A DNA stretch of 64,000 bases, taken from assembly GCF_902497895.1 (NCBI RefSeq), contig NZ_CABVHQ010000030.1, forward strand, positions 1-64,000. Direction: 5' to 3'. The notes beneath the pieces are model-generated. The model was not told where the DNA came from. It saw nothing but the letters and a program-made list of their open reading frames with translations, and did not search any database. The translations under genes were made by a program, and so were the position numbers. The stretch is from Pseudomonas fluorescens. GTDB lineage: Bacteria > Pseudomonadota > Gammaproteobacteria > Pseudomonadales > Pseudomonadaceae. Shown here piece after piece: positions 1-64,000 of this stretch (within the stretch, counting starts at the first letter, position 1; each line of letters begins with the position of its first letter).

Positions 1-1
1 C

Positions 2-150
2 CGTAGCAGCTGTCGAGTGGAACGAGGCAGCGTCCGAGGACGGAGTCCTCGTAAAACCTGTGCTCGCGGTTTATCTGAAACACCGAGGTGCAGGGTCTTT
101 CGGCTGCTTCGCAGCCGGACGCTGCCTCGTTCTACTCGACAGCTGCTACG
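2..150. repeat. REPIN-like inverted repeat
   Basis: Two nearly perfect 35-nt arms (2-36 and 116-150, one mismatch) face each other across about 79 nt. Both carry the CGTAGCAGCTG end typical of Pseudomonas REP elements, but the inner part (GAACGAGGCAGCG) differs from the other REP families in this window. It lies just beyond the 3' end of the TPR gene and may be cut by the window edge. Confidence 0.75.
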
Positions 151-203
151 CCCTGCCAAGCATCAAAAAATGTGTAGATACCTATGCCCAAGGTTTTAGA
201 GCA

Positions 204-1877
204 TCACCTGCAGCAACCATCTCCAACCCGGCAAAAACACGATGCACTGATCTGCACATCGGCCCGGGCCACGGCCAGGTCGAGGCGGCTTTGTACGACC
301 GCCGCTTCGGCGTGCTTGCCCAGCCGGTGCAGACACTCCACATACCCGTGCAGACTCCACACATTGTCCGGATGCCGGGACGCTCGACTGAGTGTATTGT
401 CGAGCCCCAGATCGGCCCGATAAACCGCTGCGGCTTCTTCTATCCGGCCTTGCTCCAGGAGCAGCGCACCCAGCGCATGGCGGACCGGTTGCATCCATCC
501 CCAGGGCTCGTCATAGGGCAGGTTGTCGTCCAGTTCCAGCGCATGGCGCAGATGGCCGAAGGCGCTGTCGTGGTTGCCCTTGCGGTACTCGATTTCGCCT
601 TGCAGCATGGCCGCGGCAATTGCCAGGATATCCGTGCAGGTGTTGTTGAAGATATACCGTGTCTCAGGTACTCGGGCCATTGCCTCAAGGAGGCGCTGTT
701 GCTCGGCTTCTGCGGCGGCTATCTGCGCCTGAGCCGCGTGCGCCACGCCTTTGGCGTAATGCAGCATCGCCGTGGTCACGCAGTACAGCTGCGGGTCGTC
801 GGGCAGGGGCTCGGCAAGAATCTCCTGCCACCGGCCAAATCGTACCAGAACGTGCATCTTCATCGGCACGAAGCCTTCCACCCAGTCGGCCATCGGCGGC
901 TGAGTCACCCGCAGCAGTTCTTCGGGAATAGTCTCGATCAGTTCATTGGCGGCTTCCAGGGCAGGGTGGTACTGGCCGAGAAACATCGCCGAATAGAGCT
1001 TGAAGTGATAACTATGGCTGCGGTAGAGGGTGTAGAAATTGATCGGGCCTTCGCGTTCGAGGTATTTGCGGTCAGCGAGGATCGCCTGGCTATTGGTCAC
1101 CAGCCCGGCATGGTAGTCGCCGCAGAGCACATCGATATGCGACGGCATATGGCGCAAGTGTCCGGCGTCTGGCACCAGGTCGCGCAAGGCATCGCAGGCG
1201 CGCAATGCGCGTTCCGGCCAGGGTGACATCTCCATGGTATGGATATACATGTGCAGCAGGCCGGGGTGCGGTGCATCCCCGCGCTGGTCGATCAGCCGCA
1301 GCGCCTGTTCCAGCACGGCCACCGCTTCAAGAGTGTCCGCGCCCTGGGCTGGAGCGCCACTCTTGAGCTCCCATAACAGCCAGGGCGTGCGGTTGATCAG
1401 CGCTTCGGCAAACAGCGAGCTGACATCAAGATCGTCGGCAAAGGCGGCATAGACACTGCGCATGGAAGCCGAGTAGGCATCGTTCCAGGTGCAAAGCTCG
1501 TCAATGCTCGCCGCCTGATCTGCCTGGTAACGTTGTTCCTGCGCCCGGATCAGCGCCTGCTCCACCGGCGTTGTTCCATCCATGCGCGCCAGCGCAGCTT
1601 GGGTCGCCCGGCGTGCCTTGGCCACGGCTTCTCTCAACTCCTGCTCGGCAAATGCATCCCAGCGCTTGTTGTAGTTAGAGCCCGAGGCATGAGCGATGCC
1701 CCAATAGGCCATCGCGCAATCATTGTCATGGTCGATGGCCTTGCGAAAACAACGTATGGACTCTTCGTGGTTATAGCCATAGCTCCAGAGTAAACCGCGA
1801 TCGAACCAGACCTGAGCCTGCGGCGAGCTTGTGGTCACTGGACGGCTATAGGTGCCCAGATCGTAGTAATCACCCAT
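204..1877 (-). CDS. Tetratricopeptide repeat protein
   Basis: A 557-residue protein with no signal peptide or membrane segment, so probably cytoplasmic. A TPR-like helical pair is visible near residues 25-60 (a GxxWSYGYNHEESIRCF-type helix followed by a DCAMAYWGIAHA helix) and another in the C-terminal quarter. TPR domains bind proteins, but no enzymatic motif is seen and no partner can be named. The ATG at 1877 has an upstream purine run (GGAGAGAGGATAAACC). The gene stands alone; a long plus-strand reading frame over it is its antisense shadow. The TPR call is fairly sure, the function unknown. Confidence 0.75.
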   Translation of the reverse strand: MGDYYDLGTYSRPVTTSSPQAQVWFDRGLLWSYGYNHEESIRCFRKAIDHDNDCAMAYWGIAHASGSNYNKRWDAFAEQELREAVAKARRATQAALARMDGTTPVEQALIRAQEQRYQADQAASIDELCTWNDAYSASMRSVYAAFADDLDVSSLFAEALINRTPWLLWELKSGAPAQGADTLEAVAVLEQALRLIDQRGDAPHPGLLHMYIHTMEMSPWPERALRACDALRDLVPDAGHLRHMPSHIDVLCGDYHAGLVTNSQAILADRKYLEREGPINFYTLYRSHSYHFKLYSAMFLGQYHPALEAANELIETIPEELLRVTQPPMADWVEGFVPMKMHVLVRFGRWQEILAEPLPDDPQLYCVTTAMLHYAKGVAHAAQAQIAAAEAEQQRLLEAMARVPETRYIFNNTCTDILAIAAAMLQGEIEYRKGNHDSAFGHLRHALELDDNLPYDEPWGWMQPVRHALGALLLEQGRIEEAAAVYRADLGLDNTLSRASRHPDNVWSLHGYVECLHRLGKHAEAAVVQSRLDLAVARADVQISASCFCRVGDGCCR

Positions 1878-2009
1878 AGGTTTATCCTCTCTCCAGGAGC
1901 ATGGAAAGACGCCTTTTCGGGACTGGCAGGGTGCAGCGATTTAATTTTAGAGGACGCCTCGACAGGCGCAGATGTCATTCGTTGCAAAGTTTTTCAGAAA
2001 CCGTAAATG

Positions 2010-2261
2010 TCAGCAGGACTGTTCGCAAGCTGCCAGATCGCTCCACATGCGCTCCCAATAGGCTTGCGATTTATCGAACCTGAATTTCATTTCCTTTTCG
2101 AGGATTTGCTGTCTTTCCAGCGATGCTTCCCCCAGGGATTCCAGATACCTGATCTGCGCTTCGATGGCGCTCTGCTGCAAGCGAGTACTATTTACGCACG
2201 CCATGATCCAGGAGGTGCCCGTAAACTGGGCGAACCTTTTATGAATCTCGAGCAGTGCCAT
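2010..2261 (-). CDS. Small hypothetical helical protein
   Basis: An 83-residue protein starting at the ATG at 2261, chosen over an upstream start because GGAGAG sits seven bases before it. It is highly charged and predicted helical (LERQQILEKEMKFRF region). It is the last of three small minus-strand genes (with 2404-2667 and 2833-3072), each with its own ribosome-binding site. It resembles the other two only in size and helical character. No known domain is recognised. A phasin-like or stress-related role is possible but unsupported. Confidence 0.5.
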   Translation of the reverse strand: MALLEIHKRFAQFTGTSWIMACVNSTRLQQSAIEAQIRYLESLGEASLERQQILEKEMKFRFDKSQAYWERMWSDLAACEQSC

Positions 2262-2403
2262 GGTCGCTCTCCGACAAATAATCAGAGCGTAGATCAAGGC
2301 TGAGCATCTGGATGGTCAAGGCCTATGGCGGACTGCCCGACTCAGAGGCCCGGTACTGAATTTTCTCCATTATCACTCAGACGAAATCAACGGATGACGG
2401 GCG

Positions 2404-2667
2404 TCAACGGAACTCTGTCAAGGACGGCGGGGCGTCGTACTCGGTCATGATCGATCGCAGATGCTCGATGGCTTCATGGTATTTACGATCGGCGTGCTGT
2501 CTGCGCTCCTGGTACTGCATGAAGACTTCCGCATCCATGTAGGGCCGATCGAGAAGGTCGAGGGCGGCGCAGCTCAATTTATGTGCTTCGCTGAAAAGCT
2601 GTTTGTTACGTTCAAGTGCCAGGTTCAGACATGCCGTGGCTTGACCGGTGATCCTCGTTCCATTCAT
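2404..2667 (-). CDS. Small hypothetical protein, paralogue of 2833-3072
   Basis: An 87-residue protein with an AAAGGGTG ribosome-binding site before ATG 2667. It shares a pattern with the gene at 2833-3072: LNL near the N-terminus, then LF-EA-(HK/DR)LS-AA, and a C-terminal RRxADxKYxEA block. The two are therefore likely duplicates. No transmembrane segment or signal peptide is present. The family is not recognised; such short helical Pseudomonas genes usually remain hypothetical. Confidence 0.55.
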   Translation of the reverse strand: MNGTRITGQATACLNLALERNKQLFSEAHKLSCAALDLLDRPYMDAEVFMQYQERRQHADRKYHEAIEHLRSIMTEYDAPPSLTEFR

Positions 2668-2832
2668 TGCTGCACCCTTTTATTGACCTGTTCTTGTTTT
2701 TTTGCGCCGGATCCTGCTCGAGGCTGTGTTTGTCGAACAGCCTGGGCGGACGGCGTTGGACTACACCACAACCGATTTCAAGAGCGTGCCCTGCAGCGAA
2801 GCCCCTGCACCGGCTTTGCCAGCTGAGTACGT

Positions 2833-3072
2833 TTACCGGTTGATCTTGTCTTTGGTGTCGAACCACGTGCGGCGGGCTTCGATGTACTTATTGTCCGCAC
2901 GCCTTTTGAGTTCCGAGAACTCATTAACGGTCTGAGTCGAAACAGGGTGGTTACTCAAGTGCGCATAGGCTGCTTCGCTGAGCCGATCGGCTTCAAAGAA
3001 CAGCTGACTGCTGAGGTTGAGGGATTGCGGCCATGCAGGGTGGGGCAGTTGCTGGTTTTTTTTTATGGTCAT
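2833..3072 (-). CDS. Small hypothetical protein, paralogue of 2404-2667
   Basis: A 79-residue protein from ATG 3072, preceded by AAGGAA at good spacing; the longer frame to 3123 lacks such a site. It carries the same LNL / LF-EADRLSEAA / RRADNKYIEA pattern as the neighbouring 2404-2667 product. It begins with a lysine-rich MTIKKNQQ stretch. Soluble, function unknown. Confidence 0.55.
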   Translation of the reverse strand: MTIKKNQQLPHPAWPQSLNLSSQLFFEADRLSEAAYAHLSNHPVSTQTVNEFSELKRRADNKYIEARRTWFDTKDKINR

Positions 3073-3319
3073 AGCGACATTCCTTTCTGGCAGAACTCGA
3101 AGGTGAAAATGCTCTCCTGGCATTCTTCAAGTCATGACGCCGAACGAAAGCTCCAGTTCGGTGTGTGGTTATCTATCCTGATAACAACGGCCTATGGCGT
3201 CGAATGAGTTTGTACCAAGTTGAGCCATTTTGCCGCCGTCGGCGATGAGTGGTTTCTGGTACTTTAGTCCATGGTTGGCGAGCTGGAGCGCATCGGCATT
3301 ATTGATAGTGACGAGTCAC

Positions 3320-3766
3320 TTACTCCTGAGTAGCCGGCGGCAAGAACGTGAGATCGAACTGCCTGGCTATCTCCAGTATTCGAGGTAGGTCTTCAGGCAC
3401 TTTGAGCCGATCCACGGCCGCAAAAAACTTGCCTCCTCTGGGATCGGAGACCACTCCGAGCATTTTTGCGGTGGCGCTGATGTTCTTGTAGGCATGTACG
3501 GCGCCACCCGGGATATGCACGTAACCACCGGTTGCCACGGTGGTGGATTTGCCTTCCACGGTGACCTCGACCTGCCCATCGATCACGTAGAACGCCTCGT
3601 CCCAAGGGTGAAAGTGCGGGGGTGGCCCGCCGCCTTGCACTCCCTCCTGGATATGCACTTCGAAGGGTTTGGTGAGATCCCCGCCGGCGAGAATCGTGAT
3701 CGCCTCGCCCACTACATTGACAGGCTCGGGTGTGTTATCCGCTTCGATAATATGGACCGTTCGCAT
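3320..3766 (-). CDS. Cupin-domain protein
   Basis: A 148-residue single-domain cupin. The metal-binding motif appears as PPPHFHPWDEAFYVIDG (about residues 50-66), followed by a second motif with GGYVHIPGGAVHAYKN (about 81-96). The start at 3766 has GGAGAG seven bases upstream; an upstream in-frame ATG lacks a site. Cupins of this kind bind a metal and may act as small dioxygenases, isomerases or sensors; the substrate cannot be told. It is monocistronic. Confidence 0.75.
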   Translation of the reverse strand: MRTVHIIEADNTPEPVNVVGEAITILAGGDLTKPFEVHIQEGVQGGGPPPHFHPWDEAFYVIDGQVEVTVEGKSTTVATGGYVHIPGGAVHAYKNISATAKMLGVVSDPRGGKFFAAVDRLKVPEDLPRILEIARQFDLTFLPPATQE

Positions 3767-3998
3767 GATTGCTCTCCGGAGGATGACTGCGCACCAAACA
3801 GTATATTCACTCGTAGAACTGCTGCCGTGGATCTGCCCTGAATCCACTGAAATCGCGCTGCTTGATGACCGTCGGTAACCCCGCAGGGGTACCTGCCCAC
3901 GCTTCGCTACTCTTAAATAAACGGACCGTCGGGATTAGTCAGGCGGCAAGAGAAGCGGCAAGCTCTGGCTCCAGGCCGGCAAGTCGAAAGAGGATTGA

Positions 3999-4307
3999 AT
4001 GATGAAGATGCTACTGATGGTCGAGTTTCCTCATGAGCCCTTCAACTCCTACGTCAGAGACGGCAAGGTCGGCGAGATCATCAGGCGTATCCTGGAAAGC
4101 ATCAAACCGGATGCTGCGTATTTTACCGAGCAGGATGGAATGCGCAGCGGGATCTTCCTGATCAATGTACAAGACTCATCCGAGATCCCTGCTTTTGCCG
4201 AACCGTTTTTTCTAAACTTCGAGGCCAACTGCAAGTTCCGTCTGGCGATGAGCCCGGAGGATCTGCAGAAGGCCGGTCTCGATGTGCTCGGGAAAAAATG
4301 GGGCTGA
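3999..4307 (+). CDS. Hypothetical protein (about 100 aa)
   Basis: A 102-residue protein with a ferredoxin-like look: a beta start (MKMLLMVEFPHEPF), an amphipathic helix (VGEIIRRILESI) and a further beta-alpha section. ATG 3999 or the next ATG at 4002 could start it; an AAGAGGATTGA site serves either. A DUF3303-like or other dimeric alpha/beta-barrel fold is possible but not certain. A REP element (4317-4372) follows directly. Confidence 0.55.
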   Translation: MMKMLLMVEFPHEPFNSYVRDGKVGEIIRRILESIKPDAAYFTEQDGMRSGIFLINVQDSSEIPAFAEPFFLNFEANCKFRLAMSPEDLQKAGLDVLGKKWG

Positions 4308-4316
4308 GGAGGGGGG

Positions 4317-4372
4317 TAGGAGCTGCCGAAGGTTCGGGCCGCGTTCGGACGATCTTTTGATCTTCTGGCCGG
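4317..4372. repeat. REP element, diverged copy
   Basis: A GTAGGAGCTGCCGAAGG head and a GATCTTTTGATCTT tail flank a diverged centre. It is the same family as 4738-4869, 11996-12030 and 15806-15840. Confidence 0.6.
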
Positions 4373-4456
4373 CAAAAAGAATCGCCCCCCACTGAGCTCA
4401 GCTCCCGGTCGAAAGCAGCCGCCGCGACGCGGTCCCTGTCGCCGTGGCTGTCAGCA

Positions 4457-4651
4457 TTACTCCGACACAGGCGCGATCCGGCAGCTTTTGCGGTTACGGA
4501 TCTCATGGTCTGAAGGCCGCTCTTTGACGAACTCGAACCGCGGTTCTCCCTCGTTGTATGTCAGCAGCCAGCCCCACTCCAATTCAGACTCATCCTGACC
4601 CGGTTTCGGTGGCGCAGCCCACCATGGCTCTTTGTTAACGATCTGGCGCAT
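4457..4651 (-). CDS. Small hypothetical protein
   Basis: A 64-residue protein from ATG 4651, preceded by GGGAGG. It is rich in Trp, Pro and Glu (KEPWWAAPPKPGQDE; ELEWGWLLTYNEGEPRFEFVKERP) and lacks membrane segments. No family recognised. It lies between two REP elements. Confidence 0.45.
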   Translation of the reverse strand: MRQIVNKEPWWAAPPKPGQDESELEWGWLLTYNEGEPRFEFVKERPSDHEIRNRKSCRIAPVSE

Positions 4652-4737
4652 ACCCCCCCCTCCCGTTAATTCGAATCCTTTCAACTATAACGTGCATGCC
4701 TGGAGGCACCAGGAATTTGATTCTTTTTGCCGGCCGG

Positions 4738-4869
4738 AAGATCAAAGGATCGCAGCCTGCGGCAGCTCCTACGCCGACCGAGCAAATCCGCCGCAGCACC
4801 CAACCCGCGACGCCACGGGTGTCCACAATCCCCCGTAGGAACTGCCGCAGGCTGCGATCTTTTGATCTT
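4738..4869. repeat. REPIN (inverted pair of REP elements)
   Basis: Two REP copies in opposite orientation (4738-4772 and 4835-4869), each about 35 nt with the GTAGGA(G/A)CTGCCGCAGG head. They fill most of the 375-base gap before the DUF4174 gene; no gene is seen in that gap. Confidence 0.8.
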
Positions 4870-5026
4870 CGGCACCTCGGACAGTATCACGCGCAACCCA
4901 TAGCGCTTTGCGCGCCCCCCCACGCTGACCTAAGCTTCAGGGCACTACCACGGTTGCATCTTGAGCTTGAAGTGACGCGGACCAAACGCGCAATCAATGC
5001 TGCCGGGACATGAAAAGGAGATGCGC

Positions 5027-5563
5027 ATGCTCATCCGCTCACTGATCCTCGTCACCCTGTTCGCCGCTGCCGGGCCGTTACTGGCTGCCGACAGCGATGG
5101 TCCACTGGCTCGGGACCGCGGGAAGTTTCGTCCGCTGGTCATCATCGCTCCCAGTACCGTGGACCCGACGCTGGTCAGTCTGAAAAAATCCCTCGATGAG
5201 CCCGCCAACCGCAAGGCCTTTACCGAACGCAATATGGTGCTCTACACCGTGATCAATACCATCGGCCAGCGTGATGGCAAGGATATGGAACCGCAGACCA
5301 CCATGGCCCTGATCCGTGAGCTCAAACTGGGCGCCAGCAGTGACAGAACCAAGATTATCCTGGTGGGCAAGGACGGCGAGAAGAAGATCGAACGCCCCGA
5401 CCTCGTCGATGCCAAGGAGCTTTTCAGCGCTATCGACCAGATGCCCCCGTCGGAAAAAGAGTACGTGGTGGCTCCTCCACCAGAGCCCGAGGTCAAGCCG
5501 GGGGCTGCCGGCAAGGCCGCCAAACCCAAGCCGATGAAACCCCCTAAACCGCTGGATGATTGA
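5027..5563 (+). CDS. DUF4174 exported protein
   Basis: A 178-residue protein with a signal peptide (MLIRSLILVTLFAAAGPLLA, cleavage near AADS). The body begins FRPLVIIAPST and includes KIILVGKDGEKK, the pattern of DUF4174, a thioredoxin-like fold of unknown function. The C-terminal 30 residues are proline- and lysine-rich (PPPEPEVKPG...). ATG 5027 is chosen because the AGGAG lies six bases before it; ATG 5021 would abut the site. Probably periplasmic. Confidence 0.7.
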   Translation: MLIRSLILVTLFAAAGPLLAADSDGPLARDRGKFRPLVIIAPSTVDPTLVSLKKSLDEPANRKAFTERNMVLYTVINTIGQRDGKDMEPQTTMALIRELKLGASSDRTKIILVGKDGEKKIERPDLVDAKELFSAIDQMPPSEKEYVVAPPPEPEVKPGAAGKAAKPKPMKPPKPLDD

Positions 5564-5890
5564 CGGGGTGAGCCGCAATACCAGTCAGTTAAGCGGAATT
5601 TTTGCGAGGAACGCTTCAGATTGTTCGCCAGGCTCAGGAACCACCCCTCACCCTAACCCTCTCCCCACGGGGGAGAGGGAACTGATCCGAGTATCTACCG
5701 AGTTGCTGCGACCTGTTAAACCGAGTCGATTATGGGTTCAACGAATAACGTTCAGGTCGCAGATCCTTCGGTAATCAGCAAGTGCCTAGCTTTATCAGGG
5801 ATTTCGTAAGGCGCCAAGCAGGCTCTCGCGCGCTATCGCCGACGATGACGGGTAGAATCGCCCAGTGAAAGGCAGGTTCTTGAGGTTGCA
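5564..5890. other. Intergenic region with two hairpin repeats
   Basis: This 327-base gap contains a perfect 10-bp hairpin (5657-5666 with 5670-5679, CCCTCTCCCC type), common between Pseudomonas genes and able to act in transcription termination. It also holds a second inverted repeat (CTGCGACCTG at 5705-5714 with its complement at 5753-5762). No gene was seen. Confidence 0.6.
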
Positions 5891-8257
5891 GTGGTGGATT
5901 TACAGCAGGGTTTCGTCCTGACCCGACACTGGCGCGATACGCCGCAGGGCACGCTGGTCGAGTTCTGGCTGGCGACCGATGAGGGCCCGCGGTTTATCCG
6001 CCTGCCTTATCAGCCCTCGGTGGCCTTTATTGCCGCCGAGCAGCGCGAGCAGGCCGAGTTGCAGTTGCGCGGCGAGCGCGAGGTCGAACTCCGTCCGTTG
6101 GAACTGCGCGACTTTCACCATCGCCCGGTGCTGGGTCTGTACTGCCGGCAACACCGTCAGCTGATGCACCTCGACAAGCAACTGCGCGATGCCGGTGTGC
6201 ATGTCTACGAAGCCGATATCCGCCCACCGGAACGCTACATGATGGAGCGTTTCATTACTGCGCCGGTGGCCTTCAGTGGCACGCCGGACAGCAGCGGCAC
6301 GCTGCTGGAAGCGCAGATGAAACCGGCGCCGGATTATCGGCCCCGACTGAAGCTGGTCTCCCTTGACATCGAAACCACTGCCCAGGGCGAGCTGTATTCC
6401 ATCGCGCTCGAGGGCTGCGGTGAGCGTCAGGTGTACATGCTCGGCTCGCCAAACGGCGACGGCACCGGGATCGATTTTCAGCTTGAATACTGTGATTCCC
6501 GCACGCTGCTGCTGAAGAAGTTGAACGAGTGGTTCGCCCGGCATGATCCCGACGCGATCATTGGCTGGAATCTGGTGCAGTTCGACCTGCGGGTGTTGCA
6601 CGAGCATGCCCGACGCCTGGCGGTGCCCTTGCGGCTGGGGCGCGGCGGCGAGGAGATGCAGTGGCGCGAGCACGGTTCGCGCAACAATCACTTCTTCGCC
6701 GCCGCAGCGGGGCGGTTGATTATCGACGGCATCGAAGCGCTGCGCTCGGCGACCTGGAGCTTTGCTTCGTTCAGCCTCGAGCATGTCTCGCAGACGCTGC
6801 TCGGCGAAGGTAAATCCATCGACAATCCGTACCAGCGCATGGACGAAATCAACCGCATGTTCGCCGAGGATAAGCCGGCGCTGGCCCGCTACAATCTCAA
6901 GGACTGTGAGCTGGTGACGCGGATCTTCGCCAAGACGCAGTTGCTGACGTTCCTGCTGGAACGCGCCACCGTCACTGGTCAGCCCGCCGACCGCAGCGGC
7001 GGCTCGGTCGCGGCCTTCACCCACCTCTACATACCGCTGATGCATCGCCAGGGTTTTGTCGCGCCGAACCTCGGCGAACGCATGCCCGAGGCCAGTCCTG
7101 GCGGCTTTGTCATGGACTCGCGGCCGGGTTTGTACGAGTCGGTGCTGGTGCTCGACTACAAGAGTCTGTATCCGTCGATCATTCGCACCTTCCTGATCGA
7201 TCCGGTGGGGCTGGTGGAGGGCCTGCGCCATCCCGATGAGAGCGAATCGGTGGCGGGCTTTCGCGGAGCGCGTTTTTCGCGGACCCGGCACTGCCTGCCG
7301 GCGATCGTTGCCCGGGTTTCCGAAGGCCGGGAAGTGGCCAAGCGCGAACATAACGGACCGCTGTCACAGGCACTGAAAATCATCATGAACGCTTTCTACG
7401 GAGTCCTGGGTTCTAGTGGCTGTCGCTTCTTCGACCCGCGCCTGGCGTCGTCGATCACTCTGCGCGGCCACGAAATCATGCGCAGGACCCGCGAGCTGAT
7501 CGAGGCCCAGGGGCATGCGGTGATCTACGGCGACACCGATTCGACCTTCGTCTGGCTGGGGCGCGCCCATTCGGAGGAGGAAGCCGCGCGTATCGGCCAG
7601 GCGTTGGTGCAGCACGTCAACCAGTGGTGGAAGGAGTATTTGCACAAGGAATTCGGTCTGCAAAGCGTGCTTGAGTTGCAGTTCGAAACCCACTTCCGGC
7701 GCTTTCTGATGCCGACCATTCGCGGTGCCGAGGAGGGCAGCAAGAAGCGTTACGCCGGGCTGGTCACGCGCGCCGACGGTAGCCATGAAATGGTCTACAA
7801 GGGCCTGGAAACGGTCCGCAGCGATTGGTCGCCGCTGGCCCGACAGTTCCAGCAGGAGCTTTACCTGCGCATCTTCAATCGGCAACCGTACCAGGAGTAT
7901 GTGCGCGACTATGTGCGGCGCACCCTGGCCGGCGAACTCGATGAGTTGCTGATCTATCGCAAACGCCTGCGCCGCCCGCTGGGGGACTACCAGCGCAATG
8001 TCCCGCCGCATGCGCGCGCGGCGCGCATCGCCGACGAATACAACGACCAGCAGGGGCGACCACGGCAGTACCAGAACGGTGGCTGGATCAGCTATGTCAT
8101 CACCCTCGCAGGTCCCGAACCGCTGGAAACACTGCGCGCGCCGATCGACTACGACCACTACGTCACGCGCCAGTTGCAGCCGGTGGCCGATGCCATCCTG
8201 CCGTTCGTCAACGACGATTTCAGCACATTGATCGGCGGGCAGCTCGGGTTGTTCTGA
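5891..8257 (+). CDS. polB: DNA polymerase II (family B)
   Basis: A 788-residue protein, close to the E. coli Pol II length. Exonuclease motifs appear as SLDIETTA (near 160), NLVQFDLR and YNLKDCEL. Polymerase motif A is [10 protein letters not shown] (about 425), motif [16 protein letters not shown], the KKRYAGL block follows, and motif C is [10 protein letters not shown]. All catalytic acids are present, so both polymerase and 3'-5' exonuclease should work. The start is GTG at 5891 (GTG again at 5894) behind TGAGG. In enterobacteria polB is SOS-induced for repair and lesion bypass; no LexA box was found upstream here. Confidence 0.95.
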
Positions 8258-8293
8258 CTGCATCGCCGGGCTGGTGGCCTGGTTGGTCAGGCC

Positions 8294-8683
8294 TTACCGG
8301 TTCCTCGCTGCCTCAGGATTGCGACAGCTCGACAGGCAGGCCGGATCGGTAACCTCGGTATCAATGGACACTCCCAAATCCGGGTGATAAGAACGGATAA
8401 GCACCCGGGGTTTTTCGTCAGTGGCAATCGGCAGTCGAGAGTTGTGGAAATCATGCCCGTCCGAGATCGGCACAAATCGCTGGGGCGACGTCGATAGATA
8501 AGTCCGTGGTGGCGCAGAACGATAGGCCAGCGGCTCGGGATCGAAGAAACCCTGGTCTTGCCCGTCATAGAGGGCCAGGTTGCCAAAGCCCCGGTTGGCC
8601 GGCCCATTGTCGATTGATTGAGCCTGGACATTGCTCGCAACACTGGCGCAACAGACGAGCAGCAGCAGGTTGAGGTTTCGCAT
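8294..8683 (-). CDS. Hypothetical exported protein
   Basis: A 129-residue protein with a signal peptide (MRNLNLLLLVCCASVASNVQAQ, cleavage after AQA or nearby). The mature part has no recognised domain, many Pro/Ser/Asp residues and two C-terminal cysteines (CLSSC) that could form a disulfide. The start at 8683 has AGGTG upstream. Probably periplasmic. Confidence 0.6.
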   Translation of the reverse strand: MRNLNLLLLVCCASVASNVQAQSIDNGPANRGFGNLALYDGQDQGFFDPEPLAYRSAPPRTYLSTSPQRFVPISDGHDFHNSRLPIATDEKPRVLIRSYHPDLGVSIDTEVTDPACLSSCRNPEAARNR

Positions 8684-8852
8684 GCTGGCACCTGCGAAAT
8701 GAGCCCCCGTGTCAACCCCAAGACGTTTGACTATAGCACCGCCGGCTGGGGGTCAGCGACCCAGGGGCACCTGCGAAAGGATCCCTGCCTTTGATGCCAC
8801 GGCAAGAACGGTTGCTGCCGGGCCTTCCGCCTCCAGCCAGTGCAGACACCAC

Positions 8853-9308
8853 TCACTCATCTTCATGAGTACCGGTTCCATCATGGTCCAGTCGTTTCTG
8901 GAAAAAATAACGCTGGTGGCCAGGTGGGTAGTCGTCTAACCGGCCGAACTGGGTAAACCCCAGTTTCTGATAGAAAACCGGTGCCTGGAAGTCAAAGGTA
9001 TCCAGGTAGATCCCTACGCATTCTTTCTTCCGCGCCAGGTCTTCGGCCATCGCCATCAGACGTGAGCCTATGCCTTGCCCGCGCACTTGCTCGGACACCC
9101 CGAGCAACTCGATGAACAACCAGTTACCGGAAATTTTGCCGTAGAGCCCGCCGTGGATTTGCTCGCTTTGGTCGTCACGGACCAGCAAGGCGAATTTTTC
9201 CAGCCCTGCATCGCCCACCTGGGCGATGTTGTGCGCCATCAAAGGTTCGAGGATGGCCTCGCGCTCGTCTTCACTGGGGTTGTCGACTTTGTCGATTATC
9301 AGGGTCAT
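8853..9308 (-). CDS. GNAT-family N-acetyltransferase
   Basis: A 151-residue protein with the GNAT core: a beta-strand ending LGVSEQVRGQGIGSRLM, which holds the acetyl-CoA pyrophosphate loop (R/Q-x-x-G-x-G/A), then a long helix, and a C-terminal FYQKLGFTQFG motif. ATG 9308 is preceded by GGAAGG. The acyl acceptor cannot be predicted. It is monocistronic, with a REPIN on the upstream side. Confidence 0.8.
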   Translation of the reverse strand: MTLIIDKVDNPSEDEREAILEPLMAHNIAQVGDAGLEKFALLVRDDQSEQIHGGLYGKISGNWLFIELLGVSEQVRGQGIGSRLMAMAEDLARKKECVGIYLDTFDFQAPVFYQKLGFTQFGRLDDYPPGHQRYFFQKRLDHDGTGTHEDE

Positions 9309-9434
9309 CCGTATACCTTCCGTGCCAGTCCATTGGGATATGTTTGAAACGTCGAGCATGCGATATCCGGGGCTGTCGGTGCAACTCGGGTGGATCAGGG
9401 ACGATGCCAGTCAGTGAAATGCTGGGCGCCTGCC

Positions 9435-9531
9435 AAAAGATCGCAGCCTGCGGCAGCTCCTACAGGTCTTGCGTTCACCGGATATTTGCGGGTGTATGGA
9501 GTCGGCGTAGGAGCTGCCGCGGGCTGCGATC
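9435..9531. repeat. REPIN
   Basis: Inverted pair of REP elements (9435-9463 and 9507-9531) of the GTAGGAGCTGCCG family, lying just beyond the 3' end of topB. Confidence 0.75.
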
Positions 9532-9563
9532 CTGGCGATTTCCCATGCACCGAAGGTCTCTGG

Positions 9564-11528
9564 TCAGGTTTTCTTCGTATCAAATCCGCTGCCCGACTTG
9601 GCAGCGCGTTTGGTCGTAGTCGTAGCCTTGCGCTTGGTCGGTTTGCGCTTCTTCTTCCAGGGCGCCGCGCCGCTACCGGCCGGGCTCGCCGGGCCGCTGA
9701 TGGTCAGGCGCAGGCCGAGACAACGGCTCACGTGTTTGCTCATCCAGGCGGCCTGCCGGGTGACGAACTCCTCGAGGCTCATCTCGCCGCTTTGCACCAT
9801 GTCCAGCGCCTGCTCCCAAATCGCCGTGGTGCCGGGATCGGCGATGGCCCGGGGAACCGCGTCGATCAGGCTGAAGGCGGCCGGAGTGGCCGCCAGGGCC
9901 TTGCCGTTCTTGACCAGATAACCTCGATCGAGCAAACCCTGGATGATCCCGGCACGAGTCGCCTCGGTGCCGATCCCGGTGGTGTCCTTGAGTTTCTGTT
10001 TGAGCAGGGGATCGACTACCAGCTTGGCGACGTTCTTCATCGCCTTGATCAGATCGCCTTCAGTAAAGGGTTTCGGTGGCTGGGTCCAGAGGTCCTTCAA
10101 GATGACCTCGGCCACCGCGCAATCGCGGCCCTCGGCCAGCACCGGCAGGGTTTGCGGAGCAGGCGCTTCGCGACCCTTGGCCGGCGCCAGGGCCTCGGGC
10201 AGCGCACGTTTCCAGCCCGGCTCGACGATCAGTTTGCCCACCGCACGCAAGGCTTGCCCGGCGCAATCGAAGTCGGCCTGGGTCCGATCGTACTCGTGGT
10301 TAGGCAGGAACTGCGCCAGGTAACGCGCTCGAATCAGGGTGTAGACCGCGCGTTGTTTGCCCACCAGGCGCTCGAGGTCTTTGCTGGCGCCCGTAGGGAT
10401 AATGCCGTGGTGGGCACTGACCTTTGCGTCGTTCCACGCTCGCGAGCGGCGCTGTGGTTCGAGGTATTTGAGCAGCTCGGCCAGCGCCGGATCGGCGCGC
10501 CCCAATGCCGCCAGAATCTTCGGCGCCTCGCTGTGTTGGCTCAGCGGCAGGTAGCCGCAATCGCTGCGTGGGTAGGTGATGACTTTATGGGTTTCATACA
10601 ATGCCTGGGCGATGTCCAGGGTTTCCTGTGCCCCGAGTCCGAGCTTCTTCGAGCAGACTTCCTGCAGCGTACCCAGATCGAAGGGCAGGGGCGCGGCCTC
10701 GCGCACTCGTTCGGTTCGCAGCCTGACCACCCGGGCGTGGCTGGCGTTGCGCATAGCCGTCGCGGCTTCTTGCGCCAGCGCCGGGTTCAGGCAGCGGTCC
10801 TGTTCGTCGCAGGCGTCTGGCGCCGCGCGCCAATGGGCGGTGAAGGTCGTGTGGTCCTGCACCAGCTGTACGTCGATGGCCCAATACGCCACCGGCACGA
10901 AATCGGCAATGCTGCGGTCACGATCGACCACCAGGCGCAGGGTTGGCGTTTGTACGCGGCCCACGGGCAGCACGCCCTGATAACCGGATTGGCGTCCGAG
11001 CAAGGTGAACAGCCGGCTCATGTTCATCCCGATCAACCAGTCGGCGCGCGAGCGTCCCAGGGCCGAATGGTACAGGCTGAAGGTCTCGGCGCCGGGCTTG
11101 AGCAGGGTCAATGCCTTGCGGATCGACGCGTCGTCCAGGGCCGACAACCACAGCCGTTGAATCGGCCCGCGATAACGACAGTGTTCCACCAGTTCGCGGG
11201 CAATCATCTCACCCTCACGGTCGGCATCGGTGGCGATGATCAGTTCGTCGGCTTCGCCGAGCAGGCGTTTGACCGCCTTGAACTGGCTGGCAGTCCTGGG
11301 TTTGACCAGCATCTTCCACTTCTCGGGGACGATTGGCAGATCGGCCAGCACCCAGCGCTTGTAGCGAGCGTCATAAGCATCCGGTGGCGCGGTTTCCAGC
11401 AGGTGGCCGATGCACCAGGTCACGGTGATATCCGGCCCCACCCAGCAGCCGTCGCCACGGCGGCTGGCACCGAGTACCGCCGCGATATCTTTGGCCTGGG
11501 AAGGTTTTTCACACAGGAACAGCCGCAT
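9564..11528 (-). CDS. topB: DNA topoisomerase III
   Basis: A type IA topoisomerase of 654 residues, the usual TopB length. It begins with the TOPRIM start MRLFLCEKPSQAKDIAA and shows the acidic triad ATDADREGEMIA (about 100-112). The active-site region is VITYPRSDCGYLP with the catalytic tyrosine. The C-terminus is a Lys/Arg-rich tail (KKKRKPTKRK) instead of zinc fingers. The enzyme decatenates single-stranded or nicked DNA during replication and repair. The start at 11528 (MRLF) is preferred to ATG 11540. A perfect LexA-type box lies 73 bases upstream. Confidence 0.93.
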   Translation of the reverse strand: MRLFLCEKPSQAKDIAAVLGASRRGDGCWVGPDITVTWCIGHLLETAPPDAYDARYKRWVLADLPIVPEKWKMLVKPRTASQFKAVKRLLGEADELIIATDADREGEMIARELVEHCRYRGPIQRLWLSALDDASIRKALTLLKPGAETFSLYHSALGRSRADWLIGMNMSRLFTLLGRQSGYQGVLPVGRVQTPTLRLVVDRDRSIADFVPVAYWAIDVQLVQDHTTFTAHWRAAPDACDEQDRCLNPALAQEAATAMRNASHARVVRLRTERVREAAPLPFDLGTLQEVCSKKLGLGAQETLDIAQALYETHKVITYPRSDCGYLPLSQHSEAPKILAALGRADPALAELLKYLEPQRRSRAWNDAKVSAHHGIIPTGASKDLERLVGKQRAVYTLIRARYLAQFLPNHEYDRTQADFDCAGQALRAVGKLIVEPGWKRALPEALAPAKGREAPAPQTLPVLAEGRDCAVAEVILKDLWTQPPKPFTEGDLIKAMKNVAKLVVDPLLKQKLKDTTGIGTEATRAGIIQGLLDRGYLVKNGKALAATPAAFSLIDAVPRAIADPGTTAIWEQALDMVQSGEMSLEEFVTRQAAWMSKHVSRCLGLRLTISGPASPAGSGAAPWKKKRKPTKRKATTTTKRAAKSGSGFDTKKT

Positions 11529-11600
11529 AACCACCATCATCTCTTACGGGTCTGGAAGTTGCACAGGATGCGCAGTGTCACGCATTTGGGCAACCTTTAT

Positions 11601-11616
11601 CTGTATGGATATACAG
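11601..11616. promoter_or_regulatory. LexA (SOS) box candidate
   Basis: The sequence is CTGT-N8-ACAG (CTGTATGGATATACAG), which fits the gamma-proteobacterial LexA consensus at all eight fixed positions. It lies 73 bases upstream of topB (minus strand) and 140 bases upstream of the YbdD-type gene (plus strand). Confidence 0.6.
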
Positions 11617-11756
11617 ATAAAATGTGTAGGGGATTGCGTGGTGCTGCAATTCGCTGGTTTGAATACCTGAGAATACAAATGACCGGGGCGCCGACACACT
11701 GCAGATACATAAGTGCGATTTCATGGACCGGTCCCCACATCACAGAGAGATCCGCC

Positions 11757-11957
11757 ATGTACCGCAAACTGCAACATGCCGCCAAGTTCCTCAGCCAGAG
11801 CGCGCGCTTGATGGTGGGCGTCCCGGATTACGACAACTACGTCGCGCAGATGGCGCTCAATCACCCAGACCAGCCGGTGATGAGCTATTCGGCGTTTTTC
11901 CGCGAACGTCAGGAAGCGCGCTACGGCAATCGCACATGTACGACGCGGTGCTGCTGA
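11757..11957 (+). CDS. YbdD/YjiX family small protein (DUF466)
   Basis: A 66-residue protein. Characteristic YbdD text is clear: a leader with AAKFLSQSARLMVGVPDYDNYV, then NHPDQPVMSYSAFFRERQEARYG, and a terminal RCC. Family members sit beside the CstA peptide/pyruvate transporter, but no cstA is near. The tail between YG and RCC (NRTCTT) is unlike the usual Gly/Lys-rich tail and may be altered. GAGAGATC precedes the start. The gene was hidden inside a long antisense frame over topB. Confidence 0.75.
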   Translation: MYRKLQHAAKFLSQSARLMVGVPDYDNYVAQMALNHPDQPVMSYSAFFRERQEARYGNRTCTTRCC

Positions 11958-11995
11958 AGGCTTCTCGGTCACGGTCTATAAACTGGGGAAAATCT

Positions 11996-12030
11996 GTAGG
12001 AGCTGCCGCAGGCTGCGATCTTTTGATCTT
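11996..12030. repeat. REP element
   Basis: Single 35-nt copy of the GTAGGAGCTGCCGCAGG...GATCTT family. Confidence 0.75.
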
Positions 12031-12035
12031 GATTT

Positions 12036-12125
12036 TGTGGGAGCGAGCTTGCTCGCGATGACTGCAGCACATTCAAAATTGATGTCGACTGTTCCACCGC
12101 TATCGCGAGCAAGCCCGCTCCCACA
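12036..12125. repeat. REPIN, GAGCGAGCTTGCTCGCG family
   Basis: Two facing arms (TGTGGGAGCGAGCTTGCTCG at the left; its near complement ending 12125) across about 40 nt. It is a different REP family from the adjacent element; another copy is at 41039-41128. Confidence 0.8.
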
Positions 12126-12158
12126 TTGGGTCCCTGCCGCTGCTGGAATCAGCCAACC

Positions 12159-13468
12159 TCAATCAGGCTGGCGCTTGAGCACAAGCTCTGCGCACAAGCC
12201 GCCGCCTTTGCGGTTGCTCAAGGTCAACGAGCCGCCGATGGCCAGGGCCAGTTGCTGGGCGATGGCCAGGCCCAGGCCGGTACCGCCGGTATTGCGGTTG
12301 CGTGAGTTTTCCACGCGATAAAAGGGCTTCAAAACCTGCCCAAGCTCTTCCTCGGCGATCCCCGGCCCGCGGTCCAGTACCCGTATCGCGAGGCTTGAAT
12401 CGGCTTTGCTCTGAACCTCGATATGCGCCGCTCCGGCGAATTTCAGGGCGTTGTCCACCAGGTTGACCAGCACTCGGCGCAACGCATGGGGGCGGGTTTC
12501 GATGACCCCGGCATTCTTCTCGCCGAGCTCCACCTCTTTGCCCATGTCCTGGTAGTCGTAGACCAGGCTGTCGAGGAAAGCATCCAGGTCGATCCGGCAG
12601 CTGGCCTCGGTGGCGCCATGGACGCTGCGCGCATAGGCGACGCCTTCGCGGACCAGATGCTCGATCTCGCCGAGGTCCTGCCAGAGTTTGTCTTTCTCGC
12701 TGGAGTCGTCCATGAACTCGGCTCGCAGCTTCATCCGGGTAATGGGTGTCTGCAGGTCATGGGAAATCGCCGCCAGCAGTTGCATCCGTTCCTTGAGATA
12801 GGCGCCGATGCGGTCCTGCATGGCATTGAAAGCCGCTGCGGCATGGGCGACTTCGGTCGGGCCGTTCTCATCCAGATGGACGCTGTGGGCATTCGGGTCG
12901 AGGGTTTCCACCGCCTGGGCCAGACGCGTCAACGGTCGAATGGCGACCCTGACGGCCAGCCAGGTGCACAGGAGCAGCAGCGCCAGCTGCACCAGCAACA
13001 CCAGTGGCAGCCACGAGGACAGGGGCATGACCGAAGGTCTGACATCGATGGTGAGCGGGGTGCTGTCGCTGAGTTTCAGGTGAGCCTGGAAATGCTGCAG
13101 CGGCCCCGGGATTCGGGTAAAGCTCAGTGGGTACCGTTTGCCCACGGCATCTTCGATCGACTGCACGGCTTCATCGGCATCCTTTGGGTCGACAGGCGTA
13201 CCGGGTTCGCCTTCACCCAGCAGGTAACGATAAGTCCGGCGCTCGAATCGCGGCACCCAGTCGGCACGCTCCGCAGCCGGTAAACGGTCGAGGACTGCAA
13301 CGGCGATCGACACATCGTTCTCCAGGTTGCCCATCAACATCGCTTCTGCGCTTTGATAACGTTCGTAGAATTGCACGCCGAAGGAGAGGCCGTGGGCGAC
13401 GATCAGACCGACCAGGAAAATCAGCGACAGCTGAGAGGCCAGCGTGCGCGGCCCGCGCAGCGCGAAAC

Positions 13469-13472
<4 letters not shown>
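12159..13472 (-). CDS. Two-component sensor histidine kinase
   Basis: A 437-residue inner-membrane kinase. TM1 is near residues 14-36 and TM2 near 155-178, enclosing a sensor loop of about 120 residues, followed by a HAMP linker. The HisKA box is AAISHDLQTPITRMK, with the phospho-accepting His. The ATPase boxes are NLVDNALKFA (N), DRGPGIAEEE (G1) and GGTGLGLAIA (G2). All catalytic residues are present. It overlaps the upstream response regulator by 4 nt (ATGA), so the two are translationally coupled. The signal is unknown; divergence from a DipZ-like gene suggests envelope thiol or redox stress (inference). Confidence 0.9.
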
Positions 13473-14209
<737 letters not shown>

Positions 14210-14276
14210 CGCACAACCCTCTGATAGTCGGACATTGCGCATTCTAGTGGGGCGCGACGCCCGTACCGCGGTCCTT

Positions 14277-14360
14277 TGTATCGCCCTGTATCCGGATCGC
14301 CCTGGATACACAGGGATACAAGGTCGCCGTTTTTTCGGCTGGATGTATCTCACTGTATCC
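14277..14360. promoter_or_regulatory. Three paired TGTATC operator boxes
   Basis: Three pairs of TGTATC(C) half-sites: 14277/14287 (plus orientation), 14304/14314 (minus orientation) and 14344/14354 (plus). In each pair the half-sites start exactly 10 bases apart, one helical turn. This is the arrangement used by dimers of OmpR-family regulators. They lie between the regulator gene and the DipZ-like gene. Confidence 0.65.
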
Positions 14361-14499
14361 AGTTGCCATTTTGATACTTACCGACTTGATGGACGGTTGT
14401 ATACGACACATTCGAGACACCTCAAGGGCATTCAATAGGCTCCCTCGAGATTGCGCAGCAGCACTGCCTGTCTCTCGATCAACGTTAGCAGGTGATCCC

Positions 14500-15708
14500 A
14501 TGTTACTTATTGCATTCCTGGGCGGGATATTGACTGTCCTCAGCCCCTGCATTCTCCCGGTGGTGCCGTTCCTGTTCGCCCGGGCGGACCGTTCACGTTC
14601 CTCGGTCTTTCTCACCTTGAGTGGCATGGTGTTGACCTTCGCGCTGGTCTCGAGCCTGGCGGTGGTGAGCAGCGAATGGGTGATCCAGGCCAATAACACC
14701 GGGCGCCATCTGGCCCTGATGGTCATGGTGCTGTTCGCCTTGTCGCTGATTTCCGCCCGGGTCGGTGGCTGGCTGGCACGGCCCTTCGTCCTGCTTGGCA
14801 ACCGCATCGATCCTGCCAGCCGCAAGATGTCCGGGCCATTGGCATCGGTGCTGGTGGGCGTTGCCACGGGGTTGCTCTGGGCGCCGTGCGCCGGGCCGAT
14901 CCTCGGGGTGATCCTCAGCGGCGCGATGCTGCAGGGCGCAAACGCAGGAACCAGCCTGTTGCTGTTGGCCTATGGCCTGGGCAGTGCATTGTCCCTGGGG
15001 ACGCTGATCTTCGCCGGCCGCGGGCTGGTCAGCCGCTTGAAACCTTCGATACCGGTCACTGGCTGGTTGCGCCGTGGGGCGGGTTTCGCGGTATTGCTGG
15101 CAGCGGTGGTGATTTCCACCGGAGCCGATAACAAACTGCTCGCCGGCGCCTCTTCTCAGGGATCCACCGCTGTGGAGAAAAGCCTTCTGGAAAAGATCCC
15201 CAAGGTGGTCGACTACTTTGTCAGCAAAGTCAGCGCGGCGTCATCGATGGAACTGGGAGTGAAGGGCACCCTGCCGCCGCTGGCGGGGGCGGTCGAGTGG
15301 CTCAACTCTGCACCGCTGAGCAGTGAGTCATTGCGCGGCAAAGTAGTGCTGGTGGACTTCTGGACCTACGACTGCATCAACTGCCAGCACACCCTGCCTT
15401 ATGTGAACGATTGGGCAAAGAAGTACGAGAAGGACGGGCTGGTGGTCATCGGTGTTCATACACCCGAGTACCCTTACGAGAAGATCATCAGCAACGTCCG
15501 TAAGCAGGTCAAACAGCTCGGCATCGGCTACCCGGTGGCTATCGACAATAACTATGCAATCTGGCGCGCATTCGACAACCAGTACTGGCCTGCCCACTAC
15601 TTCATTGATGCCAAGGGCCAGGTTCGCTACAGCCACTTTGGCGAAGGCAGCTACGCCGAGCAGGAGAAGGTTATTCAACAACTGCTGCAGGAGGCCAAGG
15701 CGGGCTGA
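14500..15708 (+). CDS. dipZ: DipZ-like protein: CcdA membrane domain plus thioredoxin-like domain
   Basis: A 402-residue fusion. The N-terminal half is a polytopic CcdA/DsbD-type domain with paired membrane cysteines (LSPCILPVV and LWAPCAGPIL). The C-terminal half (about 275-402) is a TlpA/redoxin-like periplasmic domain with active site WTYDCINCQH. It should carry electrons from cytoplasmic thioredoxin across the membrane. AGGTG precedes ATG 14500; the frame upstream overlaps operators. It is shorter than mycobacterial DipZ, lacking a further C-terminal domain. It is divergent from the two-component system. Confidence 0.85.
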   Translation: MLLIAFLGGILTVLSPCILPVVPFLFARADRSRSSVFLTLSGMVLTFALVSSLAVVSSEWVIQANNTGRHLALMVMVLFALSLISARVGGWLARPFVLLGNRIDPASRKMSGPLASVLVGVATGLLWAPCAGPILGVILSGAMLQGANAGTSLLLLAYGLGSALSLGTLIFAGRGLVSRLKPSIPVTGWLRRGAGFAVLLAAVVISTGADNKLLAGASSQGSTAVEKSLLEKIPKVVDYFVSKVSAASSMELGVKGTLPPLAGAVEWLNSAPLSSESLRGKVVLVDFWTYDCINCQHTLPYVNDWAKKYEKDGLVVIGVHTPEYPYEKIISNVRKQVKQLGIGYPVAIDNNYAIWRAFDNQYWPAHYFIDAKGQVRYSHFGEGSYAEQEKVIQQLLQEAKAG

Positions 15709-15805
15709 TTCTTGTGGATATACACCAATCCACTGCAGGAGCGAGCTTTCGCGATGATGGCGGCCTGACAGCCGCCTGTATCTCGCGGATGTACCCAATC
15801 CCACT

Positions 15806-15840
15806 GTAGGAGCTGCCGAAGGCTGCGATCTTTTGATCTT
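15806..15840. repeat. REP element
   Basis: 35-nt copy of the GTAGGAGCTGCCG(A)AGG family. A degenerate GAGCGAGCTTTCGCGATG copy of the other family lies at about 15739-15758. Confidence 0.7.
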
Positions 15841-15886
15841 GGCCTTTGCCGGTGTACATATCCATTCCTGCGGTAACGGCATAGTA

Positions 15887-15988
15887 ATGTCTAAGCGTTA
15901 TAACGACGACTTCAAAGACTGGGTCGTACTGCAAGCGTGCCGCGATGCATGGGGCTGCCTTCTCGCTACAAGCTCAGGCGCAGACGCC
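15887..15988 (+). pseudogene. Possible transposase N-terminal remnant
   Basis: A 33-residue frame starting MSKRYNDDFKDWVVLQA resembles the first residues of IS3-type OrfA helix-turn-helix proteins. It then runs into the araC gene and stops. It lacks the rest of a transposase. Weak, based only on the short N-terminal resemblance. Confidence 0.25.
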
Positions 15989-16874
15989 TGATATCTCGCT
16001 GTGGCGGCGCACTGAACAGCCGGCTGTACTCTCGGCTGAACTGCGACACGCTCTCGTAGCCCACGCGCATTCCGGCGATGCTCGCATCGAGCTTCTCGTT
16101 AAGCATCAATTGTCGCGCTTCCTGCAGCCGAAGTTGCTTTTGGTATTGCAGCGGACTCATGCCTGCGATCTCGCGAAAATGCTGGCGGAATGTCGATGGA
16201 CTCATGTGCGCATCAGTCGCCAGCGCGTCCATGCGTAGCGTTCGGTGGAAGTTCAGCTTGAGCCATGCCATGGACTTCGAGATCTGCTGACTCGGGGAGC
16301 CGGCTGCTATCACGTACTGGAGTTGTGGCCCGTGCAGTCCGGCGAGTAAACGGAGGGTGATCTCTTGCCGGATCAACGGCGCCAAGGCACACATCAGCGC
16401 AGGCTCCGCTAGCAACTTCACCAGCCGCGCCAGCGCATCAAGCAAGGCGTTTTCGACCGGCCCCAGTGACAGGGGGCGGTAGGCAAACTGCCTGGAGGGC
16501 GGTGGCAGGTCCAGTTCGCCCGCCAGCTGGAGAATGGCTTGCGCATCAAGGGTCAGCAGCACGGCGAGAAACGGCTCGCCAGCCGTTGCCCTGGAGATGT
16601 GGGAGACCACGGGTAAATCGACAGTTGTCAGCAGCGAATGCCCGGGAGCGAAGTCGAACACCTCTTCACCCAGCATGACCTGTTTCCCGCCTTGCACGAT
16701 CAGCGCCACCCCCAGGCCGTAGATGCAGGGGATTGGGTCGGTGACGACGCTTCTGCGGTGCACGCTGAGTCCAGGGATCGGCGTCGGGTAGTCGCCGTCA
16801 TTATGGGCAATCTCGACGATGGCGGCTGTCAGTTCTCCCAACAGCCGGGTTTGCGCTCCATCTTGATCTCTCAT
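15966..16874 (-). CDS. AraC-family transcriptional regulator
   Basis: A 302-residue regulator. The N-terminal two-thirds is the AraC_N ligand/dimer domain (LIVQGGKQVMLGEEVF). The C-terminus has two helix-turn-helix units (MDALATDAHMSPSTFRQHF and IAGMRVGYESVSQFSREY). ATG 16874 is the first start of the frame. Proteins of this subfamily often sit beside aldo/keto reductases, and a reductase remnant is indeed found next door. Two 17-nt direct repeats 21 bases apart upstream are likely its operator. It probably controls the divergent iorAB operon now. Confidence 0.88.
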   Translation of the reverse strand: MRDQDGAQTRLLGELTAAIVEIAHNDGDYPTPIPGLSVHRRSVVTDPIPCIYGLGVALIVQGGKQVMLGEEVFDFAPGHSLLTTVDLPVVSHISRATAGEPFLAVLLTLDAQAILQLAGELDLPPPSRQFAYRPLSLGPVENALLDALARLVKLLAEPALMCALAPLIRQEITLRLLAGLHGPQLQYVIAAGSPSQQISKSMAWLKLNFHRTLRMDALATDAHMSPSTFRQHFREIAGMSPLQYQKQLRLQEARQLMLNEKLDASIAGMRVGYESVSQFSREYSRLFSAPPQRDIRRLRLSL

Positions 16875-16953
16875 CTGCTCAATCTCATGGCATGGCCTCG
16901 CTGGAAGTCCGAGGCTAGCACCTTGTGATGGGCGAAACCTCGAAATAAATTCG

Positions 16954-16991
16954 CCGAATCAGGCAATCAAAGAGCCGGATCAGGCAATCGA
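16954..16991. promoter_or_regulatory. Tandem AraC-type operator
   Basis: Direct repeats CCGAATCAGGCAATCAA (16954-16970) and CCGGATCAGGCAATCGA (16975-16991) match at 15 of 17 positions with a 21-base period, the two-turn spacing used by AraC proteins. Confidence 0.6.
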
Positions 16992-17052
16992 TTTTTGGCT
17001 GTGCGCCAACATACTTTGAGCACGACGATTCCTGATGAGGGACGGCTTGATG

Positions 17053-17198
17053 GGCACCACCAGGATCGAGCGTCTGGAAGAAAATCTGGGGTCGAGCTGA
17101 GTACCACGGACCTGCGCGATATCGAAAAAGTCTTCGCCACCATCCGGGTGCAGGGCGAGCGCCTGGCGGAGGAATACATGGCAAGCATCGACCGCTGA
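17053..17198 (+). pseudogene. Aldo/keto reductase 3' remnant, frameshifted
   Basis: The stretch [15 protein letters not shown] (stop at 17098-17100) matches the conserved NADP-binding end of aldo/keto reductases. In the next frame the text continues [16 protein letters not shown] and IRVQGERL, the family's usual C-terminus. Only the last 50 residues or so remain, broken by a frameshift. The catalytic barrel is absent. Confidence 0.65.
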
Positions 17199-17251
17199 GC
17201 TTCGGCGTTATCGGCGCAGTACCCACTACAGCATTTACCTCGGAGATTTTC

Positions 17252-17710
17252 ATGATCACGCTCAACATCAATGACCAGGAGATGCGTGTAGACGTTGCCG
17301 CCGATACGCCGTTGCTCTGGGTGCTGCGCGACACGCTACAGCTAACCGGCACCAGGTTTGGCTGCGGGATGGCGCTGTGCGGCGCCTGTACCGTGCACAT
17401 GGACGGGCAACCTGTGCGCGCTTGCAGTACGCCGGTTTCCGCGGCGGCCGGTGCGAAGATCCTGACCATCGAAGGCGTGGGGCAGGGCACAACAGGCAAA
17501 GCGGTGCAGAACGCCTGGCAACATCTCGATGTCGTGCAATGCGGCTACTGCCAGTCCGGGCAGATCATGAGTGCCGTGGCACTGCTGAAAAACAATCCCA
17601 AGCCCACGGACGCCGATATCGACCAGGCGATGGGGGGCAACGTCTGCCGCTGCGCCACCTATGTGCGCATTCGCGCAGCCATCCACGATGCGGCGAAGTC
17701 GCTGGCCTGA
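17252..17710 (+). CDS. iorA: Isoquinoline 1-oxidoreductase-type alpha subunit (2Fe-2S)
   Basis: A 152-residue small subunit of a molybdenum hydroxylase, the normal IorA length. The plant-type [2Fe-2S] site is CGMALCGAC with a later Cys, and the second cluster site is GYCQSGQIM plus GNVCRCATY. It passes electrons from the molybdenum subunit. It is first of an operon with iorB (17-nt gap) and an xdhC-like gene. The physiological substrate may be any aldehyde or N-heterocycle; the name follows the closest family type. Confidence 0.88.
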
Positions 17711-17727
17711 AGAGCAAGGAGATCCTC

Positions 17728-19911
17728 ATGACCCGGACTATCGAGAACGAAAGTCGCCGCCGCTTCCTGAAGGGCACGGCCGGCCTCACGCTGGCAGTGT
17801 ATTTCCCTTGGGCGATGGCCAAGAGCCCGGATGCTGGCCAGGTGCAGGCCTCGGTCTTCGAGCCTAACGCCTTTCTGCGTATCGCCGAGGACAACAGCGT
17901 CACCGTTGTTGCCAAGCATCTCGAGATGGGGCAGGGCAGCTATACGGGCCTGGCGACAATCGTCGCCGAAGAGTTGGATGCAGCCTGGTCGCAGGTGCGT
18001 GTCGAAAGCGCACCCGCCGATGCCAGCCGATACAACAACCTGAAGTGGGGGCCGTCACAGGGCACCGGTGGCAGCAGCGCCATCGCCAACTCCTGGGAGC
18101 AACTGCGCAAAGCCGGGGCCTCGGCCCGGGCCATGCTGGTGGCCGCGGCCGCACAGCGTTGGCAGGTTCCAGCGCAAGAAATCGTGGTCGCGGACGGCGT
18201 GCTCAGGCACCCGGCGTCAGGCAAGGAAGCGAGCTTCGGTCAGCTGGCCAGCGCCGCCGCCGAGCAGCCGGTACCGGAGCAGGTCAGCCTCAAGGAACCC
18301 CATGACTTCAAGCTGATTGGCCAGCCACTACACCGCAAGGATTCCGCGGCCAAGATCAACGGAACCGCGGTCTACACCCAGGACATCCACTTGCCCGATA
18401 TGCTCACCGCTATCGTCGCCCACCCGCCGCGCTTTGGTGCCGTGGTCGCCTCCTTCGATGCGACGCAAGCTCTGGCCGTCAACGGGGTGGTCGAGGTGGT
18501 ACAGATTCCCACCGGCGTTGCCGTGCTCGCTCGGGATACCTGGAGTGCCAAGCGCGGGCGTGATGCCTTGAGTGTCCAGTGGAACGAAAGCGCCGCCTTC
18601 AGCCTCGGTTCCAAGCAGATTTTCGATCAGTTTCGCAAGCTCGCCGAGTCACCGGGCGCGGTCGCGCGGCAGGAAGGCAATGCAGATACCGCGCTGGCGG
18701 GTGCCAAACAGGTTCTCGAGGCGGAGTACGATTTCCCGTACCTTGCACACGCGGCCATGGAGCCGATGAATTGCGTGATCAGGCTGACAGCCGACGGTTG
18801 TGAAGCATGGTTCGGCGCGCAGATGCAAACCTACAATCAGGGCCTGCTGGCCACACTGTTTGGCCTGAAGCCGGAGCAGGTACGCATCAATACGCTGTAT
18901 GCCGGAGGCAGCTTCGGTCGCCGCGCGAGCAAGGACGGCGACTACATCCTCGAGACCGCCCACATCGTCAAGGCCATCGGCGGTCGGGCACCGGTGAAGC
19001 TGGTCTGGCTGCGCGAAGACGATATGCAGGCCGGTAACTATCGACCCATGTTCCATCACCGGCTGCGGGCCGGCCTGGATCCCCAGGGCAAGCTGGTTGC
19101 CTGGCAACATCGCCTGGTGGGGCAGTCGGTGGTAGCCGGGTCGCCCTTTGCCGGCGCGATCAAAAACGGCATCGACCCGACGTCTGTGGAAGGGGCGGTC
19201 AATCTTCCCTATGTCATCCCCAACATGCTGGTTGACCTGCACACCGTTAGTGACATCGCAGTGCCGGTGCAATGGTGGCGGGCAGTGGGTTCCACCCATA
19301 CCGCGTTTTCCACGGAGTGCTTCATCGACGAACTGGCACAAGCAGCCGGCCACGACCCCGTGGCCTGGCGTCTGTCCATGCTGCAAGCGCAGCCGCGTCA
19401 TGCCGCGGTGCTGAAGCTTGCGGCAAAGAAGGCCGGTTGGAACACCCCTCTGCCGAAGGGCAAGGAAGGCGAGCGACGCGGTCGCGGAGTAGCGGTGCAT
19501 GAAGCGTTTGGGTCCTACGTCGCCCAAGTGGCGGAGGTCACGGTGCAGACGGACGGCCGCTACCGCGTAGACCGCGTGGTGTGTGCGGTGGATTGCGGCA
19601 TCGCCGTCAACCCCGACGTTATCCGCGCTCAGGTCGAAGGCTCCGTCGGCTTCGCGCTCTCTGCGGCGATGAGCGAGGCCATCACCTTCACCGGCGGCAA
19701 GGTGGATCAGTCCAACTTCCATAATTACCCACCGCTGCGCATCGCCGATATGCCCCGCGTCGAGGTCCATATCATGCCCTCAACGACCGCGCCGACGGGC
19801 ATTGGCGAGCCTCCCGTACCGCCGCTGGCGCCAGCGGTGGTGAATGCCCTGGCGGCGGCGACCCATACGCGTATCCGGCGGCTACCTATTGGTAACCAGT
19901 TAGCGAGTTGA
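17728..19911 (+). CDS. iorB: Isoquinoline 1-oxidoreductase-type beta subunit (molybdopterin)
   Basis: A 727-residue molybdopterin-binding subunit of the xanthine dehydrogenase superfamily. The N-terminus has a twin-arginine motif (SRRRFLKG, residues 9-16) followed by a hydrophobic stretch, so the complex may be Tat-exported. ATG 17728 has AAGGAG upstream; the open frame runs further back inside iorA but this start gives the Tat leader. The Moco-binding text includes MQTYNQG, GGSFGRR and a C-terminal [17 protein letters not shown]. It is slightly shorter than characterised IorB proteins. Confidence 0.88.
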
Positions 19912-19913
19912 TC

Positions 19914-20894
19914 ATGCAACATCTGGATGTGCAGGTAATTGAGCAGGCACTGGCCTGGGCTCGTGCGGGTGAGACGGTCTGGCTATGTACGGTGCTCGCC
20001 ACGTTTGGCTCTTCGCCGCGCGAGCCTGGCTCCATGCTGGCGGCACGAGGGGACGGTCAGCACATCGGCTCGCTGTCGGGCGGTTGCGTCGAGGAGGACT
20101 TCCTCGAGCGCCTCCAGGATGGAGCGTTCGACCGTTGCGTGACGACCCTGCGCTACGGGGATCCCGAGGGTCCTCAGGGATCGAGGATCGCACTGCCCTG
20201 TGGCGGCATCCTGAAGGTGCTGATCGAACGTCTGTCACCCGACATGGCAACACTGACCCAACTCGAGGTCCTGCGCTCCACGTTGCTTGGCCAGCGGCAT
20301 CTCATACGATGCGTTGACCTGGAGAGCGGTGAGGCGTACTTCCTTGAAGACGATGGAGTGGGTCCGCGAGTGGTTCAGGATATCGAGCGCGAGCGGGTAC
20401 AGATCCGCGTCGGCCCGGCCGCTCGCCTGATCATTGCCGGTGTCTCGCCGGTCTCGGTCGCTTGCGCGGAGTTCGCCCGTACCCTGGGGTTTGAGGTCAT
20501 CGTCTGCGATCCTCGCGAGGAGGCCTGCACAGGTTTCAAGGTGCCGGGCATTGAAGTGCGGCCGGCGCTCCCTTCACAGTTTATCGCCTCTGGCGCCTGT
20601 CACGCGGCCACCGCCATCGTGGCGCTGACCCATGATCCGCGAATCGATGACCTGGCGATGATGGAGGCGGTACGCACGCCGGCGTTTTACATCGGGGTCA
20701 TGGGCTCAAGAACAACGTCCAGGGCGCGCGCCGAGCGCCTGCGCCGCTCCGGTGGGTTGAGCGATGATGAGATTGCCCGTCTGCATATGCCGATCGGCCT
20801 GGCCCTGGGCAGCACGACGCCCGCCGAGATCGCCCTGGCGGTGATGGCGGATATTTTGCGCGTCCATCGAGGTCGGCCACGCGATGCCCTTTGA
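19914..20894 (+). CDS. XdhC/CoxI-family molybdenum cofactor maturation protein
   Basis: A 326-residue protein starting two bases after the iorB stop. The N-terminal XdhC domain shows [16 protein letters not shown] and [12 protein letters not shown]. The C-terminal Rossmann part ends with the family motif [19 protein letters not shown]. XdhC proteins bind, sulfurate and deliver the molybdenum cofactor to their partner hydroxylase, so it should mature IorAB. A TTG at 19908 is a less likely start. Confidence 0.88.
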
Positions 20895-20908
20895 GCGCGG
20901 TGCGGCGA

Positions 20909-21589
20909 TTACGTCATGTCCGACCCCTGGCGAAACCGTTCCGGGATGGCCTGCGCAAACGGATAGAGTGGAAAGTAGGGCCTGGCTTCGTCGATGACCC
21001 GCCGGACTGACGGCCTTTGGGTCAACCGGTCGAAATAGGCTCGCAAGTGGCGGTAGTCGTCGGGAAACGGCTGGAGCGTGCTGGCATAGAAAAGCGCCGG
21101 GGCAGCGGCGCAATCGGCCAGGCTGAAGTCTGGACTGGCAACCCAGGTTCTGGAAGCCACCTGGCGATCGAGCATGCCGTACGCCGTCTCCAGCATAGAT
21201 CGTTCTCTGGTCAAATCGCCGTTAGCTCCGCGCAGGCGATCAGCGACAATCTGTTGCATCGGCACGTGGATGTAATTATCGAAAAAACGGTCCCATAGAC
21301 GTACTTCCAGCTCGGTATCCCAGTCGCCTGGAATCAGCGGATGTTCACCTGGATAAAGTCGATCCAGGTACTCGATGATGATGGTGGATTCCGGCAGGGT
21401 GCGCTGGTGAGCAGAGTCACGGATCACCGGGAACTTGCCGATGGGCCATAGTGCTTGAAGCTCCGCTCTGTCTGCATCGTCCGTGAGATCGATGATTCTT
21501 CTTTCGAATTCGATAGCGTTTTCGTAGAGCGCGATCAGCACTTTATGGCAGTACGACGCCAGCGGGTGGTAGTAAAGAGTCAGCGACAT
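20909..21589 (-). CDS. Glutathione S-transferase family protein
   Basis: A 226-residue GST. The N-terminal thioredoxin-fold begins LTLYYHPLASYCHKVLIAL and has the glutathione-binding turn (FPVIRD... LPESTIIIEYLDR). The C-terminal all-helical domain includes the FSLADCAAAPALFY segment. The Ser/Cys in the first helix is a candidate catalytic residue. It converges with the xdhC-like gene (14 bases apart). The electrophile substrate is unknown. Confidence 0.87.
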   Translation of the reverse strand: MSLTLYYHPLASYCHKVLIALYENAIEFERRIIDLTDDADRAELQALWPIGKFPVIRDSAHQRTLPESTIIIEYLDRLYPGEHPLIPGDWDTELEVRLWDRFFDNYIHVPMQQIVADRLRGANGDLTRERSMLETAYGMLDRQVASRTWVASPDFSLADCAAAPALFYASTLQPFPDDYRHLRAYFDRLTQRPSVRRVIDEARPYFPLYPFAQAIPERFRQGSDMT

Positions 21590-21724
21590 CTTTTCAGCTC
21601 CTGTGAGAGTACTGCAGGGTTGAGGTGTGTTGAACCGGGAACTCGGTGTAACCTGGTTCCGGACAATCGATAGACTCGGCTGATCGTCCGTTGCTGGTGG
21701 AAGCGGGCTGCGGCGCGTTCAACT

Positions 21725-22612
21725 TTAAGCCAGGTATCGCCGGAACCAGGCCAGCGTCCTGTCCCATGCAAGATTGGCCGCGGCCTCATCGTAGCGAGGC
21801 GTGGAGTCGTTATGGAAACCATGGTTGGCGCCTGGGTAGATGTAGGCTTCATAGGTCTTGCCGGCGGCTCTCAACGCCTGCTCATAGGCTGGCCATCCTT
21901 CATTGACGCGCGTATCCAGCTCGCCGTAGTGGAGCAGGAGAGGGGCCTGAATCCGGGGAACATCTTCAGTCTTTGGCTGCCGGCCATAAAAGGGCACTGC
22001 AGCACCTAGTTCGGGATAGGCGACGGCAGCGGCATTGGCAACTCCGCCGCCATAGCAGAATCCGGTTATGCCGACTTTTCCCGTGGTCGAATCATGCTTC
22101 ATCAGCCACTCGATGGCGGCGAAGAAGTCATTCATCAGCTTTTCCGGATCTACCTTCAACTGAAGCTCCCGACCTTTGTCATCGTTGCCGGGGTATCCCC
22201 CGACCGACGTCAGGCCATCGGGGGCGAGGGCGATGAATCCCGCCTTGGCCAACCGCCGGGCGACATCCTCGATGTAGGGATTGAGCCCGCGGTTTTCATG
22301 CACGACCACCACAGCCGGCACCTTGCCGGTGGCTTTCGCGGGACGGACCAGATAGCCACGGACTTGCCCGTGGCCTTTGGGGGATGGATAGGAGATGTAC
22401 TCGGCGATGATGGCCGGGTCGGTAAAGGCCACTTGTTCGGCGAGCGCATACTTCGGACTCAGGGCCGCGAGGGTCGCGGTAGCGGTCAGACCCATTAGCG
22501 TGAAGGCCGCCGCCCGATCAAGAAACTCTCGTCTGTTGATCTTGCCATGGGCGTAGTAGTCATACAGTTCGAGCAGTTCAGGGGCAAAATCTTTCGCCGT
22601 GAGACGGTCCAT
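21725..22612 (-). CDS. Dienelactone hydrolase-family protein, Tat-like leader
   Basis: A 295-residue alpha/beta hydrolase. The nucleophile motif is GFCYGG (Cys), with Asp in YGELDTRV and His in [10 protein letters not shown], the C-D-H triad of carboxymethylenebutenolidase. Unlike cytosolic enzymes it has about 55 extra N-terminal residues with a twin-arginine motif (INRREFLDR) and a hydrophobic helix, suggesting Tat export. The start at 22612 has a weak AAAGGAAA site. It is monocistronic. The substrate is probably a lactone or ester. Confidence 0.85.
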
Positions 22613-22793
22613 CTGTGCGTTTCCTTTTCAATCACTCGCCTCCCGGCGTTGAACGCAAGGGCTGACGAGTGCGGCCTGGAGTCCAATGATTAAAGCAGTG
22701 TTTCGGGGGGGATGCCGGGTGTGCCGCCCCTTCGGGAGGTCCGGCGGGCGACAGTCTTTTGAGGCATCTGTTACCCCTCGTGGACAGACTCAC

Positions 22794-23363
22794 TCAGCCC
22801 GAAACATCGGTCACCGCAATAGTCTTCTCGTCAGCCGATAGCGCACTGGCACTGCCTTTCTTTTCGCGCCGATCGTTTATCCAGGTGTCGACCTGGCTGG
22901 CGAACTCTGCGGGGGCTTTTCGTCCGAACTTTCTGGCGATGTCCAGAATGGTCTGTTGGGCGAGGGCTTCTTCCATGCGTTTCTGCGCCGTCAACATGGC
23001 CCCATGAACCGCGCAATAACCGTCCAGCGCCCAGGCGGGCGGAGAGCCTTCGAACACGGCGCAACGGCCGCGGATTTCGCGGCAATCGAAGATCAGTTTG
23101 CGGCCGTCGATGGCGTTGACGATGTCGAGAAGGCTGATTTCGTCCGAAGGCCGTGCCAGCTTGAACCCGCCGCGCACGCCCTCGGTGGCTACCACCAGTT
23201 TTGCCTTGGCCAGCTTGGTGAAAATCTTCGCCAGGTAGTCCTGGGGCACGCCCTGCAGTTCCGCCAGGTCACGCACGCTCGCCTCACGGCTCTCGCCACC
23301 GTCACCCACCAAAAACAGCAGGCAATGAATGCCGTACTCAACACCTGCGCTGTAAAGAGACAT
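22794..23363 (-). CDS. Rrf2-family transcriptional regulator
   Basis: A 189-residue regulator. The winged helix includes RDLAELQGVPQDYLAKIFTKLAKAKLV and the wing EGVRGGFKLARP, classic Rrf2 text. Three cysteines follow (FDCREIRGRC and GYCAVH), the usual place for an Fe-S cluster or redox sensing. It has a longer C-terminal tail than IscR/NsrR. It lies divergent from the NADH dehydrogenase-like gene, with shared GTCGTA-type dyads between them, so it probably represses both itself and that gene. Confidence 0.87.
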   Translation of the reverse strand: MSLYSAGVEYGIHCLLFLVGDGGESREASVRDLAELQGVPQDYLAKIFTKLAKAKLVVATEGVRGGFKLARPSDEISLLDIVNAIDGRKLIFDCREIRGRCAVFEGSPPAWALDGYCAVHGAMLTAQKRMEEALAQQTILDIARKFGRKAPAEFASQVDTWINDRREKKGSASALSADEKTIAVTDVSG

Positions 23364-23372
23364 CGTAATCTC

Positions 23373-23387
23373 CGACTAAATGAGTCG
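23373..23387. promoter_or_regulatory. Rrf2 autoregulatory dyad candidate
   Basis: CGACT-N5-AGTCG, a perfect dyad 10 bases upstream of the rrf2 start codon. It overlaps a GTCGTA half-site also found in the palindrome at 23554-23582. Confidence 0.45.
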
Positions 23388-23553
23388 TAAATTTTAGCGG
23401 CGAAAGGAGAGGGTGGCAACGAGTGTCGGCCTTGATTTATCTCCTCTCAGCTTTCAACAGGCCATCTATAGCGGCACACATTCGCTGTAGAGCGCTACGT
23501 GAAACCTATCCAGAAATTCGATGGTAATGATCAAAAAAAACCACTTGTGACGG

Positions 23554-23582
23554 ATAACTACGACAAATATAGTCGTAGTTAT
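23554..23582. promoter_or_regulatory. Perfect 11-bp palindrome, operator candidate
   Basis: ATAACTACGAC and GTCGTAGTTAT are perfect complements around a 7-nt A/T-rich spacer. It lies 118 bases upstream of the flavoprotein gene and 190 upstream of rrf2. The rest of the 336-base gap holds no gene. Confidence 0.6.
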
Positions 23583-23699
23583 ACGGTCAGCAACGGTATG
23601 CGCTCTTCAAGAACACTGCACGCCGACTTCATGTCCTGCTACCGATAAGCGTGAACCTTTTAGCGAATTCATCACTTGGTTTTCCACCTGGAGTTAAAA

Positions 23700-24902
23700 A
23701 TGAAACAGCACATCCTGGTAATCGGCGCGGGTTTCGGTGGCATGTGGACGGCGTTGAGCGCCACGCGTCTGTTCGACATCCATGGTCACTCCGACGTTGA
23801 AGTGACCGTACTGGCGCCTCAGGCGGAGCTGCGGGTCCGCCCGCGTTTTTACGAACCGAATGCTCACCAGCTGGCCGCACCGATCGGCGAGTTGTTCGAT
23901 GCGGTAGGCGTCAAGTTCATCAAGGGCGCCGCAGAGACCATCGACGTGCAGCAAAAGCGTGTTGGCTACCTCGATGCGTCCGGCGTCCGGCAGGTGTGCA
24001 GCTACGACAAACTGGTGCTGGCCACCGGCAGTCGCCTCGCACAGTCCAGCACCCCGGGCGTGACCGAATATGCCTTCGATGTGGACCAGATCGAACAAGC
24101 CGTACGCCTGGAAAATCACCTCAAATCCCTGGCAAACCAGCCGCTGAGCAAGGCCCGCAACAGGGTAGTGGTCGCCGGTGGCGGCTTCACCGGGATTGAA
24201 ACCGCCACCGAAATGCCGGCGCGTCTGCGGGCCATCCTCGGTGAGGATGCGGACATCGAAGTGGTCATTGTTGATCGTGGTGAAAAGGTCGGCGCGTCCA
24301 TGGGAGCCGAGATCAGCCAATCAATTGCCGAGGCCAGCACTGAGGTGGGCGTGACATGGCGCTTGAAGTCGACGGTGGCTGCCGTCGATGCCAAGGGTGT
24401 CACCCTGGCTGACGGTCAACGCATCGAAGCCAACACTGTGGTCTGGACCACCGGTGTGCGGGCCAGTTCGCTGACCGAACAGATCCCCGGTGAACGCGAT
24501 TCCCTCGGTCGTCTGCACGTGGACTCCCATCTGAAAGTCATTGGCCAGGCAGATATTTATGCCACCGGCGACGTGGCCTACGCTGCTACCGATGACATCG
24601 GCAACTACGCATTGATGACTTGCCAGCACGCCATTGCCTTGGGCCGTCATGCCGGCAACAACGTTGCCGCGCATCTGCTGGGCGTCGATCCGACGCCCTA
24701 CAGCCAGCCCAAGTACGTCACCTGCCTGGACCTGGGCAGTTGGGGCGCGGTCTACACCGAGGGTTGGGATCGTCAGGTCAAGTTGACCGGGCAGGAAGGC
24801 AAGTCGCTCAAGACCCAGATCAACACCCTGTGGATCTACCCGCCGGCGGCTGACCGTGAAACGGCGTTGGCGGCAGCCGACCCGCTGATCCCTGTCGCTT
24901 GA
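23700..24902 (+). CDS. NAD(P)/FAD-dependent oxidoreductase (type II NADH dehydrogenase-like)
   Basis: A 400-residue flavoprotein with two Rossmann motifs: VIGAGFGGMW at the N-terminus (FAD) and VVAGGGFTGIETA near residue 160 (NADH). The third FAD-binding motif is ADIYATGDVAYA. This is the layout of NDH-2, the membrane-associated non-proton-pumping NADH:quinone oxidoreductase, though the usual C-terminal membrane anchor helix is short. ATG 23700 has GGAG upstream. It is followed by a clear terminator. Regulation by the divergent Rrf2 protein is likely. Confidence 0.85.
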   Translation: MKQHILVIGAGFGGMWTALSATRLFDIHGHSDVEVTVLAPQAELRVRPRFYEPNAHQLAAPIGELFDAVGVKFIKGAAETIDVQQKRVGYLDASGVRQVCSYDKLVLATGSRLAQSSTPGVTEYAFDVDQIEQAVRLENHLKSLANQPLSKARNRVVVAGGGFTGIETATEMPARLRAILGEDADIEVVIVDRGEKVGASMGAEISQSIAEASTEVGVTWRLKSTVAAVDAKGVTLADGQRIEANTVVWTTGVRASSLTEQIPGERDSLGRLHVDSHLKVIGQADIYATGDVAYAATDDIGNYALMTCQHAIALGRHAGNNVAAHLLGVDPTPYSQPKYVTCLDLGSWGAVYTEGWDRQVKLTGQEGKSLKTQINTLWIYPPAADRETALAAADPLIPVA

Positions 24903-24951
24903 GACGAGATTGCCCACGGCGCAGTCTCGATGACGCTGCCTGTTGCAAGAA

Positions 24952-24982
24952 AACCGCCCACGTCATTTTGGGCGGTTTTTTT
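24952..24982 (+). terminator. Rho-independent terminator
   Basis: AAACCGCCCA - loop - TGGGCGGTTT followed by a T-run; it ends the flavoprotein transcript. Confidence 0.85.
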
Positions 24983-25083
24983 ATGCGCGTCTTAATGTTC
25001 GGCGCTCTCCTGAGCGAGCGATCGTCCGCACTCCCCAAACCCACGCGGATTGACGCTGAAGCGCACTCCAATGCTCGCACCGG

Positions 25084-25842
25084 TCAGGCCGGGGGCGCGG
25101 TGTTCTTGAGCCAGGTTTGGAAGCGGGTCGGTCCGACCATGGGTTTGCTCCCCGGCGTCAGCGATTGGTCATTGATCCGCGCGCCGAAATAAGTAGCCGT
25201 GGCGTCCGGGACGGCGTGGCGCGGATCGTGAGTGTGTTGCAGGAATATCTTCACGAACTCCACCAGTGGTTTGCGCTCCGGCCCGGCAATTTCCACGGTC
25301 TGGTTGGTCGGCGCTTGCACCGCAATCGTCGTCAGTGCCGCCGCTACATCGAGGGAGGCAATCGGTTGCAAAGCGGCGGAGGTCAAACGGATGTTCTCGC
25401 CATCCGGAATGCCGGATTGAGCAATGGCCCCCATGAACTCGAAGAACTGCGTGGCCCGCAGGATGGTGTAGGGAATGCCTGAATCCTTGATGAGTTTTTC
25501 CTGAGCCATTTTCGCCCGGAAATAACCGCTTTCGAGCATCCGCTCGGTGCCTACCACTGACAGGGCGACATGGTGCCTGACTCCGGCGGCCGCCTCGGCT
25601 GTGAGGAGGGTGCGTCCGGACGTTTCGAAGAAGTGGAGAACTTCGGTGTCCTCGAATGATGGCGAGTTCGCCACGTCGACGACCACGTCAGCGACTTGCA
25701 ACGCTTGCGGCAGCCCTTCGCCGGTAAGGGTGTTGATGCCGGTACTCGGCGCCGCGGCCACGGCGTCATGCCCCAGATCTCGCAAGTTCTTGCAGAGTTG
25801 GCTGCCGATCAGGCCGGTGCCTCCGATGACGACGATTTTCAT
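25084..25842 (-). CDS. NmrA-like/SDR NAD(P)-binding protein
   Basis: A 252-residue protein beginning MKIVVIGGTGLIGSQL, an atypical SDR nucleotide-binding motif (GGTGxIG). YFRAKMAQEKLI supplies a YxxxK-like region, and the segment SGIPYTILRATQFFEF is typical of NmrA/NAD(P)H-quinone reductase-like sensors. A full catalytic tetrad is not obvious. It may sense redox state or reduce a small quinone. Monocistronic. Confidence 0.82.
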   Translation of the reverse strand: MKIVVIGGTGLIGSQLCKNLRDLGHDAVAAAPSTGINTLTGEGLPQALQVADVVVDVANSPSFEDTEVLHFFETSGRTLLTAEAAAGVRHHVALSVVGTERMLESGYFRAKMAQEKLIKDSGIPYTILRATQFFEFMGAIAQSGIPDGENIRLTSAALQPIASLDVAAALTTIAVQAPTNQTVEIAGPERKPLVEFVKIFLQHTHDPRHAVPDATATYFGARINDQSLTPGSKPMVGPTRFQTWLKNTAPPA

Positions 25843-26208
25843 GTCCTTTCTCCAGATGCGTGTCCAGGGGTGCGATCTGGCCCGGGGCGCCCTGAGCCGG
25901 GTGGCAGAGCCAGGGTTGGATGTGTTCCGGCCCCGCTGTAGGGGCTTGCTGCATTTACACAGGATCTCCCCGGCGGCGGAGGTATCAAGTGCTTATTCGC
26001 GCCGGCCGACAGGCGGTTGGAAGCGCTCGTGATGTCAGGGCGCGTCAGCGTCGGGGCAACGGTCGACCGATCGTTCGTCCAAGCCCGGAGGCGCCGGCGG
26101 CTGAGCAACCTTTCTTGGTCTACCCTCAGTCTGAAAACCTGAGCCTGGAAAACTGAGCCTGGAAACCCACTGTCAGCGCTTGACTGCCTTGAGCAAGGGA
26201 GAATCGAG
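25843..26208. other. Intergenic region, no convincing gene
   Basis: This 366-base gap separates the NmrA-like gene from the protease-nuclease gene. It shows only a short tandem repeat (CTGAGCCTGGAAAA at about 26137-26166) shortly before the ribosome-binding site GGGAGA. A 78-residue plus-strand frame here is Arg-rich and unconvincing. Confidence 0.5.
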
Positions 26209-28287
26209 ATGAGCCTGGTTCGACAGCATCAACTGGATCTGAGCGCGTATCGAGCTGCGCTGGCTGGCATAGGAGATGGTAGCGCCCAACCACTCAAGCC
26301 GGCTGCCGGCCTTGCGCGCCAGGCGTCGCCTTTCAGACTGGGGGTCAGGAGGGCCTTTTTGTCCGCCGGTGGTGCTCGACCGACCCAGATAGAACAAGAG
26401 CGGATCCTGGGGGCCAATGATCTGGTCGATGAGTTCTACTTCGACCGGGCTCTGCTGGCCGGCATGCCGATTTGTAGAATTCTGATTCGCTCGGACGATG
26501 GCCGGACTCAAGGCTACGGAACAGGTTTCATGGTCTCGCCGCGACTGCTGCTGACCAATGAGCATGTGTTTGGCAGTGCCGAAGAGGCGGCACCCTCATT
26601 GGCCGAGTTCAACTATCGCCTGGGCGTTGCCGGTGACCCCGAACCCTCCCATCGATTTCGTTTGCGTCCCGAGCAGTATTTCTTCTGTAACGATGAACTT
26701 GATTTTGCCCTGGTGGCAGTGGAAACCGAGTCTGTTGACGGGGGCACTGCATTGTCGAACTTTGGTTACCACCGCTTGATGCCGACCAGCGGCAAAGCGC
26801 TCAAGGGCGAATGGCTGACCATTGTCCAGCATCCTGGCGGGGCGCCGCGACAATGGGCCATTCGAGAAAACCAGTGCACCAATGACAGCCTGCCCGATGT
26901 GCTCTGGTATCGAAGCGATACGGCGCCAGGCTCCAGTGGGGCGGCGGTACTCAATGACAGTTTTCAAGTGGTCGCGCTCCATCACTCCGGGGTGCCGCGA
27001 AGGGATAGCGCTGGACGTTATCTGTTGCGAGACGGCCGGGCTGTCGACAGCCTTGATGGCATCGACGATTCACTGGTGGAATGGGAGGCTAACGAGGGCA
27101 TTCGGGCCAGCAGTATCTGTGCTTATATCGATCAGGCCGCGAGCGAAAACCTGGGTTACCTGGCCGAGTTCAGAGCGGCTCGTGAGGGGGGCGATGTCCT
27201 GTCCAGGGCTTATCAGGCTGCGCGCGCCGGTCAGGAGGCAACGCCCGGAATCACCCCGACAGCCACCGCTGGCAGTCCAGGTTCACGCATTGAGATTGGC
27301 ACCCTGGTGCTCGAGTTGGGCGGTCCCTTTGCCAGGCTTGCAGCGAATTCAGGTTTGGGAACGACTTCGCTCCAGACACCTTCTGCGGTTCCCCAGACCC
27401 CAATACAAACCCGGATTTCAGGAGCAATTTCCCAGGAGGCCATGAGGGAACCGATTGTCGACCGGGACTATTCGACGCGGACGGGGTTCGATACGCAGTT
27501 CCTGGGCCTCGAAACCCCACTCCCCAGCGTCAAGGACCCCGAGCAAATCGCGCCGGGCAAAACGGGCGAAACAGTCATCCCGTATGAGCACTTCAGTCTG
27601 GTTCTCCACCGACACCGCCGGCTGGCGATGTTCACCGCCTCCAATGTCGATGGCCAAAACAGCGCCAGGCGGCCCGAACCCGGACACAAGTACACCCGGG
27701 ATGAACTGACCGGCCTGCGCGAGGGTGACTCCGAGAAGTGGTTTCCGGACCCGCGTGTGGAAGAGCGCTTCCAGATACCCGATCGGTTCTACAGCAAAGA
27801 CAACGGTGCCTTCGACAAGGGCCACATTGTTCGTCGGGAAGATGTCTGCTGGGGAAGCTCCTTCGCCCAGATCCAGCGGGCCAATGGCGATACCTTCCAT
27901 GTGACCAATTGCTCGCCTCAGCGCGGAAACTTCAACCGCTCCGGTAAAAATGGCATCTGGGGCCACCTGGAGAATTTCATTGGTGCCCAGGCCGACCTGG
28001 AGCGCTATTGCATTTTTTCCGGACCGGTATTGTCTGCTGACGATGAAACTTTCCCTGGCACCGAGCGCGTGCAGATTCCCTCGCGTTTCTGGAAGATCAT
28101 CTGCGCAGTCAAGGATGGGAAACTCCAGGTATTTGCCTTTGTTCTGGAGCAGGACCTCTCCAGCTTGCCCAAGGAATTCATCCTGACGCCGGAATGGAAA
28201 GCCAGGCAGAAATCCCTGCGAGAAGTCGAGGACCTGATCGGCCTGTTGAGCTTCCCGCAGATCTACCATGATGCGGATCAGCTATGA
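26209..28287 (+). CDS. Trypsin-like protease fused to DNA/RNA non-specific endonuclease
   Basis: A 692-residue two-domain protein. Residues about 85-330 form a trypsin-like serine protease: His in LLTNEHVFG (about 117), Asp in DELDFALVAVE and Ser in TAPGSSGAAV. Residues about 460-680 form an NUC/EndA-type nuclease with the beta-beta-alpha-metal motif FDKGHIVRRED (about 535-545, the family's DRGH box with Lys for Arg) and a metal-binding Asn in CSPQRGNFNRSG. A Pro/Gly/Thr-rich linker (about 345-420) joins them. No signal peptide is seen, so the enzyme is cytosolic and dangerous unless controlled. A defence or stress-effector role is inferred from the fusion. GGGAGA precedes ATG 26209. Confidence 0.88.
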   Translation: MSLVRQHQLDLSAYRAALAGIGDGSAQPLKPAAGLARQASPFRLGVRRAFLSAGGARPTQIEQERILGANDLVDEFYFDRALLAGMPICRILIRSDDGRTQGYGTGFMVSPRLLLTNEHVFGSAEEAAPSLAEFNYRLGVAGDPEPSHRFRLRPEQYFFCNDELDFALVAVETESVDGGTALSNFGYHRLMPTSGKALKGEWLTIVQHPGGAPRQWAIRENQCTNDSLPDVLWYRSDTAPGSSGAAVLNDSFQVVALHHSGVPRRDSAGRYLLRDGRAVDSLDGIDDSLVEWEANEGIRASSICAYIDQAASENLGYLAEFRAAREGGDVLSRAYQAARAGQEATPGITPTATAGSPGSRIEIGTLVLELGGPFARLAANSGLGTTSLQTPSAVPQTPIQTRISGAISQEAMREPIVDRDYSTRTGFDTQFLGLETPLPSVKDPEQIAPGKTGETVIPYEHFSLVLHRHRRLAMFTASNVDGQNSARRPEPGHKYTRDELTGLREGDSEKWFPDPRVEERFQIPDRFYSKDNGAFDKGHIVRREDVCWGSSFAQIQRANGDTFHVTNCSPQRGNFNRSGKNGIWGHLENFIGAQADLERYCIFSGPVLSADDETFPGTERVQIPSRFWKIICAVKDGKLQVFAFVLEQDLSSLPKEFILTPEWKARQKSLREVEDLIGLLSFPQIYHDADQL

Positions 28288-28293
28288 GCTGGC

Positions 28294-28434
28294 TCAATAC
28301 TGCGAAGCCAGTTGAACACATCGGATAGCTAAAATGGTGGTCGGATCCACCAGCGCGACTCTGTGTTCGCATATCTTGAAATCGTCGCAATGGCTCAGGA
28401 CCAGCGGCAGTTCCGTGCATCCGAAATAAATTCC
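28294..28434 (-). pseudogene. Aspartate/glutamate racemase C-terminal remnant
   Basis: Reading the minus strand gives GIYFGCTELPLVLSH, the second catalytic-Cys motif of Asp/Glu racemases, then VALVDPTTILA and a stop at 28294-28296. Only about 46 C-terminal residues survive. The upstream side breaks at a GTCCCCC/TTTTCC-rich junction. Confidence 0.6.
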
Positions 28435-28713
28435 CCTTTTCCGTCCCCCTTTTCCCACTTTTTCCCAAGGCTGCTTGTAGTTCGGCGGGCTGACCGAGTT
28501 GCTGTGTAGGAATTGGATGAATTTTCTTGCGTCATTTCCTATTCGCTCCTGGTGCCCCTGCCATTGGGGTTGCGGCCTGCTAGCGTCCCACCGTCTTATT
28601 TATCAGCGCCCCGATATTCGCCCGGCTCAGTGCTCTTGCCGAGGGGAAAGACGGTCGCAACCTATGGTCGGGAACTTCCTGGACTCGGTTGGATGAAATG
28701 GAGAGGAAAATCA
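28435..28713. other. Intergenic region upstream of the PAAR gene
   Basis: No gene is supported here. The left end holds the pyrimidine-rich AAATAAATTCCCC / GTCCCCC junction. An in-frame extension of the PAAR gene to 28513 lacks a ribosome-binding site and family similarity. Confidence 0.5.
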
Positions 28714-29838
28714 ATGACTAAAGGATATTTCATTGGCTTGGATGACAAAACCACCTGTGGTGGCAAAGTCCTGGATGGTGACACTCGAGTCATGTTGTAC
28801 GGTATCGCTCATGCTCGTGAAGGTGATCGAGTCACTTGTGGAAAGGACGGGGAGACTTATCAGATCGTCGGTGGCGTTTCGCACGTGATCAGTCACGGCA
28901 AGCGCGTGGCGGGCACGCTGGATAGCTTCAGCAATTGTCCCTGTGAAGCCCAACTGATCCCCTCGGTATTCACGGCCAGCTATCAGAATGAGACAAGCCC
29001 TGCGCCGCAGGCCACCAGGAGAGCCGCTCAACCGGCGACCTATTCCGATAGAGCAGCGACGACAAAATCTCAACTGGCTGATCCAAAGCTTATGGAGAAA
29101 GCCGTTTCTCCTTTCCCCAACTCCGGCGTATCGACAAGTCCCTCGGACTGCAATCATCCGGACCAAATGGAAGAGCTTGCCGCCTACATCGCTGGTGAGA
29201 TGAATCGAAACATCAAGCATCCAGCCGTGCTGAAAATGAAAGAGCTGATCAACTACGATAGCAGCGCTGCGGCCAGGAAATTTCTAGAGCTACCCTGGTA
29301 CGCCAGACTGGCCGGAGCACCGAATTTCAACAGTATCGCATGGACGAAGAAGCTTGAGGCGATGGCGATCTGGACTAAACAAGTGGGTCAGAATATGGAG
29401 TGAGACCACAAGCCGAAGCTACTGGCGATGTATAACGGCATCGTCTGGCACAAACAAGGGGACCATATTTACTACTACGATATCTGGTCGAACATTCACT
29501 ACGGGGATGTAGGAGTTGCAGGAGGGCTTTCTGAAAGCGTGCTCTTGGACGGAGCAGGGGCAGAGCAAATCGCCTCAGACACCGTGAGGAAAATTGAGGA
29601 GTGGGCAACAAAACCCGAAGATGAGAGAAAGCTCCCCGGCCCTCATACCACCGCCAGCCCATGGACTGAACTGCGATCATGGGACGATGTTGCTGATAGA
29701 GTATCGATCAGCATCGGCATGAAGCTCTACAAGCAGCACCCCAATGGCGGAATAACTGCAAAAATCATCATGGACGAAGTGCTAGCAGTGGCACCAGAGA
29801 ATTGGGGGAAGGGTATCGATGACCACAAGTGCACATAA
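28714..29838 (+). pseudogene. PAAR-domain polymorphic toxin (type-44-like), split by an in-frame TGA
   Basis: The frame from ATG 28714 (GGAGAGG upstream) encodes a PAAR domain (about residues 1-85: MTKGYFIGLDDKTTCGG... VSHVISHGKRVAGTLDSFSNCP), a Pro/Thr/Ala-rich linker and a C-terminal toxin region. A TGA at 29401-29403 interrupts it after residue 229. The same frame continues without shift to 29838 with HIYYYDIWSNIHYG and LLDGAGAEQIASD, text I associate with polymorphic toxin type 44 (Ntox44). PAAR proteins tip the type VI secretion spike. The TGA is one base from TGG (Trp). Either the toxin is inactivated or the base is a sequencing error. Confidence 0.75.
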
Positions 29839-30238
29839 GTCACGATCAGGATGCTTATGGCTGTTATTGGTTCCGTTGCTACCGCTGGTGATTTACCTTG
29901 GATGGATCTCAATATTACCTACGGCAACCGTCCACTACTCCAAAAACGGCAAGGAAGATCTCAAGTACATCTGGAACGTGCAGCACCGCATATACAAAGG
30001 AGATATGCCTCCGGGTGGTGCCTTTAGCGATCACGGGGTTTTATTTCCAGATGAGAATTTTTTCATGATGGTTGAGTGGTGGGGCGAGAATGTACGTCAT
30101 CATTGCGTCCGCATCACGCCCAAGTGGCCCAATACGCATATCTATCTTGACGCGAACGGCGACATTGATAGCAGTGAAGGCAGTGGTACGGATATTGATC
30201 GACTGAAGCCGTGCCCGGGAGGGTCTTTCGATCCGTAG
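29819..30238 (+). CDS. Candidate immunity protein, membrane-anchored
   Basis: A 139-residue protein overlapping the toxin end by 20 nt. An N-terminal hydrophobic segment (LWLLLVPLLPLVIYLGWISIL, about residues 13-33, with a preceding Cys) anchors it to the inner membrane or acts as a lipoprotein-like leader. The remainder is a small periplasmic domain with Trp-rich text (EWWGENVRHHC). Position and size are those of a cognate immunity protein; no family is recognised. If so, it protects the periplasm or membrane face against the toxin above. Confidence 0.6.
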   Translation: MTTSAHKSRSGCLWLLLVPLLPLVIYLGWISILPTATVHYSKNGKEDLKYIWNVQHRIYKGDMPPGGAFSDHGVLFPDENFFMMVEWWGENVRHHCVRITPKWPNTHIYLDANGDIDSSEGSGTDIDRLKPCPGGSFDP

Positions 30239-30399
30239 ACGGTGGCTGCCGTCGCCGTATCAGGCTGCTACTTACGTCGTGTATCGATGGTAGTACGGCG
30301 CAGATCATGACGGGTGCGGGGCAAGACAATGGCCATGTTGCGCTGGTCAGTAGCTATCCCAGCGCGTAGGTTGGGCTTTCTCCACAACGACACCACACT

Positions 30400-30666
30400 T
30401 TATTCAAAAGAGTATTTCTTTTTCGTTATGAAGGCTGGCGCTTTCCAATGTGGACCTTTAATCGTGTGCCCTTTTTCGTCCGTGGCCAAAACCCCTTGGC
30501 GGATAAGCTTCTCGTAAGTATTCCATAGCTCACCCGTTTCAAGAGCCTCAAATTTATATGAACTATATAATCTATCTATTCGTGGCTGTGATGAAGTGGG
30601 TGCCAATGTTGTTAACACATCTTCTACAGATTCGTTAAGAATAATATCTATTATAATGTTGCTCAT
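30400..30666 (-). CDS. Small AT-rich hypothetical protein, possible orphan immunity gene
   Basis: An 88-residue protein with base composition clearly richer in A/T than its neighbours, suggesting transfer. It is acidic at the N-terminus, basic at the C-terminus (FITKKKY), soluble, and carries ELWNTYEKLIRQGVLATDEKG. No domain recognised. Converging on a toxin/immunity pair it could be a stray immunity gene, but this rests only on position and composition. GAAAGAG precedes the ATG. Confidence 0.5.
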   Translation of the reverse strand: MSNIIIDIILNESVEDVLTTLAPTSSQPRIDRLYSSYKFEALETGELWNTYEKLIRQGVLATDEKGHTIKGPHWKAPAFITKKKYSFE

Positions 30667-30802
30667 TTAATGGGCTCTTTCAGAGAGTCGGCATACTATT
30701 TCTTATCACCAATATTTTGTCTATAGAGGGATCAGGTTGCGGACAGTGAAGGCCGGCGGCCGGTTCGACGAGCATGGCAAGGCGAACCGGCCGCAAGGTG
30801 CA

Positions 30803-31246
30803 TCACGAGGTGAGGACGTTAATGGCCACGTCTATGTTGCCTCGCGTTGCCTTCGAGTACGGGCAGATTTGGTCTGCGGCGTGTGCGATTGCTGTCGCGA
30901 CGTCGTGGGCCACACCCGGCAAGCGCACATAGAAACGGGCCTGAAGGAAGTAGGCCGCACCGGTCTGGCCCAGATCGACCTCGATGTCGACGGACAGATC
31001 GGGCGGCAGCGCGACCTTCATCTCCTTGGCCACGAGTTCGACGGCGGTGATGTAGCAGGCCGACCATGCCCCCGCAAACAGTTGTTCGGCGTGTGGGTGC
31101 GGCTGGGTGGCTGCGAACACGTGGGCCGGTTTCGCGTTGCCGGGCGAGGAGAGCTCGATGTCGAGGCCGCCGTGATGGCCGCGCGAAATGTTGCTGAACG
31201 TGGTGTGGGTCTTGCCGGTGACCAGGACTTTTTCGATCTTGCTCAT
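30803..31246 (-). CDS. ohr: Organic hydroperoxide resistance protein (OsmC/Ohr)
   Basis: A 147-residue Ohr-type peroxidase. The two redox cysteines are in AWSACYITAV (about residue 63) and QICPYSKATRGN (about 127), and the family's GNIDV near the C-terminus is present. It reduces organic hydroperoxides using lipoylated partners. Upstream lie two ATCG-CAT-(T/A)-CGAT palindromes, probably bound by a MarR-type regulator that is not in this window. Monocistronic. Confidence 0.9.
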   Translation of the reverse strand: MSKIEKVLVTGKTHTTFSNISRGHHGGLDIELSSPGNAKPAHVFAATQPHPHAEQLFAGAWSACYITAVELVAKEMKVALPPDLSVDIEVDLGQTGAAYFLQARFYVRLPGVAHDVATAIAHAADQICPYSKATRGNIDVAINVLTS

Positions 31247-31284
31247 GGGATGAATCCTCTATGCCGCGATAGGTAATATTTAGC

Positions 31285-31311
31285 ATCGCATTCGATTTGA
31301 TCGCATACGAT
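31285..31311. promoter_or_regulatory. Two MarR-type palindromes upstream of ohr
   Basis: ATCGCATTCGAT (31285-31296) and ATCGCATACGAT (31300-31311), each ATCG-N4-CGAT, centred 15 bases apart and 39-65 bases before the ohr start. Confidence 0.5.
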
Positions 31312-31588
31312 GTAAATAATATTGACGCAGAAGCCAATCGGTGTCAAGGGGGAGGGTTACGCCTTGGCGACGAGCGGTCAGGCCAGCGCACTCGATCCGC
31401 AACCAGTCCCATGCTTCGCGATTGACCCACTAGCGCGTGGCGAGCAGCCGGGACGCAATGGGTTTCCAATGGGTCGAGGGTCGCGACAGTGATCGCGAGG
31501 CCGCGCAACGATGGGCTGACTGACCGGTAACCAGCCAGTCGATCAATGCTTGGTTCTGGCTGAATTGAGCCCTGGTCGGCCGTGAGTG
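31312..31588. other. Intergenic region, nothing recognised
   Basis: No start with a ribosome-binding site and no family text was found on either strand. Several broken frames exist on the minus strand, so a decayed gene is possible but cannot be named. Confidence 0.4.
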
Positions 31589-33121
31589 CTATTTCAATCC
31601 CAGCCGCTTCGCCAGTCGGTGCAGGTTGGCCACGTCCATATCCAGCATTCGCGCACAGGCAGACCAGTTCTCTGCGCAGTTTTTCAGCGTGTTCTCAATC
31701 AGTTGACGCTGGAAGTTATCCGTCGCATCCCGTAGACCTTGGTCAACGCCGCGGGAAGGAGCATCCAGAGCAACAGGCTGTGTATCCATCTGCTCTGGTA
31801 CTTGATTGAAATGCTGTGCTTCAAGCAGCAGCTCTTCACTTTGCTGGGTCGCACGAGCAAGGATTGTCGCTCGATAAACAGCATGCTCCAGTTCGCGAAC
31901 GTTTCCTGGCCACTTGTACTGCTTGAGCAACGACAGACAGTTGGCAGCCAGGGCCACCCGTTGCAATCCCATGCGTACCCGGCTCTTCTCGCAGAAAAAA
32001 CCCGCTAGCAATGTGATGTCCTGCCCACGCTCACGCAGTGGTGGTACATGCACCGGGAATACGCTTAAACGGTGGAACAGGTCTGCACGGAACCGATTGT
32101 CCAACACCTCCTGCTTCAGATCACGATTTGTCGCGGCAAGCACCCGTACGTTGACCCGCAAGACGTTATCGTCACCGACCCGTTGCAGGTCACCGTATTG
32201 CAATACCCGCAACAGTTTTGCTTGCAGGCTCAGCGACAGTTCACCGATTTCGTCGAGGAATAGTGTGCCGTTATCGGCCATTTCGAACTTGCCGGTGCGA
32301 TGATGGATAGCGCCGGTAAAGGCACCTTTGACATGGCCGAACAACTCACTCTCAGCCACTGATTCCGGGAGCGCAGCGCAGTTTAGATAGACCACAGACT
32401 GACTGGCGCGTGATGAACCTTCATGTATGGCCTTGGCGACCAGTTCCTTGCCGACCCCGGTTTCTCCAGTGATCAAGACGTTCAGGTCGGAACCTGCGAC
32501 CATTTCGATCTCTCTTTTCAACTGTTGCATGACCTCGCTGAGCCCGACCATTTCGGTGCCGGGCTTGCCCGCCGGGACATTACTAATGGAGAGAGGAGTA
32601 ATGGTCTGACTTTCCAGTTGCTCTACCAGCAGTGCGTTGTTCAGGGCAGCAGAGGCGAGGGCTCCCACCAGTCGCAGCTCTTCATCGCTGAAGTGATCAA
32701 ACTGTGCCGGGTCCATGCCATCAATTGTCAGCGCACCAATCAGTGTCTGGTCTGCGAACAACGGCAATCCGATGCAGGCGTGCACTTTGAGGTCCTGCCG
32801 GTTCGGTATCAGTCCGTCATATGGATCAGGCAAATGACTCTCTGCCGGAAAGCGCACCACGTCACCGGCGCGGGCGATGGCCTCCAGTCGCGGATGTGCA
32901 TCAAGGCTGAAGCGTCGCCCCAGAACATCCGGTGCCAGGCCATCAATTGCCAGCGGACGGAACTGTTGCTGTTCATAACGCAACAAGGCAGAGGCGTCGC
33001 AACCCAACAGCTGGCGCAACGTATTGATCAGGCGTTGAAAGCGGTCCTGATGGGAAATGCCGCTTTGTAACTGGATAGCGATGCGTGCCAGGGACTCTAC
33101 GGAGAGACTCATATTAGTCAC
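31589..33121 (-). CDS. norR: Nitric oxide-responsive sigma-54 activator NorR
   Basis: A 510-residue activator. A GAF domain (about 20-165) senses NO through a mononuclear iron. The AAA+ domain (about 190-420) has Walker A GETGVGKE, the sigma-54 contact loop GAFTGA and Walker [13 protein letters not shown] Fis-type HTH ends the protein ([25 protein letters not shown]). It is divergent from norVW, with three GTCA-type NorR boxes and a sigma-54 promoter in the 149-base gap. Length and order match known NorR. Confidence 0.95.
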
Positions 33122-33171
33122 TTTGACAATGATTAGTCATAAAGACAGTAATTCGGCATGGTCATATTGAC
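33117..33171. promoter_or_regulatory. Three NorR binding sites
   Basis: GTCACTTTGAC (33117-33127), GTCATAAAGAC (33136-33146) and GTCATATTGAC (33161-33171) all fit GT-N7-AC; two fit GTCA-N3-TGAC exactly. Three tandem sites are the number NorR needs to form its active hexamer in E. coli. Confidence 0.8.
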
Positions 33172-33214
33172 AAGGGTTGTTTTATTAATCCTTTAAAATC
33201 AATAACATATGAAT

Positions 33215-33230
33215 TGGCACGGACTTTGCC
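33215..33230 (+). promoter_or_regulatory. Sigma-54 promoter of norVW
   Basis: TGGCACGGACTTTGCC matches the -24/-12 consensus TGGCAC-N5-TTGC(A), 41 bases before the norV ATG. Confidence 0.8.
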
Positions 33231-33270
33231 ATCTCTGGTGTAGAACATCATTTCGATACTGAGGTAGGAC

Positions 33271-34713
33271 ATGTCAATTCACGTCAAGAGCAACATTCAT
33301 TGGGTCGGTCAGCGCGATTGGGAAGTGCGTGACTTTCATGGCACAGAATACAAATGCCACAAAGGTAGCAGCTACAACAGCTACCTGATCCGTGAAGAAA
33401 AGACCGTGCTGATTGATACGGTTGATCACAAGTTCAGCCGCGAGTTTATACAGAACCTGGCTACGGAAATCGACCTGAACACGCTGGACTATATCGTCAT
33501 CAATCATGCGGAAGAGGACCATGCAGGGGCGCTGACAGAGTTGATGTCGCTGATCCCGAATACGCCGATCTATTGCACCGCCAATGGCGTGGACTCGATC
33601 AACGGTCATCACCATCATCCAGAGTGGAATTTCCACGTAGTACATACCGGCGACACCCTGGATATCGGCAATGGCAAACAGCTGGTTTTCGTGGAAACTC
33701 CGATGCTGCATTGGCCGGACAGCATGATGACGTACATGACCGGCGATGCCGTACTGTTCAGTAATGACGCCTTCGGCCAACATTACTGCGACGAACACCT
33801 GTTTAATGATGAAGTGGATCAAAACGAACTGTTCGAACAGTGCCAACGCTACTACGCCAACATCCTCACTCCGTTCAGTCGCCTGGTCATTTCGAAGATT
33901 CACGAGATCCTCGGTTTTAATTTGCCGGTAGATATGATTGCCACCGCTCATGGCGTGGTGTGGCGTGATAATCCGACGCAGATTGTGCACCGCTATCTGG
34001 AATGGGCGGCGGACTATCAAGAGGACCGCATCACACTGTTCTACGACACCATGTCCAACAACACCCGCATGATGGCCGATGCCATCGCACAAGGTATTCA
34101 CGAAGTTGATCCGGGTGTGGCGGTAAAGATTTTCAACGTCGCGCGCCACGACAAGAATGAGATTCTGACCAACGTGTTCCGCTCAAAAGGTGTTCTGGTG
34201 GGCTCGTCCACCATGAACAACGTCATGATGCCGAAAGTCGCCGCCCTGCTGGAGGAAATAACCGGTCTGCGTTTTCGTAACAAAAAGGCTTCGGCATTTG
34301 GCAGTTACGGCTGGAATGGTGGGGCGGTAGACCGTATCCAGACGCGCTTGATGGACGCTGGTTTTGAAACCACGTTGGCGCTCAAAGCCAAGTGGCGGCC
34401 AGATGGTGACTCACTTGAGGTTTGCCGAGCTCATGGCCGCGAAATCGCTCGCCAATGGGCGCTGCATCCATCGACGGACGCACAAGTCGCACGACCTGCA
34501 GCCACCGCAACTGCCCAGGCAGAACCAATCGCGGACAACGGCCCGCGCATGCAGTGCAGTGTCTGCCAATGGATTTACGACCCGGCGATCGGAGAGCCCA
34601 TGCAGGATGTGCAGGCCGGTACGGCCTGGCGTGATGTGCCTGATGACTTCCTGTGCCCCGAATGTTCACTGGGCAAATCGGTATTCGATGAGCTGGTTTC
34701 GGAGGCGAAATGA
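33271..34713 (+). CDS. norV: Flavorubredoxin, NO reductase NorV
   Basis: A 480-residue protein in three modules. The diiron metallo-beta-lactamase-like domain (1-250) has the HxExDH ligands in [10 protein letters not shown] flavodoxin domain (about 255-395) starts [16 protein letters not shown] rubredoxin domain (about 428-475) has two CxxC pairs, CSVC and CPEC. It reduces NO to N2O in the cytoplasm under low oxygen. It overlaps norW by 4 nt. Confidence 0.95.
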
Positions 34714-35843
34714 ACAAGGAAATCGTTATTGTGGGCTCCGGCTTCGCGGCTCGCCAGGTGGTCAAGAACTTGCGCAAGCTCGATGCAGCGGTGCCCATTC
34801 GATTGATCGCTGCAGACAGTTGCGATGAGTACAACAAGCCCGACCTGAGTCACGTCATCAGTCTCAATCAGACAGCGGACGACATGACTCGCCAGTCTGC
34901 GGCAGAGTTTGCCGAGATGTATCGATTGACCCTGGATTCGTCCTGCCAGATAACTGCAATTGATCGCGAAAACAAGCGTATCAGCGCCGGCAATGAGGCA
35001 TTCAGCTACGACAAACTGATTCTTGCCACGGGTGCGCAAGCCATAGTTCCGCCGATTCCCGGGCGGGAGTGGATGGTGACTCTGAACAGTCAGCAGGAAT
35101 ACCGTCATGCACAACATGCACTGAGAGTTGCACAGCGCGTACTGATCCTGGGGGCGGGCTTGATTGGCAGTGAACTGGCCATGGATGTCAATCGTGCCGG
35201 AAAGCAGGTGGTACTGATGGATAAGTCCTGCAGCCTGCTGGCATCGTTGCTTCCTGTCGAGGTGAGTAGCCGCCTGCAGCACCGGTTATGCCAGATGGGT
35301 GTGGAAATGGTGTTCAACCAGGCTTTGGTATCCATTGAAAAGAGCGACGATAGCCTGTTGGCGACTTTGTCCAATGGCCGGCAAATCTCCACCGATGTGA
35401 TCATTGCCTCAATCGGGTTGGAGCCTGATACGACGCTAGCGACGCAGGCTGGCTTACGGGTGGGTCGTGGTATTGAAGTTGATGAACGCATGTGCACCTC
35501 TGACCCACACATATTTGCCGTTGGCGATTGCGCGCAAATCCAGGGCAAGCTACTGCCGTTTCTGCAACCCATTCAGTTAAGCGCCATGACCCTGGCGCGT
35601 AATGTGCTGGGTGGCAATGAGGAAGTGAAGTTCCCGGCGATGCTGGTGAAGGTCAAGACTCCGGAAATGCCGCTGCACCTGGCCGGAGAAACCAGCCGTA
35701 AGGACTTGCAATGGCAGATCAGCCTTGAGTCACAGGGGCTGGTAGCCAGAGGTCTGGACATGGCAGGGCAGCTACGGGCGTTCGTCGTCAGTGAAGACCA
35801 AATGAAGCAGGCCTTTACGTTGCTGCGTCAACTCGCGTTGTAA
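34710..35843 (+). CDS. norW: NADH:flavorubredoxin reductase NorW
   Basis: A 377-residue FAD/NAD reductase. FAD-binding [10 protein letters not shown] is at the N-terminus, the NAD motif [14 protein letters not shown] near 145, and [11 protein letters not shown] near 268. It supplies electrons from NADH to the rubredoxin domain of NorV. Its start overlaps the norV stop (ATGA), so the two are coupled. A long imperfect stem-loop follows. Confidence 0.93.
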
Positions 35844-35849
35844 ATCAAA

Positions 35850-35902
35850 CAGGCAGAGCTCAACCGGATCGCCCGATCGGGCTGAGCGTGTTGTTCTGCC
35901 TG
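35850..35902 (+). terminator. Stem-loop after norW, possible terminator
   Basis: CAGGCAGA and TCTGCCTG close a structure with an inner GCTCA...TGAGC and GATCG/CGATC stem. There is no clear T-run, so termination may be partial. Confidence 0.5.
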
Positions 35903-36114
35903 GACTTAGTGACGATGCCAAGGCCGCAATCCGCCAGATCGGCTTTGATCAACTGACGGTAGAGGTACACTTTTTCGACCGGGAGCTACCGACCTACCGA
36001 GGCTGTCGAAGGTTTTGCTCTACTGACCTTGAGCTTTGCCCTGCAAGAGCCGAAAGAGGGCATTGAGGTATCGTATGATTGGTTTTTGTCTTCGGCAGTC
36101 ACAAGGATCAACCC
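35903..36114. other. Gap with possible coding remnant
   Basis: A plus-strand stretch at about 35906-36000 reads LSDDAKAAIRQIGFDQ then LTVEVHFFDRELPTYRG without a start. It looks like protein-coding text but no family could be named. Confidence 0.3.
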
Positions 36115-36486
36115 ATGCTTTTAAGCAAACGCGATCAGGCGCAAATCGAGCGTCGCCTGGTGGCTACCCTGACCGAGGCGTGTGAGACGGCCAAAGCGGA
36201 AATAGTGGGGTTCTCCTGGCTGACCCATGAGATGGACTACCGAGTGTTCCCTTCCAGCCTGATGGTTCTCTGGGTCTTCGATACGCAAGCCAATAAGGAC
36301 CAGGCCATTGCTAGCGGCCAAGGCGAACGCATGGTCGAACTGACTGCCGTGGCGTTAAGAGAAGCGGATGTTCTCGTCAGTCCGGTATCGGCCCATGTGC
36401 ATTTCGATACTGAAGAGCAATGTCAGCGTGCCAATGCCGGCAACTGGCAGCAACGCTTGGCGCGCAAGCGCTCGAATCGGGGTTGA
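36115..36486 (+). CDS. Conserved hypothetical protein
   Basis: A 123-residue protein from ATG 36115 (AAGGATC upstream). It is soluble, with helix-rich N-terminus (LSKRDQAQIERRLVATLTEA) and a beta-rich middle (VGFSWLTHEMDYRVFPSSLMV). No domain recognised. Its stop is 3 bases before the DUF1289 gene, so they form one unit. Confidence 0.65.
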   Translation: MLLSKRDQAQIERRLVATLTEACETAKAEIVGFSWLTHEMDYRVFPSSLMVLWVFDTQANKDQAIASGQGERMVELTAVALREADVLVSPVSAHVHFDTEEQCQRANAGNWQQRLARKRSNRG

Positions 36487-36489
36487 AGC

Positions 36490-36672
36490 GTGGCCAAGGA
36501 TATCGAAAACCCTTGTATTTCCGTTTGCCAGTTGAGCGGTGAACTGTGTGTGAGTTGTGGCCGCACCAAGGAGGACATCAGGAAATGGAAGCGTATGAAG
36601 CGACCCGAAAAGATGGCTGCGGTGCAACGAGCGAGCTTGCGCCTGAAAGGTCTTCAAAAAAGGAATGCTTGA
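36490..36672 (+). CDS. DUF1289 small cysteine-rich protein
   Basis: A 60-residue protein starting at GTG 36490. It shows the DUF1289 pattern NPCISVCQL-x-GELCVSCGRTKEDI followed by W and a basic tail. The four cysteines suggest a metal or Fe-S site. Function of the family is unknown. Cotranscribed with 36115-36486. Confidence 0.85.
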   Translation: MAKDIENPCISVCQLSGELCVSCGRTKEDIRKWKRMKRPEKMAAVQRASLRLKGLQKRNA

Positions 36673-37036
36673 GGGCTCTTAAAATAATTCTGTCCCCGTT
36701 TTTCCGTGTATTGCGCACAAGCCTAGGACGTTTCCCGCAACCTACGACGCCTTCCGCGAACTTGCACTCAATCCCTCAGCCAGATAACCTTCGCCTGTCG
36801 CTGCAAAATCAGCGACAGGGGTGTGGAAGCCCTTCTTGAGATCTAGGCGCACAAGCGCCCATAAACTGAGCAGGCGCTTTTTTCATGTCTGCTGTTAAGT
36901 TATGGCAGCTGTGCGCGGGGCACTTTCGGGTGCGCCGGGTTCCTAGATCCCCGGTCTTCCACACCTGCGTACAGCTGCCACCCATCATGTGGAAGTGATG
37001 CTGGCAGTTCCTTAATTTAATTCTAGGAATGAGCCA
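36673..37036 (+). ncRNA. Structured leader region upstream of the DUF6124 gene
   Basis: This 364-base gap holds ordered hairpins instead of a gene. A perfect 10-bp hairpin (CCTGTCGCTG/CAGCGACAGG) lies near 36795-36820. A GCGC-type stem with a T-run follows (about 36846-36884, terminator-like). A 14-bp stem (36903-36916 with 36967-36980, one G-U pair) encloses two small hairpins (GGCAC/GTGC and CCGGG/CCCGG). The last structure sits 57 bases before the DUF6124 ATG. A cis-acting RNA is inferred. Confidence 0.45.
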
Positions 37037-37423
37037 ATGAAAAAGATCACCCCCGATCCCCCCGAAACCCCAAGCCTTTCCACCTCCGATTCCCTCGATC
37101 CTGCTCAACTCTCCAAGGTCGCTCAACACGCCCCCTATGACCATTCGCGTAACCCAAAACCTGCTAACCCCATAAGCCATATCTTCACCATTGCCCCTGA
37201 CGTCGACACCGAAACCGTATTGGTCCACGCCTCCGAAACATTTGCCTCCCTCAGTGCGATGATCACTGACCTGGCCTTCGAGCTCGAAGGCTCGCGCCGT
37301 AACAAGGCTCTGGCGATTCAGCAACTGATTGTCCTGGGTGAGCTGTTGGTGAGCCGAGCTCTGGATCACCTCGACACGTCCGATTCTGCGGCGTCCGCGG
37401 TCATTCCAACATCCGCCTACTAA
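37037..37423 (+). CDS. DUF6124 family protein
   Basis: A 128-residue Pseudomonas-type small protein. A Pro-rich N-terminus (KKITPDPPETPSLSTSDS) precedes a conserved FTIAPDVDTETVLVHASETFASLSAM stretch and an amphipathic helix (ALAIQQLIVLGELLVSRALDHL). AGGAATG precedes the ATG. Function unknown. It precedes another small gene 35 bases on, both behind the structured leader. Confidence 0.7.
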   Translation: MKKITPDPPETPSLSTSDSLDPAQLSKVAQHAPYDHSRNPKPANPISHIFTIAPDVDTETVLVHASETFASLSAMITDLAFELEGSRRNKALAIQQLIVLGELLVSRALDHLDTSDSAASAVIPTSAY

Positions 37424-37458
37424 GTGGTCGCGCTCGTTTATCCAATAGAGGTTTAGCT

Positions 37459-37734
37459 ATGGCTCGCTACATACCCATCACCGGCATCGACAACGATTTC
37501 CACTCTCTGCTGATCGACACCGAAGCGCCCCTCAACGTGCTGCACGACACCGCTGCCTACCGCATTGGCGCTGTAACCCAATTGCTGGAAAACCTCGCCA
37601 TGCGCGAGGAGATCAGCAGCGACGCCGTGGTCCTGCATGACTTCGCGCGGGTGCTGGCGATTCCGCTGCGCGATGGCTGTGATTTGCTGGACGTTATCGG
37701 GCGACGTTTGCAGGCGCAGGTTTTGGCGTTGTAA
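37459..37734 (+). CDS. Small hypothetical protein (DUF3077-like)
   Basis: A 91-residue protein with GAGG upstream. It reads ARYIPITGIDNDFHSLLID, then a helical region (VTQLLENLAMREEISSD). Probably in the same family group as other small Pseudomonas proteins of unknown function. It is cotranscribed with the DUF6124 gene, and a terminator follows. Confidence 0.6.
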   Translation: MARYIPITGIDNDFHSLLIDTEAPLNVLHDTAAYRIGAVTQLLENLAMREEISSDAVVLHDFARVLAIPLRDGCDLLDVIGRRLQAQVLAL

Positions 37735-37739
37735 TGAAG

Positions 37740-37772
37740 ATGGGCGACCTCTAGAGGGCGCCCATTTCTTGT
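37740..37772 (+). terminator. Rho-independent terminator
   Basis: ATGGGCGACC-TCTA-GAGGGCGCCCAT stem followed by TTTCTTGTT, right after the 91-residue gene. Confidence 0.75.
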
Positions 37773-38021
37773 TATGGGATGAGGTGAGGCCGCCCTCAAA
37801 CTGGGCGATAAGTCATGATTGAGGAAACCCTGCATACCGGCAGATTATGGCCAGCCTGCTGATCATCCGAACAAGCAACCGCCTGGCGCTGCCACTTCGC
37901 CGATCAACGCTTTCGGGCTGGACGCGATTGCTCTGCCTATGGCATATCATCGAAATAATAGGCCATGGCTGTTGGAGTCAGAACGATGGAGGAGGGTAAT
38001 GAATGCGGCGCCAGGACGTCG

Positions 38022-39008
38022 ATGGCAACGCTCAAAGCGTTCAATCTTTGCGTGTTACAGCTTGGGCGTCTTGCTCGAGAGCGCGGCGCATCCGGATTTA
38101 TCCCGGAAGGCTTGCAGGCCTTCAGCCAACTGGTGCCCTTCGCTTCGGCATGGTGGGGCGAGATGTCCACGTCCGGCGTCGATGCGCCACCCCAAAGCTG
38201 GATGCACGGGCGGATCAATCTGCCGGAGTTGTTTGCCGCGGAGTGGAGCAAGGGTGCGGGCAGTGACAGGTTCTCCCATGAGACCTTGAGTCAACCCGGT
38301 AAGGTGGTGCGCGACAGCGGGTTCACCGACCCCTGTGAGGAGCTCAACGAGTTCGCTCGCCGCCATGACCTCTACCACCTGATGTGCATCACCTTCGAGT
38401 TGCCCGAAAGCGGCTTGATGTTCTTCGTCTGTCTCTACCGTGGCATTCATGCGTCGGCTTTCAACGACAGCGAAGCCAGTTTGTTTTCGGCCTTCTGCGA
38501 CCAGCTGTTGCAATTGTGGCGATTTCAGATGCAGGACATGATCCGCTTCGACACGGGCAACGGGGCGACCGACTTCGGGGTCGCGCGTATGGACGGCAGT
38601 CTGCTGTACGTGGGGGCAGGGCTCTGCGCAGCCATTCAGCGCGAGTTGCCCGGGTGGAATGGTTCAACGCTTCCCTTTGAGGTGATCGCGCAACTGCACA
38701 AGGCGCCCTGCGTGATGCGCCTGGGGCGCTGTGCACTGACGCTGAGCCCCAACGCGGAGCATGTCATCCTGTCGCTTGAGGCGCAGTCGCGTGGGGCAGT
38801 GCTTGCACCACGGGAGCGGACAGCCGCCATGCTGTTCGCCGCCGGCCACTCCTACAAGGAGATCGCCAAAATCCTTGCATTGAGTCCTGCCACGGTGCGC
38901 ACCTATCTGCGCAACTGCTACTTGCAGCTCGGCGTCAAGAGCAAGGTAGAACTCGGTTCAGTCCTGCGTTCGCCGACCCCACCTGCGCAGGCTGCGCGCC
39001 GCGATTAG
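38022..39008 (+). CDS. LuxR-family transcriptional regulator
   Basis: A 328-residue regulator. The C-terminus is a LuxR helix-turn-helix: LAPRERTAAMLFAAGHSYKE, IAKILALSPATVRTYLRNCY. The N-terminal 250 residues are a GAF/PAS-like sensor without a receiver phosphorylation site. ATG 38022 has AGGA at good spacing; ATG 37986 is the alternative. It stands upstream of the amidohydrolase gene in the same direction and may regulate it. Confidence 0.82.
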   Translation: MATLKAFNLCVLQLGRLARERGASGFIPEGLQAFSQLVPFASAWWGEMSTSGVDAPPQSWMHGRINLPELFAAEWSKGAGSDRFSHETLSQPGKVVRDSGFTDPCEELNEFARRHDLYHLMCITFELPESGLMFFVCLYRGIHASAFNDSEASLFSAFCDQLLQLWRFQMQDMIRFDTGNGATDFGVARMDGSLLYVGAGLCAAIQRELPGWNGSTLPFEVIAQLHKAPCVMRLGRCALTLSPNAEHVILSLEAQSRGAVLAPRERTAAMLFAAGHSYKEIAKILALSPATVRTYLRNCYLQLGVKSKVELGSVLRSPTPPAQAARRD

Positions 39009-39162
39009 TGCAGCGCGGTTTTCCCCCTGATTGCCTTACCCCTCCTCATTTGTAGAGGTCCGTACGACTCCTGCGCTCTATATCGTGTGCCCTGCATATC
39101 TCGGGGTTGCACGGCAGTCTGTTCGGGCCACTTCCAAAACTATAAAAACAGAGGTGAGGCAA

Positions 39163-40995
39163 TTGAAATTGTCCAGGCTATTTATCGCCGTTGCCGGCGC
39201 AACGGCTGTTTCCTGCATGGCGCTGGTGGGGTGCCAGACACAGGGTTCGACTCCGGCCGACATGGTGATGCGCAACGGTTATGTGTACACCGTCGATGGC
39301 AAGAACTCGGTACAGCAGGCGATCGCCGTTGCTGGCGGGAAGATCATTTATGTCGGCAGCGATGCAGGGGTCGCCTCGTACATCGGCACGCAGACGCAGT
39401 TGATCGATCTGGCGGGACGCATGTTGATGCCGGGCTTCATTGATGCCCACATTCATCCGGGGGACGGAGGCCGCGCCATGACCTTGTGCGACCTGAAATA
39501 CCAGACGATGACCCGCAAGGTTTTCCAGGAGACCATCCAGGCGTGCCTGGATGCCGATAAGGACAAGGGCCCCGATGTCTGGCTCGAGGTGGGCAGCTGG
39601 GATCGCATGGGCATGACCGGACTCGATGGCGACCCCGACAAATCGACGCTGGACGCGCTCAAGACCGATCGGCCGATTCAGGTCCGTTCCACCGACTTCC
39701 ATACCGTGCTGACCAATTCTCGCGGCCTGGCGGTGGCTGGCATCAACAAGCACACGGCCAATCCAGGTGATGGCAAGTACATCCGCGACAGCGCCGGCAA
39801 CCCGACCGGCATCTGCGAAGACGGGGCTGCCGATGCCATGGCCGCCGTGGTGCCGCCAGCCAGCGACGCAGAGAAACTCAAGCAGACTCGCGCGGCACTC
39901 GACGCCATGCGCCAGCAAGGCATCACCAGTTTCTTCGATGCCTTGTCGGGGCCTGAGAATGGCAAAGCCTTCAGCACCCTGCAGCAGTCGGGCGAGCTGA
40001 CCGCCCGTGCCTTGTTGGCAATCAAGCTTGACCCTGCCGCCGCTGCGGCCGACCCGGCGAAAACCATCGCCGAGGCCAAGGCACTGGCCAGCACTTACGA
40101 CCAGGGTGAAGCCAAAGCTGCACCGGGTGTGAGCATGCGCCACGTTAAATTGTTCATGGATGGCATCATCAATGCTCCGGCGGACACCGGGGCAATGCTG
40201 ACGCCGTACCTGCGCAATGCCGGTACCGATACCGCGCTCAAGTGGGCGCCTGGCAAGAATGCCGGTGAGCTGTACTTCCCGCCGCAGGTGCTCAAGCCAC
40301 TGCTGTTGCAAGCGGTCCAGGCCGGCCTCGACCCGCACCTTCACGCCACCGGCGACCGAGCGGTGCGTGACTCACTGAATGGCATCGAATACGTGCGCCA
40401 GCAACTGCCGGGCAATGGCTTCCGCCCGGCCATCACTCACGCCGAATCGGTGGACCCCGCCGACTATGCGCGCTTCAAGGCGCTCGACGTGACCGCCAAC
40501 ATGTCCTTCCAGTGGGCCCAGCAGGCGCCGTCCACGGTCGACGGCACCAGCGATCATCTGGGTACCGAACGTTTTGCCCGCATGGAGCCATCGGGCAGCA
40601 TCAGCCGCGCCGGCGGCCGCGTGGCGTATGGCAGCGACTGGCCGGTCGATCCCCTCGACGAATTCCTCGCGCTGAAGATCGGTGTGACCCGCTCAGGCGA
40701 TCCGCTGAACCCCCACAGCTATGGCCCCAAGTATGCGCAAAGGCTCAACGCCGACCCGGCACTGTCGCGCTCTGAAGTGCTGCGCGCCATCACCCTGAAC
40801 GCCGCCGAGCAGCTGAAACTGGACGCCGTTGTCGGCTCGGTCGAAGTGGGCAAGTTCGCCGACCTGATCGTTCTGGACAAGAACTTCATGCAGGTTGCCG
40901 AGGATGAACTGGCTCGAAATGACGTGCTGCTGACGGTTGTCGGCGGCAAGGTCGTGTGGGCCAAGGCGCCGTTTGGTGGTCTTGAACAACAATAA
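39163..40995 (+). CDS. Lipoprotein amidohydrolase (YtcJ-like)
   Basis: A 610-residue metal-dependent hydrolase. A TTG start at 39163 (GAGGTGAGG upstream) gives a signal peptide with lipobox ALVGC, so the enzyme is an exported lipoprotein. The metal-binding start of the TIM barrel is MPGFIDAHIHPGDGG; later ligands lie in LFMDGII, HLHATGDRAV and GSDWPVDPL. The C-terminus ADLIVLDKNF is typical of YtcJ. Substrate unknown; the permease downstream suggests an N-containing ring or amide. Confidence 0.85.
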   Translation: MKLSRLFIAVAGATAVSCMALVGCQTQGSTPADMVMRNGYVYTVDGKNSVQQAIAVAGGKIIYVGSDAGVASYIGTQTQLIDLAGRMLMPGFIDAHIHPGDGGRAMTLCDLKYQTMTRKVFQETIQACLDADKDKGPDVWLEVGSWDRMGMTGLDGDPDKSTLDALKTDRPIQVRSTDFHTVLTNSRGLAVAGINKHTANPGDGKYIRDSAGNPTGICEDGAADAMAAVVPPASDAEKLKQTRAALDAMRQQGITSFFDALSGPENGKAFSTLQQSGELTARALLAIKLDPAAAAADPAKTIAEAKALASTYDQGEAKAAPGVSMRHVKLFMDGIINAPADTGAMLTPYLRNAGTDTALKWAPGKNAGELYFPPQVLKPLLLQAVQAGLDPHLHATGDRAVRDSLNGIEYVRQQLPGNGFRPAITHAESVDPADYARFKALDVTANMSFQWAQQAPSTVDGTSDHLGTERFARMEPSGSISRAGGRVAYGSDWPVDPLDEFLALKIGVTRSGDPLNPHSYGPKYAQRLNADPALSRSEVLRAITLNAAEQLKLDAVVGSVEVGKFADLIVLDKNFMQVAEDELARNDVLLTVVGGKVVWAKAPFGGLEQQ

Positions 40996-41038
40996 AAGCA
41001 ACAGTCTGCCCCAATGCTTGACAGTTAAACGCAATCCA

Positions 41039-41128
41039 TGTGGGAGCGAGCTTGCTCGCGATGGCGGCTGCATATTCAATATTGATGCAAGTTGACCCAC
41101 CGCTTTCGCGAGCAAGCTCGCTCCCACA
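41039..41128. repeat. REPIN, GAGCGAGCTTGCTCGCG family
   Basis: Facing arms of TGGGAGCGAGCTTGCTCGCG across about 45 nt; same family as 12036-12125. Confidence 0.8.
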
Positions 41129-41185
41129 GGTTCCGCATCTTAATTGACGGGCATGCGTCTACCCCCTCAAAAAGAGAAAACAATA

Positions 41186-42625
41186 ATGACCAAGGTCAGC
41201 GATAGTCAGCAGCGAAGTCCCCTGATCGAGACGCGTTCGATCGATTACATTCCCGAGGCCGAGCGCCATGGCAGCCTCTACAGCCAGTTCACCCTGTGGC
41301 TCGGCGCCAACCTGCAGATCACGGCGATCGTCACCGGTGCCTTGGCCGTGGTGCTGGGCGGCGATGTGTTCTGGTCACTCATTGGCTTGCTGATCGGCCA
41401 GTTGCTCGGCGGTGCAGTGGTTGCCCTGCACGCTGCGCAGGGGCCCAAGCTTGGGCTGCCGCAGATGATCTCCAGTCGCGTACAGTTCGGGGTCTATGGG
41501 GCGGCCATCCCGATTGTGCTGGTGTGCTTGATGTATCTCGGCTTCAGCGCCACCGGCGCGGTACTGTCGGGGCAGGCCATTGCCCAATTGATCGATGTCA
41601 GCGACAGCGCCGGCATTCTGATTTTCGCCTCATGCATCGCGTTTCTGACCATCTTCGGTTATCGGGTCATCCACCTGGTCGCAAGGGTGGCCAGCGTGCT
41701 GGGCATTATTGCCTTCGCCTATCTGTTCACCCGGCTGATGACGCTCAATGATATTGGGCTGTTGCTGGAAAACCGTCACTTCGGCTGGAGCACCTTCCTG
41801 CTGGCGGTATCCCTCTCCGCGTCCTGGCAGATCGCCTTTGGCCCCTATGTGGCCGACTACTCACGCTACCTGCCGAGCAAGACTTCGTCCTGGAAGACCT
41901 TCACTGCCGTCGGCCTGGGCACGGTGCTGGGTGCGCAGGCGTCAATGGTCCTGGGGGTGTTCGCCGCGGCTTTGGCGGGCGCGAATTTTCGCGGTCACGA
42001 GGTGGCCACCATCGTCGGGTTGGGCAGTACCGGGGTGATGGCGTCCCTGCTGTACTTGAGCGTGGTGTTCGGCAAGGTCACGGTTTCCACCCTCAACGCC
42101 TATGGCAGCTTTATGTGCGTTGCCACCATCATCAGTGGCTTCCATAGTCGTCTGCAGATATCCGCCGGGCAGCGCATGCTGTTTGTCCTGGCGATTGTCG
42201 CGGCGTCCACCACGCTCGCACTGCTCGGCCAGTACTCGTTTCTCAGTACCTTCAAGTACTTCATCCTGTTTCTGCTGACCTTCTTTACGCCGTGGAGCGC
42301 GATCAACCTGGTGGACTACTACTTCATCAACAAGGAGCGCTACGACATCCCGGCGTTGTCCGACCCGGCGGGTCGCTACGGCCGCTGGAACATCTTGGGT
42401 ATCAGCGTGTATATCGCTGGGGTATTGATCCAGCTGCCGTTTGTCGACACCCACTTCTACTCCGGGCCGATGGTCGCGCAGCTCGGCGGGGTTGATATTT
42501 CCTGGATCGTTGGCCTGGTGGTGCCGGGCCTCTTCTATTACCTGCTGGCCAGGACATCAGCCCTTGCTGTGGTGCCTGGGTCGAAAGCAGACGCCGAGAG
42601 CCGTGATGCAAGGAGGGGTGTGTAA
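41186..42625 (+). CDS. NCS1-family purine/cytosine permease
   Basis: A 479-residue inner-membrane transporter with about 12 helices. The NCS1 text is LWLGANLQITAIVTGALAVVLGGD, LGLPQMISSRVQFG, and YVADYSRYLP (the usual xxDYSRYLP). ATG 41186 follows AAAGAGAAAACAATA. Substrate is likely a nucleobase, allantoin-like or hydantoin compound. It follows the amidohydrolase with a REPIN between. Confidence 0.87.
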   Translation: MTKVSDSQQRSPLIETRSIDYIPEAERHGSLYSQFTLWLGANLQITAIVTGALAVVLGGDVFWSLIGLLIGQLLGGAVVALHAAQGPKLGLPQMISSRVQFGVYGAAIPIVLVCLMYLGFSATGAVLSGQAIAQLIDVSDSAGILIFASCIAFLTIFGYRVIHLVARVASVLGIIAFAYLFTRLMTLNDIGLLLENRHFGWSTFLLAVSLSASWQIAFGPYVADYSRYLPSKTSSWKTFTAVGLGTVLGAQASMVLGVFAAALAGANFRGHEVATIVGLGSTGVMASLLYLSVVFGKVTVSTLNAYGSFMCVATIISGFHSRLQISAGQRMLFVLAIVAASTTLALLGQYSFLSTFKYFILFLLTFFTPWSAINLVDYYFINKERYDIPALSDPAGRYGRWNILGISVYIAGVLIQLPFVDTHFYSGPMVAQLGGVDISWIVGLVVPGLFYYLLARTSALAVVPGSKADAESRDARRGV

Positions 42626-42640
42626 CCGAAGGGGGTCTAT

Positions 42641-42670
42641 GAAGCTCCAGAGGTTGAGGTCTGGAGCTTC
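42641..42670 (+). terminator. Perfect 11-bp hairpin after the permease
   Basis: GAAGCTCCAGA - GGTTGAGG - TCTGGAGCTTC, 15 bases past the stop codon. There is no T-run, so it may be a 3' stabiliser or weak terminator. Confidence 0.55.
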
Positions 42671-42733
42671 GGGTTGAGTCGCTGACGAGGGCCTGCCAGC
42701 AGCTATCGATGAAACCACGGCTCATATTGGTTT

Positions 42734-43024
42734 TCAGACAGTAGGCCTGATCGGAGTCAGAGCGCCTATCGCTATGGCTCGGGCTCGTTGAGCACCCCAT
42801 GCCAGAGCGCTCGTAACCGTTTCATCGTGCACCAGCGGGTAAAACTCCTCCGCGGCAATCTCCCCGCTTTGCGCGTATACACCGATAAAGAGTTGTGTGG
42901 CGCCCGAGGGGGAGAGCCGAGCCTGAACATCAATTTCGACACCGTTACTTAAACTCTCTTGATGAGATTTGCCGGCTAGCTGGCAATCGGCCCAGGCCCA
43001 ATATTCACTCCCCCGTACACGCAT
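42734..43024 (-). CDS. Small hypothetical protein
   Basis: A 96-residue protein from ATG 43024 (AAAGGGTC directly upstream; a longer start at 43039 is possible). Beta-rich centre (VEIDVQARLSPSGATQLFIGVY) and acidic EEFYPLVHDE. No domain recognised. Isolated between the permease and the catabolic operon. Confidence 0.55.
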   Translation of the reverse strand: MRVRGSEYWAWADCQLAGKSHQESLSNGVEIDVQARLSPSGATQLFIGVYAQSGEIAAEEFYPLVHDETVTSALAWGAQRARAIAIGALTPIRPTV

Positions 43025-43344
43025 GACCCTTTCCCTCATGGCTGATCGCGGTGATGGCTCTATAGAGGCAAAGTAGTATCGGTTAGGGGTAAACAGAAAT
43101 TGAATCGAGCTATGGCGCACCGTGCCGAGACTGAAAAATTGGCGCCAAATAGAAGCTGGCTTGAAGCCTGACCAAGCTCGGCAATTGACATGAGCATTCC
43201 GACGTTCGAAGGAACGTCATCTGCGCCGAATTACAGGGTAGGTACGCGTCAAAACCCCTCATAGGGGTAAGGCGAGTCTTTTTCGGATTCGCCTGTCTTT
43301 GGGCACGGCGCAAGACCTCGCGGGGCTTGGCTACTCGCTTGTTG
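43025..43344. other. Gap at the 3' end of the CoA operon
   Basis: This 320-base gap contains a hairpin (AGGCGA...TCGCCT, 43272-43292) that may end the minus-strand operon. No gene was seen. Confidence 0.5.
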
Positions 43345-44736
43345 TTAGTGACGGTCGAGCCAGACGGTCTGTGCATTGCAGAATTCGCGCACACCGAAAT
43401 GCGACAGTTCACGGCCAAATCCACTCTTCTTCACGCCGCCGAAGGTGACGCGTGGGTCGGTTGCGCAATAGCCATTGATAAACACACCACCGGTTTGCAG
43501 TTCGCCGGCCATCTGTTCAGCAAGCTGAACATTGCGCGTGTAGAGGGTCGAGGCAAGTCCGAATTCGCTGTTATTGGCCAGCTCCAGCGCATGGGCTGCA
43601 TCGCGCGCGGTGATGATCGAGGCCACCGGGCCAAAGAGTTCCTGTTTGAACGAGGTCATCTGGTCGGTGACATCACCGAATACAGTGGGCTGGTAAAAGT
43701 TGCCGGGGCCTTCAGCCTTCCTGCCGCCCATCAACAACGTCGCGCCTTCTTCCAGGGTGTCACGGACCTGTTGATCCAGTTCATCGCGCAGATCAAAGCG
43801 GGCCATGGGGCCTATGTAAGTGTCTGTGGCCAGTGGATCACCGACGACCAACTGGCGGGTGGCTTCGACGAACTTGCGGGTGAATTCCCGGGCAACGCCT
43901 TGCTCGACAATCAGGCGTTTGGCGGCCGCGCAGACTTGCCCGGTGTTCTGGTAGCGACCAATGACGGCGGCTTTGACGGCTTCGTCGAGGTCGGCATCGT
44001 TGAGCACAATGAACGGATCGCAACCGCCCAATTCCAACACACACTTCTTCAAGGCCGCCCCGGCCTGAGCACCGATGGCCATGCCGGCTCTCACGCTGCC
44101 GGTGAGTGTCACCGCGGCGATGCGTGGATCGGCGATCGCCGTGGAGACGCCGTCCGGCGTGAGATTGATGACTTCGAAAACACCTTCCTCGAAGCCTGCG
44201 CGCTTGAAGGCATCCAGCAGCAGATAGGCACATCCCATCACGTTTGGTGCATGTTTGAGGACGTAAGTGTTGCCCGCAATCAACGCTGGAACGGCGCCGC
44301 GAAGCACTTGCCAGATGGGAAAATTCCACGGCATCACGGCGAGAATCGGGCCCAGTGGACGATATTCAATACGCGCTTTTCCACCTTCAACCTGCGTGGA
44401 TTCGGCGGTCAACATGGAAGGGCCGTGTTCGGCGTACCACTGGCAAAGCTGCGCACACTTTTCAATTTCACCGCGTGCCTGGGTGGTGGGCTTGCCCATC
44501 TCCAGGGTGATCATGTTCGCCATTGCTGCAGCGTTGTCGCGTAATGCCTTTGCCAAGGCGATCAACGACTGCGAGCGATCTTCTACGGGCTTGCGTCGCC
44601 AGACCGAGAAGCCGGCAGCGGCACGAGAAAGTGTGGCCTGCAGTACCGACTCGGATTCGAATGCGTAGTGGCCGATCTGCTCGCCATTGGCGGGGTTGAT
44701 CGAAATGGCATGGGTAAGGCTGGAAACGTTAGTCAT
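43345..44736 (-). CDS. NAD(P)-dependent (succinate-)semialdehyde dehydrogenase
   Basis: A 463-residue aldehyde dehydrogenase. The catalytic Glu is in VLELGGCDPF and the Cys in NTGQVCAAAKR. It matches the succinate-semialdehyde dehydrogenase subfamily in length and text (ITLEMGKP, LPRPxW-type region MPWNFPIWQ). ATG 44736 has AGGACGG upstream. It is the last gene of the seven-gene minus-strand operon; in the proposed pathway it would oxidise methyl- or methylene-succinate semialdehyde. Confidence 0.88.
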   Translation of the reverse strand: MTNVSSLTHAISINPANGEQIGHYAFESESVLQATLSRAAAGFSVWRRKPVEDRSQSLIALAKALRDNAAAMANMITLEMGKPTTQARGEIEKCAQLCQWYAEHGPSMLTAESTQVEGGKARIEYRPLGPILAVMPWNFPIWQVLRGAVPALIAGNTYVLKHAPNVMGCAYLLLDAFKRAGFEEGVFEVINLTPDGVSTAIADPRIAAVTLTGSVRAGMAIGAQAGAALKKCVLELGGCDPFIVLNDADLDEAVKAAVIGRYQNTGQVCAAAKRLIVEQGVAREFTRKFVEATRQLVVGDPLATDTYIGPMARFDLRDELDQQVRDTLEEGATLLMGGRKAEGPGNFYQPTVFGDVTDQMTSFKQELFGPVASIITARDAAHALELANNSEFGLASTLYTRNVQLAEQMAGELQTGGVFINGYCATDPRVTFGGVKKSGFGRELSHFGVREFCNAQTVWLDRH

Positions 44737-44797
44737 GACACCGTCCTGCGTGGTGGGAATGAATGCGCAGCTTCGAAGCAAAAGTGCCGCCGCGGAG

Positions 44798-45613
44798 TCA
44801 GGTCGCGCGCGCCAGAATGGAGTGCGCGCGGCCAATGACCGGTGCGTCGACCATTTGCCCATCCAGCACGAAGACGCCGTCACCTGAGCTAGCGGCTTCG
44901 ATAATGCGTCGCGCCCAGCGCAATTCTTCAGGGCTGGGTTTTAACGCCTGATGGATGATCGCCACTTGGCTCGGATGGATGCACAACGCGCCACCAAAGC
45001 CCATGTCGCGGGCAAATTGAACGGCACTGTGCAGGCCGGTGGTGTCCTGGATTGAGGGAAAGACACCATCCAGCGCCGGGGCCAGGCCGGTAACCCGTGT
45101 GCAGAGCAACACGGCATAGCGGGCGTGGCTGAGGATCTCTTCGGCAGCACGGCTGCCGGTGGTCAGGTTCAGGTCCAGGCCCAGATCGAGGCTGCCGAAC
45201 GACAAGCGCTCAACGCCTTGGGCGCTGGCAATCGAGCTCAGAGCAGCCAGGCCCTTGGCACTCTCGATGATCGGCCAGATCGGTTTGCCGGTGCTACCAG
45301 CGGTGAGCACCTGCTCCGCGCTTTCGGCTTTGGGCAGCAAAATTCCGATTACCCCGGCATGGCGTCGGCAAAGATCCAGATCCGCAGCGTGTGCCCAGTG
45401 ATCCGGGGCATTCACCCGAACCAGAATCCGCGCACCCGGGTTTTCACTCAAGAAGCGCTCCAGGTTATCCCTGGCCTGTTCCTTGAGGTTTTCCTGCACG
45501 GCATCTTCCAGGTCGACAATGACCCGGTCCGCGCCGGTGGCGATGGCTTTGGGGATGCGCTCTGGACGAGTGGCCGGGACAAACAGGGCGGAACGAACAA
45601 TCGATGGACTCAT
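44798..45613 (-). CDS. HpcH/HpaI-type CoA-ester lyase (CitE-like, citramalyl-CoA lyase candidate)
   Basis: A 271-residue CitE-type TIM-barrel lyase: RSALFVPATRPERIPKA, the acidic metal site VIVDLEDAV, LVRVNAP, PIIESAKGL and the C-terminal FGGALCIHPSQVAIIHQA. Family members cleave citramalyl-, malyl- or similar CoA esters to acetyl-CoA or pyruvate. It overlaps the upstream hydratase gene by 4 nt. With CoA transferase and hydratase upstream it matches the Ict-Ich-Ccl itaconate triad of Pseudomonas. Confidence 0.85.
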   Translation of the reverse strand: MSPSIVRSALFVPATRPERIPKAIATGADRVIVDLEDAVQENLKEQARDNLERFLSENPGARILVRVNAPDHWAHAADLDLCRRHAGVIGILLPKAESAEQVLTAGSTGKPIWPIIESAKGLAALSSIASAQGVERLSFGSLDLGLDLNLTTGSRAAEEILSHARYAVLLCTRVTGLAPALDGVFPSIQDTTGLHSAVQFARDMGFGGALCIHPSQVAIIHQALKPSPEELRWARRIIEAASSGDGVFVLDGQMVDAPVIGRAHSILARAT

Positions 45614-46452
45614 GGTGTTTCTCCCTCGCTGAACTCGACTTCTCCGATCTGCGCGCAGCCGTCCTGATTGCCAGCCCAGACCTGCGCCTTGCCGCTGTCG
45701 ATCAAACGTCCGCCGACCTCGAAAGGTTGCGGTGAAATCAGCGGTCGGACGCCACGGAAGGTAAAGCGCTTCAAACGCGCGGTCGGGTGTGCTTTGGTAA
45801 AGGCGCGCAAGTTCAGCGTGGCGATCAATGGACCATGCACCACCAGTCCCGGATAGCCTTCGGTTTCTGTGACGTAAGGCCAGTCATAGTGAATTCGGTG
45901 GCCATTGAAGGTGACGGCGGAGTAACGGAACAACAGGGTCGGGGAGGGTTCGACCTGTTCCCGCCATTGGCCTTCAGGGAGCGCTTCGGTGCCGCTCAGT
46001 TTGGGTGGAGTCGGCTCCCGGTAGACGATGTCCTGCTCATCTTGCAGGGCGAGCTGGCCGTCCTGGAAATATTCGTGGCGTACCGTGACAAACAACAAGG
46101 AACCCGTGCGCCCATGCTTTTCTTCGACCTTTCGAATGGTCGACACGCAGGTCACTTCAGCCTCCACCTTCAATGGCTGGTAGAACTCGATTCGGCTACC
46201 CGCCCACATGCGATTGCGGTTGTGGGCTGGCGGCAAGAACCCCCCGAGTGCTGGATGACCGTCCGGACCCAGTTCGCTGGCGCAAACCGGTTCCTGAAAA
46301 AACGCCCAGTGCCACAAGGGCGGTAGCGGCTCGCCAGGCAACGGTGCCACTTCGCCCAACGTCGCGGCAATGCGTTTAACCAGGTTGAAACTGATCCGGT
46401 CCTGGCTTTCCTGACGACGTCCAATCCAGGCTGAAAGATCGAGATTATTCAT
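45610..46452 (-). CDS. MaoC-type CoA hydratase (itaconyl-/mesaconyl-CoA hydratase candidate)
   Basis: A 280-residue double hot-dog protein. The N-terminal half is the FAS1-like dehydratase fold; the C-terminal half has the hydratase signature [14 protein letters not shown], then PGLVVHGPL. Such enzymes hydrate itaconyl-CoA or mesaconyl-CoA to citramalyl-CoA. Its ATG overlaps the TGA of a truncated etfB frame (ATGA at 46449-46452). It is coupled to the lyase gene downstream. Confidence 0.83.
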
Positions 46453-46577
46453 GAAAAATCGCTCCTTTGGGTCGGTGATCTCTTGACGTTAGCGAGGTCG
46501 ACGCCGGAGCTGTCCGCTTCGACGCGAACTTTCACGTTGTAATCCACCACGCGTTTCACAGCTACCAGGATCTTCAT
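46449..46577 (-). pseudogene. etfB: Electron transfer flavoprotein beta subunit, 5' fragment
   Basis: The first 32 residues ([20 protein letters not shown], then [12 protein letters not shown]) are the conserved N-terminus of EtfB. At residue 33 similarity stops and ten unrelated residues lead to a TGA that overlaps the hydratase ATG. The rest of etfB and etfA are absent. The frame still has a GAGAG site and may now act as a short leader peptide coupling translation of the hydratase. Confidence 0.8.
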
Positions 46578-46640
46578 TGGGCAGGGTTCTCTCGACAATC
46601 TTTGATCGTTGCAGTCAGGCTGCGGGTTTACGGATCGCGG

Positions 46641-47843
46641 CTAAATCGCCCCGGCTGCGCGCATTTGTTCGATACGGTCCGTCCCCAGCCCCAGTTCCCT
46701 GAGCACCTGTTCGGTGTGTTGGCCAAGGCCCGGTACGGCATCCATACGTGGCTCGAACGCGCTATTGCTGCCGGGCGGTAGCAGGCTCGGGACGGTGCCG
46801 GCAGAGGTTTCGACTTCCCGCCATCGATCACGTGCCTGGAGTTGTGGATGGTCCCAGACACCTTGCATGTCATTGACCCGGGCGTTGGCGATCTGCGCGT
46901 GATCGAGCCGATCGATCACTTCATCGAAGTTGAGCGCGCTGAAGGCTTCAATGATCAGTTCACGCAGCGTGGTGCGGTTCTCGACCCGTTTGAAATTGGC
47001 GCAGAAGCGCTCGTCTTTCACCAGCTCGGGTTGTCGCAAGACCTTCTCGCAAAACAGTTGCCATTCCCGCTCATTCTGCAAACCCAGCATTACTGTCGTG
47101 CCGTCACCGATGGGGAACGGCCCATAGGGATAAATCGTCGCATGCGCTGCACCCGCGCGAGGCGGCGGCGGGGCACCGTCGTAGGCGTAATACATCGGGT
47201 AATTCATCCACTCGACCAGGCTTTCCAGCATCGACACATCAATGTGACTGCCTTCGCCCGTGCGCCCACGCAGCAGTAGCGCGGAGAGAATGCCGGTGTA
47301 GGCGTACATGCCCGCGGCGATGTCGGCGATCGAGCAACCGGCCTTGGCCATTTGTTCTTCGTCCGCGCCGCCCGTCACCGAGAGAAATCCGCCTTCACTC
47401 TGGATCAACAGGTCGTAGGCCTTTTTCTTTTCATAAGGACCTCCGACGCCATAGCCGGAAATGTCACAGACGATCAGGCGTGGAAAACGTTGATGCAAGG
47501 CCTCGAAGGACAGTCCCATTCGCGCGGCCGCACCGGGTGCCAGGTTCTGCACCAGCACATCGGCGTCGGCCAGCAAACTGTCCAGCACTTCGGTGGCCGA
47601 TTCCTGCTTCAAGTCCAGGGTCAGGCTTTCTTTCGAGCGATTGGTCCAGACGAAGTGCGAGGCCAGGCCGTTGACACGTTGGTCGTAGCCTCTGGCAAAG
47701 TCGCCTGTGCCTGGACGTTCGACCTTGATCACTCGAGCGCCGAGGTCGGCCAGTTGTCGGGTGCAGAAGGGCGCTGCAATGGCATGCTCAAGGCTGACGA
47801 CGGTAATGCCATCGAGCGGACGGATGCCTTTGGGCTGGCTCAT
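46641..47843 (-). CDS. CaiB/BaiF family CoA transferase
   Basis: A 400-residue family III CoA transferase. Text: LDGITVVSLEHAIAAPFCTRQLADLGA, VIKVERPGTGDFAR, and the catalytic Asp in GEGSHIDVSMLESL (about residue 170). It would move CoA from a donor such as succinyl-CoA to a dicarboxylate. The closest functional setting is itaconate/methylsuccinate CoA transferase. ATG 47843 is preceded by AGAGAG. Fourth gene of the operon. Confidence 0.87.
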   Translation of the reverse strand: MSQPKGIRPLDGITVVSLEHAIAAPFCTRQLADLGARVIKVERPGTGDFARGYDQRVNGLASHFVWTNRSKESLTLDLKQESATEVLDSLLADADVLVQNLAPGAAARMGLSFEALHQRFPRLIVCDISGYGVGGPYEKKKAYDLLIQSEGGFLSVTGGADEEQMAKAGCSIADIAAGMYAYTGILSALLLRGRTGEGSHIDVSMLESLVEWMNYPMYYAYDGAPPPPRAGAAHATIYPYGPFPIGDGTTVMLGLQNEREWQLFCEKVLRQPELVKDERFCANFKRVENRTTLRELIIEAFSALNFDEVIDRLDHAQIANARVNDMQGVWDHPQLQARDRWREVETSAGTVPSLLPPGSNSAFEPRMDAVPGLGQHTEQVLRELGLGTDRIEQMRAAGAI

Positions 47844-47862
47844 GATTTTATCTCTCTTGTTA

Positions 47863-49026
47863 TTAGAAAGAGCGCGGAAGCTCGAGCAGGTGTTCGGCAA
47901 CGTACGACAGGATCAGGTTGGTGGAGATCGGAGCAACCTGATACAGACGGGTTTCGCGGAACTTGCGCTCGACGTCGTATTCGCAGGCGAAACCGAATCC
48001 GCCGTGGGTCTGCAGGCAGGCGTTGGCGGCTTCCCAGGAGGCTTTCGCCGCCAGGTACTTGGCCATGTTGGCGCTGGCCCCGGCGTTGATGCCGCTGTCG
48101 TATTCCTCGCAGGCGCGCCAGCGCATCAGGTCGGCGGCCTCGATCTCGATGTGGGCTTCGGCGATCGGGAATTGCACGCCCTGGTTCTGCCCGATCGGGC
48201 GACCGAAGACGACGCGGTCGCGAGCGTAGGCGCTGGCCTTTTCGATAAACCAGCGACCGTCACCGATGCACTCGGCGGCGATCAGAGTGCGTTCGGCATT
48301 CAGGCCGTCGAGGATGTACCTGAAGCCTTTGCCTTCTTCGCCGATCAGGCTGTCTGCGGGGATTTCCAGGTTGTCGAAGAACAACTCGTTGGTCTCATGG
48401 TTGACCATGTTGGCGATAGGTTGCACCGTCAGACCATTACCGATGGCCTCACGCAGGTCCACCAGGAAGATCGACATGCCTTCGGACTTCTTCTTCACGT
48501 CGGCCAAGGGCGTAGTGCGCGCCAGCAGGATCATCAGGTCGGAATGCTGGACCCGCGAGATCCACACCTTCTGCCCGTTGATCACGTACTTGTCGCCGCG
48601 TTTGACGGCTGTTGTCTTGATCTTGGTGGTGTCGGTGCCAGTGGTGGGTTCGGTCACAGCCATGGATTGCAAACGCAATTCACCGCTGGCCAGTTTCGGC
48701 AGGTAGAAGCTTTTCTGCGCTTCGCTGCCGTTACGCAGCAAGGTGAACATGTTGTACATCTGCCCGTGAACGGTGCCGGAGTTACCGCCGCAGCGATTCA
48801 CTTCCTCAAGGATGACCGAGGCCTCGGCCAGCCCGAGGCCGGAGCCGCCATATTCGACAGGAATCATCGCCGCCAGCCAACCGGCGGCGGTCAGGGCCTT
48901 GACGAAGGTTTCCGGAAAGCCTTTTTCTTCGTCGACTTTGCGCCAGTAAGCCGCATCGAATTCAGCGCAAAGAGCGCGTACACCCTCGCGGATGGCATTG
49001 AGTTCTTCAGAATTGCGGTCGGTCAT
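47863..49026 (-). CDS. Acyl-CoA dehydrogenase family protein
   Basis: A 387-residue FAD enzyme: VPVEYGGSGLG-type N-terminal text (IPVEYGGSGLGLAE), MAVTEPTTGTD (FAD/substrate loop), RVVFGRPIGQNQ and TSHGGFGF-like THGGFGFA. The usual catalytic Glu near the C-terminus (IYEGT) is replaced by APISTNLI. A Glu in LNAERTLI aligns with the alternative base of isovaleryl-CoA dehydrogenase, which acts on branched substrates. A methylsuccinyl-CoA-type substrate is inferred. GAGGAG precedes ATG 49026. Confidence 0.87.
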   Translation of the reverse strand: MTDRNSEELNAIREGVRALCAEFDAAYWRKVDEEKGFPETFVKALTAAGWLAAMIPVEYGGSGLGLAEASVILEEVNRCGGNSGTVHGQMYNMFTLLRNGSEAQKSFYLPKLASGELRLQSMAVTEPTTGTDTTKIKTTAVKRGDKYVINGQKVWISRVQHSDLMILLARTTPLADVKKKSEGMSIFLVDLREAIGNGLTVQPIANMVNHETNELFFDNLEIPADSLIGEEGKGFRYILDGLNAERTLIAAECIGDGRWFIEKASAYARDRVVFGRPIGQNQGVQFPIAEAHIEIEAADLMRWRACEEYDSGINAGASANMAKYLAAKASWEAANACLQTHGGFGFACEYDVERKFRETRLYQVAPISTNLILSYVAEHLLELPRSF

Positions 49027-49092
49027 TATTATTCTCCTCAACGCGTCACGCATGGCATTTGCCCTGCGTGACCGGGTCCGGGCAAAGGGTAA

Positions 49093-49689
49093 TCAGATCG
49101 GGTCAAAACCCAGCGCAGCACGAAAGCGATTTTTGACGTAGTGACCATCGCGCGGTGGCAGCACCCGTGGCGGGTTTTCGGCTTTGATCTTGATCGTCGC
49201 GAGCTTGACGCCATCACGTGTGGCAAAGCGTTCACGCAGGTTATGTACGCCTTCCATGTCGCGGATTTCATCGGTCCAGCTGAAGCCGCAGGTCTTCGCG
49301 ACCTGGTCCAGGCAAATACCAAAACCGGCGTGGCTGACTTGCATGCCGGTTTCGCCAAAGTGACCGTTATCCAGCACCGCGATGGTCAGGTTGGCGGGCT
49401 TTTGCAGCGCGACAGTGGCCAGGGCGCCAAAACCCATGAGCAACTCACCGTCACCGGTGACCACCACCACCGATTTGTCGGGCTGCGCATTGGCCAGGCC
49501 CAGGCCGACCGTTATTGCGCTGCCCATGGCGGCCCAGAGGTAGTAATTCAGATCATTGTCACCGGCAGCCATGACGTCGTAGGACGCCGAGCCCAGGCCG
49601 GTCACGACCAGTACGTCTTTGCGATCGGCCAGCAAGGTCTTGACCACTTCGCGGCGGCACAGGCTGTGGTTTGCGCTTACTTGACCCAT
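49093..49689 (-). CDS. ThDP-dependent decarboxylase, beta (PP-domain) subunit
   Basis: A 198-residue subunit carrying the ThDP pyrophosphate-binding domain: VVTGDGELLMG, the GDG metal motif, then LDNGHFGETGMQ. It corresponds to the ComE-type half of sulfopyruvate decarboxylase or the C-terminal half of phosphonopyruvate decarboxylase. It must pair with the alpha subunit, whose stop overlaps its start by 13 nt. Confidence 0.87.
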   Translation of the reverse strand: MGQVSANHSLCRREVVKTLLADRKDVLVVTGLGSASYDVMAAGDNDLNYYLWAAMGSAITVGLGLANAQPDKSVVVVTGDGELLMGFGALATVALQKPANLTIAVLDNGHFGETGMQVSHAGFGICLDQVAKTCGFSWTDEIRDMEGVHNLRERFATRDGVKLATIKIKAENPPRVLPPRDGHYVKNRFRAALGFDPI

Positions 49690-50216
49690 TTCTTTTCTCC
49701 AATCAGGCGCTGACCGAGCAGCAGGGCAGTGGCGGAATCACCGTTGAACGCCATGGTCGCGGCACCGTGCAGCAGCGGAGCGACATCTTCCGGGACGTCC
49801 GCACGCCAAGTCATGACCTTCATCAGGTTCAGGGATGCCTCGGTGGCCTGACCCATTGGGTTTTGCCACGCGTTGAATTCGGCCCAGTCACCGCGCATGG
49901 TGACCACCATCAACAATGGGAAGCCAGCACAGACCTGAAGAGCCAGGGTGTTGATGCAGTTACCGACGCCGCTGGACTGCATCAAGAGGGCGCCGCGCTC
50001 ACCCCCGAGCCAGGCGCCGGCGAGGTAGCCGATGCCTTCTTCTTCGGTGGTGAGGACGACGGCCTTGATGTCAGGGTCTGCATACGACATACGGATGGCC
50101 GCCGAATGGCCTGCATCCGGGACGAAGACCACGTGTTTGACGTCGTGGGCCTTGAGCACGCGGAACACGTCCTCTTGCCAATCCTGTCCCACGGTTTGTT
50201 CAGCTTCTGTTGACAT
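49677..50216 (-). CDS. ThDP-dependent decarboxylase, alpha (PYR-domain) subunit
   Basis: A 179-residue subunit with the pyrimidine-binding domain. The ThDP-activating Glu is in LTTEEEGIGYLAGAW, and GALLMQSSGVGNCINTL is the ComD/phosphonopyruvate decarboxylase signature. It forms a heteromer with the beta subunit to decarboxylate a 2-oxo acid to a semialdehyde. It is first gene of the operon (GGGAGA before ATG 50216); an operator-like motif shared with the LysR2/MFS region lies 88-114 bases upstream. Confidence 0.87.
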   Translation of the reverse strand: MSTEAEQTVGQDWQEDVFRVLKAHDVKHVVFVPDAGHSAAIRMSYADPDIKAVVLTTEEEGIGYLAGAWLGGERGALLMQSSGVGNCINTLALQVCAGFPLLMVVTMRGDWAEFNAWQNPMGQATEASLNLMKVMTWRADVPEDVAPLLHGAATMAFNGDSATALLLGQRLIGEKKWVK

Positions 50217-50303
50217 GCCAGTCTCCCAAGCAGTGCTGCTTTTGTGTTTTCACACATTCTGGGAGTGCTGGAACCGAACTGCGACTACCGTTTTTGTCTT
50301 TGA

Positions 50304-50330
50304 GATATGCCCATTTTGTATAGCTTGGCT
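50304..50330. promoter_or_regulatory. LysR-type operator candidate, copy 1
   Basis: A 27-base block matching 57677-57703 at 21 positions, including GATAT and the 9-base core TATAGCTTG. It lies upstream of the ThDP operon. Confidence 0.5.
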
Positions 50331-50386
50331 GACTAAAACGAAACCCGGCGATGGTTAATGCCAGTCAGTCAAGACGTTACGCGAAC

Positions 50387-50519
50387 CGTAGCAGCTGCCG
50401 AAGGCTGCGTTCGGCTGCGCAGCAGTCGTAAAATCAAACGCTGCGGTATTCCAGACAAACCATGGAGACAAGAATTACGACTGCTGCGCAGCCGAACGCA
50501 GGCTTCGCCAGCTGCTACG
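50387..50519. repeat. REPIN, CGTAGCAGCTG family
   Basis: Arms of about 45 nt (CGTAGCAGCTGCCGAAGG...GCAGCAGTCG and its complement) across a 40-nt spacer. It lies between the two minus-strand operons, next to the aminotransferase stop. Confidence 0.8.
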
Positions 50520-50586
50520 GGAGCTGTGTTGAACCTGGAAGTTCCTTAACTGACTTGCATTGGCCATGGCTGGGTTGTTTATTCAC

Positions 50587-51801
50587 CTATCGCAGGGCGC
50601 TACAGAACGCGCGTATCGCCTCGCAAGCCTGGCGCAATGAAGCGTCATCCAGGGCATAGGCAATCCGAATGTAAGGACCAAGGCCAAAGGCGCTGCCATG
50701 CACCACCGCCACATCTGCTTCGTCGAGCAGCGCATGGGCGACATCTTCGTCGGTGTGCAGCACTCGGCCTCCTGGTGAGATACGACCGATCAGTCCCGCA
50801 CAGGAAACGAACGCATAGAACGCCCCGGCTGGACTGACGCATTCAAGGCCTGGAATGTCGTTCAGCAGCTCCACCATCAAATCGCGACGCCTCTGAAAAG
50901 CGGCACGGCTTTCGTGGATGAAGTCTTTGGGCCCCTCCAACGCGGCAAGTGCGGCCTGTTGCGAGATCGAGCTGGCGCCAGAGGTTTGCTGACCTTGCAG
51001 TTTTTCCATGGCCTCCAGCAGCCAGCGCGGTCCCGTAGCAAAACCGATGCGCCAACCGGTCATGGCATAAGCCTTGGACACACCGTTCATGGTCAGGGTT
51101 CGCGGTGCCAGCCGTGGTTCAACCTGGGCCAGGGTATGGAACGCTTGATCGTCGAAGATCAGGTGCTCATAGATGTCATCGGCCAGAATCAGCACGTGGG
51201 GGTGGGCCAACAACACCTCAGCCAGGGCGTGCAGTTCCTGCCGACTGTACACCGCGCCGGTCGGGTTCGACGGCGAATTGAGGATCAACCAGCGGGTCTG
51301 CGGCGTGATCGCCGCGGCCAGTGCCGAGGGCGTCAGCTTGAAGCCGGTATCGGCATCGCAGGTAACGATTCGGGCTTCACCGCCGCACAGTTGCACCATC
51401 TCCGGGTAACTGACCCAGTACGGCGCCGGCACGATGACCTGGTCGCCCTCGTTGAGGGTCGCGGCCAAGGCGTTGTAGATAACCTGTTTGCCGCCGTTGC
51501 AGACCAGGGTGTCCTGCCAGCTGACGTCCAGGCCGTTCTCGCGGCGGAACTTGGCTGCCACCGCTTCTCGCAGTGAACGCACACCAGCGACCTGGGTGTA
51601 GCGGGTGTGGCCGTGTTCAATGGCGGCGATCGCCGCCTCGCGCACATGCTTGGGCGTGTCGAAGTCGGGCTCGCCGGCACATAGCGAAATAATCTTCGCA
51701 TCTTGCGCCCGGCGCTCGGCCACCCGATCCATGATGCGGTAGGTCGCGGAAGGCTGCGCACTGGCCAGACGCTGGTTCAACCGCTGGATATCGGCGCTCA
51801 T
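50587..51801 (-). CDS. Class I/II pyridoxal-phosphate aminotransferase
   Basis: A 404-residue fold-type I aminotransferase: SLCAGEPDFDTP, NSPSNPTGAVYS, DDIYEHLIF and the PLP-lysine in NGVSKAYAMTGWRIGFA. It is of the aspartate-aminotransferase-like subgroup. ATG 51801 overlaps the stop of the aldolase gene upstream by 4 nt, and GGAGA sits before it. In context it would convert an amino acid to its 2-oxo acid for the aldolases or decarboxylase. Confidence 0.9.
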   Translation of the reverse strand: MSADIQRLNQRLASAQPSATYRIMDRVAERRAQDAKIISLCAGEPDFDTPKHVREAAIAAIEHGHTRYTQVAGVRSLREAVAAKFRRENGLDVSWQDTLVCNGGKQVIYNALAATLNEGDQVIVPAPYWVSYPEMVQLCGGEARIVTCDADTGFKLTPSALAAAITPQTRWLILNSPSNPTGAVYSRQELHALAEVLLAHPHVLILADDIYEHLIFDDQAFHTLAQVEPRLAPRTLTMNGVSKAYAMTGWRIGFATGPRWLLEAMEKLQGQQTSGASSISQQAALAALEGPKDFIHESRAAFQRRRDLMVELLNDIPGLECVSPAGAFYAFVSCAGLIGRISPGGRVLHTDEDVAHALLDEADVAVVHGSAFGLGPYIRIAYALDDASLRQACEAIRAFCSALR

Positions 51802-52436
51802 ACGCGGGTTCTCCACTCAGTCAGGTTCATCAGTTCCAGGGTCGAGCGGCCTTCGGTCAACGCCTGCATCATCTGCGCTTCCTTGTTCGCGCGCGCCTCG
51901 CCTTCGGCCAGGGTACGTGCCGCATCCGCCTTGGGAATGATGATTACACCATCATCGTCGGCCACCACCAGATCTCCCTTTGCTACGAAAGCGCCGTTGA
52001 AATTGAATGGTTGCCCCACCGAGGGGGCACTGGTCTTGACCGTGCCTTTGACCGAGATGCCGCGGGCAAAAACCGGGAATTGGCGTTTCTTCATGGCCGC
52101 GATATCGCGTACGCCGCCATCGATCACCAGGCCAACCACGCCAGCCGCTTCAGCCGCCACGGTGAGCACTTCGCCCCAGTAACCGGCGATGAAGCCACCC
52201 GTGCCCACGACCAGTACGCTGCCACGGGGCACTCGTTCCATGGCCAGGTGCAGGGCCAGGTTGTCACCCGGCGAACATTCCAGAGGGTAGGCGGGGGCGG
52301 CGATGAAGGCACCGTCCCAGATAGGGCGGATGACACTGTCGACGGCGCAGGGCAGATGGGAAGCTTCATACAATGTCGAGCTGCCCAGCACTTTTGCCCG
52401 TGCGTGAAAATCAAGGGGGAGGGGGAGCGTGGTCAT
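51798..52436 (-). CDS. RraA-family aldolase-like protein 1
   Basis: A 212-residue member of the RraA / 4-hydroxy-4-methyl-2-oxoglutarate aldolase family. The catalytic Arg-Asp is in VIDGGVRDIAAM, as in active aldolases. Third of three tandem paralogues, coupled by a one-base stop/start overlap (TGATG) at 52436. Probable reaction: retro-aldol cleavage of a 2-oxo diacid to pyruvate, or oxaloacetate decarboxylation. Confidence 0.85.
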   Translation of the reverse strand: MTTLPLPLDFHARAKVLGSSTLYEASHLPCAVDSVIRPIWDGAFIAAPAYPLECSPGDNLALHLAMERVPRGSVLVVGTGGFIAGYWGEVLTVAAEAAGVVGLVIDGGVRDIAAMKKRQFPVFARGISVKGTVKTSAPSVGQPFNFNGAFVAKGDLVVADDDGVIIIPKADAARTLAEGEARANKEAQMMQALTEGRSTLELMNLTEWRTRV

Positions 52437-53098
52437 CAGATTTTCCTCTGCAGGCTGTGGTAACCCAGTGCGGCCCGGGCTTCTTTAAGGGTTTTGCCTT
52501 GAGCGATCAGGGCGCGAATGTCGGCTTCGACCGATTCGATCTGACGGGCACACGCCGCCACTTCAGCCGCACGAGCGCGGGGGACGACCACCACGCCGTT
52601 GGCGTCGGCGACCACGATGTCGCGGGCACAGACCCGTGCCGTGCCGATGGACACCGGCTGGTTGACCGATTGAACCTGTACGCGGTCTTTGCCGGTGCGC
52701 ATGAAGCGACCTTTGCTGAACATCGGGTAGCCATCGCCCAGCGCTTTGTTCACGTCACGGCAAACACCGTCGATGATCGTGGCTGCGATCTGTCGAGTAC
52801 CGGCGTACTGGGTCATGATGTCGCCCCATACGGTGCAGTCGGTGCGGCCGCCGTTGTCGATGACCACCACGTCACCTGGCGCCACGTCTTCGATGAAATC
52901 GCCCACGGTGCCAGGCGGTACGCTGGCCGAGACGTACTGCACGGTGAACGCCGGTCCGACGATGACCTTGCGGTAATTGTCCAGCGGCGCCACACCGAGG
53001 CATTGCCCGGGAAGGCCAAGCTTGTCCAGCGCATCGGAGACGCCCGGGGTGTCCAGGCCTTCAAACAAGGCGACCAGGGTTTGATCTTCAAGATTCAT
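52436..53098 (-). CDS. RraA-family aldolase-like protein 2
   Basis: A 220-residue paralogue. Catalytic text IIDGVCRDVNKALG and the GDVVVIDNGGRTDCTVWGDI phosphate/oxyanion loop are present. Residues differ widely from its neighbours, so the triplication is old or imported. One-base overlaps with both neighbours indicate a single transcript with translational coupling. Confidence 0.85.
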   Translation of the reverse strand: MNLEDQTLVALFEGLDTPGVSDALDKLGLPGQCLGVAPLDNYRKVIVGPAFTVQYVSASVPPGTVGDFIEDVAPGDVVVIDNGGRTDCTVWGDIMTQYAGTRQIAATIIDGVCRDVNKALGDGYPMFSKGRFMRTGKDRVQVQSVNQPVSIGTARVCARDIVVADANGVVVVPRARAAEVAACARQIESVEADIRALIAQGKTLKEARAALGYHSLQRKI

Positions 53099-53763
53099 CA
53101 GGCGTGCTCCACGTGGATTGCTTCGAACTGGGTGTCATGCATTACCTCGGCCACCGAGCGACCGCTGCGAACAGCCTCGACCATCCCGTCCTGGCGACGG
53201 GCAATGCGCTCGCCAAGGTCGACCACCTTCTCGATATAGGCCTGGGGCACGAACACGGTTCCGCAGGTATCGGCGATGACATAGTCGTTCTCGCTGACCT
53301 CGATGCTTGCCACTTTGATGGTCACGGCCGCATCGATCTGTACGACCCGATTGCGGGCACTGATCATCGTGACCCCACGGCCGTAAACCGGATAACCGAT
53401 CGACTCGCTGCCGTCGATGTCGCGACTGAAACCGTCGATCACCGTGCCGCGCACTTGCTTGCCGGCCGCTGCGTTGGCGAGGATATCGCCCCAGCAGGAG
53501 ATGCCTTCGATACCTCCGGCGATCACCAGCACACGCTCATCGCTGTCGATCTGTTCAACCACTGGGGTAATCAGGTGCACAGTGGGGACGTTGTCGGATT
53601 TGGCGGCCAGCAGCACGGTACTGGCGCGGCCGACGATCTTTGGGCAGTTCCACAACGGGCGCAGCCCAACGGTGGCACCTGGCAGGCCGAGGAAATCGAG
53701 CGCATCGGAAACCGTATTGGTATCCAGCGCCGCCAAGCGATCCAGCAAACTCTGATTAGTCAT
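53098..53763 (-). CDS. RraA-family aldolase-like protein 3
   Basis: A 221-residue paralogue, first gene of the operon. Catalytic text VIDGFSRDIDGSES and the loop VLVIAGGIEGISCWGDILAN are present. The three proteins may form mixed trimers, or each may act on a related substrate. Divergent from LysR1, which likely controls it. Confidence 0.85.
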   Translation of the reverse strand: MTNQSLLDRLAALDTNTVSDALDFLGLPGATVGLRPLWNCPKIVGRASTVLLAAKSDNVPTVHLITPVVEQIDSDERVLVIAGGIEGISCWGDILANAAAGKQVRGTVIDGFSRDIDGSESIGYPVYGRGVTMISARNRVVQIDAAVTIKVASIEVSENDYVIADTCGTVFVPQAYIEKVVDLGERIARRQDGMVEAVRSGRSVAEVMHDTQFEAIHVEHA

Positions 53764-53844
53764 GGGAGAGCCCCTGTGGTGACGGAGGCGCCCAGTGTCG
53801 GCGAGGCAGTTTGATAGGTATATTACTAATCACAGAAGCATTAG

Positions 53845-53859
53845 ATACGTTAAACCTAT
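53845..53859. promoter_or_regulatory. LysR1 operator candidate, copy 1
   Basis: On the minus strand ATAGGTTTAACGTAT; matches 54795-54809 at 13 of 15 positions. It lies just before the LysR1 start. A further TTTGATAGGT is at 53810-53819. Confidence 0.5.
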
Positions 53860-53868
53860 GGATTCGCC

Positions 53869-54762
53869 ATGATCAATTTTCGTCTGATTCGTCACCTCTG
53901 GTTGTTCCTGGCCGTTGCCGAAGAACAGAACTTCGGCCGCGCTGCCAAGCGTCTGGGTATGTCCCAGCCACCGCTGAGCGAGCAGATTCAGGTGCTGGAG
54001 CAGGCGCTCAAGGTCAAGCTGTTCGATCGCTCGCGACGCGGTGCGAAGCTGACTCCGGTGGGGGCGGCGATTCTGCCGGCCGTGCGCAAGTTCGCCGAGC
54101 AACTGGAGCGCCTGGAACTGGCCGTGGAGGAGGCGGTGGCGGGGCAGTCGGGGATGTTGACCATTGGCGCGATTTCCACGGCCATGTTCGATGTCTTGCC
54201 AGGCTTGATCGAGCAACTGAAGAACGATTATCCGCACCTCACCGTGTCTGTACGGGAGATCGACAGTGTCGAAGCCGTTCCGGCGCTGGAAGCCGGGGAC
54301 ATCGACCTGGCCTTCGCCCGCCTGGACGGTGACCTGGGAGGCTCGATCAAATCACTGCCGTTGACTCAGGACCGCCTGGTTATAGCCCTGCCCAGCGATC
54401 ACCCATTGGCTTCGCGCACGCGAATCAGCCTGTCCAGCCTGGCCACTGAACCCTTGGTGATGTTTTCCCGCAGGGTCAGCCCGGTCTACTTCGACAATCT
54501 GATTGCGACCTGCCGAGCCAGCGGTTTTTCCCCTCGCGTGCTGCATGAGGTGCGCTCCGTCGCCTCGCAAATTGCCTTTGTCAGCTGTGGCCAGGGCATC
54601 GCACTGGTACCAGCGTCACTGAAAAAGCTGGCGCCCGACAACGTGGTGTTTCGCGCGCTGAGCCAGAAGCTCAATGTCGTGACCACCGCTGTGGCCTGGA
54701 ATACGGAACGGCCCAACCCGCTGGTGGAGGAGCTCGTCGCCCGGCTCCAGTCCAAGGCCTGA
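53869..54762 (+). CDS. LysR-family transcriptional regulator 1
   Basis: A 297-residue LysR protein. The HTH is FGRAAKRLGMSQPPLSEQIQ (about 24-43), followed by the linker helix and a periplasmic-binding-like effector domain (LTIGAISTAMFDVLPGL). It is divergent from the aldolase operon and upstream of the alpha/beta hydrolase. Matching motifs in both promoters suggest it regulates both in response to a pathway acid. Confidence 0.9.
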   Translation: MINFRLIRHLWLFLAVAEEQNFGRAAKRLGMSQPPLSEQIQVLEQALKVKLFDRSRRGAKLTPVGAAILPAVRKFAEQLERLELAVEEAVAGQSGMLTIGAISTAMFDVLPGLIEQLKNDYPHLTVSVREIDSVEAVPALEAGDIDLAFARLDGDLGGSIKSLPLTQDRLVIALPSDHPLASRTRISLSSLATEPLVMFSRRVSPVYFDNLIATCRASGFSPRVLHEVRSVASQIAFVSCGQGIALVPASLKKLAPDNVVFRALSQKLNVVTTAVAWNTERPNPLVEELVARLQSKA

Positions 54763-54794
54763 GTCGACCCAGGCCTGTGCGCGAACATGGTTTG

Positions 54795-54809
54795 ATAGGT
54801 TTTGCGTAT
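54795..54809. promoter_or_regulatory. LysR1 operator candidate, copy 2
   Basis: ATAGGTTTTGCGTAT, preceded by TTTGATAGGT as at 53810. It lies 112 bases before the hydrolase start. Confidence 0.5.
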
Positions 54810-54921
54810 GAAAGCTTTCCCGAATAAGGAATTTACAGAAGGCTCGATTCCCTTGAAATTGCCTGCCTGGCTGCCGGCAACCCTGGCTCGGCGCAGCCTT
54901 TAAGTTCAAGGAGTCAATAAC

Positions 54922-55737
54922 GTGCCCTCACCAGATACGTTCACTCACATGCAGCTCCCTCTGACAGTGGAGGGTGTCCGGTTGAACGTCGCCGCCATTC
55001 ACCGGGACGGCGTCCTGGCGCCCATTGTGTTCCTGCATGGTTTTGGTTCGACCAAAGAAGACTATGCCGACATCGTGCAGCAACCCGCATTCGCCGGTCA
55101 CCCTTTCGTCGCTTACGACGCACCGGGTTGCGGCGAAAGCCAGTGCAGCGATCTTTCGAGGATTTCCATTGCCTTTCTGATGCAGGCTGCGCTGCAGGTG
55201 CTGGAGCATTTCGGCATCGAGCGCTTCCATCTGGTCGGCCACTCCATGGGTGGACTGACCGCGCTGATGCTGGCCCATCAGTACCCGGACCGAGTGCTGA
55301 GCTTCGTCGATATCGAGGGCAACATCGCCCCGGAAGACTGGTTCCTCAGCCGGCAGATCGTCGACTATCCGAGCAATGATCCCGAGGCGTTTTTCGCAGC
55401 CTTCATCGACCGTGCCCGGCATGCCCCGGCCTATGCCAGAGCGCTCTATTCCGCGAGCTTGAGGCACAAGGTCCGCGCCGGTGCGGTGCGAGGGATTTTC
55501 CAGTCGATGGTCGATCTCTCCGATAACGCCGACCTGATGGGCAAATTCCTCGGGTTGAAATGCCCACGAATGTTCATGTACGGCGAACAGAACGCGTCGC
55601 TGTCCTATCTGCCGCATATCCAGGCCGAAGGTGTGCGACTGGCGCAAATTCCTGATTGCGGGCATTTCCCCATGTATTCCAACCCGATTGCGATGTGGCA
55701 ACAGATCGCCGATTTCCAGGCAAGCGCTGCGCTGTGA
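54922..55737 (+). CDS. Alpha/beta hydrolase
   Basis: A 271-residue hydrolase starting at GTG 54922 (AAGGAG upstream). Oxyanion HG is in VFLHGFGSTKED, nucleophile Ser in VGHSMGGL, His in IPDCGHFPMY; the acid is probably Asp in SFVDIEG or a later residue. Likely hydrolyses an ester, lactone or amide that feeds the aldolase pathway. LysR1 motif upstream. Confidence 0.87.
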   Translation: MPSPDTFTHMQLPLTVEGVRLNVAAIHRDGVLAPIVFLHGFGSTKEDYADIVQQPAFAGHPFVAYDAPGCGESQCSDLSRISIAFLMQAALQVLEHFGIERFHLVGHSMGGLTALMLAHQYPDRVLSFVDIEGNIAPEDWFLSRQIVDYPSNDPEAFFAAFIDRARHAPAYARALYSASLRHKVRAGAVRGIFQSMVDLSDNADLMGKFLGLKCPRMFMYGEQNASLSYLPHIQAEGVRLAQIPDCGHFPMYSNPIAMWQQIADFQASAAL

Positions 55738-55763
55738 TGCAAAAAGGGCCGATGGGCAATGCC

Positions 55764-55896
55764 CGTAGCAGCTGGCGAAGGCTGCGTTCGGCTGTGCAGC
55801 AGTCGCAAATCCTGCAACCACGGTTGACCTGTAAAACCGCAGTGCCTGACTTTACGACCGCTGCGCAGCCGAACGCAGCCTTCGCCAGCTGCTACG
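55764..55896. repeat. REPIN, CGTAGCAGCTG family
   Basis: Same family and layout as 50387-50519; lies between the convergent hydrolase and MFS genes. Confidence 0.8.
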
Positions 55897-55976
55897 GGAG
55901 AATGTTCGGGGCCAGACATTCCTTAACTGACCGGCATTGCTCGTCCGGCCCCTTTTCAATAGTGCAGCTATACCTG

Positions 55977-57353
55977 TCAAACCCTCGCAGCGTGCGGCTT
56001 TGCACAACCCTTCAAACCTGTACGCTCTTCGATCTCACCGGAACCGCTGAGGTACCCATAGCGCGAAAGATTCGGCATCAGCATCGACGCGATAAAGGTG
56101 ATGCTCACAATCGCCGCGACGTAGAAGAAGAAATATTCCTCGATCCCCTGTGACCGAAGCGACAAGGCCACGTATTCAGCGGTGCCGCCGAATGCCGCAT
56201 TGCCGACGGCATACGGAAAGCCTACGCCCAGTGCACGTACCGCGGGCGGGAACAGTTCAGCTTTGACGATCCCGGCGATGGGGGTGTAGAGCGAAGCAAT
56301 GGCCAGGCCGCCAAACACCAGCAGGAATGCCGTAAACGGGCTGCTGACCGACTGCAGCGAATAGAGCAGGGGGATCACCAGCAGCATGGCCAACCCGGAA
56401 AACATCAGCATGTGCGCCTTGATCCCGACACGGTCGGCCAATAAGCCAAACAGTGGCTGGCAGAACATGAAGCCGACCAGGGCGGCCGTCATGATGAAGC
56501 TCACTGTTTCCGGACTGAAACCAGCGGAGATCACCAGGAACTTCTGCATATAAGTGGTGAAGGTGTAGAAGTACAGCGAACCGCCAATGGTGAAAGCAAG
56601 CACCAGAGCGACTGCGCGTTTGTGTTTGAACATGCCGCGCAGCGAGCCGGCATCTTTGCGGTTCATGTCTTTCCTGGTCGCGGTTTCATGCATTGCGCGG
56701 CGCAGATACACCACGACGATCGAGCTCAGGGCGCCGATGAAAAACGGAATCCTCCAGCCCCATTCGCGCAACTCCTCGCCGGTGAGGGTTTGCTGGAGAA
56801 TGACCACGGTCATCAAGGCCAGAAGCTGACCGGCAATGATGGTGAAGTACTGAAAGGATCCATAGAAACAGCGACGCCCTGGTGTGGCGATTTCACTGAT
56901 GTAGGTGGCGCCGGTGCCGTACTCCGCGCCGACGGACAAGCCTTGAATCAACCTGGCGACCACGAGCATAACCGGCGCAGCGACCCCTATCGTTTCGTAG
57001 GTCGGCATGACGGCGATCAGCAGAGAGCCGGCGCACATCATGAATACCGAGATAATCATCGAGACCTTACGGCCGCGAGTGTCGGCGATCCAGCCGAAAA
57101 TCCAGCCGCCGAGAGGGCGCATGAAGAAGCCGACGGCGAAGACTCCAGCGGTTGCAAGCAGTTGGGTCGTGGTGTCGCCGTTGGGAAAAAACGAAGACGC
57201 AAAGTAGATGGCGGTATAGGCGTAGATGAAAAAGTCGTACCACTCCACCAGATTGCCTGAGCAGGCACCCATGATGGCTCTGACGCGATTCGGGCTACTC
57301 AGCGAATCGGTGTTGGTAGCCTGGTCATTTGAGTTTGTAGTTGATGCGGACAT
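55977..57353 (-). CDS. MFS transporter, metabolite:H+ symporter (MHS/KgtP-like)
   Basis: A 458-residue inner-membrane permease with 12 predicted helices. The MHS signature appears as GNLVEWYDFFIYAYTA near the N-terminus, then GGWIFGWIADTRGRK (the MFS A-loop) and LIQGLSVGAEYGTGATYI. KgtP-type members carry 2-oxoglutarate and similar acids. ATG 57353 has AAGGGTG upstream. It is divergent from LysR2. Confidence 0.88.
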   Translation of the reverse strand: MSASTTNSNDQATNTDSLSSPNRVRAIMGACSGNLVEWYDFFIYAYTAIYFASSFFPNGDTTTQLLATAGVFAVGFFMRPLGGWIFGWIADTRGRKVSMIISVFMMCAGSLLIAVMPTYETIGVAAPVMLVVARLIQGLSVGAEYGTGATYISEIATPGRRCFYGSFQYFTIIAGQLLALMTVVILQQTLTGEELREWGWRIPFFIGALSSIVVVYLRRAMHETATRKDMNRKDAGSLRGMFKHKRAVALVLAFTIGGSLYFYTFTTYMQKFLVISAGFSPETVSFIMTAALVGFMFCQPLFGLLADRVGIKAHMLMFSGLAMLLVIPLLYSLQSVSSPFTAFLLVFGGLAIASLYTPIAGIVKAELFPPAVRALGVGFPYAVGNAAFGGTAEYVALSLRSQGIEEYFFFYVAAIVSITFIASMLMPNLSRYGYLSGSGEIEERTGLKGCAKPHAARV

Positions 57354-57452
57354 GCTGTTCACCCTTACTTCAAGGCGAGACGATACGAGGAGCACACTGC
57401 GGCGTCTCCGACGTTGCTGGCTCGACAGGTTGATGTGCTTGACGCTGCGGCT

Positions 57453-57563
57453 TTAACCCGCTGACGGCCAAGTAACCTGAGGAGGGGGATATACGCGAGA
57501 TGCCAGCTGTTCGTTGTCTGGGTAAACCGGCCAGGTCAGGTCAGGAGAAACGTTGTCAATCAT
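57453..57563 (-). CDS. Possible small ORF upstream of the MFS gene
   Basis: A 36-residue frame (MIDNVSPDLTWPVYPDNEQL...) with a GAGGAC site eight bases before its ATG, 99 bases ahead of the MFS start. It could be a leader peptide, a true small protein or the beginning of a deleted gene. No family recognised. Confidence 0.3.
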   Translation of the reverse strand: MIDNVSPDLTWPVYPDNEQLASRVYPPPQVTWPSAG

Positions 57564-57676
57564 GGCGCAAGTCCTCGTATCTTATTCTTGTAGTGAGTCG
57601 AACGCGCTTGGCGCTGACGTTGATTGCAAGCTACCGCAGAGTGCGGAGGGTAATAAGCCGTCCGCCAGGCCTAACT

Positions 57677-57703
57677 GATATACCGAAATTCTATAGCTTG
57701 CCT
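57677..57703. promoter_or_regulatory. LysR-type operator candidate, copy 2
   Basis: A 27-base block with TATAGCTTG core, matching 50304-50330 at 21 positions. It lies between the MFS gene and LysR2. Confidence 0.5.
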
Positions 57704-57856
57704 TGCAGCCCCGGCGGGTGGGGGATACAGTCGGTTCGATAGACGCCAGGCCCCATGCAATGCGGTTCCTGCGGCATTCCATGGGTCGCTGATGCGTTTA
57801 CACTGACACTACTTTCGACGCATATCGCGCCGAGCCTGACTTTGACTGGCCTGGTA

Positions 57857-58780
57857 ATGGATGTCGTTCAACTCAAAACCCTGATTCATGTGGCCGAACT
57901 CGGTAGTCTCAGCAAAGCCTCCGATAGGCTTCACATCGCGCAACCGGCGCTCAGCCGACAAATTCGATTGTTGGAAAAAGAACTCGGCACCTACCTGTTT
58001 GATCGCCATGGTCGAGGCATGGAGATTACTGACGCCGGCCGCGAAGTGCTGGCGCATGCCACCCGAATCATGGAAGAAATGGAATCCATTCGAAGTTCGG
58101 TGGTGGGTGGAAAATCTTCTTTTAGGGGAACGGTCGTCATCGGTACAACGCCAACCGTTGCGGAAATTGTCACCGTGCCCCTGGTGCGCAAGATCAGAGA
58201 GGCCCATCCGAATCTCGCCGTCAGGTTTTCCTCGGCTTTCAGCGGGTACTTGCTGGATTGGGTTCAGCGCGGTGAACTGGAACTGGCCATTTCCTACGAC
58301 CCTCAACCCCTGCATACGCTGCGGATCGTGCCGGTGATGATGGAGAACCTGCTTCTGGTCGGCCCCGCCAGTGCCAACCTGCGCATCGATACGCCGGTGT
58401 CCTTCGAGTCCCTGGCCGAGCAGCAACTGGTCTTGCCAAGCCCTCGACACGGCCTTCGCGTAATCATGGATAACTGTGCGCGTGAAGTCGGGATCAAGCT
58501 CAAGACCAGCGTTGAAGCCGACTCTTTCGGCGCGATGATCGATCTGGTCCGCAATGGCTTCGGTTTGACGGCTTTACCTCTGGCGTCGATTTACACCCAG
58601 GTCGAATCCGGTATGTTGTCTGCCGCCCCCTTGGTCGACCCCATTCCCATGCGTAAATTGGTTCAGGTCTTTCCCGCGGACAGACGAGTCAGCCCCGCCG
58701 CGAAATTTGTCGGGGATGCTTTTATCGAAATTGCCGCCGATCTGGTCAATCGCAAGATCTGGGCTGGACACCTGCTTTGA
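57857..58780 (+). CDS. LysR-family transcriptional regulator 2
   Basis: A 307-residue LysR protein of the Nac/Cbl-like type: MDVVQLKTLIHVAELGSLSK, HTH text ASDRLHIAQPALSRQIRLLE, and an effector domain beginning GTVVIGTTPTVAEIV. ATG 57857 is chosen to start the standard DNA-binding domain; its ribosome-binding site is weak. It is divergent from the MFS permease and shares an operator-like motif with the ThDP operon. Confidence 0.88.
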   Translation: MDVVQLKTLIHVAELGSLSKASDRLHIAQPALSRQIRLLEKELGTYLFDRHGRGMEITDAGREVLAHATRIMEEMESIRSSVVGGKSSFRGTVVIGTTPTVAEIVTVPLVRKIREAHPNLAVRFSSAFSGYLLDWVQRGELELAISYDPQPLHTLRIVPVMMENLLLVGPASANLRIDTPVSFESLAEQQLVLPSPRHGLRVIMDNCAREVGIKLKTSVEADSFGAMIDLVRNGFGLTALPLASIYTQVESGMLSAAPLVDPIPMRKLVQVFPADRRVSPAAKFVGDAFIEIAADLVNRKIWAGHLL

Positions 58781-58989
58781 TCACTCGACACGCTTGAATG
58801 AGCGACTCATCGACCTGCTGCTCTCGTTTCCCTGCATTCGGGTCGGTTCCCGGAGGGGCATCAATGACCGGTGTCCCATTCGATATGCCGTCCGGCACCC
58901 CGGTACCATGAAATCCGACTTTCTGTGCGTGGTTGCTCTCCGAGCACTGCGCGTTGGAGGTACACAGACGGGATGCGCCTTCAGAAATG

Positions 58990-59568
58990 TCACTCTTGCG
59001 TCTCGAGACGGCTACGTTCGAGGTTGATTTCACGTATCAAATCATCGACGGCCGCGAGCATGAACTCGATCGTTGTTTCGTCGATGAATCTACCGTCCTG
59101 GATCTTTTGATTGATGTTGGGAATGACTATTTGGGGACGGCAAATTACCCTGGAAAGCGTGGCCGATAAAGTTTCACGTAGTTGAGACTGGGCACGCACC
59201 CCGCCGAGCACGCCGGGGGAAGAGGTTATGATCAGCACCGGTTTATTTTTCAGGGGTGAATTGAAGCCCGGGCGGGAGGCCCAATCCAGCGCATTTTTCA
59301 GCACGCCAGAGGTGCCGTAGTTGTATTCAGGCGAGCAGATGATCAAACCATCGGCGTGTGCGATGGCCTCTTTCAGAGCCGCCACTGATGGAGGCAGCGC
59401 TTGCGCTTCGAGATCGCCGTTGTACAGGGGGATGTCATTCAGCGCGAACAGGCTCATTTCTGCCTGATCGTCCAATCGATTGGAGAGTGTCTTGAGTACC
59501 GCTGTATTCGTAGACTGTGAACGCAGGCTGCCTGAAATACCGAGTAGACGATGAGCGACAGTGGCCAT
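58990..59568 (-). CDS. NADPH-dependent FMN reductase-type protein
   Basis: A 192-residue flavodoxin-like protein. LLGISGSLRSQSTNTAVL binds the FMN phosphate, and IICSPEYNYGTSGVLKNALDWAS is the family signature. It supplies reduced flavin or reduces quinones. AAGGAG precedes ATG 59568. Last gene of a minus-strand set with cupin and alcohol dehydrogenase. Confidence 0.88.
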   Translation of the reverse strand: MATVAHRLLGISGSLRSQSTNTAVLKTLSNRLDDQAEMSLFALNDIPLYNGDLEAQALPPSVAALKEAIAHADGLIICSPEYNYGTSGVLKNALDWASRPGFNSPLKNKPVLIITSSPGVLGGVRAQSQLRETLSATLSRVICRPQIVIPNINQKIQDGRFIDETTIEFMLAAVDDLIREINLERSRLETQE

Positions 59569-59605
59569 AAAACTCCTTGAACCAGAGAGATGAATAATAA
59601 GAAAA

Positions 59606-60157
59606 CTACACAACATGTTTCTCTGGAAGTGACGCACCGATCATCACAAAAAGCGCCCTGGCAATCCGCTCACTTTTGTTCCGCCACGCGTGCCGTGTGC
59701 CATTCTGGATAACGATGTCGCCTGCGTTTACCAGACGGCTCTGACCGTTATCCAGCTCCAACCACATCTCACCTTCCAGAATGATTCCGTAATCGATGGT
59801 GGCGGTGGTGTGCATTCCCGGATTTTCCGGCTCGAAGCTTTCGATCAAACCAGGCAGTGCAGCGCTCAGCTCGCCAAAGGCCTGGACGCCATCGACGGGG
59901 TTCTGCATGACGGAGTCAGGCGGAAAATCAAAGATGGCGAGGCTGGTGCCTCCCTGAGGAGGAATCAGCGAAGCGTAATCAAGGGTTGGATCGCGGTCTT
60001 TTTCGAGAAGTGCGGGATCGGCAGGGGTGGTCCACAGCTGGGCCATCCCGTGCCCGGGGATCGAGGCAAAGGATTGGGCTCTTGGGGCATAGTCGTCTGA
60101 AACGAACACGGAGTTTCCCTGTTCGTCGTGGCCGGTCACGATTCTTCTTATCTTCAT
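59606..60157 (-). CDS. Cupin-domain protein
   Basis: A 183-residue protein with one C-terminal cupin: HTTATIDYGIILEGEMWLEL then VNAGDIVIQNGTRHAWRN. The N-terminal 90 residues precede it. Metal ligands are incomplete (one His in the first motif), so it may not be a dioxygenase. 37 bases upstream of the FMN reductase gene. Confidence 0.82.
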   Translation of the reverse strand: MKIRRIVTGHDEQGNSVFVSDDYAPRAQSFASIPGHGMAQLWTTPADPALLEKDRDPTLDYASLIPPQGGTSLAIFDFPPDSVMQNPVDGVQAFGELSAALPGLIESFEPENPGMHTTATIDYGIILEGEMWLELDNGQSRLVNAGDIVIQNGTRHAWRNKSERIARALFVMIGASLPEKHVV

Positions 60158-60227
60158 TGTGGATTACTCAAAGAGTAGTCAAAGAGGCAGCGAGTGGAGG
60201 GGAAACCACTCCGCTCGCTGCGTTTAA

Positions 60228-61343
60228 TCAAGGGCAGATGACGTAGTTGCTGAAGCCGCCATGGCGGTTTTCGATACCGGTAATAGCGCTGTTGACGTCT
60301 TCCAGACTGAAGGCCGTGTTTTCGAAGAATGAGAGATCAAGCACCCCGGATTCAACCATGTCAGCCATGGCTTGTCCTTGTCCTGTAGTGAACCAGGCAG
60401 ATCCGCTGATCTGGATGTCGTTGTCCATGATCCAGTGAAGGTCGATGGGAACGTCGCCGGCGATGGCGCCGATGTTGACCAGGTGCCCACCGCGGTGGAG
60501 GGATTTAAGGGATTGGGTCAGGCTCTCGTGTGGTGCACCTGGCCCCAAGGCATCGATGACGACATCGACACCTTCGCCGTGGGTCACTTCACTGACCCAC
60601 TGGTTAGTGGGTATTGTGCCGAGGCTATGAATTTCAATCCGGCCCGGAGCCGCGAGGCTCTTCACCTTTTGGAACAGATCCTGGTTTCTGCCGGTGCCGA
60701 GGATTTTCCGAACACCCATGGCCAGTGCCAGGGCGACGGCTCCCAAGCCGAGTGTCCCGCTGATCCCATTGATCAGAACGGTGCTGCCGGGGCCGACGTT
60801 GGCCTTGATCAACGCTTTGTAGGCGGTGCCCAGATAACCCAGGCGTGCGGCGGTCTCGAAGCTGATGTTGTCTGGCAGTTTGACCAGGCTGTATTGCGGG
60901 GCAGGGATGTACTCGCAAAGGCCGCCGTAGGGGTAGTCTTCGAACATGCGCGGGCTTTTAGGCGTGAACCCGAAATAACCGTTGAACGTATAGGCGGTGC
61001 AGGCAATGGTGTTGCCCGCGCGGCATGCCCGGCATGAACCGCAGTGTCGGCCCGGGTTGACGTAAACCCGGTCGCCGACCTTGAAGTCGTAGACCTGGGC
61101 GCCGACGGCTTCGACGACACCGGATGGATCAAGTCCAAAGATGGCAGGCAGCTTGGGCAGCGGGTTCTGCGGGAACCATTTGACCCAGTTGGTCAGGATG
61201 TTATGCAGGTTCGGGACGATCCCGCACGCCTTGATCTTTACCAGCACTTCGGTCGGACGAATCTCGGGGACGGGCACTTGCTCGATGACCATGGGTTTGC
61301 CGCCTTCATACAGGCGTGCGGCGCGCATAGTTTTTGCAGTCAT
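60228..61343 (-). CDS. Zinc-type alcohol dehydrogenase family protein
   Basis: A 371-residue MDR enzyme. The structural-zinc cysteines are in GRHCGSCRACRAGNTIAC, the catalytic Cys in IKACGIV, and the NAD motif in LINGISGTLGLGAVALA. It oxidises an alcohol or reduces an aldehyde or ketone. TTGGAG precedes ATG 61343. Confidence 0.88.
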   Translation of the reverse strand: MTAKTMRAARLYEGGKPMVIEQVPVPEIRPTEVLVKIKACGIVPNLHNILTNWVKWFPQNPLPKLPAIFGLDPSGVVEAVGAQVYDFKVGDRVYVNPGRHCGSCRACRAGNTIACTAYTFNGYFGFTPKSPRMFEDYPYGGLCEYIPAPQYSLVKLPDNISFETAARLGYLGTAYKALIKANVGPGSTVLINGISGTLGLGAVALALAMGVRKILGTGRNQDLFQKVKSLAAPGRIEIHSLGTIPTNQWVSEVTHGEGVDVVIDALGPGAPHESLTQSLKSLHRGGHLVNIGAIAGDVPIDLHWIMDNDIQISGSAWFTTGQGQAMADMVESGVLDLSFFENTAFSLEDVNSAITGIENRHGGFSNYVICP

Positions 61344-61412
61344 GATGTTCTCCAACACACATATTGTTTTTGTAGGTACGTAACCCGTGGAGCACGCTTC
61401 AAATCTACGGCA

Positions 61413-61994
61413 CTAACGCAGTCCGTCTTCGCCCTTCACGTCGGCGGCAGCCAGACCGCCCAGTCGCGCATGAATCCGGCCACCGGTGGCCATGGCCAGG
61501 CCAAAAGCAATTTCGCCGCGACGAGGGCCGTCCCATACGGTCATTTCAGCCACGCCGAAGTGGCTGCGAACATAGGCCGCCTGGATGTGTCCGAGCGGGA
61601 TCATCACCCGGCAACCAGGGCCACCAATGCTCTTTGCAGCCGGAACGATCGCCTTCGGATTGCCGAGGGCTTCGCGCATTGCCCAGCCACCTGCTTCGTG
61701 CCAGACAGCACCGTGTTCCAACTCACCGTCTTCACCGACGATTGCGCCCTTGCCATAGGCCTGTACGTGCCTGGCACCGCCCAGCGCATGGATCAGTTGC
61801 TCGGACAGTTCTGCACCTAAAATTCTCAACTCCTGCATGAACGGCAGCAGGTCTTCTACATATCTGCCTGCGTAGGGATTGGCCACCACGGCAGTGGCTA
61901 CCGCAATCCTGAGCGGGACTGACGAGCGAGGCCCGCCTTCGTGGAACACTTCTTCGACGTCCAGTTTTACCTTGCGAACCATCACCAGCGACAT
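61413..61994 (-). CDS. Amino acid synthesis family protein (DUF1185)
   Basis: A 193-residue protein with KVKLDVEEVFHEGG, RIAVATAVVANPYAGRYVEDL and CRVMIPLGHIQAAYVRSHF, the pattern of PF06684. Despite the name, these occur in catabolic clusters and their reaction is unclear. GGAGG precedes ATG 61994. First gene of the minus-strand unit, divergent from the FAH gene. Confidence 0.85.
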   Translation of the reverse strand: MSLVMVRKVKLDVEEVFHEGGPRSSVPLRIAVATAVVANPYAGRYVEDLLPFMQELRILGAELSEQLIHALGGARHVQAYGKGAIVGEDGELEHGAVWHEAGGWAMREALGNPKAIVPAAKSIGGPGCRVMIPLGHIQAAYVRSHFGVAEMTVWDGPRRGEIAFGLAMATGGRIHARLGGLAAADVKGEDGLR

Positions 61995-62051
61995 GTCTAA
62001 CCTCCAGAACCGAGAGCCTCAAGCGACTCGTTATTTTTTTAAACCGGCCTT

Positions 62052-62083
62052 TTGCATTATGCATTTAATGATGTATGGTGCAA
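62052..62083. promoter_or_regulatory. Operator-like dyad in the divergent promoter
   Basis: TTGCATTATGCAT (62052-62064) and ATGTATGGTGCAA (62071-62083) are complementary at 10 of 13 positions around a 6-nt spacer. The regulator is not in the window. Confidence 0.45.
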
Positions 62084-62119
62084 GAACTTAGTTTTTATGC
62101 ACAAAACAGGAGTGGCAAT

Positions 62120-62971
62120 ATGAAGCTGATTTCGTACCGTAAAGAGGGTAAAGCCCATTTCGGCGTCGTGTCCGGTGACGGGGTCGTCGAGCTGACCAGC
62201 CGTTTTGCGCAGGTTCCGGATCTCGCATCCTTTCTGGCTGATCCGGCCCTGCTGCAGGAGGCTCGCCAGATCGTAGAAGCCGAGCAACCCGACTACCCAT
62301 TTTCAAGCGTCGAGCTGGAAGCCGTCATACCCAATCCCGGAAAGGTGATTTGCGTCGGCATTAACTATGTTGCTCACGCCGAAGAAGCCGGCAGAAAGGT
62401 TGGGGAGTTCCCGGTGATTTTTCAGCGTTTCGCTGAAACCCTTCTGCCCCACGGAGAACCGCTGGTAAGGCCTCAGGTATCAGAGCAATTTGACTTTGAG
62501 GCCGAATTGGCCGTCGTGATCGGCAAAGGTGGCGCCCATATTGATCCGGCCGATGCAATGGATCATGTCGCGGGTTACACCTGCTTCAACGACGCCAGCG
62601 TTCGCGATTGGCAGTTCCATACGCACCAGTACGGAATGGGCAAGACCTTCAGAAAAACCGGCGCGCTGGGCCCATGGCTCATTCCGGCTTCGGAAATTTC
62701 CGATTACCGTAAGCTGGTGGTGCGGGGGGTACTCAATGGCGAGCAGTTGCAGGAAGGCAGCCTTTCAGAGTTGGCATTCGACATCCCGCATTTGATTTCG
62801 TATGTGTCGAAGGCACTTCCATGGAACCCGGGCGACATTCTGGCAACCGGTACGCCGAGCGGGATCGGCTTCAAGAGGAATCCACCGATTTTCCTGAAAC
62901 CCGGTGATGTTTTCGAAGTGGTGATCACTGAGATCGGGACGCTATCGAACGGCGTTATCGACGAAGCCTGA
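62120..62971 (+). CDS. Fumarylacetoacetate hydrolase-family protein
   Basis: A 283-residue FAH-fold enzyme: VICVGINYVAHAEEAG, metal-binding Glu pair in FDFEAELAVVIG, GYTCFNDASVRDWQ and the C-terminal ILATGTPSGIGF. Members hydrolyse or decarboxylate ring-cleavage products. AGGAG precedes ATG 62120. First gene of a plus-strand unit with VOC and monooxygenase genes. Confidence 0.9.
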   Translation: MKLISYRKEGKAHFGVVSGDGVVELTSRFAQVPDLASFLADPALLQEARQIVEAEQPDYPFSSVELEAVIPNPGKVICVGINYVAHAEEAGRKVGEFPVIFQRFAETLLPHGEPLVRPQVSEQFDFEAELAVVIGKGGAHIDPADAMDHVAGYTCFNDASVRDWQFHTHQYGMGKTFRKTGALGPWLIPASEISDYRKLVVRGVLNGEQLQEGSLSELAFDIPHLISYVSKALPWNPGDILATGTPSGIGFKRNPPIFLKPGDVFEVVITEIGTLSNGVIDEA

Positions 62972-63012
62972 GCGTTGTCCTCTACACAATCATAAAAAAC
63001 TGGAGGTTCCAG

Positions 63013-63573
63013 ATGCCCGCGTTACCTACAATCAATTTCACCCACACCGGCGTGTTTTGCGCAGACCTTGATCGTATGGTCGATTTCTACTGCCGTACCT
63101 TAGGCTTCATCGTCAGTGACAAAGGTGTTGCCTCAACCGGTCACCGATTGTTCTTCATGACGCAGAACCCTGAACTGCATCACCAGGTCGTGCTCTTCGA
63201 TGGCAAGCCTGTCGACCTGCCATTCAACCCGATCAATCAGCTGTCGTTTCTGCTGAACTCGCTGGATGACCTGAAGGCTTACTACCAGTTCGCCAAAAAC
63301 AGCGGCATTGAAGGGATTGCTCAGGTGGACCACGGGAACGCCTGGTCGATGTACTTCAAAGACCCTGAAGGCAACCCCATCGAAATGTATGTCGATGCGC
63401 CGTTCTACACCGCGCAACCCTGCAAGGAGCCACTTGATCTTGAGCTGCCGACCGAGGTCATCCTGGCCCGGACCGAGGCCATGTGTAAGCGCCGTCCTGG
63501 CTTCCAGACGCGAGAGCAGTGGATGGACTCCATCCGGGCGAAGATCGAAGAACAGCGGGTTCGAATCGGCTGA
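63013..63573 (+). CDS. VOC-family protein (extradiol dioxygenase/glyoxalase type)
   Basis: A 186-residue vicinal-oxygen-chelate protein. Candidate metal ligands are His in FTHTGVFC, His in ELHHQVVLF and Glu in GNPIEMYVDAP, the H-H-E set of type I extradiol dioxygenases. It may cleave a dihydroxylated ring made by the monooxygenase. GGAGG lies ten bases before its ATG. Confidence 0.85.
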   Translation: MPALPTINFTHTGVFCADLDRMVDFYCRTLGFIVSDKGVASTGHRLFFMTQNPELHHQVVLFDGKPVDLPFNPINQLSFLLNSLDDLKAYYQFAKNSGIEGIAQVDHGNAWSMYFKDPEGNPIEMYVDAPFYTAQPCKEPLDLELPTEVILARTEAMCKRRPGFQTREQWMDSIRAKIEEQRVRIG

Positions 63574-63697
63574 CACCTTGGGTACGGGGCGAATAACCCG
63601 CCCCGATCTGCGGATGTGGAGCCTGGTTGATGGGCGCGCACAAGCCTGTTCATCAACCAGAAGTCGCACTGGATAAAAACAAAAAGCGGAGTAGACG

Positions 63698-64000
63698 ATG
63701 GACTACGATGTCATCATTGTTGGAATGGGGCCGGTCGGTGCTCTGTGCGCAAATCTGGCTGGCATGTGGGGGCTGAAGGCTCTCGTCGTGGACAAGTCCG
63801 AAACGGTGTACACCAACCCGAGGGCCATGGGCTTTGACCACGAAGTGATGCGTGTCTTCGGCAACATTGGCTTGGCCAATGAGATCGCCGAGCATGTCAT
63901 GCCTTATCGGCCTTCGGAGTACCGCACCACCGGTTCTCGGCTGATCAAGCGCATTGATGCCGCCAAGCCTCCCTTTCCGCTGGGTTGGGCACCTAACTAC
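63698..64000 (+). CDS. FAD-dependent aromatic monooxygenase (MhpA-like), N-terminal part
   Basis: 101 residues before the window ends. MDYDVIIVGMGPVGALCANL is the FAD-binding fold and NPRAMGFDHEVMRVF is the region typical of 3-(3-hydroxyphenyl)propionate hydroxylase-like enzymes. The rest lies outside the window. Confidence 0.85.
   Translation, partial: MDYDVIIVGMGPVGALCANLAGMWGLKALVVDKSETVYTNPRAMGFDHEVMRVFGNIGLANEIAEHVMPYRPSEYRTTGSRLIKRIDAAKPPFPLGWAPNY

Follow-up and report, generated by a model that had tools for sequence, protein, structure and literature searches.

The region in front of the DUF6124 gene of the window (the window being the whole 64-kb stretch of DNA analysed here) is very probably a C4 antisense RNA switch of the P1 immI type, placed before a chromosomal operon of a DUF6124 gene and a gene of the '92-aa' family. 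The operon would silence itself by means of a C4 RNA acting in trans and of Rho, and the a1–b1 element in its leader would tune C4.

The Rfam scan of the window identified a C4 antisense RNA (RF01695) at 36898–36985 on the forward strand, with 80.8 bits against a gathering score of 45 (E 2.9e-14), and a c4-a1b1 element (RF03163) at 36784–36837, also on the forward strand, with 48.3 bits against a gathering score of 46.7. A third family, isrK (RF01394), reached 44.6 bits over the leader and the terminator, below its gathering score of 50. The a' and b' segments of the C4 are complementary both to a1–b1 on its 5' side and to a2–b2 on its 3' side, and b2 lies on the ribosome-binding site of the next gene. 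These word repeats, a1/a'/a2 and b1/b'/b2, are taken to be the functional core of the region, the features of which are as follows.

36762–36788 (+): probable promoter, TTGCAC 36762–36767 and GATAAC 36783–36788, inferred from the position of P1c4 in P1
36784–36837 (+): c4-a1b1 target element (Rfam RF03163), formed by a 5' hairpin at 36794–36819 and the a1 hairpin
36822–36829 (+): a1 word TGTGGAAG, from the word repeats
36840–36847 (+): b1 word GATCTAGG, from the word repeats, which runs into the 5' arm of the hairpin listed next
36846–36859 (+): possible antiterminator hairpin GGCGC-ACAA-GCGCC, from folding
36853–36883 (+): intrinsic-terminator-like stem 36853–36859/36873–36879 with a T-run at 36878–36883, which excludes the antiterminator
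36898–36985 (+): C4 antisense RNA, expected mature form about 36903–36980 (Rfam, fold and covariation; mature ends placed after P1)
36940–36949 (+): b' segment of C4, TTCCTAGATC, from the word repeats
36956–36963 (+): a' segment of C4, CTTCCACA, from the word repeats and an inverted repeat
36984–36999 (+): a2 hairpin ATCA-TGTGGAAG-TGAT of 4 bp, with the a2 word 36988–36995 in its loop, from the sequence
37022–37029 (+): b2 word TCTAGGAA, from the word repeats, with the DUF6124 Shine-Dalgarno inside it
37037–37423 (+): DUF6124 gene (PF19619, Pfam E 6.6e-30), rut-like in its first 150 nt (C 0.43, G 0.11)
37459–37734 (+): 91-residue gene of the '92-aa' family without a Pfam match, probable second gene of the operon
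37740–37765 (+): inverted repeat (13 nt, 92% complementary), possible operon terminator

The element probably extends beyond position 37036, the end of the stretch first described, since the coding sequence begins C-rich, in keeping with the mechanism. At its other end, a sigma-70 consensus scan of the window region gave no site reaching its threshold. In P1 the -10 box of the annotated promoter P1c4 ends about 6 nt ahead of the leader hairpin, and the most conserved columns 5' of the hairpin were T-35, T-12, A-11 and T-7 (96/99 loci; the alignment is crude, with some rows misplaced).

A sequence-only reading of this DNA had described a structured RNA leader before the DUF6124 gene pair, consisting of a perfect 10-bp hairpin, a terminator-like GCGC stem with a T-run, and a 14-bp stem closing two hairpins. 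The hairpin was found at 36794–36803/36810–36819 and the GCGC stem with its T-run at the positions listed above (a simple terminator scan, which covers loops of 3–8 nt only, does not list this stem). The 14-bp stem, 36903–36916/36967–36980, proved to be the outer part, with one G-U pair, of a predicted 17-pair stem (36903–36919/36964–36980), which closes the two hairpins in the predicted fold as well. The predicted fold of the C4 has an energy of -49.1 kcal/mol (z -6.15), and 0/200 shuffles were equally stable. The same reading had taken the long stem to function as RNA and proposed a covariance search with a check of covariation; besides the Rfam match to C4, this revealed both-sided changes in 16 of 27 pairs with 96.5% of cells paired, a level reached by 0/500 shuffles (35 C4 sequences, among them those of P1 and of three further phage records; most of the 35 come from one genus and are hence related, and the Rfam structure was imposed).

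The leader is therefore structured, non-coding and situated where it had been placed, and the covariation indicates that selection acts on its long stem as RNA, but to call it a cis leader falls short. The long stem is the closing stem of the known trans-acting antisense RNA C4, which, by analogy with P1, would be excised from the transcript. The 10-bp hairpin is part of the a1–b1 target, and the GCGC terminator comes after that target, in an arrangement that is isrK-like at a score below gathering. The three structures of the earlier description did not include the a and b word repeats. When the full leader was folded, the minimum-energy fold left C4 intact and the centroid paired the leader with C4.

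The order in the window is the same as in immI of P1 and P7, namely the P1c4 promoter, a1, b1, C4, a2, b2 and icd (P1 annotation AF234172). In both P1 and the window, moreover, pairing runs through two words, b2 precedes the start codon and the first gene begins C-rich; as read by eye, P1 also has a 5' hairpin of the same kind and a GCGG-ACAA-CCGC hairpin with a T-rich terminator after b1. The distance from the end of the Rfam C4 to the start codon is 47 nt in P1 and 51 nt in the window. The target is different, however, being icd-ant in P1 and DUF6124/92-aa in the window, where these two genes take the place of an antirepressor gene under the C4, and Pseudomonas has many copies per chromosome with diverged addresses. 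C4 is known from Proteobacteria and phages (Weinberg 2010, PMC2864571), and the element of the window can be named from Rfam alone; the unexpected part is its copy number, its targets and its addresses.

Copies of C4 and the genes under them

The genome of the window, a draft of 173 contigs, contained 17 C4 copies, all above gathering, and 18 a1–b1 elements, 11 of them above gathering; ten of its 13 DUF6124 genes had a C4. Two single-contig genomes of the genus, searched together, contained 47 and 36 C4s, of which 47 and 35 were full-length. A partial C4 of 35.6 bits (L167, genome G010) fell below the cut-off and is not counted among the 99 full-length copies that the three genomes have together.

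In the survey of 119 genomes of the genus, C4 was detected in 110 at E ≤ 0.001 and in 109 above gathering, with at least 33 copies in the highest count, and DUF6124 in 95 (best 47 candidates scored). At these thresholds no genome had DUF6124 without C4, 15 had C4 only and nine had neither (Fisher p 1.4e-7), and the copy numbers of the two were correlated over the 119 genomes (Spearman rho 0.88, best matches counted), in statistics that ignore kinship. Across the class, DUF6124 was present in one of 274 genomes, namely the window's own, and C4 in 18 of 274 (best 15 matches listed). The DUF6124 protein was found to have 28 named relatives, every one of them from Pseudomonas. DUF6124 gave no match on plasmids, and in 35 other genomes of the same genus, with the best five candidates taken from each, no cassette was found beside the flanking genes of the window among the matches listed.

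The genes 3' of the 99 full-length C4s included 68 of DUF6124, 14 of the '92-aa' family and three of DUF3077, altogether 85/99. The remaining loci had one Bro-N gene (L042), one distant DUF3077 (L118), or genes that were frameshifted, unassigned or without an ORF; the Bro-N gene was found when only three of the unassigned ORFs were scanned, and 8/100 loci (the 99 and L167) had no ORF of at least 50 aa. The start codon lay 44–62 nt past the end of the Rfam C4 in 90 of the 92 loci with an ORF (L167 among them), a spread that is partly selected because starts were chosen by a Shine-Dalgarno and ATG within 20–100 nt. At L042 (genome G062) the Bro-N gene replaces DUF6124 in the C4 cassette, a possible link to phage antirepressor operons.

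When the 28 named Pseudomonas loci were gathered through the protein only, DUF6124 proved to have a C4 immediately 5' of it in 27, L305 being the one without C4. In IMG/VR, C4 was present in 79 of the 80 loci kept (of 133); L219 has almost no upstream DNA. Eight IMG/VR loci have their C4 about 550 nt further upstream, and L259, the one of these that was read, has a second DUF6124 gene in between. When the C4s of phage records and IMG/VR were classed by the gene that follows, 50 of 138 preceded DUF6124, 16 DUF3077 and four the '92-aa' family; the 138 comprise 134 of 135 matches (L408 6012–6103 was left out) and four named phage loci. Some of the others are followed by genes that resemble antirepressor genes.

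Three further observations are minor. A short 'ALNPS'-like ORF resembling that of L091 follows 31 of the 138 classed C4s and is a candidate icd-slot family of phages and satellites. L254, L276 and L284 each have a second, weaker C4-like match (around 2340–2435), some 520 nt 5' of the main one. In L213 (about 3001–3360) a C4–DUF6124 cassette stands between ORFs identified by eye as phage-tail-like, as a moron would.

Address words

Each C4 matches its own target through two words. In the three genomes the exact a match was 6.9–7.1 nt at the own target and 4.1–4.2 nt at other loci, and the exact b match 6.9–7.5 and 4.4–4.5 nt, respectively; the mean for own addresses was reached by 0/2000 permutations in each genome. 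With the a and b matches summed, the own target was strictly the best in 14/17, 36/47 and 21/35 loci. Both words matched over at least 6 nt in 12/17, 35/47 and 28/35 own pairs (75/99 in total) against 2/272, 32/2162 and 21/1190 cross pairs. Among loci sharing an a word, the b match was at least 6 nt in 8/10, 18/21 and 19/22 own comparisons and in 1/10, 6/68 and 7/58 cross comparisons. The same test on 27 named loci, from which L305 was left out for having no C4, gave own matches exceeding all 2000 permutations, and nine of the 27 carried the address of the window.

Altogether 40 distinct a words and 74 distinct b words were present across the 99 loci. The a word occurred in triplicate in 94 of these and the b word in 52, so that b1 is the less general of the two leader words. 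Of the loci that have both a b2 word of at least 6 nt and a placed start codon (72), b2 fell in the Shine-Dalgarno zone in 70. When applied to the sequence of phage P1, the same word search yielded the repeated words TTGACAG and GTTAGTG.

Duplex energy ranked the own target first in only 9/17, 8/47 and 11/35 loci. These ranks count against clean insulation, and the GC-rich core may explain them in part; exact word length was adopted as the measure of specificity because the ranks by duplex energy were weak.

Paralogues with 85–100% identical proteins within one genome could cross-match in only one of 25 pairs (32 loci), and in none of the 16 pairs in which both loci passed on their own target; the summed match was 14.3 nt for own and 9.8 nt for cross comparisons. 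Three loci, L087, L105 and L136, encode identical proteins and have three addresses, two of which share 7 nt of b. Comparison of the sequences thus suggests that addresses change faster than proteins, although gene conversion of the coding parts is possible behind identical paralogues with different addresses. Taken together, the C4 cassettes resemble a large collection of RNA switches, each with wiring of its own.

Multiple C4 copies have been published before for Acinetobacter baumannii, the Group 1 sRNAs of which include 21 C4-like RNAs in one genome, with a variable a' segment and apparent processing at GGW, apart from two GGC cases (PMC5320573). In the window the predicted mature ends give a C4 of 78 nt, where about 77 nt would be expected of a C4 released by RNase P, and its stem begins with U-GGC and not with GGW. 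The sections of that paper that were consulted name no downstream cis targets and suggest phage or trans targets, whereas the Pseudomonas targets lie in cis and co-vary with C4. A Pseudomonas C4 family, its cis targets and its addresses were not found in the titles and abstract openings of the open-licence literature, and as judged from these the Pseudomonas cassette family appears to be new in print.

Proposed silencing and its alternatives

A single transcript would start near the 5' hairpin and continue through a1–b1, C4 and a2–b2 into the genes. C4 would be cut out of it, as RNase P does in P1, and would then act in trans, a' pairing with the a2 loop and b' with b2, which is the Shine-Dalgarno, so that the ribosome would be kept off. 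The C-rich start of the untranslated gene would load Rho and the mRNA would be terminated; in P1, Rho ends the untranslated mRNA. Once C4 has accumulated, the operon would silence itself and any copy with the same two-word address, and as the address words have diverged, most cassettes would control only themselves. The a1–b1 element mimics the target and would probably tune C4, either as an IsrK-like decoy or by attenuation where an intrinsic terminator exists, as in the window. For P1, partial occlusion of the ribosome-binding site by b', specificity through a' and formation of the 5' end by RNase P have been described, and a 4-nt difference suffices to stop the cross-reaction between P1 and P7 (PMC5320573). 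The literature search on translational repression by C4 found no reports.

The composition of the gene starts was checked because the Rho model predicts a C-rich, G-poor loading site. C exceeded G by more than 0.10 in the first 150 nt of 67/68 DUF6124, 13/14 '92-aa' and 3/3 DUF3077 genes and in 0/43 control ORFs (the longest non-overlapping ORFs of the window, not annotated genes), and the third codon positions had C:G of 1718:515 in DUF6124 and 702:677 in the controls, counts that are not independent as the family members are related. The difference was +0.13 in P1 icd and -0.02 in L030, a DUF6124 gene without leader in the window's genome. It persisted in L018 (0.17) and L027 (0.29), which have kept the leader but have no C4. 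This composition is consistent with Rho dependence, although its presence in two genes that now lack C4 counts against it.

Two pairs of loci in the window's genome deserve mention here. L018 and L027 keep the a1–b1 leader and DUF6124 with no C4 found, as if it had been deleted, and are natural tests of C4 loss. In L004 (C4 1501–1588, +) and L012 the DUF6124 gene is apparently frameshifted at long C tracts in the C-rich start, which could be phase variation, decay or an assembly error.

In the P4 satellite CI RNA and in plasmid countertranscript attenuators such as pT181, a small RNA acts on its own leader and ends transcription early. These are RNA families other than the C4 of the window (compared through the Rfam scan of the window alone), but leader attenuation of a similar, countertranscript-driven kind could be the main control also here: trans-acting C4 would bind a1–b1 and thereby remove the GGCGC-ACAA-GCGCC antiterminator, and the terminator would form before C4 and the genes. 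This is compatible with silencing through a2–b2, and as the main control it seems possible but doubtful. In an equilibrium model, which leaves out kinetics, the mean pair probability of the window's terminator stem rose from 0.00 when free to 0.95 with a1 and b1 blocked, and similar shifts were obtained in L004, L010 and L093. Of the 20 loci with a terminator, 10 have a b1 word that overlaps the antiterminator or adjoins it, and the order in P1 is alike when read by eye, with b1, GCGG-ACAA-CCGC and GCGG-TATTTTT. Those 20, however, are out of 99 loci and were identified by pattern, some being doubtful and a few (L156, L163) clear artefacts. Only four of the 15 folded sequences, one of them that of the window, gave a strong switch; it was absent from P1 (0.93 to 0.98) and reversed, with the stem falling, in L161. 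With these frequencies, the attenuator was rejected as a general feature of the family.

No more probable is an activating leader of the IsrK type, in which a short terminated a1–b1 RNA would pair with C4 and relieve the repression. The target words a2–b2 are copied in a1–b1, and while the window leader itself matches isrK below the gathering score, the Pseudomonas phage relatives L169 (51.3 bits) and L170 (50.8) pass it. The isrK–orf45–anrP region of Gifsy-1 in Salmonella likewise has a terminated short leader RNA, a complementary stable downstream RNA (STnc1160) and a small ORF followed by a second gene, and IsrK acting in trans there increases the translation of anrP some 140-fold (PMC4825925). 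In addition to the score of its leader, the window differs from Gifsy-1 in that Pfam does not identify its second gene as an antirepressor. A terminated leader is also hard to reconcile with the 79 of 99 loci in which no terminator was found by pattern.

Immunity against phages, with chromosomal C4s kept for silencing the C4-controlled operons of incoming phages and satellites, is one possibility proposed for Acinetobacter (PMC5320573), and the C4 of L014 in the window's genome shares both words exactly with the phage record vB_Pae_U10. In a comparison of 97 chromosomal C4s with 34 distinct phage-type addresses (L042, L091 and address-less phage-type C4s left out), however, only four double matches occurred against a permutation mean of 8.7, at least four being reached in 4729 of 5000 permutations, and for L420 and L428, which supply two of these matches, a phage operon is not clearly recognisable. 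Anti-phage addressing was accordingly rejected, and such immunity is very improbable. Similarly improbable is that the cassettes are functionless debris of decaying prophages. C4 was first known from phages, and loss of C4 or an apparent frameshift is seen at some loci (L018, L027, L004 and L012). Compensating changes nevertheless maintain structure and words, an ORF of one of the three families is kept in 85/99 loci, and a Pfam scan of four neighbour proteins of the window copy gave ordinary bacterial domains for three and no match for one.

The proteins and the wider meaning of the cassettes

The favoured model of a self-silencing operon brings an uncharacterised leader and two DUF families together in a single system that can be tested, and gives a first handle on DUF6124 and DUF3077 as genes that are probably silent by default, in the icd slot of P1. 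It is by analogy with P1 that the DUF6124 slot suggests a protein kept silent by default.

The predicted model of the DUF6124 protein has a low-confidence N-terminal part and long helices at residues 58–82 and 86–120, with a mean pLDDT of 95–98 over residues 61–110 and a pTM of 0.50. The model of the 91-residue protein, for which Pfam gave no match, has short strands and helices at 25–48 and 56–90 (mean pLDDT 88, pTM 0.76). Foldseek found nothing at E ≤ 0.001 for DUF6124 in PDB and BFVD or for the 91-residue protein in PDB. The window genes had no match in NCBIfam or PADLOC, and the only matches of DUF6124 were phrog_6327 in PHROGs (E 0.071) and PDB sequences at E 1.7. DUF3077 is mentioned in the literature (PMC9630843). 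Profile comparison of DUF6124, DUF3077 and the '92-aa' family was weak (E from 0.01 to 0.28); the better link between the families is provided by the protein of L030, which is above the cut-offs of both DUF6124 and DUF3077, together with the similar two-helix predicted models.

A wider reading can be put forward as a tentative proposal, more likely wrong than right. Pseudomonas chromosomes would harbour a large set of related cassettes that silence themselves, are insulated from one another and combine a C4 switch with a small helical protein. A cassette would speak only on entering a cell lacking its address or on withdrawal of C4, as in zygotic induction. Divergence of the addresses would be driven by selection against silencing by resident copies, and DUF6124, DUF3077 and '92-aa' would be one superfamily acting at that moment. 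Insulation itself may be a target of selection, as is suggested by the paralogues whose proteins are identical while their addresses differ. A genome that has as many as 47 C4 switches (the highest number among those searched singly), most of them with a two-word address, amounts to a natural experiment in orthogonal RNA regulation, and synthetic biology could draw on the cassettes as a library of antisense repressors from nature, varied in their address words.

Linkage to a repressor gene was rejected as a general feature, a PrtR/CI-like ORF being present in only 19 of 221 loci (L030 and 18 IMG/VR loci like DVM-2008). At L030 (580–1704) the gene bridging DUF6124 and DUF3077 lacks a C4, and an S24 peptidase/HTH_3 repressor gene lies divergently to it.
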